DNA of 38,637 bases from Deltaproteobacteria bacterium (GTDB lineage: Bacteria; UBA10199; SPLOWO2-01-44-7). The translations under genes and the position numbers were made by a program. Numbering within the stretch: the first letter of the stretch is position 1; every line of letters starts with the position of its first letter. Shown piece after piece: positions 1 through 38,637 of this stretch. The notes under the pieces are model-generated. The model saw nothing but the letters and a program-made list of their open reading frames with translations, was not told the DNA's origin and did no database searches. The DNA lies in NCBI GenBank assembly GCA_030648035.1, contig JAUSII010000046.1:1-38637 (forward strand). Direction: 5' to 3'.

Positions 1-133
1 AAAGAAAGTGATTGGGTGGGATGTGCGCAGGTGATTTTTATCCTCCGGGGTCCATCAATAAAAATCACCGAGGGCAAGCTGTCGGTTTGGGTCCGACCCA
101 AACCGAACAGCGACCCTCCCAATCACTTTCTTT
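1..133. repeat. Family A three-way-junction palindromic element, copy A1 (may extend beyond window start)
   Basis: Outer arms aaagaaagtgattgggtggg / ccctcccaatcactttcttt; hairpin 1 ggtgattttta...taaaaatcacc; hairpin 2 cggtttgggTCCGAcccaaaccg. Confidence 0.85.
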
Positions 134-167
134 CGCTTTCCGCTACGGTTGTCTTCGATGATTTTTT

Positions 168-2582
168 TTAATATCTCAATTCCTGCTCGATTAATCCGTT
201 CTCTTCTACTTTGAGATTGATCCATTTTTTGAGGATCTGCGAGGTTGATCTGTCGTGGTAGCTGGCTTCGATGTAGTAGCGGCCCGGAGAGATATCAAAC
301 GTCTGCCAATCCTGTCCTGTCATGCCGCTCAAAATGGGGAAGTCGTGGTTGTATTCGTAAATCTTGAATCCAACCGGAATGATTTCGTTGTTGGTGCCGC
401 GGCCGATCATCCGCAGTTTGGCGTTGGTGAAAACCGCTTCGCGCACATAGAGGGTTCCGGCTTCCACCTTGATGTCGCGCATCCAGACGTTGGGTTTGGG
501 ATCGACGGATGATTCTGCGTCGATCACTTTAATGTCATATTCGCCCGGCATCAGATCGAGTTGCAGCCAATCTTTAATCGGGCCGGCGGTGGCTACCACA
601 TCTTCCGTTGCCCAGTTGTAAATGTAAAACGTGGCCTTGATTCTGGCCTCTTTCACATTGCGGGCCAGCAGTTTTACCGTTCCCAATTGGAATACCAATT
701 TTTGTTCGCTGGTTTTTCCTTCATCCACGGAAACATCATCCATTTCTGCCACGGGTGGTTTTGCATAAATCGTTGAGAGGAAAGCGGCCTGTATGTTGTA
801 TTTGCCGGGAGGCAGGGCGAAAGAGGCCTTTCCCTCCTGTGAGGTGATTTTGGCAATTTCGTGTCCGTCTTCCGGGTCGAGTACTGTGAAAGTTGCCGGA
901 GCCGGATCTTTTTCTCCCTTAAGGGCGATGAGGTTGAGGAGTCCCACTTTCAAAGTGATCGTCTGTTCAACAATCGCTCCCCCCTCGATTTTGATCCCTT
1001 TCAATTCTCCTGTCGGTTGCACCTGCACCGCCGGATCGATTCCTTCCACAAAAATATCGTAGGTTCCCGGGGGCAATTCGATACTGCCGCCGGCGCTGTC
1101 GACTTGTCCCTTGGAAATTTCAGCATCGGGCTCTCCGGTTCGTGTGACACGATAAAGCATGGCGACCGGTTGTTGTTGGGAGGTCTGTCCCTTCAGGGAA
1201 AGTGTTCCGGTTTGAAAAGAGAAATTTTTGACGAAGCCCTGTTCCAGACTGATTTTGATTCCCGGTTCGGAGAGGGTCATCTCCTGACCCACCGGTGCTG
1301 TGCGGTTGGCGATGAGATCATAATTGCCGGGCTGAATGAAAAGGGTCGATTCTGTTCCGTCGGATTTGAATTTGGCCACCGTCTCCTCGGATCCGGCTTT
1401 ATAAAAAATATATTCGGTTTCGGCCGGTTCACCTTTGGCATCGTGGGCGGAGAGAGTGATGGAGGCGAGATCAAAATGAACGCCCTGTTCCACTTTTCCC
1501 TGTCCGGTCAGTTCAACCCCTTTCAAAATTTTGGAGGGTCTGTTTTCTTCGATTGAATCGCTGTATTCCACCATCACATCGTAATTGCCGGGGGGAAGAC
1601 GGAAAAGTTCGATGCCGTAACTCGATGCCTTCTGCACCACTTCTTGTGTGCCGGCCTTATAGATGGTGATGGTGGTCGGAAGAGGGGATGCACCCACCAA
1701 AACTTTGAGCCGCAGATTGTAGGGAACGGTGGAACGAAGGGCTTCATCCAGCGCGCTCGCAAGTTCTTCGCGGGTGCGCGCCAGCAGAAAAACCCCCTTG
1801 GAACTTTCCGCGATACATTTGAGTCCGGCTTCATCGGATTGTGGAACATCATAAGCCACAACATGCGTGATGATTTTGAAAGCCCCTTCATGAAGTTCTT
1901 TGGCCACCGCACACGGATCCTGATTGCAGGTGTCCCTTCCGTCGGCCAGCAGAACAATCACGCGATCTTCATTCTGCGCCGACAAATCTTCGGCGGCTTT
2001 TTTCAAAGCATAGGCGATGCAACTTGCGCCCCTGGCCTCGATATCCGACAAACTTTTTTTAATCTCTGCGCTGTCGATGAAGGTCAGCGGCACCAGCAGA
2101 ACACTGTCACTGCACTCGTTGGACTCCAGGGGATATTGCGAACCGAAAACCCGCAAGGCAAGATGGACAGGAGGTTCTTTCAATGAGGCCCATTGCGAGG
2201 CAAGATCTTCCACGATGGTTTTTGCCGCGTTTATTTTTGTGTCGGATCCCAGAAGACCGTTCATGCTCCCCGAGGCATCCAGAATCAGCTCGACCGCCAT
2301 GCCAGACTGGATCAGGGTTGGTTGAAACGGAATCGGCTGGGGCGGTGGGGTTGTTGTCGTGGTGGTTGTCTCGACTTTGACCGTCCCCGCTTGTGGAGTG
2401 ATGGTTATTTCGAGCGGCGATGTCGTGACCGCAATTTTTTCCTGATTCTGGTTTTTGAGTTCCAGAGGGGCAGAGTTCACCTGAATTTTGTTGGTGGCAT
2501 TGTCTTGTGCAAATAAAAGAACCGAGAAGAAAAAAAGAAGGGAGGCAAAAGCAAATTTGGAAATGGAAAAATTCTTAAACAT
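168..2582 (-). CDS. Secreted vWA (von Willebrand factor A) domain protein with repeated Ig/PEGA-like C-terminal modules
   Basis: Signal peptide; MIDAS motif DASGSMNGLL; TTTTTTPPP linker; repeated LPPGxYDI-type modules. Confidence 0.8.
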   Translation of the reverse strand: MFKNFSISKFAFASLLFFFSVLLFAQDNATNKIQVNSAPLELKNQNQEKIAVTTSPLEITITPQAGTVKVETTTTTTTPPPQPIPFQPTLIQSGMAVELILDASGSMNGLLGSDTKINAAKTIVEDLASQWASLKEPPVHLALRVFGSQYPLESNECSDSVLLVPLTFIDSAEIKKSLSDIEARGASCIAYALKKAAEDLSAQNEDRVIVLLADGRDTCNQDPCAVAKELHEGAFKIITHVVAYDVPQSDEAGLKCIAESSKGVFLLARTREELASALDEALRSTVPYNLRLKVLVGASPLPTTITIYKAGTQEVVQKASSYGIELFRLPPGNYDVMVEYSDSIEENRPSKILKGVELTGQGKVEQGVHFDLASITLSAHDAKGEPAETEYIFYKAGSEETVAKFKSDGTESTLFIQPGNYDLIANRTAPVGQEMTLSEPGIKISLEQGFVKNFSFQTGTLSLKGQTSQQQPVAMLYRVTRTGEPDAEISKGQVDSAGGSIELPPGTYDIFVEGIDPAVQVQPTGELKGIKIEGGAIVEQTITLKVGLLNLIALKGEKDPAPATFTVLDPEDGHEIAKITSQEGKASFALPPGKYNIQAAFLSTIYAKPPVAEMDDVSVDEGKTSEQKLVFQLGTVKLLARNVKEARIKATFYIYNWATEDVVATAGPIKDWLQLDLMPGEYDIKVIDAESSVDPKPNVWMRDIKVEAGTLYVREAVFTNAKLRMIGRGTNNEIIPVGFKIYEYNHDFPILSGMTGQDWQTFDISPGRYYIEASYHDRSTSQILKKWINLKVEENGLIEQELRY

Positions 2583-2657
2583 CGTCTTTTTCTATCACAA
2601 TGTATGAAGGTTGAAAAGGGATTGATTTACCTCCACTTGAAGAGTAAAGAGCCCAAC

Positions 2658-3371
2658 ATGCAAATGCCTCTCTGGGATCATCTGGGTGAGTTGAGAAAAA
2701 GAATGTTCAAAGTTTTTATTGCGGTGGGTGTTCTGACCGGCCTCTCCTTTTTTTGTTCGGACTGGATGCTCCAGTGTCTGCTGAAGCCATTTCCAGATGC
2801 GTCGCAGGGGCTTATATCTCTTCAGCCTGCGGGCGTTTTTATGGAGAGCATGCGCCTGGCGTTGATCAGTGGTTTTGTTCTGACGCTCCCTCTCATTTTG
2901 TATCAGGTCTGGTCGTTTGTCTCCCCCGGTTTGAAATCGTTTGAAGCAAAAGCATTTCTCATCAGTCTTTATGCCGGCACATTTCTTTTTCTGATCGGCG
3001 TGGGATTCGCTTATTTTCTGGTGATCCCCAAGGCGCTTGTTTTTTTCTGGGATTATAGTCGGGGGTTGGGAATACTTCCCAGTTGGACAATTGAGCACTA
3101 TCTCAATTTTGTTTTGATGTTTCTTTTGAGCTTCGGTCTCGCTTTTGAACTTCCATTGGTATTGGTGCTTATGGTTCGCTTTAATATTGTTTCGGTACAA
3201 TGGCTTTCTCAAAAACGAGCGCATGTCGTTATCGCTCTGGCTGTCATCGCCGCCATTTTGACGCCACCCGATGTGATGAGTCAGATAATGCTTTTGGTCC
3301 CGCTCTGGCTTTTGTATGAAATTTCTCTTCTCGTTGCCAAAACTCTATATGGATCGAGTGAAATGAAATAA
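2658..3371 (+). CDS. tatC: Sec-independent protein translocase TatC
   Basis: MQMPLWDHLGELRKRMF N-terminus and polytopic membrane pattern typical of TatC; the ORF track start (2604) is probably too far upstream. Confidence 0.93.
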   Translation: MQMPLWDHLGELRKRMFKVFIAVGVLTGLSFFCSDWMLQCLLKPFPDASQGLISLQPAGVFMESMRLALISGFVLTLPLILYQVWSFVSPGLKSFEAKAFLISLYAGTFLFLIGVGFAYFLVIPKALVFFWDYSRGLGILPSWTIEHYLNFVLMFLLSFGLAFELPLVLVLMVRFNIVSVQWLSQKRAHVVIALAVIAAILTPPDVMSQIMLLVPLWLLYEISLLVAKTLYGSSEMK

Positions 3372-3458
3372 AAATTCATTTCTTGCATAGACAATGGTTG
3401 CCAACCTCCTTGAATATCAATATAATTCAACTCGTCTAAACAGAAAATAGGAGGGGGA

Positions 3459-4712
3459 GTGCTCTTTTTCGGAAAGAAATCCTACGATTACGAACAGTTA
3501 TCCAAAAAATTTTCCTCTCTGCTTACCAAAAATATTTCTCCCGATGAATTATATCTCGGTCTGTTGAAATGTCTTACCGAAGCGATGCATACCGAGAGTG
3601 GCACCTTTGTTTTGAGAGAGAAAGATGTTTATGCCGTTCGCCAGAGTCTGGATGGAAGAAGTTTTTCATTTCGGGCAGAAGATTGTGTGAATATCATCCA
3701 TTGGTTGAAGAAAAATCGTGGCACATTGACCCGCCAACAGCTTCTCGAAGAGTCCCACTTCACCCCCATTCGGACAGCGGGCCTCAATTTTTTCACCCAA
3801 TTCCATGCAGAGGCCTGTCTTCCTCTTTTTGCAGGGGATGATCTTTTGGGTTTTGTGATGTTGGGTGCCAGAAAAAAAAGTGAGGCTTATTCTGCCTCTT
3901 CAAGGACGGTGCTCGACTGGATGGGAACGCAATTTTCTCTCGGTCTTCAAAATGCCCTGCTTAAAGAACAGATCCGCGCCCAGAATCTTGAACTGGGGAG
4001 TGTAAAAAATCTGAAGAGCCAGATTGTCGCCAATCTTTCCCATGAACTCCGAACGCCTCTCACGGGTGTGATCGGTTTTTCGGAATTGCTGGCCGAAGAG
4101 ATTGATGGCCAGCTCAACGACGAACAGAAAAGACATGTCGGTCAGGTTTTGGGAAATGCAAATCGTCTGATGAAAATTCTTGCGGCCCTTGTCGATATGG
4201 CCAAGTTGGAGGCGGGCAATCTGTCAATGCATGTGCAACAGTTTTCCCTGGCTCCGCTGGTGGCGAGCCTGGGGGATGAAATTCCGCTGGGAGGCGAGAC
4301 GGCATTCAAAATTCTGCTCGATACCACCACGCCCAGAATTTACGGCGATCTCACTCTTGTAAGGCAGGTTTTTAAACATCTTCTCGATAATGCCGCAAAA
4401 TATACACCCCGTGGCGAGGTAGAAGTGACCGCCGTCAAAAAAGGGGAGATGCTGGAAGTCTGCATTGCCGACACCGGCATAGGCATTGCCGAAGAAAAAC
4501 TTTCCCAGATTTTTGACGGCTTCTATCAGGTGGATGGGGGCTTGACCCGTGAATTTCAGGGCGCGGGCATCGGCCTGGTCCTTTCCAAAAAACTGGTGGA
4601 GTTGCATGGCGGGCGTTTGTGGGTGAAGAGCGCGCCCGGCAAAGGGAGTCGTTTTTATTTCACCCTGCCTCTTAAACCGATCGTCATCAAGTATCGCGAA
4701 CTCGCCGCCTGA
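3459..4712 (+). CDS. GAF-like sensor histidine kinase (HisKA + HATPase_c), GTG start
   Basis: NLSHELRTPLTGVIGFSELLAEE H-box, DNAAKYT N-box, DTGIGI and GAGIGLVLSKKLVELHGG G-boxes; RBS aggaggggga. Confidence 0.92.
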   Translation: MLFFGKKSYDYEQLSKKFSSLLTKNISPDELYLGLLKCLTEAMHTESGTFVLREKDVYAVRQSLDGRSFSFRAEDCVNIIHWLKKNRGTLTRQQLLEESHFTPIRTAGLNFFTQFHAEACLPLFAGDDLLGFVMLGARKKSEAYSASSRTVLDWMGTQFSLGLQNALLKEQIRAQNLELGSVKNLKSQIVANLSHELRTPLTGVIGFSELLAEEIDGQLNDEQKRHVGQVLGNANRLMKILAALVDMAKLEAGNLSMHVQQFSLAPLVASLGDEIPLGGETAFKILLDTTTPRIYGDLTLVRQVFKHLLDNAAKYTPRGEVEVTAVKKGEMLEVCIADTGIGIAEEKLSQIFDGFYQVDGGLTREFQGAGIGLVLSKKLVELHGGRLWVKSAPGKGSRFYFTLPLKPIVIKYRELAA

Positions 4713-4779
4713 GTTCGTTCCAAAAACAGAGAGATTGCTTGCCAGATGGAGGTTGTTCTGTTAGCTAAACACAACTTAA

Positions 4780-6168
4780 ATGAAACGCAACGCATTAATA
4801 TTCATCGTTTTTTTGGGTGTAGTCTCTTTTATGGGCCCGTTAGGGTTGGCCCAGGATTCTTCCATTCAAATTGTCGATGTGGAGGGTCCCGGCAAGAAGG
4901 CCTCTCTTCGCCTGACTCTCAAAGATTGTCTGCAAATGGCCCTGGCCAACAATGCAAAGTTGGCCGCAAAAGATTACAACATCGAGGCATCGGAGTGGCG
5001 TTATAAAGAGAGCCAGATGCGATTCATGCCGATTCTTGAATATACCAATCGGAGTGCTCCCGTTCCCAGAGATGCCGCAAATGCCGCCGAATCTTTTTTC
5101 TCCGGGGATGTGACCTATATGAACGCGACAAAAGTGGGGGTCGGTTTTCCGGTTTATGGTTTTGGCCAGCTCGACAAGGTGCAAGAGATTGCCATCAAGG
5201 GGATCGAAGGGGCCAAAATGGAGAAGGCTAAAGACGAAGTCAAACTGGTTTCGGATATCAAGCAACTCTATTATGCCATTTTGTTGAGCGGTGATTTGGC
5301 CGGTCTCACACAAGAGGCCGTTCATAAAATCGATACACAGTTGAGAACCGAAGAAAAAGATCATGTCCATTCTCCCTATGAAGTATTGAGGATAAGGGTT
5401 TTTAAATCCGATCTGGAGAAACGTCTGGAGGAAGCAAAGACCCGGGGCGCTTTGGCCAGGCGGGCATTGACTCTGCAAATGGGTCTCGGTGATTCTGAAT
5501 CTTTCGAGATGGCCCTCACCAACCTGGAGCCCGTAACATATGATTTGAAAGCTCTCGATACCTACAAATCAGATGCGGTCGATTTCAGACCTGAATCCCG
5601 TCTGGTCGATATCGGTGTCGAAGCCAAACGGCTGGAATATGAACTCGAAAAAAAGAAGTTACTGCCGCGGTTGGGGGTGGGAGGGTTCTTTGAGATAGCC
5701 AGAACCGCTACCGATGTGAGCAACGTCAACACGTCCGATGAATTTTTGAATCCGTTCAACTATACGCGTGCAGGAGTCGGGATGGAGCTGAAAGGGACAA
5801 TCGATTTTCACGCCGCCCGTTCCAGAATTCGTCGCCTCGACAGCGAATATCAGAAAGCGTCCATTGAACGTTCGCTCGCCAAGCAGGGGATGGAGCTGGA
5901 AGTGGAAGAGGCCTATGGTGAAGTTCTGCGTCTCAAGGGAAACATGATGCATGCGGAGGAAAAACAGAAATTGGCCCGGCAGATGATGTTTCTTTCCAAA
6001 AGCAATCTGGATATAGGCGTTGGCCAGGAACAGGAATATACCGATTCTCTGCAGTTGGTTCTGCTGACCGAGGGTGAATATTTGAAATCTGTGTTTGAAT
6101 ATAATGTGTCCATTGCCAAGTTGGAAGAAAAGCTAGGGAGGAGAAATCATGCAACAACGATTCAATAA
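4780..6168 (+). CDS. TolC family outer membrane efflux protein
   Basis: Signal peptide, LTLKDCLQMALANNAKLAAKDYNIEASEW, coiled-coil OEP layout. Confidence 0.85.
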   Translation: MKRNALIFIVFLGVVSFMGPLGLAQDSSIQIVDVEGPGKKASLRLTLKDCLQMALANNAKLAAKDYNIEASEWRYKESQMRFMPILEYTNRSAPVPRDAANAAESFFSGDVTYMNATKVGVGFPVYGFGQLDKVQEIAIKGIEGAKMEKAKDEVKLVSDIKQLYYAILLSGDLAGLTQEAVHKIDTQLRTEEKDHVHSPYEVLRIRVFKSDLEKRLEEAKTRGALARRALTLQMGLGDSESFEMALTNLEPVTYDLKALDTYKSDAVDFRPESRLVDIGVEAKRLEYELEKKKLLPRLGVGGFFEIARTATDVSNVNTSDEFLNPFNYTRAGVGMELKGTIDFHAARSRIRRLDSEYQKASIERSLAKQGMELEVEEAYGEVLRLKGNMMHAEEKQKLARQMMFLSKSNLDIGVGQEQEYTDSLQLVLLTEGEYLKSVFEYNVSIAKLEEKLGRRNHATTIQ

Positions 6169-6838
6169 AGTGGTAGTCCATGTCTTGGGGATTTTGTTCT
6201 GTTCCTTTTTTATCGGGGCCGCCAGCCCTTCTGCAACACCGGCCACGGCGATATGTCCTCCCGCCACCCAAACACCGACCGAGGCAATCAAAGAACTCGA
6301 CAAAATGGCGAACCAATATCGTGTTGGCAAAAACATGACTTCTGCAGATCGGGCTTTCAACAAACAATTGAAAGAAAAAATTCTCCGCGGCACTTTTGAT
6401 TTGCGGGAACTGGCCAGACTCTCACTCGACAAATACTGGAATCAGAGAACGCTCAAAGAACAGACCCATTTTGTCGAGCTCCTCACCAATCTTCTGGAAG
6501 AACGTTCCATTTTTTCCAAGGAGAAGGCCGCCGACAAGGGACAGAACCAGCCCTACGTCATCAGCTATCTGGGCGATGTTTATCAGAACAAGGGAAAAAC
6601 AGAGGCCTATTCCAAATCGATCATCCGGTTGAAAAAAAGAAAGGCCCAGGTGGCGATCGATTACAGACTCAGAAAAACAGCCGAGGGTTGGAAAATTTAT
6701 GATGTCATCATGGATGGGGCAAGCCTTGTCGACAATTATCGCTTCTCTTTCGGCAGTATTATCAAAAAACAGGGATACCCCGAACTGGTGCACCGCATGG
6801 AAACCAAACTGGCCGAATTTAAAGCCAAGAATACCTGA
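6149..6838 (+). CDS. MlaC/Ttg2D-family phospholipid-binding (toluene tolerance) protein
   Basis: LARLSLDKYWNQRTLKEQTHFVELLTNLLEERS...YRLRKTAEGWKIYDVIMDGASLVDNYRFSF is a typical MlaC signature; overlaps the upstream TolC gene. Confidence 0.85.
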   Translation: MQQRFNKVVVHVLGILFCSFFIGAASPSATPATAICPPATQTPTEAIKELDKMANQYRVGKNMTSADRAFNKQLKEKILRGTFDLRELARLSLDKYWNQRTLKEQTHFVELLTNLLEERSIFSKEKAADKGQNQPYVISYLGDVYQNKGKTEAYSKSIIRLKKRKAQVAIDYRLRKTAEGWKIYDVIMDGASLVDNYRFSFGSIIKKQGYPELVHRMETKLAEFKAKNT

Positions 6839-6840
6839 TT

Positions 6841-8250
6841 ATGTTTTATGAACGTGTCATCATGATTCTGGCCGACGGGGCCAGGGAAGATGTCTTTCGC
6901 GATCTGCTGGCGAAGGGGGAACTGCCGCATATTGAAAAAGAGATTGTGGGGCCGGGCACGCTTGCCAATGGCATCACCACGTTTCCCTCCACCACCGGTC
7001 CCGCCTATTTTCCTTTTTTGACCGGTTGTTTTCCCGGCACGCTCAACGTTCCCGGCATTCGCTGGTTTGACAAAGAGGCCTACGCCAGCGCGGCAAAAAA
7101 GATGGTCAAGTTTCGCAGTTACGTTGGCATTGAAACTTTTCTGATCAACAGCGACATGAAGCCGGTGCCGACTCTCTTTGAACTTCTCCCCAAATCTTTT
7201 AATATTTTCAACTCGGTCACCAAGGGTGTCACAAAAAAAGGGAACCTCACCACCCTCATGCGCATCTGGTATTGGTATTATGCCCACCTGACCGATCGTT
7301 GGGAATTTGTCGACAAAGAGGCGCTGACAAAAGTGCTTAAGGCGGTTGAGAAAGATTTTGAATTTCTGTTTGTCGTTCTCCCCGGCATTGATGAATATTC
7401 GCATCTGGCCCACCCGCATCACGAAAAAACTTTTGAGCAATATCGTTATCTCGACACCGCCGTGGGGCAAATTGCGGCCAAACTCAAAAATCAAAACAAG
7501 TGGGAGGGGACACTTGTGTGGATCATCAGCGATCACGGCTTGAGCAAGACCGACACCCATTTTTGCGTCAATACCTTTATGGAAAAACGCGGACTTCCCC
7601 CTTTTTATTATCCCAAGGTGTTTCATCGGCGTGGAAAAAAGGTGGCCAACATGGTCTCCGGCAACGGGATGACCCATCTTTATTTTAAAAATCAGGATGG
7701 CTGGGGAGGGCATGCAACACAAAAGGAGATTGAAAAGATCGATTCCAAAGTGTTGACCGATCTGGTGAAGGAGAAGGCGGTCGATATTCTCATGGTGCGG
7801 CAGAGTGATGGCGGCGTCGGCATTTTTTCCAAACGCGGCGAGGCCAGTTTAAAAAAGGTCGGAGACAAACTGGAGTATCGCGTCAGGACCAATGACCCCT
7901 TTGGTTACACAAATCTCTCCGGCAAGTGGAGCGGCTCTGAAATTTTGGAAAAAACAAAAGACTCCGATTATCCTGACGCCCCCTGGCAGATTGCGAGTCT
8001 TTTTCAGGCGGCGCGCACAGGCGACGTGGTTTTGTCAGCCACCCCCGGTTTTGACTTTCGTCTGCAATATGAGGTTCCCGAACATCGTGGTTCCCACGGC
8101 TCCCTTCACCGCGAGCATCTCGCCACCCCCATTGCGGTGAATGTGCCCCTTACACAAAAAGTTTTCCGCACCGCCGACGTTTTCCCGACCACGCTCAAAC
8201 TGATGGGCAAAGAAATTCCATCCGCGATTGATGGGGAGTCGCTGGTTTAA
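6841..8250 (+). CDS. Alkaline phosphatase family / type I phosphodiesterase-nucleotide pyrophosphatase
   Basis: ILADGAREDVFRDLL, TTFPSTTGPAYFPFLTG, WIISDHGLSKTD, HRGSHGS metal-binding motifs. Confidence 0.85.
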   Translation: MFYERVIMILADGAREDVFRDLLAKGELPHIEKEIVGPGTLANGITTFPSTTGPAYFPFLTGCFPGTLNVPGIRWFDKEAYASAAKKMVKFRSYVGIETFLINSDMKPVPTLFELLPKSFNIFNSVTKGVTKKGNLTTLMRIWYWYYAHLTDRWEFVDKEALTKVLKAVEKDFEFLFVVLPGIDEYSHLAHPHHEKTFEQYRYLDTAVGQIAAKLKNQNKWEGTLVWIISDHGLSKTDTHFCVNTFMEKRGLPPFYYPKVFHRRGKKVANMVSGNGMTHLYFKNQDGWGGHATQKEIEKIDSKVLTDLVKEKAVDILMVRQSDGGVGIFSKRGEASLKKVGDKLEYRVRTNDPFGYTNLSGKWSGSEILEKTKDSDYPDAPWQIASLFQAARTGDVVLSATPGFDFRLQYEVPEHRGSHGSLHREHLATPIAVNVPLTQKVFRTADVFPTTLKLMGKEIPSAIDGESLV

Positions 8251-8252
8251 TC
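8217..8252 (+). repeat. 36-bp direct repeat DR1-left (3' end of phosphodiesterase gene)
   Basis: tccatccgcgattgatggGgagtcgctggtttaatc; matches 13727-13762 with one mismatch. Confidence 0.95.
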
Positions 8253-9114
8253 AGTCTGGCAACCGAATAATTGAGGCCAGTTTTTTGACCAAGGCAATGG
8301 CCTTGTCGAGCTGAAAGGCCTCAAAGTCTTTTTGCCGTAAAACCGGTTTTAATCTTGTTTCAATCTGTTCCGCCAAGATGTTTTCCAAATTGTCTGGAAT
8401 CTGCAGGGGTAAATCGACCACGGTCAGTTTCGCTTGAATCAATTTTTTAAGTGTTTCACTTTCAGTATTCAATAGACCCTGTTTGTTGGCAAAATGGACA
8501 TCAAAATAGTCACGAATGGCCGGTTCTTTTCTTGAAATCGCGGCTCGCACCTTTTCCGCCAAGGCCTCTTCAAGATTCAGGCATAGAACGGAAATATCAG
8601 GCAAGGCCGCAGTCATTTTAAAAGGATTCTGAAGAATCGTTTTGGCGCCAGATTGCGCCGGTGCTTGCAACAAAGGTTCACGGAGTCCTATCTCTACTTT
8701 GATTTGAGATAACTCTCCGGTGATGACCGATTGGTATTGCAAAACTCCATTATACTGACGACATTCGTTTTGCCCCTGCAAGGGTCCCATGATGGAAATG
8801 GAAGGGACATCTTTTTCTATTTTTTCAAAAATGGTTTTCAATGGTTTTATGAGAGTCTGTCTTGTTTTTCGCGTGGCCTTGGATTCTATGGGGATGCTAA
8901 AATCCAGATCTTCGCTCAATCGGTAAAATCCGAAATGTATTTTGTTTAAACAGGTGCCTCCTTTGAAAATCAGCGGTGTTTTTGTCTGATACAAATAGCC
9001 GAGCACGAGGGAACAATAATAATCTTTTTCAATAAGGGTTTGCAAAAAGCCGGTTTGTCTGCCGGTGAATTCAAGTGCCGCTACCAGTTCTTCATTCGTC
9101 ATGGTTTTCTGCAT
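8251..9114 (-). CDS. AbiEii-type nucleotidyltransferase toxin (module 1)
   Basis: LIEKDYYCSLVL...LIFKGGTCLNKIHFGFYRLSEDLDFSI, the AbiEii KGGTxLxK...SEDxDF signature. Confidence 0.93.
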   Translation of the reverse strand: MQKTMTNEELVAALEFTGRQTGFLQTLIEKDYYCSLVLGYLYQTKTPLIFKGGTCLNKIHFGFYRLSEDLDFSIPIESKATRKTRQTLIKPLKTIFEKIEKDVPSISIMGPLQGQNECRQYNGVLQYQSVITGELSQIKVEIGLREPLLQAPAQSGAKTILQNPFKMTAALPDISVLCLNLEEALAEKVRAAISRKEPAIRDYFDVHFANKQGLLNTESETLKKLIQAKLTVVDLPLQIPDNLENILAEQIETRLKPVLRQKDFEAFQLDKAIALVKKLASIIRLPD

Positions 9115-9907
9115 TGATGATTAACCCCCATTTTCTATTGATAGTGCCTTTCATCGGCCGTCCTGGAATCCAGGGTATAAAAGAAGAAGAAGATGAAATG
9201 TTTTTCTTCAGCTTTTGAACCGTTTTTGTCGATGAGCCACATGTTTCGAGACAGTAGCCGATACGGCGTCGGGTGCCGATGTTGCCATATCGAATTGCCA
9301 TGTCGGCCAATTGCGTAATGAATTTTTTATCCCCACTTTTATTTCTAATCCAATCATAAGCGCGAGGCAGTGTGTTGTAACGATCCCAATCGTAAACAGC
9401 ATCCATGAGAGTTCGCGCCGGGCTGGCCACGGGAATTTTTATGGTATTCGCAATGGTGATCATTTGCGTCCCCCCCAATCTCTTTCTCGGAATCTTCAGA
9501 AAATAATAGACGAGCCCACCTATCTTTCTTTCACCAGAAATTTTATCGTTATACACATACACCGCGTTAGGTGTCTGGTCATCCCACCGATAAAAATGAA
9601 AGGCCCATGGTCCGCCTATCTGATAAAGGGCCTTCTTTTCTTGCATGAGAATGTCTGCAACGATCAGTTCGTTGGTTTGCCACTGGCCTCCGGGCGGAAG
9701 TTTGGGAGGAACAATATAAAACCCCCTTTGGATGCGAAGAATAAGTCCGCGTCTGGACAATCGGCTCAAGAGTTCCCTTTCCTGTTTGGGAGTGATCCCC
9801 AAAGCATCGCCAATGTCCCCTTGCCGGACCTGGGTTTTGTTTTTAAATTGCACCCAGGTGAAAAACCGCATTTCCAACTGCCCCAATTGTGGATTTACAC
9901 GTTTCAT
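9092..9907 (-). CDS. AbiEi-type antitoxin / transcriptional regulator (module 1)
   Basis: wHTH N-terminus, RLSRRGLILRIQRGFYIVPP, PVASPARTLMDAVYDW; overlaps the toxin gene start. Confidence 0.9.
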   Translation of the reverse strand: MKRVNPQLGQLEMRFFTWVQFKNKTQVRQGDIGDALGITPKQERELLSRLSRRGLILRIQRGFYIVPPKLPPGGQWQTNELIVADILMQEKKALYQIGGPWAFHFYRWDDQTPNAVYVYNDKISGERKIGGLVYYFLKIPRKRLGGTQMITIANTIKIPVASPARTLMDAVYDWDRYNTLPRAYDWIRNKSGDKKFITQLADMAIRYGNIGTRRRIGYCLETCGSSTKTVQKLKKNISSSSSFIPWIPGRPMKGTINRKWGLIINAENHDE

Positions 9908-9918
9908 ACTATTTCATA

Positions 9919-9941
9919 ATAATTGCCTTACAAGCAATTAT
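9919..9941. promoter_or_regulatory. Candidate AbiEi operator: inverted repeat upstream of module 1
   Basis: ataattgc-cttacaa-gcaattat, 8-bp arms immediately upstream of the antitoxin ATG (9907). Confidence 0.5.
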
Positions 9942-9975
9942 CAAGAAATAAAATAAACTGTAAAGTAAGGGGGAT

Positions 9976-10053
9976 GATCAATAGGAAGCGGATACGTATT
10001 GCACATCCGCCCGATAACTATCAGCTTATTCAATACGTATCCGCTTCTTGCTG
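9976..10053. repeat. Family E palindromic repeat, copy E1
   Basis: gaagcggatacgtattg ... caatacgtatccgcttc arms (17 bp); reverse-orientation homologue of 15207-15307. Confidence 0.85.
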
Positions 10054-10108
10054 CTTTTTTGCTTCGTTGTGAGCAACTTTTTCCAATAATTGCCGATAAC
10101 TCCAATAT

Positions 10109-11117
10109 GGAACCCCTTTTACCGGGAAATGAAATCACACCAAAATGGAATTTTGGGGCAGAGGCGGCCTATCATGGCCGTTCGGCTGAAAGTTCCGTCC
10201 TATATCCGGGGCCAGATTTTTTTGTGGGTAATTTTTCAGCAAAGAGAAATGGCCCTGTTTTTAATCTGGACACCCATTTTTCTTTGGACCGGCGCGCCAC
10301 TTTTTTAAAGTTCAATCCCTCTTGGCAGATCAGTTTGAATTCTCCCTATCAGCATCTTGAAATAGCCACCAATTTGGAAGGAAGCGGACGTCAATATTCG
10401 TTTGAAACGGGAACCAACCATATTGAAGAGGCAACCGGCGGTAAAATAAGCGCCAGCGCAACGCATCAGATAGAACTCGATTTTGGCACTTTACGCACCT
10501 CGCTGGATTATGCGCTGGCCATTTTTCACTTTCAGCAGACCGATGTGAATGATCGTTACGAAGCGGGGCCGGTGGTTGTACGTACCCGTCCAGAAATTTC
10601 TGAAGAAATTAAATTTGGATCTGCCCCACAGATGAAGGTACGAATGGGTCTGGCGTTCAATGCCGATTCTGAAATGACTGAAATCTGGGATGTGCGCGAG
10701 ATTCCAACCGGCATGCAATATGCCATGAACGACGCTGTCTGGAACCCGGCTTATTTTGTGGGGATCGATTTTTCACAAGCCGTCGCCAACGGTCTTTTTT
10801 ATGGAGGTCTGGATATCGGTTTTGAAAAGGGGAGATCTTTTTCTCAACTGAAAGATCCCGACACTCCCTTTACCACGGCCCACACGGTGACCACCAATAC
10901 TCTGGGTGCAAAATTGGGCTATGCCATTCCTAAAAAAATGTCTGTCGAGTTGGCGATGGAAAGACCCAATCCATTTTTTGCCTATCAGCGGACGTCGCTG
11001 GCTTTGCATCTTTATCCCGCGGAACCTCTTTATCTTCTGGTGGGGGGCAGTATTTATGCCGCTCCGGAAAGAACTGCCGCAGGCATCCTCTCCACCGGTT
11101 TGGGGGTGTTATGGTAA
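10109..11117 (+). CDS. Putative beta-rich outer-surface/outer-membrane protein of unknown family
   Basis: Alternating beta-strand-like pattern (FSLDRRATFLKFNPSWQISLNSPYQHLEIATNLEG..., LALHLYPAEPLYLLVGGSIYAAPE). The track ORF start (9999) lies inside repeat E1, so an internal Met is more likely. Confidence 0.5.
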
Positions 11118-13594
11118 AACCGGTTGTTGCTGTCTGCAGGCCCGATCCAGCGGCATTGATGTGTGTTGAGGAAGAACCAAAAAAACGTGGGACATTGTTC
11201 TCGTCCGATCATTTTGTTTCCGATGCCGAATTTGTGAGTGCGCCTCGCAGAGTTATTCAACGCGGCTCCGGTTTTAATCTTTTGGTCGGTTGTTCTCCCT
11301 ATTATGGCGACGATCTTTGCACCGACTCTTTTAATCCTGCCAATCCGACGGAAACAATCGATCTGTCATCTTTGGAAAGTGTCTCACCAGAGGCCGCACA
11401 ACGTTTTAGAAAAATCTTATCCACCCTTCCGGCCCGATTTTTGGCAGGTGTTAAAACAATTACAGTGGTCGACAATTTTGAAACAACCCCCGGAGTGCAA
11501 GGGTACGGCACCAGAGAGGAGCATGCCGGGGCAAAGAAAAAGTGGGGCGGTGTTTTGGATGTGAGGCGTGGCGATTTGGAAGCCACCCAGCCAGAGCAGA
11601 TCTATTGGCTGCGTGAAGCTGTCATTCATGAAATTGGACACATTGTAGCCGAGCGACTTTCTGTGGAAAAACGACACGAATGGAAACAGATCCATCAATC
11701 GGATGTGAATGCGGAGAGTGTTATTTCCACCTACAGCGGCACTGGTGCCGTGGAAGATTTTGCCGAATTTTTCGCCAAAATGATCGTGGAACCCGATCTC
11801 ATTCTGCAAGGGGCGGTTCAGAATGAAACACTACGCAAAAAATATGATTTTTTTATAGCCAACGTTTTCTGCAATGAAGAGCCCATTCCAAAGGGTCTTG
11901 AATTTTTTAAGTTTCTGACTTCTTCAGCAGTGATACCGTCGCCTGGAGTTACTGACGATCCGGCTTACGCGCACCTCAAGGCAGACATCTTTTATGAAAT
12001 GGCCAAAAATTCTGAAAAATATTTTATGAGGGTTGAAATGGTAATGGAGCAGATGGCCAAGGCCACAGAGGGGGCTTCCGCCTTTCAGACTCTGCCAGAT
12101 CAGGATTATATCCATGCCAGCGATCACGGCCTTTACAGCCGCATCTTCGAACCGACAAAAGATTTTCTGGGCCTGTTGAAAGAACAGATCCAGAATGACC
12201 GCATTGCCGGGTCGGTGGCGATTTTTGTGAAAAATTTTGTCGATCGGCTGGAGAGAAAAGATTCCGATCTCCCATGGCTGGGATGGGAAGAAATAAAAGA
12301 AAAGGTTTTGGGTACTGTCCTCTTCTATGTCAGTAATACCGGACTTTGGCCCGGAGATACCAATCGAATTGCTGAACAGGTTGCCAGACTCTGGAACAAT
12401 TTTGATGAAGAGAGCAAAAAGAACTACCTCATTAGCAATAGAGGTCATCTGTTTGTAGGTCTGGCCTTTAAGGAACCTTTTGCCGATATTTTTCTCGCCG
12501 ATATGCTGACGGTTCTGGCAGGGCTGGATGCTTCATCAGATGATGCTGCAGATCTGCAAATGGCCATTTATTTTTTGGCCTCCGGGGCGGCAACTGAAGA
12601 AATTGCGGCTAAAAATACCATCAAGACAGCAAAATATCTGAAAATTGCGGCTGATCATTTTCAAATATTTAACTCTGATTCCTTAACAGATCCTCTCCTC
12701 TCTTTTTCCGATCTTTTGATTTGGCAATTTCAACACACCGGGATTTTACCCGAAGCCGATTTGTTGACAGCACTCGATAGCTATTTGGCCAAGGTGGATG
12801 ATGCCACCAATGCTTGCGGCCACCCACGCTTGCTGTTGGCCGCTTCGTTGCTACACTCAGAAGTGGAAGGCCCTGCGTCATCCAAAGTGCAAGAATATTT
12901 TTCCCGTTTTCAGGCAAAAACAAATTTGCGGGACTACTTAATATTGCCGAACGACTGCGTGAAGTATTCCAAAGAGAGCATGCTTAATATTTTGCTGGCC
13001 TACTTTAATGCCTTGGGGGACGTTCGCACCACGCCGCTTCAGCCATGGGACACCTATCTTCCCTACTATTTTGCCGGTGAACTCATGGCAAAAGGTGCCC
13101 TGCAAGACTTTGACTTGTTGGAATCGCATACCGAACGTCAAATTCAGATTGATGGACTGCGATCTTATATCAAGGCCCATGAGGCCTATTATACTTTCTA
13201 TGCATCCAATCGGGAAGGCAGACCGGATCAAATTTATCCCTTCGAGATCACCTATTCCCTAACCGAGCAGGCAAGAAAGTTTCTCGATTTTTATCTCACC
13301 CAAAGGCCTGTTTTTGTGGATGAAACTTGGCGCCCTATTTTAACCGAGTTCAGGGATAGTTTTAATCGGTCGTTGGCATTGGATCATCACAGCCGCCCGG
13401 AAGATGCTTCTCATTTTTATTATTACTCCGGTATTTTGTCGATGAATCTGGATGAAACCGACCAAGCCTGTTCCACTTTTCTCAATGGCATATTGATCTA
13501 TGCCACTTGTACCCGTTGCAATGACTCTGTGGACAAATTGCGCGACGCTTATCATAATTTCTGCATCCGTCTTGGTTATCCGCCGCTGGAATAA
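11111..13594 (+). CDS. Large protein with zinc metalloprotease motif (HEIGH gluzincin-like)
   Basis: LREAVIHEIGHIVAERLS followed by GAVEDFAEFFAKMIVEPD (candidate third Zn ligand); 7-bp overlap with the upstream ORF. Confidence 0.7.
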   Translation: MVKPVVAVCRPDPAALMCVEEEPKKRGTLFSSDHFVSDAEFVSAPRRVIQRGSGFNLLVGCSPYYGDDLCTDSFNPANPTETIDLSSLESVSPEAAQRFRKILSTLPARFLAGVKTITVVDNFETTPGVQGYGTREEHAGAKKKWGGVLDVRRGDLEATQPEQIYWLREAVIHEIGHIVAERLSVEKRHEWKQIHQSDVNAESVISTYSGTGAVEDFAEFFAKMIVEPDLILQGAVQNETLRKKYDFFIANVFCNEEPIPKGLEFFKFLTSSAVIPSPGVTDDPAYAHLKADIFYEMAKNSEKYFMRVEMVMEQMAKATEGASAFQTLPDQDYIHASDHGLYSRIFEPTKDFLGLLKEQIQNDRIAGSVAIFVKNFVDRLERKDSDLPWLGWEEIKEKVLGTVLFYVSNTGLWPGDTNRIAEQVARLWNNFDEESKKNYLISNRGHLFVGLAFKEPFADIFLADMLTVLAGLDASSDDAADLQMAIYFLASGAATEEIAAKNTIKTAKYLKIAADHFQIFNSDSLTDPLLSFSDLLIWQFQHTGILPEADLLTALDSYLAKVDDATNACGHPRLLLAASLLHSEVEGPASSKVQEYFSRFQAKTNLRDYLILPNDCVKYSKESMLNILLAYFNALGDVRTTPLQPWDTYLPYYFAGELMAKGALQDFDLLESHTERQIQIDGLRSYIKAHEAYYTFYASNREGRPDQIYPFEITYSLTEQARKFLDFYLTQRPVFVDETWRPILTEFRDSFNRSLALDHHSRPEDASHFYYYSGILSMNLDETDQACSTFLNGILIYATCTRCNDSVDKLRDAYHNFCIRLGYPPLE

Positions 13595-13613
13595 ATCTTT
13601 GGGTGAAACTCCC

Positions 13614-13677
13614 ATGAACAAATCCCACTCCATTCAATGTCCCTACTGCGGTGAAGAGGGAGAACGAGTAACATCGA
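13614..13677 (+). repeat. 64-bp direct repeat DR3-left; resembles the 5' end of a CPXCG-type zinc-ribbon gene
   Basis: atgaacaaatcccactcc...ggtgaagagggagaacgagtaacatcga; encodes MNKSHSIQCPYCGEEGERVTS; matches 18425-18487. Confidence 0.85.
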
Positions 13678-13726
13678 TCAGCAAGAAGCGCCGTGCCCGC
13701 CTCCGGCGGGGATACATATTGAATAA
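13676..13726 (+). repeat. 51-bp direct repeat DR2-left (truncated family E copy, E3)
   Basis: gatcagcaagaagcgccgtgcccgcctccggcggggatacatattgaataa; 49/51 identical to 15207-15257. Confidence 0.9.
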
Positions 13727-13762
13727 TCCATCCGCGATTGATGGCGAGTCGCTGGTTTAATC
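13727..13762 (+). repeat. 36-bp direct repeat DR1-right (duplicated 3' end of phosphodiesterase gene)
   Basis: tccatccgcgattgatggCgagtcgctggtttaatc; 35/36 match to 8217-8252. Confidence 0.95.
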
Positions 13763-14491
13763 CATCTGTTCCAATCTTTGAATCACCTTCGCCAAAGAAG
13801 ATTGAATAATGCGGAGCATACTGGTCTGTTGTGTTGCGGGCAGAAGGGGATAGAGTTCTTCCTCCAGTTTTTTTTCAGTTAAACTCTCCACCCGTTTTTT
13901 TAAAAGAGACGCCGCTTTTTTAAAATCCAAAGCAACCGGTTTTTGTCTCCGAATGGAGGATTTTTTGAGACGCTCTTGCATGGTTTTGGGATCAAATGTG
14001 CAAAGAGGTTCAAAGAGTGTGATGTCGTAGAGATCGCGCATGTTCTCCCTCTCGATGCAGGCGGCGATCTTGTTGGCGAAGGCCTCGGGCAGTGCGATGA
14101 CCTGAATCACACGGGCCCCCATCGCATAGGAAGAGGCGAGAGTCGTTGTTGCAAACGATTCGGTGGGAAGATTCAGCGATGCCACCACGCTCATTTCCAG
14201 CCGGATTTTTTCATCCGCTGTTTCTCCCTGAAGCCCCACAAAAATGCCGCGGGAATTTATTTCAAACGAAGTCACTTTGGCCAAAGCGAATTGTTTCAGA
14301 GCTTTGCGTATCTCTTCTCCCAATACCTTTTTGGAGACTTTCGACAGAAAAAAACAGTCGATATCCTGCGTGGAGCGGGGGCTGTTGAGCAGGCAGAGCA
14401 ACATGCCCCCGGCCAGGACAAATTTTTCCTTGAATTTTTCAGAGAGGAAATGAATCGTTTGCAATAGCAGTTTTTGTTGGGCATCAGGCAT
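13757..14491 (-). CDS. AbiEii-like nucleotidyltransferase toxin (module 2, distinct subtype)
   Basis: EKFVLAGGMLLCLLNSPRSTQDIDCFFLSK, an NTase GG...D.D motif; paired with AbiEi-like gene. Confidence 0.8.
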   Translation of the reverse strand: MPDAQQKLLLQTIHFLSEKFKEKFVLAGGMLLCLLNSPRSTQDIDCFFLSKVSKKVLGEEIRKALKQFALAKVTSFEINSRGIFVGLQGETADEKIRLEMSVVASLNLPTESFATTTLASSYAMGARVIQVIALPEAFANKIAACIERENMRDLYDITLFEPLCTFDPKTMQERLKKSSIRRQKPVALDFKKAASLLKKRVESLTEKKLEEELYPLLPATQQTSMLRIIQSSLAKVIQRLEQMD

Positions 14492-15092
14492 TGAGAATCC
14501 TCCTTGCGAATTTCACGAATTTTGGATTTTTATATTTTTTAAGATATGCATTTACACTTTTTTTGTTGAGTCTTGAGACATCGACTTCAGTTAACGGGTC
14601 GATCACAAATCGTCTTCCTTTGGTGTAGAAGTAGAGCATATCGATAAAAGCTTTTTCCGGCGTGGCCATGGCAATAGCCCCCTGCATTTCAAAACCAAAA
14701 AAAAGATCGGCAGACAGCGAGCAATAAATAATGTCTCCATTCGGAGTTTTGATTTTTTTTGCGCGGGGTTTCATCCATACAACAGAGAGTCTCTCTTTTG
14801 GAATTGTGCCTATGAATCCTCTCTGCGCGAGAGCCGAATCCATCGAAATATAACTGTCGGGAGCCAGACGTTGAGAGAGTGTGAAAAGATCAAACGGACG
14901 TGTGACATAAAACCCCCGTTGTATCCTGGTCAAAATTTTGGCCTTCACCAGTTTTTGAATGGCACGGCTATTGGTTACAGTCGAATAGGTCCCCATAATG
15001 TTGGAGAGATCCGAATAACCAAAAACCCCACCCATTCCGGCTTTAAACCGGTTTATGCCCTCTATCACAGTTATGATGAGCTCTTTTTTCAT
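14484..15092 (-). CDS. AbiEi-like antitoxin/regulator (module 2)
   Basis: QKLVKAKILTRIQRGFYVTRPFDLFTLSQRLAPDSYISMDSALAQRGFIGTIP...AIAMATPEKAFIDMLYF. Confidence 0.85.
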   Translation of the reverse strand: MKKELIITVIEGINRFKAGMGGVFGYSDLSNIMGTYSTVTNSRAIQKLVKAKILTRIQRGFYVTRPFDLFTLSQRLAPDSYISMDSALAQRGFIGTIPKERLSVVWMKPRAKKIKTPNGDIIYCSLSADLFFGFEMQGAIAMATPEKAFIDMLYFYTKGRRFVIDPLTEVDVSRLNKKSVNAYLKKYKNPKFVKFARRILNA

Positions 15093-15133
15093 ACTGTATA
15101 GATACTATCATAAAATGATCATAAGTATACAGT
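15093..15133. promoter_or_regulatory. Candidate operator/promoter of AbiE module 2
   Basis: Inverted repeat actgtata ... tatacagt directly upstream of the antitoxin start codon. Confidence 0.45.
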
Positions 15134-15206
15134 GTAATTTTATATCATAACGACAGAAAATTCATAAATGTGTGAAGTATCTGTCAAAATGAAAACAAAG
15201 GGGAAC

Positions 15207-15307
15207 GATCAGCAAGAATCGCCGTGCCCGCCTCCGGCGGGGATACGTATTGAATAAGCTGGTAGTTATCAAAGAGATGTGCAAAACGTATCCGCTTCTT
15301 ATTGATC
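15207..15307. repeat. Family E palindromic repeat, copy E2 (includes DR2-right, 15207-15257)
   Basis: Reverse-complement homologue of E1 with an inserted cccgcctccggcggg hairpin; gatca...tgatc ends. Confidence 0.85.
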
Positions 15308-15336
15308 TTTATTAACGACACCGAAGGATCCACTAT

Positions 15337-17460
15337 ATGAAAGCCACTGAAGCCAAGTTGCTCGATTTTCTGAAGAAGTCACCACAGTTTGTTATCCCTA
15401 TCTACCAGCGCACCTATTCGTGGACCAAGAAGGAATGTCGCCAGCTTTGGGAGGATATTGTGCGTTGTGGCAGTAGCGACAAGATCACCGTCCATTTCGT
15501 CGGCTCCATCGTTTATGTCGAGAGCGGCCTCTCCCAAGTTACGCATCAGTCGCCGCTTCTCGTCATCGACGGCCAACAGCGCCTGACTACAGTGTCGCTG
15601 TTGCTTGCGGCCCTCGCTAAAGCAGTAGCCGAGGACGAACCCTTCGACGGTTTTTCACAGCGGAAGATCAAGAATTACTACCTGCTGAATCCGGAAGAGT
15701 CTGGCGAGCGTCACTTTAAGCTGCTGCTGTCACAAACCGACAAGGCCTCGCTTACGGCCATCGTTAATGAGGGAGATCTGCCCCAACATCATTCTCTTCG
15801 CATAGCGGAGAATTACGAGTGGTTTGAAAAATGGATTGCGGAAGACAATGTCGAACTTTCCACGTTGTGCAAGGGGCTTGCGAAATTGGTTGTGGTGGAC
15901 ATAGCGCTGACCCGTGACCAAGACAATCCACAGCTTATTTTTGAGAGTATGAACTCGACTGGCAAAGAGTTGAGTCAGGCAGATCTCATTCGCAATTTCA
16001 TTCTGATGGGCCTTGAGCCAGATTTCCAAACACGACTTTACGAGCAGTTTTGGCGTCCGATGGAATTGGAGTTCGGACAGGAAGCCTATGGCACACACTT
16101 TGACGGTTTCATGCGGTACTACCTGACTGTCAAGACGGGAGAGCTTCCCAACATTAATGCCGTTTACGATGCCTTCAAGGAACATTCGCAAAGCTCACGG
16201 ACAAATGCCTCTGATGATAAAAGCCATATAGAAAGTTTGGTTCGTGAGATTCGTGACTACGCTCGGCATTTTTGCGCGATGGCGTTGGGAAGCGAACCCG
16301 ACGCTGATCTCAAACTCGCATTCCATGATCTGCGCGAGCTGAAGGTTGATGTCGCCTATCCGTTTCTATTGGAACTGTATCACGACTACAAAACCGATTC
16401 CCTGACCAAGACCGATCTTCTGGCGAGTGTGCGACTGGTTGAAGCGTATGTGTTTCGCCGTGCCATCTGCGCTATTCCGACCAACTCGATGAACAAAACA
16501 TTTGCGACATTCACCAAGGCGCTGAAGAAGGACCGCTATTTCGAGAGTATTCAGGCTCACTTGCTGGGACTGCCGTCCTACCGCCGATTCCCCACAGACG
16601 ATGAGTTCCACCGTGATCTTCAAATCCGCGATCTCTACAACTTTCGCAGTCGCAGTTATTGGTTGCGCCGTTTGGAGAACCATGGTCGCCAAGAGCGCGC
16701 GATGGTGGATGAATACACCATCGAACACATTTTGCCGCAGAATGAAAACCTTTCATCCAAATGGCGCGAAGCTCTTGGTTTGGACTGGCAGCGTGTTCAG
16801 AAAACTTGGTTGCACACACTTGGTAATCTGACACTCACCGCCTACAACAGCGACTATAGTGACCGTGCCTTTGACGAGAAACGCGATATGCCGGATACAC
16901 CTGAAAAGGGACTGAAGCAAAGTCCGCTCAATCTTAATCTGGGTCTTGGCATGTTGCAGACTTGGGATGAGACGGCGATCAAAACTCGCGCCGGCAAACT
17001 CGCTGACCTTGCCGTCAGTGTGTGGTTAGCCCCCGTTCTGCCCCGCGATATTTTGGATGTCTACCGCCCGAAAGCCGATGCCGTTACGGAATATACCATC
17101 GATGATCATCCGCACCTTCTTGCGGAGAGTCTGCGCCCGGTGTTCGAAGCTTTTCGCAAGGAGGTGCTCGCGCTCGACCCCTGCGTGAGAGAGGAGTTTT
17201 TAAAACTCTGGGTTGCCTACAAGGCCGAGAGCAACTTTGTGGACATAGTTCCCCAAGCTAAACGGCTACGCCTAACATTGAACTTGCGCTTTGCCGATGT
17301 GAATGATCCGAAGGGACTTTGTGAAGACGTCACGGGCCGTGGCCGTTGGGGAAGCGGCGATGTACAAATTGGCCTCTCAAAACTGGAAGACCTGCCGTAT
17401 GTGATTGGACTCGTCCGTCAATCACTTGAACTTCAACTGGGCAACGGTAGAGACGCATGA
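15337..17460 (+). CDS. DUF262/DUF1524 (GmrSD-like) DNA endonuclease with DUF5655-like C-terminus
   Basis: FVIPIYQRTYSWTKKECRQLWEDI, LLVIDGQQRLTTVSLLLAAL (DUF262); YTIEHILPQN...HTLGNLTLTAYNSDYSDRAFDEKR (DUF1524/HNH). Confidence 0.93.
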   Translation: MKATEAKLLDFLKKSPQFVIPIYQRTYSWTKKECRQLWEDIVRCGSSDKITVHFVGSIVYVESGLSQVTHQSPLLVIDGQQRLTTVSLLLAALAKAVAEDEPFDGFSQRKIKNYYLLNPEESGERHFKLLLSQTDKASLTAIVNEGDLPQHHSLRIAENYEWFEKWIAEDNVELSTLCKGLAKLVVVDIALTRDQDNPQLIFESMNSTGKELSQADLIRNFILMGLEPDFQTRLYEQFWRPMELEFGQEAYGTHFDGFMRYYLTVKTGELPNINAVYDAFKEHSQSSRTNASDDKSHIESLVREIRDYARHFCAMALGSEPDADLKLAFHDLRELKVDVAYPFLLELYHDYKTDSLTKTDLLASVRLVEAYVFRRAICAIPTNSMNKTFATFTKALKKDRYFESIQAHLLGLPSYRRFPTDDEFHRDLQIRDLYNFRSRSYWLRRLENHGRQERAMVDEYTIEHILPQNENLSSKWREALGLDWQRVQKTWLHTLGNLTLTAYNSDYSDRAFDEKRDMPDTPEKGLKQSPLNLNLGLGMLQTWDETAIKTRAGKLADLAVSVWLAPVLPRDILDVYRPKADAVTEYTIDDHPHLLAESLRPVFEAFRKEVLALDPCVREEFLKLWVAYKAESNFVDIVPQAKRLRLTLNLRFADVNDPKGLCEDVTGRGRWGSGDVQIGLSKLEDLPYVIGLVRQSLELQLGNGRDA

Positions 17461-18086
17461 ACAAAGCCGAAAGTAAGAAGCAACACAAATCAGAATGCCA
17501 AATGTTACAAGAAAAGATCAAGATTTATATCGATAATAATGTGTGGGATCTTTTGTGGAAATTCAACGTGAATTTAAATGTGGAGCTTCCGCATGATGAA
17601 TTCGAAATTTTTATTACAGGGGAAGCTAAATTTGAATTTGCTGGAATGCCAATTGAGATCAAAGAATACGCCCAACAATTTATGAATGCACGAAAGATAA
17701 GAATCGATGATTATTTTGGATTTTATAATTCTTCTCTTCCCGAAGGTGAACAACGTAACGGTGGCTTTGGATCAGAGCTTAATCCACAAATTGGTGGTCG
17801 ATTTGCTACTCCCTCCGAACGCGACTTTCTCCAAAAGGAGTCCTCATCTATTTCAATAAAAAAAATGAAGACGGGCTTGTTCAAGCATGAAGCTGATGTT
17901 TCACTTGGGGCTCGCTCATTGATTGCGATTGTTTTAACTGGCGATAAGAGGGCAGTCTTAAAACGAGCTCGTACTGAATGGAGCGGGTCTATAATTGATG
18001 TGAAAGAATTTGATGGTTCAGTGCCATTTGGATTTTTCCTAAGAAAAGAATTAATTAATCAAACTTTCTCCGCCGCCATTGAATAA
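17457..18086 (+). CDS. Putative PIN-like domain protein translationally coupled to the GmrSD-like gene
   Basis: ATGA overlap with the upstream stop; IKIYIDNNVWDLLWKF N-terminal acidic motif and SLIAIVLTGDKRAVLKRA C-terminal acidic motif resemble PIN folds. Confidence 0.5.
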   Translation: MNKAESKKQHKSECQMLQEKIKIYIDNNVWDLLWKFNVNLNVELPHDEFEIFITGEAKFEFAGMPIEIKEYAQQFMNARKIRIDDYFGFYNSSLPEGEQRNGGFGSELNPQIGGRFATPSERDFLQKESSSISIKKMKTGLFKHEADVSLGARSLIAIVLTGDKRAVLKRARTEWSGSIIDVKEFDGSVPFGFFLRKELINQTFSAAIE

Positions 18087-18122
18087 AGGGGCCAAGTCTT
18101 GACTTTTCACTCTTGTAACTAA

Positions 18123-18428
18123 ATGAACGAATCCCTCTCCATGGCCAACAAAATAATCCTATGCCTTCTGCTGACTTTATTCGCATCTGTCGCTTTGGCC
18201 AATGAAGGCCAAAGGTGGCGACTTTGTGGTATCAAGCCGGCGCCTCCCGCAGGCTTTCGATCTTCAGATGCCACTTGTATTACTGAAAATGGCAAAAGCC
18301 GCTGGACGTGGGTTAAGCCCTTCCAAGCCAAGTGCGGCATTAAGCCAGCCCCACCACCAGGTGTGTCCGCTAGCCGTGGGGTCTGTGCCTGCGACAAGGA
18401 AAAATGCAGGTGGATGTTTGTGCAATGA
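18123..18428 (+). CDS. Small secreted Cys-containing protein with an internal CGIKPAPP duplication
   Basis: Signal peptide MANKIILCLLLTLFASVALA; two CGIKPAPPxG...C...(C/S)RW repeats. Confidence 0.6.
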   Translation: MNESLSMANKIILCLLLTLFASVALANEGQRWRLCGIKPAPPAGFRSSDATCITENGKSRWTWVKPFQAKCGIKPAPPPGVSASRGVCACDKEKCRWMFVQ

Positions 18429-18487
18429 ACGAATCCCACTCCACCCCATGTCCCTCTGCGGTGAAGAGGGAGAACGAGTAACATCGA
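18425..18487 (+). repeat. 63-bp direct repeat DR3-right
   Basis: atgaacgaatcccactccaccccatgtccc-tctgcggtgaagagggagaacgagtaacatcga; matches 13614-13677 with a 1-nt deletion that frameshifts it. Confidence 0.85.
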
Positions 18488-18517
18488 ACCGACCTATTTA
18501 CTACACTTCACTGTCCA

Positions 18518-18595
18518 AAATCGGTCGCTTCATTTTTCAAAATCCCTCCAGCCCCGAATATAATCCACTTTAACCGTTGGCATGCGGATTGCTTA
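18518..18595 (+). repeat. 78-bp direct repeat DR4-left
   Basis: aaatcggtcgcttcatttttcaaaatcc...ccactttaaccgttggcatgcggattgctta; 75/78 to 19241-19318. Confidence 0.95.
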
Positions 18596-18613
18596 TGAAA
18601 TGGCGGGAGGTGG

Positions 18614-19129
18614 ATGATGACAGAACTAATGGCTGAAGACCGAATCGAAAATTGTATTCTATTTTTACGTGGTCATAAGGTTATCTTGGATCGCGATTTG
18701 GCGGTGCTTTATGAAGTGCAAACCAAAACATTGAATCAAGCTGTTCGTAGAAATCGGGATCGTTTCCCGGCGGATTTCATGTTCGAGCTGACTTGGGAAG
18801 AAGTTGAAAGGCTTGAATCAAGGTCACAGATTGTGACCTTGAAAAAAGGTAAAAATATCAAGTATTTACCATTCATTTTTACGGAACAAGGTGTTGCAAT
18901 GCTCGCCAGTATTTTGAAGAGTCCGCGTGCCGTTCACGTCAATATTGAGATTATGAGGGCTTTTGTCAGATTGAGAACAATGATTGCCACTCACAAAGGC
19001 CTCGCACAGAAATTGGAACAGTTGGAAAAGAAATACGATCAGCGGTTCAAATATGTTTTCGATGCCATTCGGCAGCTGATGGAACCGCCTGCAACCAAAT
19101 CCAAAAATCCGATCGGTTTTAGAAGATAA
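18614..19129 (+). CDS. ORF6N (KilA-N-associated) domain protein
   Basis: ILFLRGHKVILDRDLAVLYEVQTKTLNQAVRRNRDRFPADFMFELTWEE...YLPFIFTEQGVAMLASIL. Confidence 0.92.
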   Translation: MMTELMAEDRIENCILFLRGHKVILDRDLAVLYEVQTKTLNQAVRRNRDRFPADFMFELTWEEVERLESRSQIVTLKKGKNIKYLPFIFTEQGVAMLASILKSPRAVHVNIEIMRAFVRLRTMIATHKGLAQKLEQLEKKYDQRFKYVFDAIRQLMEPPATKSKNPIGFRR

Positions 19130-19240
19130 ATAGCTACTTGTCATGTCTGCTGTCATCCGACCCTTCGACAAGTCCCAAAGGGATCCCTTCGGGACATGGG
19201 AGAGGGAAATTCGACCGTTTTGCTACACCCACCTGCATTA

Positions 19241-19318
19241 AATCGGTCGCTTCATTTTTCAAAATCCTTCCAGCACCAAATATAATCCACTTTAACCGTT
19301 GGCATGCGGATTGCTTAG
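19241..19318 (+). repeat. 78-bp direct repeat DR4-right
   Basis: Same sequence as 18518-18595 with 3 substitutions. Confidence 0.95.
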
Positions 19319-19373
19319 TCATCCACAATATCATGGGCAAGGTCGACGACTCACAAAGCTTCTATTGCAAAGT

Positions 19374-19391
19374 GATACCTTTCAAGGTATC
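19374..19391. promoter_or_regulatory. Candidate operator palindrome gatacctt-tc-aaggtatc
   Basis: Perfect 8-bp arms upstream of the DUF4160-remnant/HTH gene pair. Confidence 0.5.
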
Positions 19392-19404
19392 GTTTATATA
19401 TCTT

Positions 19405-19517
19405 ATGGGGCGAATCCGGCGTGGCGGTTATATCTTTGAATTTTGGATTGGGGGAAAATGAGCAAGCAACTTAAAAGAACCATCAGGGCACTAAAAAAGG
19501 AGGGCAAGTTAAAATGA
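19405..19517 (+). pseudogene. Remnant of a DUF4160-type toxin gene (internal deletion + frameshift)
   Basis: MGRIRRGGYIFEFWIG resembles a DUF4160 N-terminus, then a stop; ...LKRTIRALKKEGKLK in a different frame resembles the usual C-terminus, directly upstream of the HTH partner. Confidence 0.45.
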
Positions 19518-19978
19518 AACACAAAAAATTTAAAAAAGTGGCCTTTGATAACAAAAAGAGAGTTTTTCATCTTCAATACACTTCCGGGTTGAAAATGGAG
19601 TGCCCCTACTCGGCTTTGGGGATTAAAGGCAGGGTTATTGAAGCCGCATCGGATAGCGAAGCCGGTCATCATTCCTTCTACTTTATGCTTGAGAATGGCA
19701 AAAAAGAGTTTGTTCCATTTGATCAGCCTCTGCACATCGCGCAAAATCCCGAATATGTGAAACAGCAGACTCTTTATGAAGTCACCAAACAGCTGAATGA
19801 ATTGATCAAGCGTGCAAAAACACCCAAACGCGAGCTTGCAAGGCGCCTGGGGACTTCTCTGTCTCAATTATCAAGATTGCTGGATACTACGAACTACAAA
19901 AAAGAACTTTCACGTCTTATAGAACTTGCAGCCATGCTGAATTACGAATTCAAATGGCAATTTAAAAAGGCGGCCTAA
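19514..19978 (+). CDS. HTH-domain antitoxin-like protein (partner type of DUF4160 toxins)
   Basis: Beta-rich N-terminus and RELARRLGTSLSQLSRLLDTTNYKKELSRLIELAAMLNYEF HTH. Confidence 0.7.
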   Translation: MKHKKFKKVAFDNKKRVFHLQYTSGLKMECPYSALGIKGRVIEAASDSEAGHHSFYFMLENGKKEFVPFDQPLHIAQNPEYVKQQTLYEVTKQLNELIKRAKTPKRELARRLGTSLSQLSRLLDTTNYKKELSRLIELAAMLNYEFKWQFKKAA

Positions 19979-20049
19979 AATTTATAGCCGCTTTCTCTTT
20001 TAGCGTTGCAAACTTCCAGCCATTTTGTATACGTTCCAGCCAAATCTTT

Positions 20050-20826
20050 ATGAAAATCGGCGTATTACTCAAACAGACTCCGGACACGGAAACCAAAATC
20101 AAGATCAAGCCTGATGCTTCGGGCATTGAAGAGGCCGATATCAAGTGGGTCATCAATCCTTATGATGAATACGGCGTGGAAGAGGCCCTGCGTCTTAAAG
20201 ATGCGGCGGGCGGGGGCGAAGTTGTCATCATCACCGCGGGTGTGAAGCGCGCGGTTGAGTCGATGCGCCAGGCGTTGGCCATGGGGGCCGATCGTGGCAT
20301 CCGCATTGATACCGAAGGGCTCTCTCTCGACGACTACACCGTCTCTGTTGCACTCGCGAATGCGTTGAAAGCGGAAAATTTTGATATTCTTTTTGCCGGC
20401 AAGCAGGCGGTCGATGACGATTCGGTGCAGGTGGCGCATGGTGTGGCGACTCTGCTCGGTTGGCCCTGCCTCTGGCCCATTGAACAGATCACATTAAATG
20501 AAGACAAAAAATCGGTCACCGTCACAAGGCCGGTGGCCGGCGGCGTCAAAGAGATTTTGGAAGTGACTCTCCCCGGCGTCATCTGCTGTGACAAAGGGAA
20601 GAATGATCCCCGCTATGCCTCCCTGCCGGGAATCATGAAGGCCAAGTCAAAACCGATCGCCGAGTTGAAGGGGGCCGATCTGCTGGGGGGAGAGACTCCC
20701 AAAGTGGTCTGGTCCGGTTTTTCACTGCCGCCCGAGAGAAAAGCGGGAAAAATTTTGAAGGGCGAGCCCGAAGAGGTCTGCGCAGAACTGGTGAAGTTAT
20801 TGCGAGAAGAAGCGAAAGTTATCTAG
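20050..20826 (+). CDS. etfB: Electron transfer flavoprotein subunit beta
   Basis: MKIGVLLKQTPDTETKIKI...NPYDEYGVEEALRLKD...FAGKQAVDDDSVQVAHGVATLLGWP. Confidence 0.97.
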   Translation: MKIGVLLKQTPDTETKIKIKPDASGIEEADIKWVINPYDEYGVEEALRLKDAAGGGEVVIITAGVKRAVESMRQALAMGADRGIRIDTEGLSLDDYTVSVALANALKAENFDILFAGKQAVDDDSVQVAHGVATLLGWPCLWPIEQITLNEDKKSVTVTRPVAGGVKEILEVTLPGVICCDKGKNDPRYASLPGIMKAKSKPIAELKGADLLGGETPKVVWSGFSLPPERKAGKILKGEPEEVCAELVKLLREEAKVI

Positions 20827-20830
20827 AGAT

Positions 20831-20904
20831 GTCATTGCGAGCGTAGCGAAGCAATCCCGATGATCAACGGGATTGCCACGGCCCCTACGGGGCCTCGCAA
20901 TGAC
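20831..20904. repeat. Family C (GTCATTGCGAG) palindromic repeat, copy C1
   Basis: gtcattgcgag...ctcgcaatgac outer arms; hairpins gcaatccc..gggattgc and ggcccc-tac-ggggcc. Confidence 0.95.
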
Positions 20905-20913
20905 AATAAGAAA

Positions 20914-21891
20914 ATGGGAAATATTTTATTCATCGCCGAGACAGAAGAGGGGAAGCTCAAAACCTATTCCAAGGAACTCGCGTGCAAAGCAGTCGAACTG
21001 GCGTCTCAAATTGGTGGCGAGGCTCATGGTGTTGTCGTCGGCAAAAATGGAACTGCCGCCGCTGAAGAGCTGGGGCAATACGGTGTTGCCAACGTGACCG
21101 CCATTGATGGCCCCGATCTGGAACCGTATCGCGGTGATGCTTATGCAAAAGTGTTGTGGGATTTTGTCCAGGACTTCAAGCCGCAGATTATTCTCGCCAC
21201 TGCTTCGAATAACGGAAAAGATATTCTCCCCCGACTCGCCACAAAACTCAAAGCGGGTCTCGCTACCGATTGCGTCGAGTTGACTATCGCTGGCGGCAAA
21301 CTCAAAGCGCGTCGACCCATTTTTTCTGGCAAGGCTTTGATTGATGTCACTTTTTCAAGCGAGGCACAGCTGGCCAGTGCGCGTCCCAACTCTTTTCCTC
21401 TCAAGGCGGCCGATGCTTCCAAAAAAGCAAAGGTGAACAAGATCGCGGCGACGGTTGAAAATATCGGAGTGACAGTCAAAGAGGTGAAGCAGTCTGAAAA
21501 AGGGATGAAAGATTTGACCGAAGCAGAAATAATTGTAGCGGGTGGAAGAGCTTTGGGGAGCGGAGAAAATTTCAAAATCATTCGTGATCTGGCGGAGGTG
21601 TTGGGCGCCACCGTGGGTGCGTCGCGGGCGGCGGTCGATGCCGGATATATTTCGCACGATCATCAGGTGGGGCAGACCGGCAAGACCGTGAACCCCAAAC
21701 TCTATATTGCCTGCGGCATTTCGGGCGCCATCCAGCATCTTGCGGGCATGCGCACAGCGCGCGTGATTGTCGCCATCAACAAAGATGCAGACGCTCCCAT
21801 TTTTGCCAAGGCCGATTATGGTCTGGTGGGAGATCTCTTCGTGCTTCTTCCGATTCTCACGCAGAAGTTGAAGGCGCTTTTTGGAAAATAA
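20914..21891 (+). CDS. etfA: Electron transfer flavoprotein subunit alpha
   Basis: [26 protein letters not shown]...[74 protein letters not shown]. The track start (20860) lies inside repeat C1. Confidence 0.96.
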
Positions 21892-21918
21892 TTCTTTTTG
21901 TGTCACCATGGGGGAATA

Positions 21919-23706
21919 ATGATCAAACGTGATGGTCCATTCAGCGCCTCTTTTTTGTGGGAAACGGTCGGCACCTGGGATCTTTTCATTCCTGAAGAAC
22001 TAACCAACGAACAGAAAGAACTGGCAACACTCGCCCGCAATTTTTTGAAAAACGAGGTGGAGCCGGTGCGCGAAAAAATTGAGTCGAAAGAAGATCCGAC
22101 ATTAGTCCCCAAACTTTTGAAAAAAGCGGGCGAATTGGGTTTGTTGATGGCAGAAGTGCCAGAGGCCTACGGTGGATTGGGTTTGGATAAAATCACCGCC
22201 ACCGTCATTGCTGAAAACGCCACCGGATGGTCTTCGTTTATCGTTCCGCTTATGTGTCACACCGGCATTGGCACGCTTCCCATCCTTTATTACGGCACTG
22301 AAGCACAGAAACAAAAATATCTTCCCAAATTGGCCACCGGCGAATTCATCGGAGCTTATGCGTTGACAGAGGCCAACTCCGGCAGTGATGCACTGGCCGC
22401 CAAGACGCGCGCGGTGCTCTCGCCCGACAAAAAATTCTACATCTTGAACGGTGAAAAACAATTCATCACCAACGGCGGTTTTGCCGATCTCTTTACCGTC
22501 TTTGCAAAAGTCGATGGCGACAAGTTCACCGCGTTTCTCATAGAGAGAAATTTCCCGGGCCTCTCCATCGGCAAGGAAGAAAAGAAGATGGGGATTCACG
22601 GCTCCTCCACGGTGCCGTTGATTTTGCAGGACTGCAAAGTGCCGGTTGAAAATGTTTTGGGTGAGGTGGGCAAGGGCCATCATATCGCCTTCAACGTTTT
22701 GAATGTGGGGCGCTGGAAGTTGGGCGCCGCCTGCATGGGGAGTGCCAAACGGCTTCTTGAATATTCCTCCAAGTATATAAAGGAGCGTCAGCAGTTTGGA
22801 AAACCGCTGGCCGCATTTCAAGCGTTGCGTGAAAAACTGGCGAACGACGCCATTCGCACCTATCTTCTCGAGTCGGTCATCTATTCCTACGCCAGCTCGC
22901 TCGACACCGCCGTTGCCACGATCGACAAAACAAATCCCGATTATTACAAATTGCTGGTCAAAAAAATAAAAGGTTTGAATATCGAGGCCTCGATTGCCAA
23001 GGTTTTTGGCTCCGAGGTTTTGTCTTATATCTCTGATGATGCGGTCCAGATGTATGGGGGCTATGGTTTCATCGCCGATTATCCTCCCGAGCAGTTCTAT
23101 CGCGACAGCCGGATCAATCGCATTTACGAGGGGACCAACGAAATCAATCGCCTCCTCATTCCCGACACGCTGATGCGCCGGGCCATGAAGGGGAGTATCG
23201 ACTTGATGGGGGCCATTCAAAATGTTCTGGCCGGCCTTAAAGGGGGATATCCCAAAACCGATGCGACCAAACCGCTGGCTGTCTGGATTGATCAGCTCGA
23301 TTCTCTAAAACGCTTGACCATCTATTTTGCCGGAGTGACCGCGCAGAAATATATGGAGAAGCTCAAAGAAAAAGAGACGTTGGTGATGTTGCTGGCCGAT
23401 CTGGTGATAGAGGTCTATGCCATGGGGTGCGGACTGGAGCGGGCTTTAAAAATTCGCAGAACGCTGGGCGAGGCCCGGTCCAAACTGCCGGAACAGATGA
23501 CGATCGCCTATATTTCCGAAAAAACGCCCGAGCTTCTTGCGCGAGTGAGGCAGGGTCTGTTTAATGTTGCCGATGGGAATGAAACGGAGTTTGCCTCGTA
23601 TGACAAGGCGCTCACGCGTCTGGTCCAGCCGTTGATGGCCTCGACCGAATCGATAAAAGAGACTGTCGCAACAAGAATCCTTGAAAAAGAATCTTTCGCG
23701 TTGTAG
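21919..23706 (+). CDS. Acyl-CoA dehydrogenase
   Basis: YALTEANSGSDALAAKT, FITNGGFADLFTVFAKVDG, QMYGGYGFIADYPPEQFYRDSRINRIYEGTNEINRLLI. Confidence 0.95.
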   Translation: MIKRDGPFSASFLWETVGTWDLFIPEELTNEQKELATLARNFLKNEVEPVREKIESKEDPTLVPKLLKKAGELGLLMAEVPEAYGGLGLDKITATVIAENATGWSSFIVPLMCHTGIGTLPILYYGTEAQKQKYLPKLATGEFIGAYALTEANSGSDALAAKTRAVLSPDKKFYILNGEKQFITNGGFADLFTVFAKVDGDKFTAFLIERNFPGLSIGKEEKKMGIHGSSTVPLILQDCKVPVENVLGEVGKGHHIAFNVLNVGRWKLGAACMGSAKRLLEYSSKYIKERQQFGKPLAAFQALREKLANDAIRTYLLESVIYSYASSLDTAVATIDKTNPDYYKLLVKKIKGLNIEASIAKVFGSEVLSYISDDAVQMYGGYGFIADYPPEQFYRDSRINRIYEGTNEINRLLIPDTLMRRAMKGSIDLMGAIQNVLAGLKGGYPKTDATKPLAVWIDQLDSLKRLTIYFAGVTAQKYMEKLKEKETLVMLLADLVIEVYAMGCGLERALKIRRTLGEARSKLPEQMTIAYISEKTPELLARVRQGLFNVADGNETEFASYDKALTRLVQPLMASTESIKETVATRILEKESFAL

Positions 23707-23715
23707 TCAACTCAC

Positions 23716-24327
23716 ATGTCAGGTCGTTACATCGCCATTGCCGGCAACATGGGTGTCGGCAAATCAAGTCTGGTCGAGTTTCTCTGCAAACATTTCAAAC
23801 TCAAACCTTTTTTTGAACCGAACGATACCAATCCGTATCTGGAAGATTTCTACAAAGACATGAAGGGGTGGGCGTTTCATTCCCAAATGTATTTTTTGTC
23901 GCAAAAATTCAAAATGCACCACCAGTTGGCCAAATGCGAAAAAATTGTGGTGCAGGACAGAACCGTTTTTGAAGATGCCGAAATTTTTGCGACCAATCTC
24001 TATAAACAGGGGCTGATGACCAGTCGTGATTTTAAAATTTACAAAAATTTCTATCAGTCAATCGTCAAATCGATCCGCCCACCCGATCTTTTGATCTATC
24101 TCAAGTGTTCTCTCCCCGCGATCAAGAAGCGCATCGCCAAACGGGGAAGAAGCTCGGAGAAAGCCGTCCCCGACGACTACATCCGCCGCTTGAACACCAT
24201 GTATAATCAATGGAGCAGACGCTACAAACTCTCGCCTGTCATGGTCTACCCGACCGACCGCCTCGACTATCTCGAAGACTTCATCGACCAGCAAGACCTG
24301 CTGGCAAAGATCGCGAAGCATTTGTAA
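23716..24327 (+). CDS. Deoxynucleoside kinase (dGK/dCK-like)
   Basis: YIAIAGNMGVGKSSLVEFL P-loop; VQDRTVFEDAEIFA; RGRSSEKAVPDDYIRRLNTMYNQW. Confidence 0.93.
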   Translation: MSGRYIAIAGNMGVGKSSLVEFLCKHFKLKPFFEPNDTNPYLEDFYKDMKGWAFHSQMYFLSQKFKMHHQLAKCEKIVVQDRTVFEDAEIFATNLYKQGLMTSRDFKIYKNFYQSIVKSIRPPDLLIYLKCSLPAIKKRIAKRGRSSEKAVPDDYIRRLNTMYNQWSRRYKLSPVMVYPTDRLDYLEDFIDQQDLLAKIAKHL

Positions 24328-24390
24328 TTTTTTCCGCTCGACTCTCCTGTGCTTTCTTTATATAAAATTCGACCAAGATGATTAACGTTT

Positions 24391-24468
24391 GTCATTGCGA
24401 GCGAAGCGAAGCAATCCCGATGATCAACTGGATTGCTTCGTCGCCCCAAATGGGCTCCTCGCAATGAC
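24391..24468. repeat. Family C palindromic repeat, copy C2
   Basis: gtcattgcgagcgaagcgaagcaatcccgatgatcaactggattgcttcg...ctcgcaatgac. Confidence 0.93.
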
Positions 24469-24477
24469 ATTAACTTT

Positions 24478-26169
24478 ATGAATACACCTTCCCAATATCC
24501 CCCACCGTTTCGTACCGACGATTTTATCGCCAAAGTGACGAGTGCGGCGGACAAACAGTTGCCTGTGGGTGTTTTGATTGTGGGTGCGGGGCCGGCAGGG
24601 CTTGCCTGTGCCATTCGTCTTGGTCAGTTGTTGGAGACGGCGCCTGAAATCAGACAATCTCTGGGCGATTTTCCCGTGGCGGTGTTGGAAAAGGGGAAAT
24701 ATCCGGGGGCGCATCTGCTTTCGGGTGCGGTGATCAACCCGATTGTCTTCAAAAAACTTTTTCCCAATCTTAAAGAGAGCGATTTCCCTTTTTATGGCCC
24801 GGTTAAAAAAGAATCGGTCTATTTTTTGACCGAAACGGCGGCCATGCCCATTCCTGTGCCGCCCACGATGAAAAATCACGGCAACTTTACCGCCTCTCTT
24901 TCCAAAGTCGGCATGTGGCTCGGCAAAAAGGCGGAAGAATTGGGCGTGACGATTCTCCCCGAGACCTCGGCGGTGAAATTGCTGGTGGAAAATGGGGCCG
25001 TGCAGGGGGTGCGCACGGGCGACAAAGGGCGCGATCGCACCGGAGCGCCTCTTTCCAATTTTGAAGAGGGCGTTGACATGCTGGGGCAGGTGACGGTGTT
25101 GGCAGAGGGGACGCAAGGCCATCTCACCCAGACCGCCATCGAACATTTCAAAATCAGGGGAGAGAATCCGCAAATTTATGCGCTGGGAGTCAAAGAAGTT
25201 TGGGAAATCAAACAACCGCTCGACCGTGTGATTCACACGATGGGGTGGCCGCTCCGGCTTGGCAAAAAATATGGCGAGTTCGGCGGCAGTTTTGTCTATC
25301 CCTATGGCGAGAATAAAGTCTGTGTCGGCCTGGTGGTCGGCCTGGATTATCACGATGCGAATCTCTCTGTGCATGATCTTCTGCAAAAAATGAAACTCCA
25401 TCCGCTTTTCAAAAAAATTCTCGAAGGGGGAAAGAGGTTGGAGCAGGGTTGGGGGGCGAAGACAATTCCCGAAGGGGGATTTTATTCTCTGCCGCGTTCG
25501 CTGAATCTGCCCGGCGCTGTTCTGTTGGGAGATGCCGCCGGTTTTGTGAATGTGCCGGCGTTGAAAGGAATTCATTATGCGATGGAGTCGGGTTTTCTGG
25601 CGGCGGAATCTATTTTTGAAGCGCTGAAGGCCAAGCATAATCTCAAATCGGAAGGGGCGCTCAAGCGATATGATATTGCTGTGCAGAAAAGTTTTATCTG
25701 GAAAGATCTGAAGGCGGTTCGCAACATGCGCCAGGCGTTTCAATACGGTTTTTTTGTCGGCGGTTTTCTGGCGAGCTTGATGACACTGACAAAAGGGTTG
25801 TTCCCCGGCTGGCGATTCAAGGCCAAAAAAGACAGCGACCAGAAAATGTTTGAGGGGGAGGATACCTATCCGAAAGCCGACAATAAATATATTTTCGATA
25901 AACTCTCCAGCGCTTATGCTTCGGGCAATCGGAGCAAAGACAACCAACCCAATCATATTCGTGTGGCGATGGATGTGCCGCCGATTATCGGGGAGACCTG
26001 GATTCACATGTGCCCCGCCGCCGTTTATGAATGGCACGCCGATGCCGATGGGAGCAAGCGGTTGCAAATCAACCCTTCCAACTGCATCCACTGCGGCGCC
26101 ATCACCGCCAAAGGGGGCCGCCTCACACCGCCCGAAGGGGGTAGTGGGCCTGAATATACGGAGATGTAA
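24478..26169 (+). CDS. Electron transfer flavoprotein-ubiquinone oxidoreductase
   Basis: VLIVGAGPAGLACAIRLGQL, EKGKYPGAHLLSGAVINP, GDAAGFVNVPALKGIHYAMESG, C-terminal NCIHC...TPPEGGSGPEYTEM. Start moved downstream of repeat C2. Confidence 0.93.
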   Translation: MNTPSQYPPPFRTDDFIAKVTSAADKQLPVGVLIVGAGPAGLACAIRLGQLLETAPEIRQSLGDFPVAVLEKGKYPGAHLLSGAVINPIVFKKLFPNLKESDFPFYGPVKKESVYFLTETAAMPIPVPPTMKNHGNFTASLSKVGMWLGKKAEELGVTILPETSAVKLLVENGAVQGVRTGDKGRDRTGAPLSNFEEGVDMLGQVTVLAEGTQGHLTQTAIEHFKIRGENPQIYALGVKEVWEIKQPLDRVIHTMGWPLRLGKKYGEFGGSFVYPYGENKVCVGLVVGLDYHDANLSVHDLLQKMKLHPLFKKILEGGKRLEQGWGAKTIPEGGFYSLPRSLNLPGAVLLGDAAGFVNVPALKGIHYAMESGFLAAESIFEALKAKHNLKSEGALKRYDIAVQKSFIWKDLKAVRNMRQAFQYGFFVGGFLASLMTLTKGLFPGWRFKAKKDSDQKMFEGEDTYPKADNKYIFDKLSSAYASGNRSKDNQPNHIRVAMDVPPIIGETWIHMCPAAVYEWHADADGSKRLQINPSNCIHCGAITAKGGRLTPPEGGSGPEYTEM

Positions 26170-26176
26170 GTACGGT

Positions 26177-26250
26177 GTCATTGCGAGCGTAGCGAAGCAA
26201 TCCCGTTGATCATCGGGATTGCCACGGCCCCTTTGGGGCCTCGCAATGAC
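26177..26250. repeat. Family C palindromic repeat, copy C3
   Basis: gtcattgcgagcgtagcgaagcaatcccgttgatcatcgggattgccacggcccctttggggcctcgcaatgac. Confidence 0.95.
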
Positions 26251-26261
26251 AAATCACAATC

Positions 26262-27962
26262 ATGATTTCTAAATTCAAATCTTGTTTCATTTTCCTTCTT
26301 CTCTTTTTAGTTTCCTGCTCCCCCAATCTCAAACTCGTCGATCCGCCTTCAGGTCGCACGCTTGGGAGTTTTCAGGCGAAGGCCAAACAGGCGATGGTGG
26401 TGACCGCCAATAAAGAGGCGACCGATATCGGTGTCTCCGTTTTGCGAAAGGGGGGGAGTGCCGTTGATGCCGCGATTGCTGTCTCATTCGCCCTCTCTGT
26501 CCTTCGCCCGCAATCGTCGGGCATCGGTGGCGGCGGCTTCATGCTCTATTTCGACAAAAAGAAAAACAAAACGGTCGCGCTTGATTTTCGCGAGTTCGCC
26601 CCCTTCAAGGCCAGCCGCACCATGTATATAAAAGAGGGAAAGGCCGATTCAAAACTGGCCAAAGATGGCGCTTTGTCTGTCGCGGTTCCCCGTCTGGTGG
26701 CGGGATTGGGTGATACCTACGATCACTATTCCGACAAAAAAATCCCGTGGCCAGATCTCGTGAAACCCTCCATTGATTTGGCCCGGGCCGGATTCAGCGT
26801 CTATCCCCACCTCGCCCATTCCATTCTGGAACGGAAGGATGTTCTTTCCCGTTTTAATGCATCGAAAAAACTTTTTCTCCCCAATTCCAAACCTCTCAAA
26901 GAGGGAGATATACTGGTGCAGAGCGATCTGGCTGGAACACTGGAAAAAATTGCCGCCAAAGGGTGGGGCGGTTTTTATGCGGGCGATGTCGCCACCGCCA
27001 TCGTGCGAAGTGTCCAATTGGCCGGCGGTCTCATCACCATCGATGATCTCATGGCTGTGGAACCGATCGAGACGGAACCGTTGGAACAGACGTATCAGGG
27101 ATACATCGTGGTCACCATGCCTCCCCCTTCTTCGGGAGGGGTCACTCTGATTGAAACACTCAACATGCTCGAAGAATTTCCCATTTCGCGATGGGGGCCC
27201 TACCATCCGAAAACAATTCATGTGATGACCGAGGCTCTACGGCGTTCATTTATCGACCGCGCCCGTTATCTGGGCGATCCCCATTTTGTGAAAATTCCGC
27301 TCAAAGGTCTGATCGCCAAAAATTATGCCAAGACACTGGCCGAGTCGATCGACATCCATCGCGCCACGCCGACCGAGTCGTTGTCGCCGAAGGAACTCAC
27401 GCCCAAAGAATCTGAATCGACCACCCACTTTTCCATTATCGATGTACAGGGCAATGCGGTGGTCTCCACGCAGACGATCAACCAATATTTCGGTTCCGGC
27501 ATGGTGGTGGAGGGGACCGGCATTGTATTGAACGATGAAATGGATGATTTTTCCATGGTGGGGAGCGATGCGAATGCGATCGAGCCCGGAAAAAAACCGT
27601 TGAGTTCAATGGCGCCGACGCTGGTGTTTAATAAAAAAGGCGAACTGGTGATGGCGCTCGGTTCTCCCGGCGGCCCCAGAATTATCACCGCTGTCTTGCA
27701 GACACTTCTCAATCGAATCGATTTTGAAGCCTCTCCGCTCGATGCGGTGGCGGCGAAACGAATACATCATCAGGCCTTTCCCGACGAGTTGCAGTATGAA
27801 GCGGGAATGTTGAATGCGGAAGTTTCGCAAAAACTTGGTGCAATGGGCCATGCTCTCAAGGAGCTGAATCCCCCTTGGTTGGTGATGCTGATCTCCAAAG
27901 TTCGCAACAACTGGGTCGGTGTTTCCGACCCGCGCGGAACCGGCACCGCGAAGGGTTTCTAG
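26262..27962 (+). CDS. ggt: Gamma-glutamyltransferase (lipoprotein-type signal)
   Basis: Lipobox LVSC; SGIGGGGFMLYFD, PPPSSGGVTLIETLNMLE, STTHFSIIDVQGNAVVSTQTINQYFGSG with catalytic Thr. Confidence 0.95.
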   Translation: MISKFKSCFIFLLLFLVSCSPNLKLVDPPSGRTLGSFQAKAKQAMVVTANKEATDIGVSVLRKGGSAVDAAIAVSFALSVLRPQSSGIGGGGFMLYFDKKKNKTVALDFREFAPFKASRTMYIKEGKADSKLAKDGALSVAVPRLVAGLGDTYDHYSDKKIPWPDLVKPSIDLARAGFSVYPHLAHSILERKDVLSRFNASKKLFLPNSKPLKEGDILVQSDLAGTLEKIAAKGWGGFYAGDVATAIVRSVQLAGGLITIDDLMAVEPIETEPLEQTYQGYIVVTMPPPSSGGVTLIETLNMLEEFPISRWGPYHPKTIHVMTEALRRSFIDRARYLGDPHFVKIPLKGLIAKNYAKTLAESIDIHRATPTESLSPKELTPKESESTTHFSIIDVQGNAVVSTQTINQYFGSGMVVEGTGIVLNDEMDDFSMVGSDANAIEPGKKPLSSMAPTLVFNKKGELVMALGSPGGPRIITAVLQTLLNRIDFEASPLDAVAAKRIHHQAFPDELQYEAGMLNAEVSQKLGAMGHALKELNPPWLVMLISKVRNNWVGVSDPRGTGTAKGF

Positions 27963-27997
27963 TTGTCAATCAGGTCTGCTTCGGTTAGATCGCGGGG

Positions 27998-28774
27998 ATG
28001 GAATCGCTTCAAAATCTGGAACAATTCATTTTGGGATTGGGACAAGTTGTTGTCGGTCTCTCCGGCGGTGTCGATTCGTGTCTTCTGGCTTTTGTCGCCA
28101 GAAAAATGGTGGGGAGAGACAACGTGCTGGCCGTCACGGGAGACTCTGCCTCCGTTCCCTCGCGTGACCGTGAGTTTGTTGTGAAATTCTGCGAGGAGCA
28201 CGACATCCCGCACCAGTTCATGCTGACTTACGAACACAATAACCCCAATTATCAGTCGAATCCTTCCAACCGCTGTTTCTTCTGCAAAGAAGAACTCTAC
28301 CAGCGCTTGAACGAGATAGCCCACGCGCGCGGGTGGAAAAATGTTTTGGACGGGACCAATGTCAGCGATTTGTCGGGGCACCGTCCCGGTTTTGAAGCGT
28401 TGAAAAAGGCGGGAGTGATTGCTCCGTATGTGGAACTGGGCATCGACAAAAATAGGGTGCGCAACATTGCAAAGCATTTTAATCTCGAAGTGGCGGATAA
28501 AGCACAGTCGGCATGTCTTGCTTCAAGAATCCCTACCGGCACTCCAATCGATCTGGAAGCTTTGCAAAAAGTCGACCGTGCAGAAAATTTGTTGCGCGAT
28601 CTGGGTATTTTGAATCCGCGCGTCCGTTTTCATGGTGATCTGGCCCGGTTGGAGTTGAAACCGGAAGAGTGGGAAAATTGTTTTTCAAAAAGAGAAATCA
28701 TCCGTAAAGAATTGCAAACGCTCGGTTTCAAGTTTGTGACATTGGATTTAAAAGCTTATGAACGAGAAGGATAA
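27998..28774 (+). CDS. larE: ATP-dependent sacrificial sulfur transferase LarE
   Basis: VVGLSGGVDSCLLAFVARKMVG PP-loop; NPSNRCFFCKEELY; VLDGTNVSDLSGHRPGFEALK; ARIPTGTPI. Confidence 0.92.
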   Translation: MESLQNLEQFILGLGQVVVGLSGGVDSCLLAFVARKMVGRDNVLAVTGDSASVPSRDREFVVKFCEEHDIPHQFMLTYEHNNPNYQSNPSNRCFFCKEELYQRLNEIAHARGWKNVLDGTNVSDLSGHRPGFEALKKAGVIAPYVELGIDKNRVRNIAKHFNLEVADKAQSACLASRIPTGTPIDLEALQKVDRAENLLRDLGILNPRVRFHGDLARLELKPEEWENCFSKREIIRKELQTLGFKFVTLDLKAYEREG

Positions 28775-29423
28775 TCCCACACAACAATTTGTTCTCGATG
28801 TGGAACGATCAGAGCGCAACCGCTTTGTCGAAGCCATTTTCTGCGAGGGAAAAAATCTGGAGCAGATAAGTCAGATCATTCAAATGATGATGGAGAAAGG
28901 TGAAAACGTTTTTGGAACCCGCCTGGAAAAAGAAAAAGCCATTGAATTAGTTAAGCAATTTCAAGGGTTTGAATATCATTCCTTGAGCCGCACATTCAGC
29001 CTGATGCAAAAACCGCCGCCACTGTTGAAGGGAACACTCGCCATTTTGGCGGCGGGGACTTCGGATACACCTGTCGCCGAAGAAGCACACCAGTTGGCAA
29101 AGTTTTATGGTGTGGATGTGAAATGTTTTTATGATGTCGGTGTCGCCGGTATTCATCGTCTGCTCAAACGTTTGCCGGAAATTGAAGTGTGTGATGTCGC
29201 GATTGTTGTTGCCGGAATGGAAGGAGCTCTACCGACTGTGCTCGGAGGTTTGGTGTCGATGCCCATCATCGCTTGTCCCACGAGTGTCGGTTACGGTTTG
29301 CATTTGGGTGGACTCACACCGTTGGCCGCAATGTTAAATAGTTGTGCAGAAGGAATTTCTGTCGTCAACATCGACAACGGTTTCGGTGCGGCGTGTGCCG
29401 CGTTGAGAATTTTGCGAAAATAA
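28758..29423 (+). CDS. larB: Nickel pincer cofactor biosynthesis protein LarB
   Basis: AEAIFCEGKNLEQI-type motif; AILAAGTSDTPVAEEA; VVAGMEGALPTVLGGLVSMPIIACPTSVGYG; overlaps larE. Confidence 0.92.
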   Translation: MNEKDNPTQQFVLDVERSERNRFVEAIFCEGKNLEQISQIIQMMMEKGENVFGTRLEKEKAIELVKQFQGFEYHSLSRTFSLMQKPPPLLKGTLAILAAGTSDTPVAEEAHQLAKFYGVDVKCFYDVGVAGIHRLLKRLPEIEVCDVAIVVAGMEGALPTVLGGLVSMPIIACPTSVGYGLHLGGLTPLAAMLNSCAEGISVVNIDNGFGAACAALRILRK

Positions 29424-29502
29424 GTTTGACACTGTCAATATGTTTCTTTATAATTCGTTTCAGTGAAGTAAATTTTAACCGTTTCCTTCAAGGAGGAAAA
29501 AA

Positions 29503-29580
29503 ATGCCGAAGAAGAAAAAAAAGGCCGTGAAGAAAAAGGCCACGAAGAAAAAGAAGAAGGCCAAGAAGAAAAAGAAATAA
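29503..29580 (+). CDS. 25-aa Lys/Ala microprotein MPKKKKKAVKKKATKKKKKAKKKKK (not in supplied ORF track)
   Basis: Strong RBS aaggaggaaaaaa upstream of ATG, in-frame TAA, downstream terminator. Confidence 0.65.
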   Translation: MPKKKKKAVKKKATKKKKKAKKKKK

Positions 29581-29593
29581 GTTTCAGTAAATG

Positions 29594-29628
29594 AAAAACC
29601 CCCGTCACGCAAGTGGCGGGGGTTTTTT
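29594..29628 (+). terminator. Rho-independent terminator
   Basis: aaaaacccccgtcac-gcaa-gtggcgggggtttttt. Confidence 0.85.
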
Positions 29629-29640
29629 AGTTTCAACTTC

Positions 29641-29796
29641 CGACTTTTGAGTGGGAAGTGTGGTGCGCAACTCCCCACTCCGCTTGGGGAGGCCCCCAAG
29701 CTCCGTTAGTTCCTCGGCCCGCCAAGTATAAAATCCCCCGAGGGGATTGGCGGGCCTGCGCAGTCGTTTCGCACCACACTTCCCACTCAAAAATCG
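29641..29796. repeat. Family B palindromic element, copy B1
   Basis: Outer arms ttttgagtgggaagtgtggtgcg / cgcaccacacttcccactcaaaa around core 29669-29767. Confidence 0.92.
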
Positions 29797-29845
29797 CACC
29801 GCAACTAAGAATTGAAAAAAAATTATAGTTTAAAAAATACGTGTT

Positions 29846-30009
29846 CAAAAGCTGGGAGCGGAAAAAAAGTGGTATGAGGTGGCCTGTCGGAGGCAATTTT
29901 ACAAACGGGATCCAAAAACAAAATTGCCGAGACCGGAGTACCCATGTGCGGGCCGACCCGCACATGAGGTACGTCCCCGAATACCCTTTTTTTCCGCTCC
30001 CAGCTTTTG
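29846..30009. repeat. Family A three-way-junction element, copy A2
   Basis: Outer arms caaaagctgggagcggaaaaaaag / ctttttttccgctcccagcttttg; hairpin 1 ggcaatttt...aaaattgcc; hairpin 2 atgtgcgggCCGAcccgcacat. Confidence 0.9.
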
Positions 30010-30031
30010 TCGGTGTACGTTTGCGAGAGAG

Positions 30032-30133
30032 TTAGCCTCTGTATCGGAGGGAGGCGATGGTTTTGGCTTTCTTTTTGCCCTTTTTCTTTTTTTTGCGGTG
30101 AATTTTCTTTGCCACTTTTCTCTTCTTGTACAT
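30032..30133 (-). CDS. 33-aa Lys-rich microprotein MYKKRKVAKKIHRKKKKKGKKKAKTIASLRYRG (not in supplied ORF track)
   Basis: RBS-like aagggggataaa before ATG on the minus strand; in-frame TAA. Confidence 0.6.
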   Translation of the reverse strand: MYKKRKVAKKIHRKKKKKGKKKAKTIASLRYRG

Positions 30134-30134
30134 T

Positions 30135-31280
30135 TTATCCCCCTTGTTTGGACTCTGTTTGATTTAGAAACGACCGGACTATCGTCCGGATGGCCGTTCC
30201 CTGATATTTAAAGTTGGTCAGAACAATCCTGGAAATTTGCGCCGCGGCGTCAGTTCTATGGAAGACGTCTGGATTGAAAAAGAGGGTCGGATTCTCCGGT
30301 GGTCCGTCTTCAAAATCGGTGGTGTATATTTTGGGGCCCAGAAGATTTCCGTCGGTGAGTTTCAGAACAGCCTCAACGGTGTCATAGACATACCGATTCG
30401 AAAAATCGCGGATATTTTTGGCCAGTTCCCGGGCGGAGAGGGGCTTTTCAAAAATATCTTTGCCCTTGAGAGCGTCGTTCCACAAAGCGCCTGTCGAGAG
30501 GGGGGCGTCATGTTCCCCCCCCAGCATCATTTCGACATACCCTTCAAAGTAATGGTGTGTGTTGGAGGCAATATGGGTCAGTGTCTTCAGGAATCCATTT
30601 TTCTCCTGAAAACCCCACCTGAAATAACTCTGAAGACCCTTCCATGCCAGCGGTGGAATCAGTTGCGAAGAGTGAAAGGGCTGTTGAAGGTCTTCGATGT
30701 AGTGCAGAGCACATCCCAGAAAGTTCCAAGCCCAATAGGGTTCCTCCAAACGATGGGCCAGAAGGGCGAGATCAAAATAAATTTGCGCTCTTTGGGTGGC
30801 TTGTCCCACCGGTCCCGGCGGAAAACCGAAAGTGTTTAAAGGATGCAGAAGATCGAATGGCACTTTTTCCATATGGCGAAAAGCCTGGCTCACCGTTTTG
30901 GTCCCTCTGCCAAACCAGAATTGTTCGAGGTGATCAATGGCAAGCCTTCTGTCTCGGCCATCATCGGGTCTGGGCGACGTGATGCTCAATATTTGGAGAG
31001 GGGTAGTTACATGGTCTGGTATTTCACTTTTGTGAAGTGCATCAAAGGGAGCTGCAGAGTTGATCTGGAGCCATTCTGCAAAATCGGCACGGGTCTGTAT
31101 TTTTGGATTTTCTTTTGCGAGTTTGACCAGAAAATTCTCAAAAGGGACAATCACCACAGGGGCGTTGAGATTCCATTTTGTGGCAACAGACGCGAGGCTT
31201 TTGTCGACCAACAGGTGATGCGTTGCGCCGGTCCATGCGTGTGCGGAAAAAGGGAAGAGAAGCAGAAACAGCCATTTCAT
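30135..31280 (-). CDS. Secreted S1/P1 nuclease / zinc-dependent phospholipase C-fold protein
   Basis: Signal peptide MKWLFLLLFPFSAHA followed by Trp (potential mature N-terminal Zn ligand); AWNFLGCALHYIEDLQQPFHS. Confidence 0.7.
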   Translation of the reverse strand: MKWLFLLLFPFSAHAWTGATHHLLVDKSLASVATKWNLNAPVVIVPFENFLVKLAKENPKIQTRADFAEWLQINSAAPFDALHKSEIPDHVTTPLQILSITSPRPDDGRDRRLAIDHLEQFWFGRGTKTVSQAFRHMEKVPFDLLHPLNTFGFPPGPVGQATQRAQIYFDLALLAHRLEEPYWAWNFLGCALHYIEDLQQPFHSSQLIPPLAWKGLQSYFRWGFQEKNGFLKTLTHIASNTHHYFEGYVEMMLGGEHDAPLSTGALWNDALKGKDIFEKPLSARELAKNIRDFSNRYVYDTVEAVLKLTDGNLLGPKIYTTDFEDGPPENPTLFFNPDVFHRTDAAAQISRIVLTNFKYQGTAIRTIVRSFLNQTESKQGG

Positions 31281-31296
31281 AGGCACTTCTTTCAAC

Positions 31297-31854
31297 ATGA
31301 TTGACATTGTCCGTCAATTAAAGATAAACCCGCCCCCGATGCAAAAAAAGATTGATATCCTCATCAGTTCTGCCGAGATCCAGAAACGGGTGGAGACTCT
31401 TGCCGCCCAGATCGAGAAAGATTATCACGGCAAAGAGTTGACGGTGGTCGGTGTTTTAAAGGGGGCTTTTATTTTTATGGCCGATCTGGTGCGCCATATC
31501 CAGACTCCCATGACTTGTGACTTCTTGAGGGTGTCCAGTTATGAAAAAGACAAATCGCTGGGTGTCGTTCGAATGGATTTTGATTTGACCCAGCCCATTA
31601 CCGGCAAAGATGTTTTGTTGATCGAAGACATCGTTGATACCGGAAGCACTCTCACCTATCTGCTGAAACATATGGGAACCAAAAATCCCTCCTCTTTGAG
31701 GGTCTGCTCTCTATTATATAAAGAGATGGGGAGCGGCATTCGCGACAAGATCGATTATCTGGGATTTACCGTCCCCAGCCGTTATGTGATCGGTTATGGA
31801 CTCGATTCTGAAGGGGTCTATCGGTCTCTTCCTTATATAGGCGCTTTCAAGTGA
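31297..31854 (+). CDS. hpt: Hypoxanthine phosphoribosyltransferase
   Basis: VGVLKGAFIFMADLVRHI; VLLIEDIVDTGSTLTYLL PRPP motif; FTVPSRYVIGYGLDSEGVYRSLPYIG. Start may be 31339. Confidence 0.95.
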   Translation: MIDIVRQLKINPPPMQKKIDILISSAEIQKRVETLAAQIEKDYHGKELTVVGVLKGAFIFMADLVRHIQTPMTCDFLRVSSYEKDKSLGVVRMDFDLTQPITGKDVLLIEDIVDTGSTLTYLLKHMGTKNPSSLRVCSLLYKEMGSGIRDKIDYLGFTVPSRYVIGYGLDSEGVYRSLPYIGAFK

Positions 31855-32090
31855 TCGATTTTACCCTCTTCGTTTAACTTGGAGAGGTTGTCGAAGCCGC
31901 CGATCGATTTTCCATCAATAAAAATCTGCGGCACGGTTTTTAAACCGGTTTCGTTCACCAGCCATTCCCTGGTTTTGTCGTCTTCGGTGACATCGATCTC
32001 TTCGAAAGCAATCCCCTTGGAGTTGAGAAGTGCTTTGGCACTTTTGCAATAGTGGCAATAGGTGGTGGTGTAGAGTTTGACGCGTGTCAT
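31833..32090 (-). CDS. Glutaredoxin (GrxC-like)
   Basis: LYTTTYCHYCKSAKALL CxxC; TGLKTVPQIFIDGKSIGGFDNLSKL; 3' end overlaps hpt. Confidence 0.95.
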   Translation of the reverse strand: MTRVKLYTTTYCHYCKSAKALLNSKGIAFEEIDVTEDDKTREWLVNETGLKTVPQIFIDGKSIGGFDNLSKLNEEGKIDHLKAPI

Positions 32091-32099
32091 GGCCGAAAA

Positions 32100-33047
32100 C
32101 TAGGAGGGATCGGCGCATTTGTCAACGGTGTAAGGCTTGACGAGATACGTTTTTCCATCCGACACGATGCAGATGTGGTCATGCAGAACATTTACGTCGC
32201 TGTCAGCTTTAAGTGAACCCTGCTCGGTGGAATAAATTTCTGCCCCGATCTTTTGAAGGCGTTTTATGACAGAGGGGTGGGGATGAAAAAACTCATTTTT
32301 ATCCCCCAGCGACAGAATAGCCACCTCCGGTTTTAATGTGTCGAGCAGAGTCTGGTTACTGCTGGTGTGACTGCCATGATGAGAAACGTGCATCACATCG
32401 ATGTCTCCAATGAGCGGCGCCAGTGTTGTTTCCATATCGAGCGTTTCATAAGGAGGGTCGCCGCCACCACCGGTCAGGTCGCCGGCGGTGAAATAGCTAA
32501 ACTCTCCATAGGTAACGAGCAGGGCGATGCTCAAACTGTTTTCATCGGTGCCAAATTTGGGAGAGAGAAGGGTCTTGCTCCCGATGCGGCCGTTGGTCCC
32601 CTCAATGTCTATTTTTACATTGTCAAAATAGAGCGCATTGCCGATGATGGCATCGGTTCGATAAATAAGATGGGCCGAATGTCCCTCCGGACTCTCCATA
32701 ATTTTTTTCAAACCCCCGATATGGTCGGCATGATTGTGTGAAATGAAAATAGTGTCGATCGATTTCAGCACCATTTCCTTCATGACATTTAAAACAGGTC
32801 CGGGACCAGTGTCGGGGGGGCCGGTGTCGATCAAGACCGTCGTTTTATCGGGGGCAATCAGCAACGCCGCATCTCCCTGTCCCACATCCAAAACGACGAT
32901 TTTGAACCACCCGGGCGACGGTTTTGAAGCAGAATTTTTTGTTGCGACTGTAGCGTTTGTCGCTGAAGCAGAATTGGGGTAGCCCGTATCCAATGGAGAT
33001 CCGCAGGCGGTTATGAGAATGAATAGGAGAAAAAAAAGAGATCGCAT
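32100..33047 (-). CDS. ComEC/Rec2-like metallo-beta-lactamase-fold hydrolase lipoprotein
   Basis: MRSLFFLLFILITACG lipobox; VLDVGQGDAALLIAPDKTTVLIDTG; ISHNHADHIGG; MHVSHHGSHTSS. The track start extends into repeat B2 and is rejected. Confidence 0.88.
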   Translation of the reverse strand: MRSLFFLLFILITACGSPLDTGYPNSASATNATVATKNSASKPSPGWFKIVVLDVGQGDAALLIAPDKTTVLIDTGPPDTGPGPVLNVMKEMVLKSIDTIFISHNHADHIGGLKKIMESPEGHSAHLIYRTDAIIGNALYFDNVKIDIEGTNGRIGSKTLLSPKFGTDENSLSIALLVTYGEFSYFTAGDLTGGGGDPPYETLDMETTLAPLIGDIDVMHVSHHGSHTSSNQTLLDTLKPEVAILSLGDKNEFFHPHPSVIKRLQKIGAEIYSTEQGSLKADSDVNVLHDHICIVSDGKTYLVKPYTVDKCADPS

Positions 33048-33094
33048 GCATGTGATCAATGCAAGCGTTATGCCAATTCTCCGGCCTGGTCGTA

Positions 33095-33250
33095 GAATCG
33101 CGTGAGTGGGGTGAGTATGAGAAACTCCCCACTCCGCTTGGGGAGGCCCCCAAGCTCCGTTAGTTCCTCGGCCCGCCAAGTATAAAATCCCCCGAGGGGA
33201 TTGGCGGGCCTGCGCAGTCGTCTCTCACACTCACCCCACTCACGCGATTC
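33095..33250. repeat. Family B palindromic element, copy B2
   Basis: Outer arms gaatcgcgtgagtggggtgag.. / ..ctcaccccactcacgcgattc around core 33123-33221, identical to B1 core. Confidence 0.95.
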
Positions 33251-33335
33251 ACCGGTCAGACTACTTCAAAATTCATATAAACTAACTTGATTTTGGCAGT
33301 TCATCGGAGTTTGAAGTAGTCTGACCGGTAATCGC
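33244..33335. repeat. Hairpin D between B2 and A3
   Basis: Perfect 20-bp arms accggtcagactacttcaaa / tttgaagtagtctgaccggt, extendable by gcgatt/aatcgc. Confidence 0.92.
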
Positions 33336-33352
33336 ATGTATCAACACTTTAT

Positions 33353-33508
33353 TGCCGAGGCGCAAACGTGAAGGTTTCCGGGGGCGTCTCGGAGGGCATT
33401 TTTTCGACCGGGATAAAAAACCAAAATGCCCGAGAGTCGAGCCCTAAATTTGGGTCCGACCCAAATTTAAGGGCGTACCCCGGAAACCTTCACGTTTGCG
33501 CCTTGGCA
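33353..33508. repeat. Family A three-way-junction element, copy A3
   Basis: Outer arms aggcgcaaacgtgaaggtttccgggg / ccccggaaaccttcacgtttgcgcct; hairpin 1 gggcatttt...aaaatgccc; hairpin 2 ccctaaatttgggTCCGAcccaaatttaaggg. Confidence 0.93.
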
Positions 33509-33585
33509 TATGCCATTGCTATATTGATTACCGACCAGGCCGAAAAAGTAGGCAACTTTTTTTTACGACTGACGATAACATCTGC

Positions 33586-34671
33586 ATGACAGATATTTCT
33601 GCAATAGGTCCTCTTATTGCCTCGGTCGAGTTTGGGGCGCTGACGTATGCCACTCTTGCCGGTCCCACGCAGTTGGGCGTTGTCTTGGATGCGGGTGTTC
33701 CGTTGACAGAGAATGATGTGGATCTGACGCTGGGGCTTTTTGAGGCACTATTGGGAGGTCTTATCGGGACTCGTGCGAATGTTCAAACATTGGCCGCTTC
33801 TGTCTATGCCATCACCGGAAGGTCGATTGGCATTCCCATTTCCAGAAAAGATTTTCAAAAGGTGGCCAGCGAGCTTCGTTATATTCCAGATGCCGAATAT
33901 CGTTCGTCTGTGAATAATATTATTTCAAATGATCAGATAGAAAGATTGCGCGCGCCGGAAGAGTATAAGGCGGTGATTCGTCGTGTTCAACAAAACCCCG
34001 TTCCTTTCCTCTGGAGAATACAGCAGTCTCTTTTTGATGATCTCAATGAAGGACGTTATTCCGCCAAAATTGCCGATCGGTTTGCCTTTGTTGAACCGGA
34101 TTCCAGACGCGTTCCTTTTTATTATCGTGAAGAGGGGATGTCCCTATTGAGAGGCGGTTTTGAAGCCTTCCATTTTGGATTCAAAGATACAGATGATGGG
34201 GATCACAACGCGGCTCGTTATTGGTTTCAGTCAGCCGCCGATTTGTTTCTAAAAGGGGCTGTTGCTTTTGAGCGGGCGAAGAGTCCCCTCAATGTGACGT
34301 TTGCCCATGATTGCGCCTCCAGAGCCGGAATTTATGCGAGTAATGTCCAACCTTCATCGAAAGAAAAACTTGACCGGAGGCTCTCCGAAAAAGGTCAAAT
34401 GGTGGCTGATATGGAACTGGTGGATCTTTGCCATCGGGCCTCCAGATTGGACGAAGAGGCACTGGATCAATTTATCCAACTCCTTTCAGATATTCTGGAA
34501 AGAGAAAGGAAGGAGATTGTTGTGGCCATGATTACCGGAAGGGGAAAAATCTATCAGCAGATCATCGACCTGCTGGGTGGCAAAAGCGATGCCATTGAAA
34601 AAAAATTGGGACTCATTGCAGTGCAATTGTTGGAGTATGCAACACAAAATAGGATGAAAATCGGCGTTTAA
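33586..34671 (+). CDS. Hypothetical protein
   Basis: Long ORF starting MTDISAIGPLIASVEFG; upstream part of the track ORF (33496) is next to repeat A3. Confidence 0.6.
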   Translation: MTDISAIGPLIASVEFGALTYATLAGPTQLGVVLDAGVPLTENDVDLTLGLFEALLGGLIGTRANVQTLAASVYAITGRSIGIPISRKDFQKVASELRYIPDAEYRSSVNNIISNDQIERLRAPEEYKAVIRRVQQNPVPFLWRIQQSLFDDLNEGRYSAKIADRFAFVEPDSRRVPFYYREEGMSLLRGGFEAFHFGFKDTDDGDHNAARYWFQSAADLFLKGAVAFERAKSPLNVTFAHDCASRAGIYASNVQPSSKEKLDRRLSEKGQMVADMELVDLCHRASRLDEEALDQFIQLLSDILERERKEIVVAMITGRGKIYQQIIDLLGGKSDAIEKKLGLIAVQLLEYATQNRMKIGV

Positions 34672-34683
34672 CAGATTCAAATC

Positions 34684-34709
34684 GGTCGTTTTGAGCGACC
34701 TCTTTTTTT
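34684..34709 (+). terminator. Rho-independent terminator
   Basis: ggtcg-ttttgag-cgacc followed by T7. Confidence 0.75.
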
Positions 34710-34767
34710 AACCCCACAAAATTAAAGCGAAAAATTTTTGGCACAGCTTTTGCTTTGTCATGTGTCC

Positions 34768-35373
34768 ATGCGTTTTGGAATTCATGTCATGGTGCTGATG
34801 TTGTTGCTGAAAGCGGGAACCTGCCTGGCGGTCGAATCAAAATCTCCCTCCTTTGAGGAGACCTCCCGGCAGGCCCTCTCGTATGCCCATCTCGAGGCGC
34901 ACAATATTCAGAACTGGCAGAGAAATGTCCGCAAGGCGCCGCTATTGCCACGGTTGCAGTTGGGGTTTGATCGGCAGATGAAAAATTTTGTCAATATTGG
35001 TGTGCAGGATTCTGTTTCGGTCACCACCACCGGTGTGGCTGTGGGGCCGCCCCAGCAGAATCAGGCGCAGAATTTCAACGATGACTATAGTCTGGAGGTC
35101 AAGGCGGTCTGGTATCTCGATCAACTTTTGTTTTCAAAAGATCATCTCGACATCAGCCAAGAATCACGCGAGCTCGCGCGCGAGCGGGAAAGAATTCTGG
35201 GACAGGTGCGCCAGTTTTATTTCAAACGCGAGCGGGGTTTGAAGGAGCTGGAGCTCCTTGCCAAGTCGGGGGCACCGGCGTTCGATCGCGAACTGAAAGC
35301 GCTGGATGTCGCCGAATCGGTTTCGGCGCTGGATAGTCTGACCGGTGGATGGTTTGGAGCCAATTTAAAATGA
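34768..35373 (+). CDS. Secreted hypothetical protein, possible TolC-like/coiled-coil component
   Basis: Signal peptide MRFGIHVMVLMLLLKAGTCLA; ATGA overlap with the next gene. Confidence 0.55.
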   Translation: MRFGIHVMVLMLLLKAGTCLAVESKSPSFEETSRQALSYAHLEAHNIQNWQRNVRKAPLLPRLQLGFDRQMKNFVNIGVQDSVSVTTTGVAVGPPQQNQAQNFNDDYSLEVKAVWYLDQLLFSKDHLDISQESRELARERERILGQVRQFYFKRERGLKELELLAKSGAPAFDRELKALDVAESVSALDSLTGGWFGANLK

Positions 35374-36428
35374 AATATATTTGTCTGATGTTGGCGGGAG
35401 TTTTTTTTGTCGGTTGTGGCGGGGTTGAGATGGAGACTTCATTTCCCTCGCTGACAGAAAAACAGCCGATTGTGATGTCGGTGACGCCGCAAAATGGCGC
35501 CGCCGATTACAACGGCCGGACAATCGACATTGTTTTCTCCCAGCCCATCGATCCTCAAACTCTCACCGCAAAATCGGTGGTGGTGATGGCGGTGAAGGAA
35601 GGCGATGTCGATCCGCAAAATTTGTGGGGGCAAGTTGAAGAGGGAAAAGTGACCGCGACTGCGGGAGATATCTCTGCTTTGGACGATGGCAGGACGATTC
35701 GTTTCACCGCTTTGAACGATTTTCCGCCGATGGTTCGATGCGGCGTACTGATCACGCCCGCGGTGCAATCCAAAGAGCATTTGCCGTTGAACCAGACGCC
35801 AGGCAATTCTCCCACGCCCTTCTTTAGCTCGTTTTATGCAGGGGGTATTGTGAAAACGGAAGTGGTGACGGCGGTTTCTGTTCCGCTTCCTCCCAAATTT
35901 CTGAAGTTGAGCGAAATTTTTTATGATGCGGTGGGCAGTGACACCGAGGGAAATCTTTTTGTCGAACTCTTTGGCGATCCCGACAGTGATCTTGCCGGTT
36001 ATCAAATTCTGTTTGTGAATGGCGGCGACGGAAAAATTGTCGACAATATCAAAATAGAAAAGGGTCTGCGCACAAATGCGAACGGGTTGTTTGTAATTGC
36101 CGATGCGGTGACGAACCAGCTGGGGATCACAAAAGTGTTGAAGGCCGATTGGGTGACGAATCTCGATCCTCCCAACGGTCCCGATTGTGTTCAACTGGTC
36201 GACCCGGAAGGAAAACTGCTCGATGCCGTGGGCTATGGATCGCCGCTGGTGTTGCGCGGGGAAAATAATCTCTTCTGCTATCTCGGTCTTCCCGGGCCCG
36301 ATGCCCCCAACGGCAAAAGCATCACTCGCAGTCAAATCGTCTCCGACTTTCCCGACAATTCACAAGACTGGATCGTTCTGGATGTCCCAACACCGGGAGA
36401 GTCAGTGTTGGTTGGGTTGCCGAGGTAA
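35370..36428 (+). CDS. Lipoprotein with bacterial Ig-like (SbsA-type) and lamin-tail-like (LTD) domains
   Basis: MKYICLMLAGVFFVGC lipobox; IVMSVTPQNGAADYNGRTIDIVFSQPIDPQTL; LKLSEIFYDAVGSDTEGNLFVELFG...LDAVGYG. Confidence 0.7.
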   Translation: MKYICLMLAGVFFVGCGGVEMETSFPSLTEKQPIVMSVTPQNGAADYNGRTIDIVFSQPIDPQTLTAKSVVVMAVKEGDVDPQNLWGQVEEGKVTATAGDISALDDGRTIRFTALNDFPPMVRCGVLITPAVQSKEHLPLNQTPGNSPTPFFSSFYAGGIVKTEVVTAVSVPLPPKFLKLSEIFYDAVGSDTEGNLFVELFGDPDSDLAGYQILFVNGGDGKIVDNIKIEKGLRTNANGLFVIADAVTNQLGITKVLKADWVTNLDPPNGPDCVQLVDPEGKLLDAVGYGSPLVLRGENNLFCYLGLPGPDAPNGKSITRSQIVSDFPDNSQDWIVLDVPTPGESVLVGLPR

Positions 36429-36431
36429 AGA

Positions 36432-38432
36432 CTATTTTGATAATTTGTCTAGCGTTGCTGAAATGTAGCCCTTTTGTTGATCGGATAAACCTGGAAGGGT
36501 GAGCAGAGCTTTCAGTATTTGTATGGCACCAGCTTTATTTTCCCGAGCTGTTTTTAAGGCTTTTGTGACCCCATCAAAAACATCATGTCTATCTGCCTTG
36601 ATCACGGGACGGGGAGGGGTTCTGGGGCGGGTGCCATTTTTTGTGCCATGCCCTGATGCATCGGGGTTTAATTCTCGCTGTGCGTCTAAGGCGACAGTAT
36701 TTTGCGGATCTTGTTCCAGAATCAGTTGCAGAAGCATCCTGATAGAAGGCTTGTCCTGGTTTGACAGGGCGGCTTGAATCCATGTTTCAAGTAGAGGTTT
36801 CAAGGCATTAAAATCTTTTGCCTCTCTTCTGATTCTTGCCTCGACAAGAGCAATGGCTTTCTCTCTCTGTCTGGTTTCCCAAAGTGCGGCGGCATAATTC
36901 ATCAGGTTGGCGATAGGGCTCGATTCCAACTCATAGCGCAGGGCCAGAATCTGCAGGCGCATCTCTCCTTGTCCGGTTCCGCCGATCTGTTTTTTAATTT
37001 TTTCAAGAAGTTCGAGAGTCGCTCGCCATAAATGGTCATCGGCAATGATTTGTTCACTCCGTTTTTGCACCAACTCCTCAATGAGATTCAGGGCTTTTTG
37101 GTAATTGCCCAGTTTCTGATAACAGTAGGCCATGAGAAAAACAGGTTTGGGATCCTTCAGCTTGCGTCTGTGTTGTTCCTTGAGAGCCGGCAATGCCAGG
37201 TCGAATCGCTCTTTCCATATCATCACGGCAATGAAGGGTTCGCGATAGTCATCTTCATGGTGAATAAACTGTATGTAAGTAGGATCTGCCAGACTTTTTT
37301 CAAACAGATCTCCTGCTTCACGGTAGAGGCTCTCTCTTTTATTTTGATCGCCTGTAATGTTTTTGGCTTGACGTACCAGGCATACAGCCAGATGGATGCG
37401 ACTCTCCATATTTTCACCCAACTGCAACGCTTGCCTGTAAGCCGCTTCACTCCTGACAAAATCTTTCATTTGAAGACTTAAAAATCCGATCAGATTTTGA
37501 ATCATGGTTTTTGTACCATTGTCCTCGGATGGAACTCTGCTCATTCTCTCGAAGAAATCGATCCCTCTTTGATGTAAAGCAGCTTTCATATAAAGGCTTG
37601 CCACGAAGTGAAATAACTCGGCCATTTCTTTGGAATAAGCGGGTAGTGTCTCGGTTGCCAAACTTTCTTCTATAACGGTGATCTTTGTCTGGAGATCGCC
37701 AACCGCATAGGCGCCGATTCTTCCAATCAATGTTTTTTCTGTCGCAGTGAATCCATCGACACCCTGTGATGAGAAAAACGATTCAAACGCCGAATACATC
37801 TCTTTCCACCGGCTATCCGCGAGAAGAGGGACATAAATCTTATTGGCCACTTCTAATCCCAATGAGGCACCTGGAATTTTCATCTGCTCATATCTTTTTT
37901 TGAACAAAAACGTGACAACCCATTTAAGGAAAGGATCGTTTTTCACAGGAGCATTGGTGTTTAGATGTCTCCAGAGTGCAATCCAGGCAAAAGCGAGAAA
38001 AAAATTATTTGGATCTTGTCTAAGCTGTCCCTCAACTTTTCTTAAATGGGCAAGAACCTCTTTATTGAAGTTTTGAATGGCGGCGGGAGAACCAAAATCA
38101 GTGCCCCCTGCCGGCTCCGTTCTAGGGAGGGAAGCAGGAGATGCAGTAACAAATAATGGTTTGAAGGGTTTCACAGGTGCGGCTTGAAAAATAAAATCCA
38201 TCGGCTGTGCAAACCGTCTGGTGCCAGCCAAAAATCCTGTCGGAACCTGTGCCCACGCCGGCAAAGGGCTGGTCGAAGTGGCGAGTGCTTCTGCCATGGC
38301 TGTTTCGGTCGGAGACAAATCGCCATTTTGCCAGGCTTGGGCCAAAAGAGTTTCAGAGGCCCAGACCGGGCTGGCTAAAATAGCATTTAAAGTGGTGTCG
38401 TTCATCTCCTGCTCTGTATCGGCTGACTTCAA
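36432..38432 (-). CDS. TPR-repeat protein
   Basis: Repeated helix-turn-helix TPR-like segments (FLMAYCYQKLGNYQKALNLIEELVQKRSE). Start may be at internal MNDTTLNAI. Confidence 0.6.
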   Translation of the reverse strand: MKSADTEQEMNDTTLNAILASPVWASETLLAQAWQNGDLSPTETAMAEALATSTSPLPAWAQVPTGFLAGTRRFAQPMDFIFQAAPVKPFKPLFVTASPASLPRTEPAGGTDFGSPAAIQNFNKEVLAHLRKVEGQLRQDPNNFFLAFAWIALWRHLNTNAPVKNDPFLKWVVTFLFKKRYEQMKIPGASLGLEVANKIYVPLLADSRWKEMYSAFESFFSSQGVDGFTATEKTLIGRIGAYAVGDLQTKITVIEESLATETLPAYSKEMAELFHFVASLYMKAALHQRGIDFFERMSRVPSEDNGTKTMIQNLIGFLSLQMKDFVRSEAAYRQALQLGENMESRIHLAVCLVRQAKNITGDQNKRESLYREAGDLFEKSLADPTYIQFIHHEDDYREPFIAVMIWKERFDLALPALKEQHRRKLKDPKPVFLMAYCYQKLGNYQKALNLIEELVQKRSEQIIADDHLWRATLELLEKIKKQIGGTGQGEMRLQILALRYELESSPIANLMNYAAALWETRQREKAIALVEARIRREAKDFNALKPLLETWIQAALSNQDKPSIRMLLQLILEQDPQNTVALDAQRELNPDASGHGTKNGTRPRTPPRPVIKADRHDVFDGVTKALKTARENKAGAIQILKALLTLPGLSDQQKGYISATLDKLSK

Positions 38433-38463
38433 AAAAAGTTGCTTGCCCTATGGGAAGCCAGGG

Positions 38464-38637
38464 CTAATAAAAAGAGAGAATCAAAACCCCCAGTAAAAAG
38501 CCCAAACTGACCAGTCCGTTGGTGGTGAAAAAAGCGGCATTGATTTTGGAGAGGTCGTCGGGTTTGACGAGCCGGTGTTCGTAGTAAAAGGCGGCTCCGA
38601 TGAGGGCGATCAGCAATAGATAGCTGCTGGAAAAACC
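38464..38637 (-). CDS. ubiA: UbiA-family prenyltransferase, C-terminal part (continues past window)
   Basis: Reverse-strand translation GFSSSYLLLIALIGAAFYYEHRLVKPDDLSKINAAFFTTNGLVSLGFLLGVLILSFY*. Confidence 0.8.
   Translation of the reverse strand, partial: GFSSSYLLLIALIGAAFYYEHRLVKPDDLSKINAAFFTTNGLVSLGFLLGVLILSFY

Follow-up and report, generated by a model that had tools for sequence, protein, structure and literature searches.

Dispersed T-shaped, three-way-junction hairpin repeats in a poorly known bacterial class

The subterminal hairpins of IS200/IS605 elements and attC sites are imperfect hairpins in which unpaired bases mark one strand for the recombinase, and the terminal repeats of parvoviruses (AAV) are T-shaped, with a long stem closing two small hairpins. 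The described systems most like the elements reported here are the bacterial REP, REPIN and BIME sequences, which are dispersed, non-coding and mostly extragenic palindromes present in many copies, occur as inverted pairs of preferred orientation around a spacer, include hetero-pairs of different subfamilies, and show compensatory changes, with a hairpin predicted in single-stranded DNA or mRNA (PMC3116915, PMC3733652). Bacterial MITEs (reviewed in PMC10969869) are non-coding units with inverted terminal halves.

The T-hairpins described below share each of the REP properties listed, but are three-way junctions of 130–200 nt rather than hairpins of 20–40 bp, have been found in a single class, have no Y1/RAYT match in the host genome, and have not been seen beside RAYT genes. 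Inspection of T units by eye revealed no uniform unpaired tag of the REP type (GTAG or CGTC). Association with RAYTs is itself not universal, and CGTC-type REPs lack it (PMC3733652). On this comparison the T-hairpins would best be read as similar to REPINs in dispersal, pairing and folding, and as different in size, branching and the usual transposase. They differ from the IS200/IS605 hairpins and attC sites in being branched and dispersed singly or in pairs, with neither tnpA/tnpB nor a cassette array seen to be linked to them. Their likeness to the AAV repeats is one of shape only; we claim no sequence relation, and no replication gene lies between paired Ts. A host T pair, a non-coding unit of about 420 bp with inverted terminal halves, resembles the MITEs, although single T units stand alone in relatives, no target duplication was recognised, and no candidate parent insertion sequence was found between the neighbouring Ts examined or as a recurrent neighbour.

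Five branched hairpins in one contig

The window, meaning the whole 38,637-nt stretch of DNA analysed, corresponds to contig C62 in a host genome of 2.39 Mb and 135 contigs, and contains five T-shaped three-way-junction hairpins, four of them in two divergent pairs and the fifth cut off by the end of the contig (Table 1). Three of these, A1, A2 and A3, share a common plan in which a long outer stem encloses two hairpins: HP1, with an ATTTT/AAAAT arm and a loop containing CGGG, and HP2, with the tip GGGnCGnCCC. The arms, hairpins and loops of these three copies lie where a previous sequence-only reading had placed them. Its description of stems that change while loops do not is broadly right, although parts of the stems are fixed as well, namely the ATTTT/AAAAT arm in HP1 and the GGG/CCC in HP2, and the HP1 loop varies around its near-constant CGGG. 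The outer arms of A2 are perfect over 24 bp, those of A3 are 97% complementary over 31 nt, and the ends of the beta subfamily read TTTTGTCGGTG. The window opens at the first base of the contig, which cuts A1 short, and the mate of this copy is absent from the assembly.

Table 1. Positions of the T-hairpins and associated features in the window (bit scores from covariance model R2)
Feature	Position	Strand	Description
T-hairpin A1	1..133	+	alpha subfamily; 89.5 bits
A1 outer stem	1-20/114-133
A1 HP1	about 24-76		loop CCGGGGTCCA
A1 HP2	about 78-111		tip GGGTCCGACCC
T-hairpin B1	29641..29796	-	divergent subfamily; left half of divergent pair 1; inverted repeat I3; 57.3 bits, E 4e-14
Pair 1 spacer	29797..29845	.	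AT-rich, weakly palindromic
T-hairpin A2	29846..30009	+	beta subfamily; right half of pair 1; inverted repeat I4; 97.8 bits
T-hairpin B2	33086..33259	-	left half of divergent pair 2; inverted repeat I1; 54.3 bits
Pair 2 central spacer hairpin	33251..33329	.	inverted repeat I7; 20-bp perfect arms ACCGGTCAGACTACTTCAAA
T-hairpin A3	33353..33508	+	gamma subfamily; right half of pair 2; inverted repeat I2; 134 bits

Folded as single-stranded DNA, A1, A2 and A3 have z-scores of -11.2, -8.7 and -11.7, with no dinucleotide shuffle folding as well, and B1 and B2 have DNA-fold z-scores of -10.1 and -9.9. B1 and B2 are divergent members of the T-hairpin family in reverse orientation, as shown by their scores against model R2, from whose construction both had been left out. 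Small lysine-rich reading frames lie on either side of divergent pair 1 (29503-29582, + strand, and about 30040-30130, - strand). A further inverted repeat, with 17-bp perfect arms and a 29-nt loop, occupies positions 9985-10047 and shows no clear tie to the T-hairpins.

Copies in the host genome and its class

The HP2 tip GGGTCCGACCC occurs exactly 21 times in the host genome, compared with zero for a reversed control. A covariance model (R1) made from 27 copies has 59 matches in the same genome. The centre of the B-type palindromes of the window has 19 matches in the genome, and B centres are 94–100% identical at 11 places, which points to recent spread. Model R2 was made from 75 copies of the host genome and its relatives. 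We count about 72 T-type hairpins in the host genome, a figure that excludes a few weak R1 matches lying opposite a stronger copy with which they overlap.

Close pairs follow a consistent rule: 22 of 23 in the host genome are divergent, in the order reversed T, AT-rich spacer, T, and the pairs in genomes G002, G003 and G004 are likewise divergent. The other host-genome pairs have spacers similar to that of pair 1, 69–117 nt long. Nearly half of the host hairpins (34 of 72) lie no more than 450 nt from a contig end, so the unpaired copies are partly an effect of assembly, and T hairpins appear to break assemblies. At loci L024 and L029, remnants of beta and alpha outer arms flank a copy or pair that is itself intact, as though the interior of an older pair had been exchanged for a newer pair.

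Among 46 genomes of the host's class, R2 has matches in 15 and none in the remaining 31, with 1 to 64 copies per carrier genome (64 in G002). A search of 339 genomes outside the class, with eight candidates scored per genome, gave no R2 match. Rfam 15 has no match at the gathering threshold over the window, and none at E<=1 over 16 loci. The phage and plasmid collections searched contain no T-hairpin match, and in viral contigs no pattern match was confirmed by the model; over genome contigs a loose DNA pattern gave mostly chance matches, with only a few loci upheld. Nor did the open-access literature that was searched yield a description of the family. The earlier impression that no named family could be recognised thus holds as far as tested, and to the same extent this is an undescribed repeat family in a poorly known bacterial class.

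Some copies are elaborated at the HP2 tip. T copies in three genomes (L012:1231-1424, L027:635-828, L341:853-1045, L342:1232-1434 and L343:817-1017) carry at this position a module of 60–90 nt with two further hairpins (TCAAG..GCGAAG..GCGGAGT), in whose stems, too, the differences are paired. A different insert at the same tip, AGCTCGGATGCGACGC..TTAAACGCTGTCGCGGGGC, is present in G003 and G005 (L409:9952-10133, L410:9974-10155 and L419:14937-15118), with a GTTAAAC motif in two copies.

Covariation, the folded strand and the outer arms

The paired positions of the T-hairpins covary. In a first alignment (alignment A1) 36 of the 56 pairs have changed at both positions, with a covariation score of 0.347 compared to 0.132 when shuffled, and in the class-wide alignment (alignment A2) 48 of 52 pairs do so, with a score of 0.567 compared to 0.168. 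None of 500 shuffles reaches the score of the latter alignment, and slid structures score 0.10–0.19, a gap that is still large although the consensus structure was derived from the same sequences and is favoured by this over its slid versions. Different families of the class share conserved loops, tips and junction.

The single mismatches inside helices are also unequal. On the HP1-to-HP2 strand, a wobble-neutral count over strand-oriented copies gives 41 G.T and 11 A.C (p=4e-5), an asymmetry that argues that the fold of one strand matters, and that is given by selection on one folded strand and not by strand-symmetric copying of arms alone, although more frequent cytosine deamination on this strand would mimic it. 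The excess of G.T runs in the same direction in nearly every genome. With many copies, covariation far above that of shuffled and slid controls, and the one-strand wobble bias, selection on a folded DNA or RNA, as put forward in the sequence-only reading, is strongly supported. These data bear also on the idea that the T-hairpins are chromosomal protein-binding or architectural sites of the BIME kind (for gyrase, IHF or a nucleoid protein), which recombination has spread and function has maintained. The intergenic, dispersed and paired arrangement is that of BIMEs, but a one-strand bias is unexpected for a duplex binding site, and with 31 of the 46 class genomes having no match we consider this improbable.

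Whether the fold is adopted by DNA or by RNA is addressed by orientation. The T sites lie between co-directional genes in 44 cases, convergent genes in 20 and divergent genes in 15, and at the co-directional sites the T strand is the same as that of the genes in 23 cases and opposite in 21. Because the strand does not follow the neighbouring genes, the T-hairpin does not behave as a cis-acting RNA, whether leader or 3' element, leaving folded single-stranded DNA or an independent transcript. A structured RNA family, with each T expressed from its own promoter, pairs possibly being transcribed outward from the AT-rich spacer, and the products acting in trans or protecting transcripts, would account for the very strong covariation, the tolerance of G.T on one strand, the divergent pairs with their AT-rich centres, and conserved loops suited to protein binding. 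However, it has no Rfam match, and a copy number varying from 1 to about 70 together with absence from most related genomes resembles a mobile repeat, such that we regard it as possible but unlikely. We infer that folded single-stranded DNA is the better choice, because of this mobile-repeat-like variation in copy number, the near-identical B centres, and the REPIN-like pairing (PMC3116915).

Orientation relative to replication was uneven in a first set of single copies from G002 and G016 (L353-L392; 11:25, p about 0.03), with the T top strand on the C-rich strand in 25 of 36. A lagging-strand mechanism like that of IS200/IS605 could give such a bias. It was not confirmed in a follow-up set of five other genomes (18:24, p=0.44), and since only the first set was positive we draw nothing from it. 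In G011 both copies flank a NusG-like gene (L336), one of them upstream and in the same orientation.

The outer arms are common to copies of a subfamily at different sites, as seen in G005 (AAGGACCCTCTGAAAAACT..GGTGAC..), in G016 (AACGGCGCGCGAGG..), and in the alpha and beta groups of the host. The arms are therefore not taken from the insertion site, and the suggestion in the sequence-only reading that they are acquired there is not supported. Put as a core that inserts into existing palindromes, with the site supplying the arms, this suggestion is extremely unlikely: arms do differ between subfamilies, and REP dimers are known that lie within palindromes (PMC3733652), but copies of one subfamily share their arms at unrelated sites and the differences between arms are paired substitutions rather than wholesale replacements.

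Between nearest copies the core is 96.4% identical and the outer-stem pairs only 73% identical, the outer stems having 152 double Watson-Crick changes and 149 cells that differ on one side, such that the evidence from the arms is not one-sided, although the one-sided differences come partly from register shifts. The outer arms thus appear to change in concert and faster than the core, which fits template switching between hairpin arms together with selection removing unpaired states. Template switching is described as homogenising the arms of inverted repeats (PMC8604942) and as maintaining hairpins (PMC8794818). It could be proposed that such switching alone keeps the arms of neutral palindromes perfect, the fold being without function, and the concerted change of the arms would be expected on that basis; but copying is strand-symmetric whereas the mismatches are not, and the conservation of loops, tips and junction across class families also counts against it, making it very unlikely.

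Candidate mobilisers and a proposed mechanism

No Y1_Tnp match is present in the host genome, with its roughly 72 T hairpins, some of them nearly identical, nor in G040. RAYT-like Y1 genes occur widely in the class, in 48 of the 60 genomes that were searched, and REPs resemble the T-hairpins in their one-strand fold and inverted pairing, so that a Y1/RAYT transposase of the sort that moves known REPs deserves consideration as the mobiliser. However, no convincing T was found near the 30 Y1 loci examined in relatives, the two Y1 results leaving such a mobiliser unsupported, and the units are 130–200 nt long and not 20–40; we think this explanation highly improbable.

Other candidates were also rejected. 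A reverse transcriptase is missing from several copy-rich genomes, with no RVT_1 match in G002, G003, G004 or G012. An autonomous element of the form T-gene-T is not seen, as the intervals of 1–4 kb between neighbouring Ts of G011, G040 and G002 contain ordinary genes, and no mobiliser-like gene was found between those examined. There is no recurrent neighbouring protein beyond translations of the T itself and housekeeping orthologues. Copies in different genera share a site in a handful of cases, one of them downstream of a MurJ-like gene; some are on the same side, and we take them as coincidences. No movement was seen: neither empty sites nor excision products nor target duplications could be recovered at T units, the relatives compared being too distant.

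We propose, and put at about an even chance, that the T-hairpin is a non-autonomous, non-coding, REP/REPIN-like repeat that spreads within the genomes of one class through recognition of its fold by a trans-acting protein; the near-identical B centres, read as recent spread, would count towards this explanation. The protein, supplied in trans, would recognise the fold of one strand as single-stranded DNA, through the outer stem, the CGGG(A/G) of the HP1 loop, the GGGnCGnCCC tip of HP2, and the conserved internal loops. In the host and G002 the spreading unit would often be the divergent pair of about 420 bp, in the order reversed T, AT-rich spacer, T; genomes other than these two have mostly single T units. 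Changes in one arm would be copied into the other by template switching on the hairpin, so that arms drift yet stay complementary, and selection against an unpaired fold may also keep them so.

More tentatively, and with rather less than even confidence, we suggest that these are class-wide mobile repeats folded from a single strand, with a branched recognition structure, an enzyme outside the Y1/HUH REP system, and arms that are renewed when one serves as template for the other. The question raised is which enzyme might spread such a branched hairpin where no Y1 transposase is detectable in the genome, and the T-hairpins would offer a clean natural example in which one strand retains its fold although the sequence of its stems runs free.
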